8,268 bases of DNA. Source: Candidatus Latescibacterota bacterium. Its GTDB lineage: Bacteria > JAAXHH01 > JABIQT01. The notes beneath the pieces are model-generated. The model had not been told where the DNA came from, made no database searches, and saw only the letters and a program-made list of their open reading frames with translations. Positions 1 to 8,268 of the stretch are shown here, in pieces. Positions within the stretch are counted from its first letter, which is position 1, and every line of letters starts with the position of its first letter. The DNA lies in contig JABIQT010000503.1 in the NCBI GenBank assembly GCA_018667995.1, forward strand, positions 1-8,268. The letters are read 5' to 3'. Made by a program: the position numbers and the translations under genes.

Positions 1-956
1 CCTAGAGACTCGATTCTTGATAGTTTCCTAATCCTGTCACTGACGACATCGTCCTCATCGTGAGATTCAAGCCAGCCCTGCCATTCTGCTCTCTCGGGCA
101 AAGCCGTGCGTCCAGAAAGGACCAACCTGGCCTGTGAAAACTCAGCAAGATGTTGGGCGAGCAGATAACCTATATTGCCCAACCCACCCGTAATAAGATA
201 GGTACCTTTGTGCTTTAGTGGCGATTGACTGACACTCGATTCGGAAATAGGATTAGCGTCGTAGACTTGCTCCCACCTGTGTGATCCACGATAGGCTACC
301 TCAGTACACGGCCGTGATGCACGACATTCCAAGAGGATCCGATCGGCCAAGCGGTTTTCCTTCATGGAGATAGCATCATGCGCAACGATATCGATATTTC
401 TACATGCTATGTTTGGATACTCTTGAGGGATGACTTTGCACGCCGCCAAAATGGTTGTTTTTTCAGGTATTAGATGCTCATCACCAGATACGTCGTGTAA
501 CCCATTCGAAACAACCTCAATCTGAATCGACTCTACGACTCTGTGTCTTCCTAATGCTTGTGTCAGGTAGAGCAGACTGTAGAACCCATTTACCTGCGCA
601 GTCTCAAAAGCATCATCTGTATTGAGGACCTGAGGTCCATCCTCTGGAATAACACTCCAGAGATGTAATATCCTGTTCGGAATCTCCCCAGAGGCAAGAA
701 TGGCCTCGATCAACATGCTATAGTCATCACTGTTCTCAGGATTTATGCAATAGGATCCGTCATCAAGCTGGCTGAAGCTCGCACCCGCAGCGACGCTGAT
801 GACCCGCGGGTCAAAATCCGCGACTTCTCGAATGATATTGGTCCCAAGACCATAGGCGTCGAGAAAAACCAGCCATCGCTCCCCCGAAACATCCTGTTCC
901 TCTCGAGCCTGTACGGGAATGGCAGACCTCTTCCAGGACGGTGTGTAGAACCAGTC
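1..956 (-). other. Ketoreductase domain (N-terminal part only)
   Basis: Residues about 1615 to the window edge. The structural subdomain begins DWFYTPSWKR. The catalytic Rossmann subdomain begins near 1863 with KGTYLITGGLGNIG, the NADPH-binding glycine motif lying at 1871-1877. The catalytic Ser, Tyr and Lys, and the residues that set hydroxyl stereochemistry, lie beyond the left edge. Activity and product configuration therefore cannot be judged. The structural subdomain follows the post-AT linker after about 25 residues, so no dehydratase is present. Confidence 0.9.
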
Positions 957-3900
957 CGAAACCGGCAATTTGTCGGTATTGCGCCGAACGGTATCGCTTT
1001 CAAGGGGTTCCTGATACGGCTTGTCTTCTATCCAGTAACGCTTTCGTTCGAATGGATAGGTCGGCAAGGGAACACGACGACGACGCTGATCCGTATAGAA
1101 CGAGGACCAGGAAGGCAGCACATCAGCCATCCAGAGTCGCCCCAGCGATTCGAGCATATATGCCATATCAGATTTCTTTTCAGCTGGATTGCGCAGTGAC
1201 GACACTGCAACACGGTTCTGGCCGGATTTGTGTTGCTTGATTAACGTGCTCAATGTCTTGCCAGGCCCCACTTCCAGTAATGCTAGATTGGGATCCTCCA
1301 GCAGCGTCTCAGCGCCTTGAGAAAAGTGAACGGTCTGACGAAGATTACGTGCCCAGTACTCGGGATCACACATGTCTTCCTTTACCCAGTTTCCCGTGAC
1401 TGTGGACATGAGGGCTAAGCCTGGTTCACGTAAGGAAACGCGGCGCACCTGTTCCGTAAATGGCGCAACGATTGATTCCATCATTGAGGAGTGGAAGGCA
1501 TGAGAAGTGTGCAGGCGCTTACACGGTCTCCCATCTGCACTAAGCCGCTGTTCCAACTCCGTCACGGCATCTTCGTCGCCAGAGATAACACATAGAGAAG
1601 GGCTATTGACCGCGGCAAGGGAAAGGTGGCCTTCCAGATAGGGGGCAACCTCTTTCTCTGTAAGCGAGACGCTGAGCATGGAACCACCAGGCAGTTCTGC
1701 AATCATTCGGCCGCGGGTCGCTACTAGTCCCAGTGCCTCTTCTACGGTAAAAACACCTGCCAGAGTGGCGGCCACATACTCACCGATGCTGTGCCCTATC
1801 AGAGCAGTTGGGTTGATATCCCAGGACATCCAGAGTCTTGCCAGTGCGTACTCCACGACAAATAGAGCCGGCTGAGTGATTAAGGTATTTCTGAGTGCCT
1901 CATTGGTGGCACTACTTTCAGCAGGCGGATATATCAGGTCCCGAATATCTAGTCCAAGGTGGGGTCTAAGGATCTCTGAGCAGTAGTCCACGTGGGCCCG
2001 GTATTCCGGTTCAGTTTCGTACAGTTCGAGTCCCATGTTAGGGTATTGTGCCCCCTGTCCAGGAAACATGAAGACTAATTCCCGGCTTGCCCGCTTCTGT
2101 ACCGAGGTAAGCACACGCTTCCGATCCGCACCTTCCAGAGTTGCTATGGCGTCATCAACATTTTGAGCAACCACCACCCGGCGGTGATCAAAAACCCGGC
2201 GCCCATTCTTCAGCGTGTAAGCCACGTCGGCAAGAATCGAATCTGGTTGTTGCCTTAGGTGTGATGCGAGCCTGGCGGTAGCGGAGTTCAGAGCCGATTC
2301 GGTCTTCGCGGAAAGAACCAGCAGTTGCCACGGCCGACTGGGCCCATCGCCTGTTTCAATCTGGGGTGGCTCTTCGAGAATCACGTGCGCATTGGTCCCA
2401 CCGATTCCAAGGGAATTGACGCCAGCACGAATGGGCTGTGGTACTGAGGTCCATTCTCTCAGAGTGTCGTTCACATAAAAAGGGCTACTCTCGAAATCAA
2501 TCTCAGGATTCGGTTCCTCGTAATTCAGGCTAGCGGGTATCATCTTGTTCTTCAGAGCAAGGGCGGTCTTGATGAGACTGGCCATACCTGCCGCTGCGTC
2601 CAGGTGACCGATGTTGGTTTTGACGGATCCGATGGCACAGAATCCATTCTCGGCCGTCGTAGCACGGAAAGCTTTCGTCAAAGCGGCGATCTCTATGGGA
2701 TCTCCCAACACCGTACCCGTTCCGTGCGCCTCGATATATGAAATGGATTCGGCATCAACTCCGGCATTGGACATCGCCTCGGCGATACAGTCAGACTGTC
2801 GATTTACGCTGGGAGCCGTATAGTCTGCTTTGGCCGATCCGTCATTATTGATGGCGGATCCCTTGGCGACCGCATAGATACAATCGCCATCATCAATAGC
2901 CTCTTCCAGCCGCTTGAGGACGATGACACCACCGCCGCTGCCGATAATTGTGCCTCCCGCCTTCGCGTCAAACGTTCGCACGTGGCCGTCGGCATTGAAG
3001 ATTCCGCCCTCCTGGTACATATGCCCGTTTTGGTGGGGAACGCGTACACTGACGCCTCCCGCCATGGCCATATCGCACTCGCCGTTCCACAGCGACTGGC
3101 AAGCCATGTGAAATGCGACGAGTGATGTAGAACACGCCGTCTGCACGGTTACTCCGGGGCCACCCAGGTTCAACTTGTACGACGCCCGCGTAGTCATGTA
3201 GTTATTGTCATTGGCAATTAATCCCGGTATAAAATCTGCGCCAAAATCAGGCACTAAAAGATGATAGAACAGCAGATAGGTATTCATTGATGCGCCGGCA
3301 TATATACCTATTGATCCGTCATATGAATCCGAGCTGTATCCCGCATGTTCTAAGGCCTGCCAGGCCCACTCCAGGAAGAGCCGATGCTGCGGGTCCATAA
3401 TCTGGGCCTCCCGCGGGGCATACCCGAAGAAAGAGGCATCAAACATCTCCGGATCGTCCAGAATGGGGGCTGCCTTTACATAGTTCGGATTTGCCAACAC
3501 TGCAGGATCCACACCAGAACGAATGATCTCCTCGTTAGTAAGGAATGTAATGCTCTCCTTACTATCGATCAGATTCTGCCAGAATTCATCCACGTTCCTC
3601 GCCCCAGGAAATCCGCCGGCCATGCCGACTATGGCGAGACCACTCTTCTCCTGGTCGGTCCTACCAGCACGCCTGCGTTGACCTCTCACTTGGGCGTTCG
3701 GAGGTAGTTGTTTGGCGTGAGATCCCGAACTGAATGCCTTCGCCATCGCATGTATGGTAGGATTTTCGAAGAGGGCAACAATAGAAAGATCGAGATTCAG
3801 CTGTTCCCGTAACCTGGCTATCAGTCGTACACCTAGCAGCGAGGTGCCACCGATGTCGAAAAAATTGTCGTGGATGCCGACATCATCGAGATTCAGGGCT

Positions 3901-5798
3901 TCCTGCCAAAGACCGCAGATCGTGCCTTCCATATCGCTTAACAATGGGAAGTCGCCACGCCCAGAATGCCCGCTGGGCCTCGCATAGGTCTGCACTATAC
4001 GATCGGCAGTGTTCAAATCTATGGCAATTCGTCGGTAAATATCGGAGGCGAAACGCCCCGATATTTCATCTGAAGCCGAAAGAGCCGATGGCTCGCCTTT
4101 GTTGGACGCCGTACTCGGATCTGTTTCAACTGGCTGATAGCGGGTCGATACGGCGTAGGCCGTAGGCAACAGATAATTAAACTCATCCTCTCCTGGCTGC
4201 CGATATGCGACCCCGATACTATCTATGAAATCCAGCGCAGGGCGATTCTTCGACGTCGGTCTCAGCAGTAGATCAACAATGCCCAGACCTAGCTCTGAGG
4301 CCATGGTCCCCATGTGGGCCAGCATACGATGCTCCACGCCCCGTCCCAGTACGCGGCAGCTCAGCAAAAACGTATCAATCTTGAGTGCATCCGACGTGAA
4401 CTCATATAATATCACACCAACCAGGCCATAATCGCCAAACCGATCGCGTACCTCACATACCATCGCTTTCAGCTCGCCGGCCTTCAAGAGTGAAGCGATT
4501 TCCGCTTCCGTGCGCCGAATCGTCGTAAAATTGAACTGGTTGGTACGAAGGGTAAGTTGGGCGAGTCTGCCCAATTGCTCTGGCAGCGGCGGCGACATGC
4601 TTACTTCAAGCTTCAGACCGGCAAGGAAGTCGGACAGCGTAAGAGACTCCTGCTTCATCTGCCGCCTCTGTACATTCTGCCTATAGGAGTCGGTACGTTT
4701 CCTATCTTCTTCGGTGACCGAAAGATGATCAAAAGCCCAAATATGTGCGAGGAAACCTGGAATATCCGACGGATCTACTGGCAGCAGTAAGGTAAGCGCT
4801 TCCGGGCAGCCAGACTGGACTTCAGCGCATTCGATCGGATTATCGTCCACGAAGATAAAACTGTCCAGACCCAGCTGTAACTCCTGCGCCAACTCCTTGA
4901 TATTCTCTGATTTAGGACGCCAGTTTATACGCCACGATACCAGATCATTCCGAGCTATTGGCATGGTGGCGTGGTAATCGAATACGGCGGTGACATCTTC
5001 CTCCACATTCTTACTGCACAAGCAGAGCAACATCCCGGCATTACGCTGCTGAATCATGAATGATTGCAAAGCATGATATGGCGTGTCAATTTCAACTCCC
5101 TCAGGACCATCTTCCGCACAGACTCCCCGCCATAAAGTGTGGTCACAGTCCAGTACGATGACCTTATAGGGAGCACTTTGGATCGCGTAATAACGCCTGA
5201 AGATCAAAGTTCCGAGCGCTGAAAAATATCCGGATGTGTAGGGTAGATGCCCCAGCTTATCACCTTCCAAATCAAAAATCTCTTCAACTGGATAGAGATC
5301 TGTCACTTCCGCCCGAGTCACGAAATACACATTGCTCAGGTGCCCCAATCCAGATCTAACGGTCTCTTCGAGTTGAGTACAATATTCGTCAGAAAGGGTA
5401 TCCGGAAGCGGCGGGCAGATACTGATAAGATGCGGCCTGGCAGTGTGCAAGGTCGATGTCTCGATTGCACTGATCAGGTGGGTAGCGTTCGCTGCAACTT
5501 TCTCCAGACCTGCCACCGAGGTGTCGACTGTGACCGAACCGTCCCGTAACCAGTCGTCAAACTTCACAAGCACGACATTCAGCCCCTCATGGTTGATTAC
5601 GAAATGAGACTCAGGGTTCAGTAGCTGTTGAAAAACCTGATTATACGGGGCGAAATGTACGTCGCAGGGCCAAGAGGTCTCATCACTCCAGAAATCAAGG
5701 CTATCCGCCACTGGCTCACAGGTGAAAGTAGCAGAGATGGCCAAGACAGGCGCGTCTGCGGCTGCTCTTTTGGATGGTATGTCTATCGCGCTCTGCAT
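1..5798 (-). CDS. Modular type I polyketide synthase, FkbH-ACP-KS-AT-KR (partial, runs off left edge)
   Basis: This is a cytosolic megasynthase of at least 1,932 residues, open without a stop from the start codon to the window edge. Domains in order are an FkbH-like HAD domain (about 18-545), ACP (618-690), KS (719-1143), AT plus linker (1240-1589) and the start of a KR (from about 1615). FkbH followed by ACP at the N-terminus is a known loading arrangement for glycerate-derived starter units; KS-AT-KR then forms the first extension module. The AT-to-KR junction leaves no room for a dehydratase. The ATG at 5798 is chosen because it is the only in-frame ATG before residue 250, it follows a GGAAG element by 8 bases, and family-like sequence (ISATFTCEP, YNQVFQQLLNPES) begins soon after. 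An upstream in-frame TTG at 5861 is possible, but the residues it adds are not family-like. The C-terminal half of the KR and everything after it are missing. The class is certain; the product is not known. Confidence 0.95.
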   Translation of the reverse strand, partial: MQSAIDIPSKRAAADAPVLAISATFTCEPVADSLDFWSDETSWPCDVHFAPYNQVFQQLLNPESHFVINHEGLNVVLVKFDDWLRDGSVTVDTSVAGLEKVAANATHLISAIETSTLHTARPHLISICPPLPDTLSDEYCTQLEETVRSGLGHLSNVYFVTRAEVTDLYPVEEIFDLEGDKLGHLPYTSGYFSALGTLIFRRYYAIQSAPYKVIVLDCDHTLWRGVCAEDGPEGVEIDTPYHALQSFMIQQRNAGMLLCLCSKNVEEDVTAVFDYHATMPIARNDLVSWRINWRPKSENIKELAQELQLGLDSFIFVDDNPIECAEVQSGCPEALTLLLPVDPSDIPGFLAHIWAFDHLSVTEEDRKRTDSYRQNVQRRQMKQESLTLSDFLAGLKLEVSMSPPLPEQLGRLAQLTLRTNQFNFTTIRRTEAEIASLLKAGELKAMVCEVRDRFGDYGLVGVILYEFTSDALKIDTFLLSCRVLGRGVEHRMLAHMGTMASELGLGIVDLLLRPTSKNRPALDFIDSIGVAYRQPGEDEFNYLLPTAYAVSTRYQPVETDPSTASNKGEPSALSASDEISGRFASDIYRRIAIDLNTADRIVQTYARPSGHSGRGDFPLLSDMEGTICGLWQEALNLDDVGIHDNFFDIGGTSLLGVRLIARLREQLNLDLSIVALFENPTIHAMAKAFSSGSHAKQLPPNAQVRGQRRRAGRTDQEKSGLAIVGMAGGFPGARNVDEFWQNLIDSKESITFLTNEEIIRSGVDPAVLANPNYVKAAPILDDPEMFDASFFGYAPREAQIMDPQHRLFLEWAWQALEHAGYSSDSYDGSIGIYAGASMNTYLLFYHLLVPDFGADFIPGLIANDNNYMTTRASYKLNLGGPGVTVQTACSTSLVAFHMACQSLWNGECDMAMAGGVSVRVPHQNGHMYQEGGIFNADGHVRTFDAKAGGTIIGSGGGVIVLKRLEEAIDDGDCIYAVAKGSAINNDGSAKADYTAPSVNRQSDCIAEAMSNAGVDAESISYIEAHGTGTVLGDPIEIAALTKAFRATTAENGFCAIGSVKTNIGHLDAAAGMASLIKTALALKNKMIPASLNYEEPNPEIDFESSPFYVNDTLREWTSVPQPIRAGVNSLGIGGTNAHVILEEPPQIETGDGPSRPWQLLVLSAKTESALNSATARLASHLRQQPDSILADVAYTLKNGRRVFDHRRVVVAQNVDDAIATLEGADRKRVLTSVQKRASRELVFMFPGQGAQYPNMGLELYETEPEYRAHVDYCSEILRPHLGLDIRDLIYPPAESSATNEALRNTLITQPALFVVEYALARLWMSWDINPTALIGHSIGEYVAATLAGVFTVEEALGLVATRGRMIAELPGGSMLSVSLTEKEVAPYLEGHLSLAAVNSPSLCVISGDEDAVTELEQRLSADGRPCKRLHTSHAFHSSMMESIVAPFTEQVRRVSLREPGLALMSTVTGNWVKEDMCDPEYWARNLRQTVHFSQGAETLLEDPNLALLEVGPGKTLSTLIKQHKSGQNRVAVSSLRNPAEKKSDMAYMLESLGRLWMADVLPSWSSFYTDQRRRRVPLPTYPFERKRYWIEDKPYQEPLESDTVRRNTDKLPVSDWFYTPSWKRSAIPVQAREEQDVSGERWLVFLDAYGLGTNIIREVADFDPRVISVAAGASFSQLDDGSYCINPENSDDYSMLIEAILASGEIPNRILHLWSVIPEDGPQVLNTDDAFETAQVNGFYSLLYLTQALGRHRVVESIQIEVVSNGLHDVSGDEHLIPEKTTILAACKVIPQEYPNIACRNIDIVAHDAISMKENRLADRILLECRASRPCTEVAYRGSHRWEQVYDANPISESSVSQSPLKHKGTYLITGGLGNIGYLLAQHLAEFSQARLVLSGRTALPERAEWQGWLESHDEDDVVSDRIRKLSRIESL
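1032..2081 (-). other. Acyltransferase domain, predicted malonyl-CoA specific, with post-AT linker
   Basis: Residues about 1240-1589. It loads the extender unit onto the module's carrier protein. It begins FMFPGQGAQYP, has its nucleophile serine S1337 in GHSIGEY, and carries HAFH at 1433-1436. HAFH and GHSIGE are the established fingerprints for malonyl-CoA, as opposed to YASH and GHSQGE for methylmalonyl-CoA. The post-AT linker ends at RRVPLPTYPFERKRYW. Presence of this AT makes it a cis-AT system. Confidence 0.93.
2370..3647 (-). other. Ketosynthase domain of the first extension module
   Basis: Residues about 719-1143. It catalyses the decarboxylative condensation of the starter with an extender unit. 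The nucleophile is C889 in VQTACSTSL. The two catalytic histidines are H1025 in EAHGTGT and H1065 in SVKTNIGHL, with K1060 nearby. The domain ends with GIGGTNAHVILEE. With cysteine and both histidines present it looks like an active extending KS rather than a decarboxylating KSQ domain. Confidence 0.96.
3729..3947 (-). other. Acyl carrier protein domain of the loading module
   Basis: Residues about 618-690. The sequence NFFDIGGTSLLGVRL contains the phosphopantetheine attachment serine, S653, in a GGTSL context. The domain follows a low-complexity Ser/Thr/Asp-rich linker after FkbH and directly precedes the KS. This makes it the natural acceptor of the FkbH-loaded starter. Confidence 0.93.
4164..5747 (-). 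other. FkbH-like HAD-IIIC loading domain of the PKS
   Basis: Residues about 18-545 of the PKS. FkbH-type enzymes take 1,3-bisphosphoglycerate, dephosphorylate it and pass a glyceryl group to an ACP. The HAD aspartate motif reads VLDCDHTLWRG, with D217, D219 and T221. SKNVEED (from S262) and FVDDNP (D318, D319) supply the later HAD motifs. The C-terminal half carries the family-typical NQFNFTTIRR (420-429) and SCRVLGRGVE (480-489). C481 in the latter motif is a candidate acyl-carrying cysteine, which is an inference. All expected motifs are intact, so the domain looks active. Whether the glyceryl unit is kept or further modified cannot be seen here. Confidence 0.92.
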
Positions 5799-5806
5799 GG
5801 GTATTG

Positions 5807-5811
5807 CTTCC
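5807..5811 (-). promoter_or_regulatory. Likely Shine-Dalgarno site of the PKS gene
   Basis: GGAAG on the minus strand lies 8 bases before the ATG at 5798. It supports that start over the upstream TTG. It is a five-base match only. Confidence 0.5.
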
Positions 5812-6343
5812 GATCCAGATCAACAACGTGAGACCGCATGTACTCCCGGGAGACGATGCAACTTTCATGCCAACGCGGCAGACTATTGGCTTGTGGCGGG
5901 CACATGCCCCAAGTGTCCTGAACGAACGACCGCAGATGATTACTGAAATCGCTCGTGAAACCTCCCGAAACCGGCGAAAATATCGGTCTTGACTTGATGG
6001 GGTGATATACGGTTAGTACCCATCCTAAGCTGCGTAGTAACGCAATCCGGGCAAGATAAATCACAGTTGGTTTCCACGCCAACCTATTGTGACAATATAG
6101 GATCCAGCGCGGAACATTAAGCATGGAAACAACCAATCCGGCATTTACAGACGCTATTAAGGAACCCTGAAAGGCTACGGATGACGCAGAATATTCGAAT
6201 TCGCCTACGCATGTGTGTATTTTCTATACGTATCTGAACATTGTCGTATAACATATACCCGTTTGTGGTGACGATTGAATCGCTTTGCAGTTGAAGAGTT
6301 ACGGTGCACCATTTCGTTGCTGACGATATCAGCATCCAGTTAG

Positions 6344-6375
6344 GAGGTCTCCGCAGCACCCCCTCTTGAGACCTC
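6344..6375. repeat. 8-bp perfect inverted repeat
   Basis: GAGGTCTC at 6344-6351 and GAGACCTC at 6368-6375 are exact reverse complements separated by 16 bases. Neither side is followed by a T-run, so it does not look like an intrinsic terminator. A protein-binding dyad or chance are both possible. Confidence 0.5.
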
Positions 6376-6630
6376 ATTCTGCTCACTTTTACAAAACGCG
6401 CGGGCCACCGTTGGTCGGACCTGGAATGAAGCGATCGATGTGCCAGTGGGTGCGCTACCGATCTACAGTAATTGGCCATACTGGAATCGGTCAGCATATT
6501 CTATTACTGAAATGCCACTCAGGATAGACCCGCACCTACACGTCGTCCCTGAATCTTAATAGATGCGTTTCCATCACAAATTCTCGACATTCACCTGTAC
6601 AAATAGCTACACTTAGAGCAGTATCTCTTG

Positions 6631-6661
6631 GCGATTCGATCAACTTGATATACCGAATCGC
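6631..6661. promoter_or_regulatory. Nested inverted repeat, candidate operator of the globin-ankyrin gene
   Basis: The outer arms GCGATTCG (6631-6638) and CGAATCGC (6654-6661) are perfect 8-bp complements. Inside them lie ATCAA (6639-6643), one base, and TTGAT (6645-6649), another perfect dyad. The only unpaired bases are the central C and a four-base bulge, ATAC. The element ends 45 bases before the GTG at 6707. It overlaps a weak -10-like TATACC (6649-6654) that sits 15 bases after a -35-like TTGGCG (6628-6633). Position and symmetry suit a repressor site or a 5' RNA hairpin. Neither role is shown by the sequence. Confidence 0.45.
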
Positions 6662-6706
6662 ACGAAGACTTACATTTGCAGATCTGAATTCGTCACTAAC
6701 TCTCAA

Positions 6707-8248
6707 GTGCCCATACTAATGATCACAAACAAGCAACGTAACCTGGTTGCCCACCGGGGCGGACTAAAGGCTCCACTCTATCCCAGAGGAAGCCTTTTTG
6801 AACGCGTTGGCGGCCGGGATATCGTAGGCGAGATTATCGATGGTCTCTATGACCGAATCGAAACAGACACTCACCTGCGCCCCATGTTTGTCAGATCTCT
6901 GGAAGAAGAACGGAAAAAACAAAAGGCCTTTTTCGAGGAATGGATGGGAGGCGAGCCGCTATATACCTACCACTATGCGTACAGTGGACTGCTGGCACGT
7001 CACAGCCACATTCATATCTCCGGAGAATCTGCAAATCGCTGGCTCTCGCACATGAAGGCATCACTTAAGGCCACGCTTACGAACAAGGATTTGATCAAGG
7101 AGATTACAGAGGCACTTAGGCCATTAGCGCAAGGACTAGCCAACGAACCTCAAGACGCCGGGAATCCAAAACACCTGAGGTGTCACAGAGTCAATCGCTG
7201 GCGAAACCCCAAGGAACTAGCAGCCAAAGGAAATCTGCAGGAACTCAAGGTCATGATTGACTCAGATCCCTTATTATTGAGCGATCGCCGTCAGGCGGCG
7301 GAACTACTCCAGGCGGCGGTCCGCAGAGACCATCGCGAGATGATTACATTACTTATTGATCGCGGCGTGGATGTAAACATTCCGACAGGATTAGAGGTGG
7401 ACTTGCTCCTAACTCCTCACTGCCTGGCTATCTGGAAGAAACATGACCAACTCTCCAGATATCTGGAATCGAGGGGCGCTGTATATGATATATTCAGTGC
7501 CAGTTTTCTGGGTGATTTAGCAGCCGTTACAACCATGTGTGGATCTGCACCGGAATTAGTGAATGCTTCAGATCCCGCTTGTGATTTTCTGGCCATAACC
7601 CCATTGTATCATGCCGTTTATGGAAACCATTGCAGCATTGTTTCATATCTCTTTTCGTCTGGCGCGCAGGTCGGCCCCGCAAGCACAAGGCTAGTGCGCA
7701 GGGCAGCAGAGAACGGAAATGTGGAACTGGTGCACATCCTACTAAATAAAGGTGCAGATGCGTCCCGAGTCGGGCCGGGCAGCTGGGTTAAGAACCGGGT
7801 CATCGCGGATATTCTTCTGGAGCACGGTGCAGATGTCAATTATCCGGCTGGCAAGTGGGTCTGGGTATCGTGTACCGGGAATAACAGCCAGCGAGATAAC
7901 CCGGAATATCTAGCGGAACTCCTCAAGTGTGGTGCAGATACAGATACGAGACTACGTGGAGCATTGCCCGTTCACCATGTAGCCAAAGCAGGTCACCTTG
8001 GCTCGCTTAAAGTGTTGTTGGACAAGGGCGCTGACGTCAACGCCCCATCGGATAGTGGCGAAACACCACTACTCTACGCCCTGAAGGCTGGTAAACGAGC
8101 AGCCATGAATTCAATCTGCCAGATTCTGCTGGCAGCGGGGGCTGACCCTACCGTAAAAGATGCACGTGGACGGTCTGCACAAGACATAGCCCGAAGCTTG
8201 AAGCGTACCGATGCCCGGGAGATCGCTGAGACTATCGCAGGAGCTTAA
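6707..8248 (+). CDS. Truncated-haemoglobin / ankyrin-repeat fusion protein
   Basis: A complete 513-residue protein. Residues about 29-130 form a truncated (2-on-2) globin most like group II, with Y48 at B10, F61 at CD1, the proximal H99 in LLARHSHIHI and W112 at G8. From about residue 163 to the C-terminus there are roughly ten degenerate ankyrin repeats, recognisable from KGADAS, HGADVN, CGADTD and KGADVN turns. There is no signal peptide or membrane segment, so it is probably cytosolic. The globin half should bind haem and O2, NO or similar ligands; the ankyrin half should bind a protein partner. Both roles are family inference and the cellular role is unknown. The GTG at 6707 is the first possible start after an in-frame TAG at 6614. 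The ATG at 6719 (residue 5) is equally plausible, and neither has a clear Shine-Dalgarno site. It is transcribed divergently from the PKS. Confidence 0.9.
   Translation: MPILMITNKQRNLVAHRGGLKAPLYPRGSLFERVGGRDIVGEIIDGLYDRIETDTHLRPMFVRSLEEERKKQKAFFEEWMGGEPLYTYHYAYSGLLARHSHIHISGESANRWLSHMKASLKATLTNKDLIKEITEALRPLAQGLANEPQDAGNPKHLRCHRVNRWRNPKELAAKGNLQELKVMIDSDPLLLSDRRQAAELLQAAVRRDHREMITLLIDRGVDVNIPTGLEVDLLLTPHCLAIWKKHDQLSRYLESRGAVYDIFSASFLGDLAAVTTMCGSAPELVNASDPACDFLAITPLYHAVYGNHCSIVSYLFSSGAQVGPASTRLVRRAAENGNVELVHILLNKGADASRVGPGSWVKNRVIADILLEHGADVNYPAGKWVWVSCTGNNSQRDNPEYLAELLKCGADTDTRLRGALPVHHVAKAGHLGSLKVLLDKGADVNAPSDSGETPLLYALKAGKRAAMNSICQILLAAGADPTVKDARGRSAQDIARSLKRTDAREIAETIAGA
6791..7096 (+). 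other. Truncated haemoglobin domain
   Basis: Residues about 29-130 of the fusion protein, close to the roughly 120-residue length of free-standing truncated globins. The order SLFERVGG, GLYDRIETDTHLRPMF, FFEEWMGGEPLY, LLARH and NRWLSHM follows the family from the N-terminal A-helix to helix G. Proximal H99, B10 Y48 and G8 W112 are kept, so haem binding is expected. The usual His-Pro-Arg-Leu before the proximal histidine region is replaced by AYSGLLARH. Confidence 0.87.
7193..8245 (+). repeat. Ankyrin repeat array (about ten repeats)
   Basis: Residues about 163-513. Units of about 28-37 residues recur with helix pairs such as AAENGNVELVHILLNKGAD and VAKAGHLGSLKVLLDKGAD. The clearest units lie at about 297-323, 326-355, 418-448 and 451-485. 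Those near 163-260 and 358-415 are degenerate. The DNA also repeats GGTGCAGAT at 7751, 7826 and 7931, encoding the same turn. Exact repeat borders are uncertain. Confidence 0.85.
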
Positions 8249-8268
8249 ATATCGTAATTACGCGAACC

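What the first reader, a model, noticed from the sequence alone, without database searches (positions are those of the whole stretch)
6707..8248. Truncated haemoglobin fused to an ankyrin-repeat scaffold
Seen directly: one frame joins a globin with intact B10 Tyr, CD1 Phe, F8 His and G8 Trp positions to about ten ankyrin repeats. Known: bacterial truncated globins are mostly single-domain, and ankyrin arrays are protein-binding scaffolds. Inference: ligand binding at haem could control a partner held by the ankyrin repeats, giving a gas- or redox-responsive adaptor. I am not aware of a characterised protein with this architecture, but I could not search for one.
Basis: partly seen in the sequence, partly recalled or inferred. 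Interest (0 to 1): 0.62.

Follow-up and report, generated by a model that had tools for sequence, protein, structure and literature searches.

The report
Haemoglobin fused to ankyrin protein-binding scaffold
A little-known lineage of mostly sponge-associated bacteria carries a real, evolutionarily old protein in which a small haem-binding globin is built onto a protein-docking scaffold; the scaffold also exists on its own in other bacteria, the arrangement appears undescribed, and its function is untested.

Summary
Window 6707-8248 (+) is one 513-codon frame joining a group II truncated haemoglobin (residues ~26-146; model rmsd ~1.5 Å to solved Bacillus-type trHbO) to about 11 predicted ankyrin hairpins (~161-512). 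It is not an assembly join: the fusion occurs in 14 of 16 genomes of its phylum (named orthologues are Latescibacterota or 'Gemmatimonadetes' MAGs) and, at 33-35% identity, in two genomes of a second phylum. Both domains are under purifying selection. B10 Tyr, CD1 Phe, F8 His, G8 Trp and the YjbI Tyr63 equivalent are invariant in every fused protein that covers them; E7 and E11 differ between the phyla. The ankyrin array is itself an old family: collinear ~390-aa globin-free homologues occur in more than 50 genomes of the second phylum. Fused globins form one clade (98/94) and free ankyrins separate from fused ones (98/91), so a single ancient fusion is the simplest reading. Gene neighbours are not conserved. 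Function is inferred: most likely a haem redox centre tethered to a partner protein, with a ligand sensor nearly as plausible. I found no description of this architecture in the open papers searched. It is a new variant of chimeric truncated globins.

The parts
6707..8248 (+). Gene for the trHb-ankyrin fusion protein (513 aa, GTG start; alternative ATG start at 6719)
   Evidence: orthologues
6752..6763 (+). N-terminal extension with the HRGG motif (residues 16-19); H16, R17 and G18 are invariant in all 15 fused proteins that cover it, in both phyla
6782..7144 (+). Group II truncated haemoglobin domain (residues ~26-146): Tyr48 B10, Phe61 CD1, Glu68 E7, Gln72 E11, Phe75 E14, Tyr86 (YjbI Tyr63), His99 F8, Trp112 G8
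   Evidence: Pfam PF01152; PDB sequence hits 2bkm and 1ux8; model matches 5v3t, 2bkm and 1ux8 at rmsd 1.4-2.8 Å; conservation
7145..7186 (+). Linker (residues ~147-160) with C159, invariant in the fused proteins compared
7187..8242 (+). Ankyrin array, about 11 helical hairpins (residues ~161-512); C389, G391, N392, N393 and R396 invariant in all 16 fused proteins

Best explanation
A group II truncated haemoglobin was joined once, long ago, to the N-terminus of a pre-existing ankyrin adaptor family. Shown computationally: the architecture, its conservation, the intact haem-binding residues, the globin fold, and the existence of globin-free ankyrin homologues. Inferred: the protein binds haem b through His99; the ankyrin array docks a specific protein partner; and the globin performs haem redox chemistry (peroxidase-like, as in Bacillus YjbI, or NO/O2 chemistry) on or next to that partner. 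In short, a tethered haem redox module in the cytoplasm, not a free-floating oxygen carrier.
For: The globin's closest solved relatives are Bacillus-type group II trHbs. YjbI removes hydroperoxides from proteins, and Tyr63 is required for that (PMC9536834). The equivalents of YjbI Tyr25, Tyr63 and Trp89 (Tyr48, Tyr86, Trp112) are invariant in every fused protein that covers them, in two phyla, while E7 and E11 vary. Tyr B10, Trp G8 and Gln E11 are the H-bonding residues that PMC4720485 ties to moderate or slow O2 release, with redox or peroxidase roles proposed for group II. Both domains show dN/dS mostly 0.1-0.2. The collinear stand-alone ankyrin family shows that the docking part is an independent unit. 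In one genome (G013) the adjacent convergent gene is a peptide methionine sulfoxide reductase, which is weak support because it is not conserved elsewhere.
Against: There is no biochemical evidence of haem binding or peroxidase activity. No partner, reductase or conserved operon was found: neighbours differ between the three genera compared. Glu at E7 is unusual among the group II globins compared and could change access to the pocket. The HHAYGG and RH.HIHI loop around F8 is specific to the window's phylum, and part of that region has low confidence in the full-length model.
Confidence: 0.42

Rival explanations
1. Gas- or redox-responsive adaptor: ligand or redox state of the haem changes the globin conformation and switches what the ankyrin array binds, as in globin-coupled sensors.
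For: A globin at the N-terminus of an independently existing adaptor is the layout of haem-based sensors; the ankyrin family occurs without the globin, so the globin could be a regulatory add-on. The linker Cys and the N-terminal HRGG motif are conserved across two phyla, hinting at domain coupling.
Against: The distal residues Tyr B10, Trp G8 and Gln E11 are those linked to slow O2 release in trHbs (PMC4720485), poor for a reversible O2 sensor; E7 and E11 differ between phyla; no domain-domain interface could be assessed (no PAE available).
Confidence: 0.3
2. Eukaryote-like effector for host interaction: an ankyrin protein used by sponge symbionts on the host, with the globin protecting against host oxidants or NO.
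For: Named orthologue MAGs are Latescibacterota or Gemmatimonadetes bins, groups reported from sponges with many ankyrin proteins (PMC8163846, PMC12993501); in one genus the gene lies in a region rich in ankyrin genes; sponge-symbiont ankyrin proteins can alter phagocytosis (work cited in PMC8163846).
Against: No signal peptide is evident (the N-terminus is charged and hydrophilic); an orthologue occurs in an ERR599008-derived MAG that I take to be a plankton sample; PMC8163846 notes that few sponge MAG lineages encode secretion systems; the gene's neighbourhood is not an ankyrin island in the window or in G013.
Confidence: 0.13
3. Haem function has been lost and the globin fold is only a structural cap for the ankyrin array.
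For: No haem binding has been shown; the E-F region has low confidence in the full-length model; E7 Glu is unusual.
Against: F8 His, G8 Trp, B10 Tyr, CD1 Phe and E14 Phe are invariant in all fused proteins that cover them despite 33-35% identity between phyla; the 18-sequence model gives a confident group II trHb fold.
Confidence: 0.08
4. Two separate genes joined by an assembly or sequencing error.
For: The window is a single 8.3-kb contig of a fragmented MAG (1165 contigs).
Against: Single-frame orthologues in 12 other assemblies of the phylum, some on multi-megabase contigs, and in two genomes of another phylum.
Confidence: 0.01

Closest known systems
Group II truncated haemoglobins (trHbO), e.g. 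Bacillus subtilis YjbI (1ux8), Geobacillus (2bkm), B. anthracis (5v3t)
   Same: 2-on-2 globin fold, B10 Tyr, CD1 Phe, E11 Gln, E14 Phe, F8 His, G8 Trp, and the Tyr63 needed for YjbI's peroxidase-like activity
   Different: Those are single-domain; here the globin is followed by ~350 residues of ankyrin repeats, has Glu at E7 (Thr in the Bacillus-type proteins) and forms its own clade
Globin-coupled sensors and flavohaemoglobins (chimeric globins)
   Same: N-terminal globin fused to a partner domain
   Different: Those use 3-on-3 globins and catalytic, signalling or reductase partners; here a 2-on-2 globin is fused to a non-catalytic repeat scaffold
Truncated haemoglobin fused to an antibiotic-biosynthesis-monooxygenase domain in Streptomyces (from memory; not checked here)
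   Same: A truncated globin in a two-domain chimera
   Different: Different partner domain and different phylum
Stand-alone ~390-aa ankyrin family of the second phylum (e.g. L018, L086)
   Same: Collinear with residues ~172-510 of the window protein (27-28% identity)
   Different: No globin; in most loci examined it sits next to PhyH-like and acetyltransferase-like genes; lacks the C.GNN..R motif of the fused forms (CRGDKGE in L018, SRGDKGE in L086)
Ankyrin-repeat eukaryote-like proteins of sponge symbionts
   Same: Ankyrin repeats; reported in sponge-associated Latescibacterota
   Different: Those papers describe them by repeat class; the word globin does not occur in PMC8163846 or PMC12993501

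Membership tests
Group II truncated haemoglobin (trHbO) | Match to the PF01152 family above the curated cut-off | tested here: met
   62 bits against 21
Group II truncated haemoglobin (trHbO) | 2-on-2 fold closest to group II structures | tested here: met
   Foldseek best hits 5v3t, 2bkm, 1ux8, 5d1v, rmsd 1.4-2.8 Å over ~120 columns; groups I and III rank lower
Group II truncated haemoglobin (trHbO) | Proximal His F8, Tyr B10, Trp G8 | tested here: met
   His99, Tyr48, Trp112; invariant in all fused proteins covering them
Group II truncated haemoglobin (trHbO) | Binds haem b, with characteristic ligand spectra | not testable with these tools
   needs purified protein
YjbI-type protein hydroperoxide peroxidase | Equivalents of Tyr25, Tyr63 and Trp89 | tested here: met
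   Tyr48, Tyr86, Trp112
YjbI-type protein hydroperoxide peroxidase | Removal of hydroperoxides from proteins | not testable with these tools
   enzymatic assay required
Globin-coupled sensor (GCS) | 3-on-3 sensor-type globin domain | tested here: not met
   The domain is a 2-on-2 truncated globin, so it is not a GCS, though it might work like one
Ankyrin-repeat protein | Tandem ~33-residue helix-turn-helix repeats above Pfam cut-offs | tested here: met
   Ank_2 92.5 bits against 27.3; ~11 hairpins in the model
Dot/Icm ankyrin effectors (NCBIfam AnkY and others) | Score above the equivalog cut-off | tested here: not met
   42.8 bits against a cut-off of 600; generic ankyrin similarity only

The most novel reading that the evidence does not exclude
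A new class of haem-based signalling or repair adaptor: a truncated (2-on-2) globin whose ligand or redox state controls, or acts on, a specific protein partner held by an ankyrin array. It arose once and is present in at least two bacterial phyla, alongside a globin-free version of the same adaptor.
Probability: 0.35. Interest if true: 0.75.

Novelty: new variant of a known kind. Interest (0 to 1): 0.55.

Why it matters
Few multidomain truncated globins are known, and what most group II trHbs do is unsettled. A conserved fusion names a physical partner (the ankyrin array and whatever it binds), which makes the role of a group II globin directly testable by pull-down. The globin-free version of the same ankyrin family gives a natural control for what the globin adds.

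Tried and rejected
Assembly error: rejected. Operon-based function: neighbours are not conserved between the window (divergent PKS gene), G013 (DEAD-box helicase, MsrA) and the f3 genus (UvrA, ankyrin island, BNR protein), so no partner could be inferred. Legionella-type Ank effector membership: far below cut-offs. Other long globin frames in 384 sampled genomes (G260, G110, G043, G100, G191): by eye the extra sequence looks like out-of-frame read-through; G142 carries tandem globins; none shows ankyrins (these were not run through Pfam). Plasmid collection: only ankyrin matches, none covering 80% of the query. PHROGs: only matches to the ankyrin part. Recent local fusion with the genome's own single-domain trHbO: rejected, because the fused globins form a separate clade. 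Foldseek with the whole model listed ankyrins and was uninformative for the globin, so the globin was modelled separately.

Full report
What is there. The frame 6707-8248 (+) encodes 513 residues. Pfam finds a Bac_globin domain at 29-142 and ankyrin repeats to the C-terminus. The globin's best sequence matches among solved structures are group II truncated haemoglobins from Geobacillus and Bacillus. (The helix-position names rest on my knowledge of YjbI numbering: Tyr25 B10, Thr45 E7, Gln49 E11, His76 F8, Trp89 G8.) AlphaFold2 with 14 orthologues gave mean pLDDT 85 and about 11 ankyrin hairpins, with low confidence in the loop before F8. The globin alone, modelled with 18 sequences, matched group II trHb structures at rmsd 1.4-2.8 Å over ~120 positions.

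Is it real. Yes. The window is contig C850 of a 6.06-Mb, 1165-contig genome. Within its phylum (16 genomes held) the fused gene is present in 14: 13 in one frame including the window (one of these, in G012, has an altered C-terminus) and one split over two contigs. It is missing from G011 (99% complete) and G001 (83% complete), where no relative of the ankyrin array was found either at E <= 1e-25, so the gene appears to be kept or lost as a unit. Named carriers are MAGs labelled Latescibacterota or Gemmatimonadetes, including contigs of 2.5 and 2.9 Mb, plus one MAG from run ERR599008. Pairwise dN/dS within the f3 orthologues is mostly 0.1-0.2 for both domains.

Wider distribution. Among 384 genomes sampled across the domain, 53 have PF01152 matches; the only ankyrin-fused globins seen there were in this phylum. 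A profile of the ankyrin part then found collinear ~390-residue proteins without a globin in G054 and G199. These belong to a second phylum of 84 held genomes, in which 58 have the ankyrin family, nearly all in ~390-aa frames. Only three genomes of that phylum have any PF01152 match, and two of them (G390, G391) carry it fused to this ankyrin family. These 575-576-aa proteins are 33-35% identical to the window protein along most of its length, including the N-terminal HRGG motif. G391 also has the stand-alone form. A profile of the whole fusion run on 386 genomes around G391 found no fused copy outside the two phyla.

Origin. The fused globins form one clade against single-domain globins (98/94), including the window genome's own trHbO. 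On the ankyrin tree the stand-alone proteins form one side of a branch (98/91); the fused proteins of the two phyla are separated only by a long outgroup branch with negligible support (46/16). One fusion, passed vertically or between phyla, is the simplest reading; loss of the globin from the stand-alone lineage is not excluded. The second phylum is not named by the tool.

Haem pocket. In all fused proteins covering each site, B10 Tyr (15/15), CD1 Phe (15/15), E14 Phe (15/15), F8 His (16/16), G8 Trp (16/16) and the equivalent of YjbI Tyr63 (16/16) are invariant. E7 is Glu in the window's phylum and Gly in the other; E11 is Gln and Leu. The single-domain group II proteins compared have small or neutral residues at E7, so Glu at E7 is a distinguishing feature of the window's group.

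How it may work. Shown: predicted fold, conserved pocket, conserved array, independent existence of the array. Inferred: haem binding, a protein partner, and chemistry or sensing at the haem. Tyr B10, Trp G8 and Gln E11 are among the residues that PMC4720485 associates with moderate to slow ligand release, and that paper suggests redox and peroxidase functions for many group II members. YjbI removes hydroperoxides from proteins, needs Tyr63, and has a wide surface opening (PMC9536834). A protein-docking array would suit a protein-directed peroxidase, so I rank a tethered redox module (0.42) above a ligand-switched adaptor (0.30). The difference is small and only experiments can settle it. A host-directed eukaryote-like protein is possible given the reported sponge association of these groups (PMC8163846, PMC12993501), but no signal peptide is evident and one carrier MAG appears planktonic.

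Context. Gene neighbours differ between genera and so give no partner. In the second phylum the fused gene is followed after about 8 bases by a putative phosphotransferase-like gene (identified by eye only), and the stand-alone ankyrin gene usually lies between PhyH-like genes and an Antibiotic_NAT gene.

Novelty. Open-access full-text searches for truncated haemoglobin or globin with ankyrin gave no paper describing the fusion. Subscription journals and architecture databases could not be searched, so prior listing of the architecture in Pfam or InterPro is possible. It is a new variant of chimeric truncated globins, not a categorically new system.

Noticed in passing
window 3-5798 (-): Large type I polyketide synthase fragment (1932 aa, runs off the contig) with an FkbH-type HAD domain, carrier protein, KS, AT and the start of a KR; divergent from the globin gene.
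   Followed up: partly
L111 5108-10060 and L114-L132: In the second phylum the stand-alone ankyrin gene sits in a recurrent cluster: PhyH-like dioxygenase genes upstream in most loci, then an Antibiotic_NAT-like gene and a gene without a Pfam match. Possible functional link between iron/O2-dependent dioxygenases and this ankyrin family.
   Followed up: partly
L067 (G000:C796) and L068 (G000:C748): The window's genome has two further truncated globins: a single-domain trHbO and one with an apparent N-terminal signal sequence.
   Followed up: partly
L061 (G142:C138): Two adjacent frames each encode a probable exported protein with two tandem truncated-globin domains, an unusual architecture.
   Followed up: no
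G014:C269:14529-14630: A second, partial match to the first ~34 residues of the fused globin in a 70-aa frame, possibly a remnant of a duplicated copy.
   Followed up: no
L025 9529-16087: In the f3 genus the fusion gene lies beside several other ankyrin genes, a BNR-repeat (sialidase-like) gene and an AHSA1-domain gene that abuts an ankyrin gene.
   Followed up: partly
window residues 89-104 (6971-7018): His-rich loop around F8 (HHAYGG ... RHGHIHIT in the consensus): H101 and H103 are invariant in the window's phylum but Lys and Ala in the second phylum; possible extra metal or haem-edge ligands.
   Followed up: no
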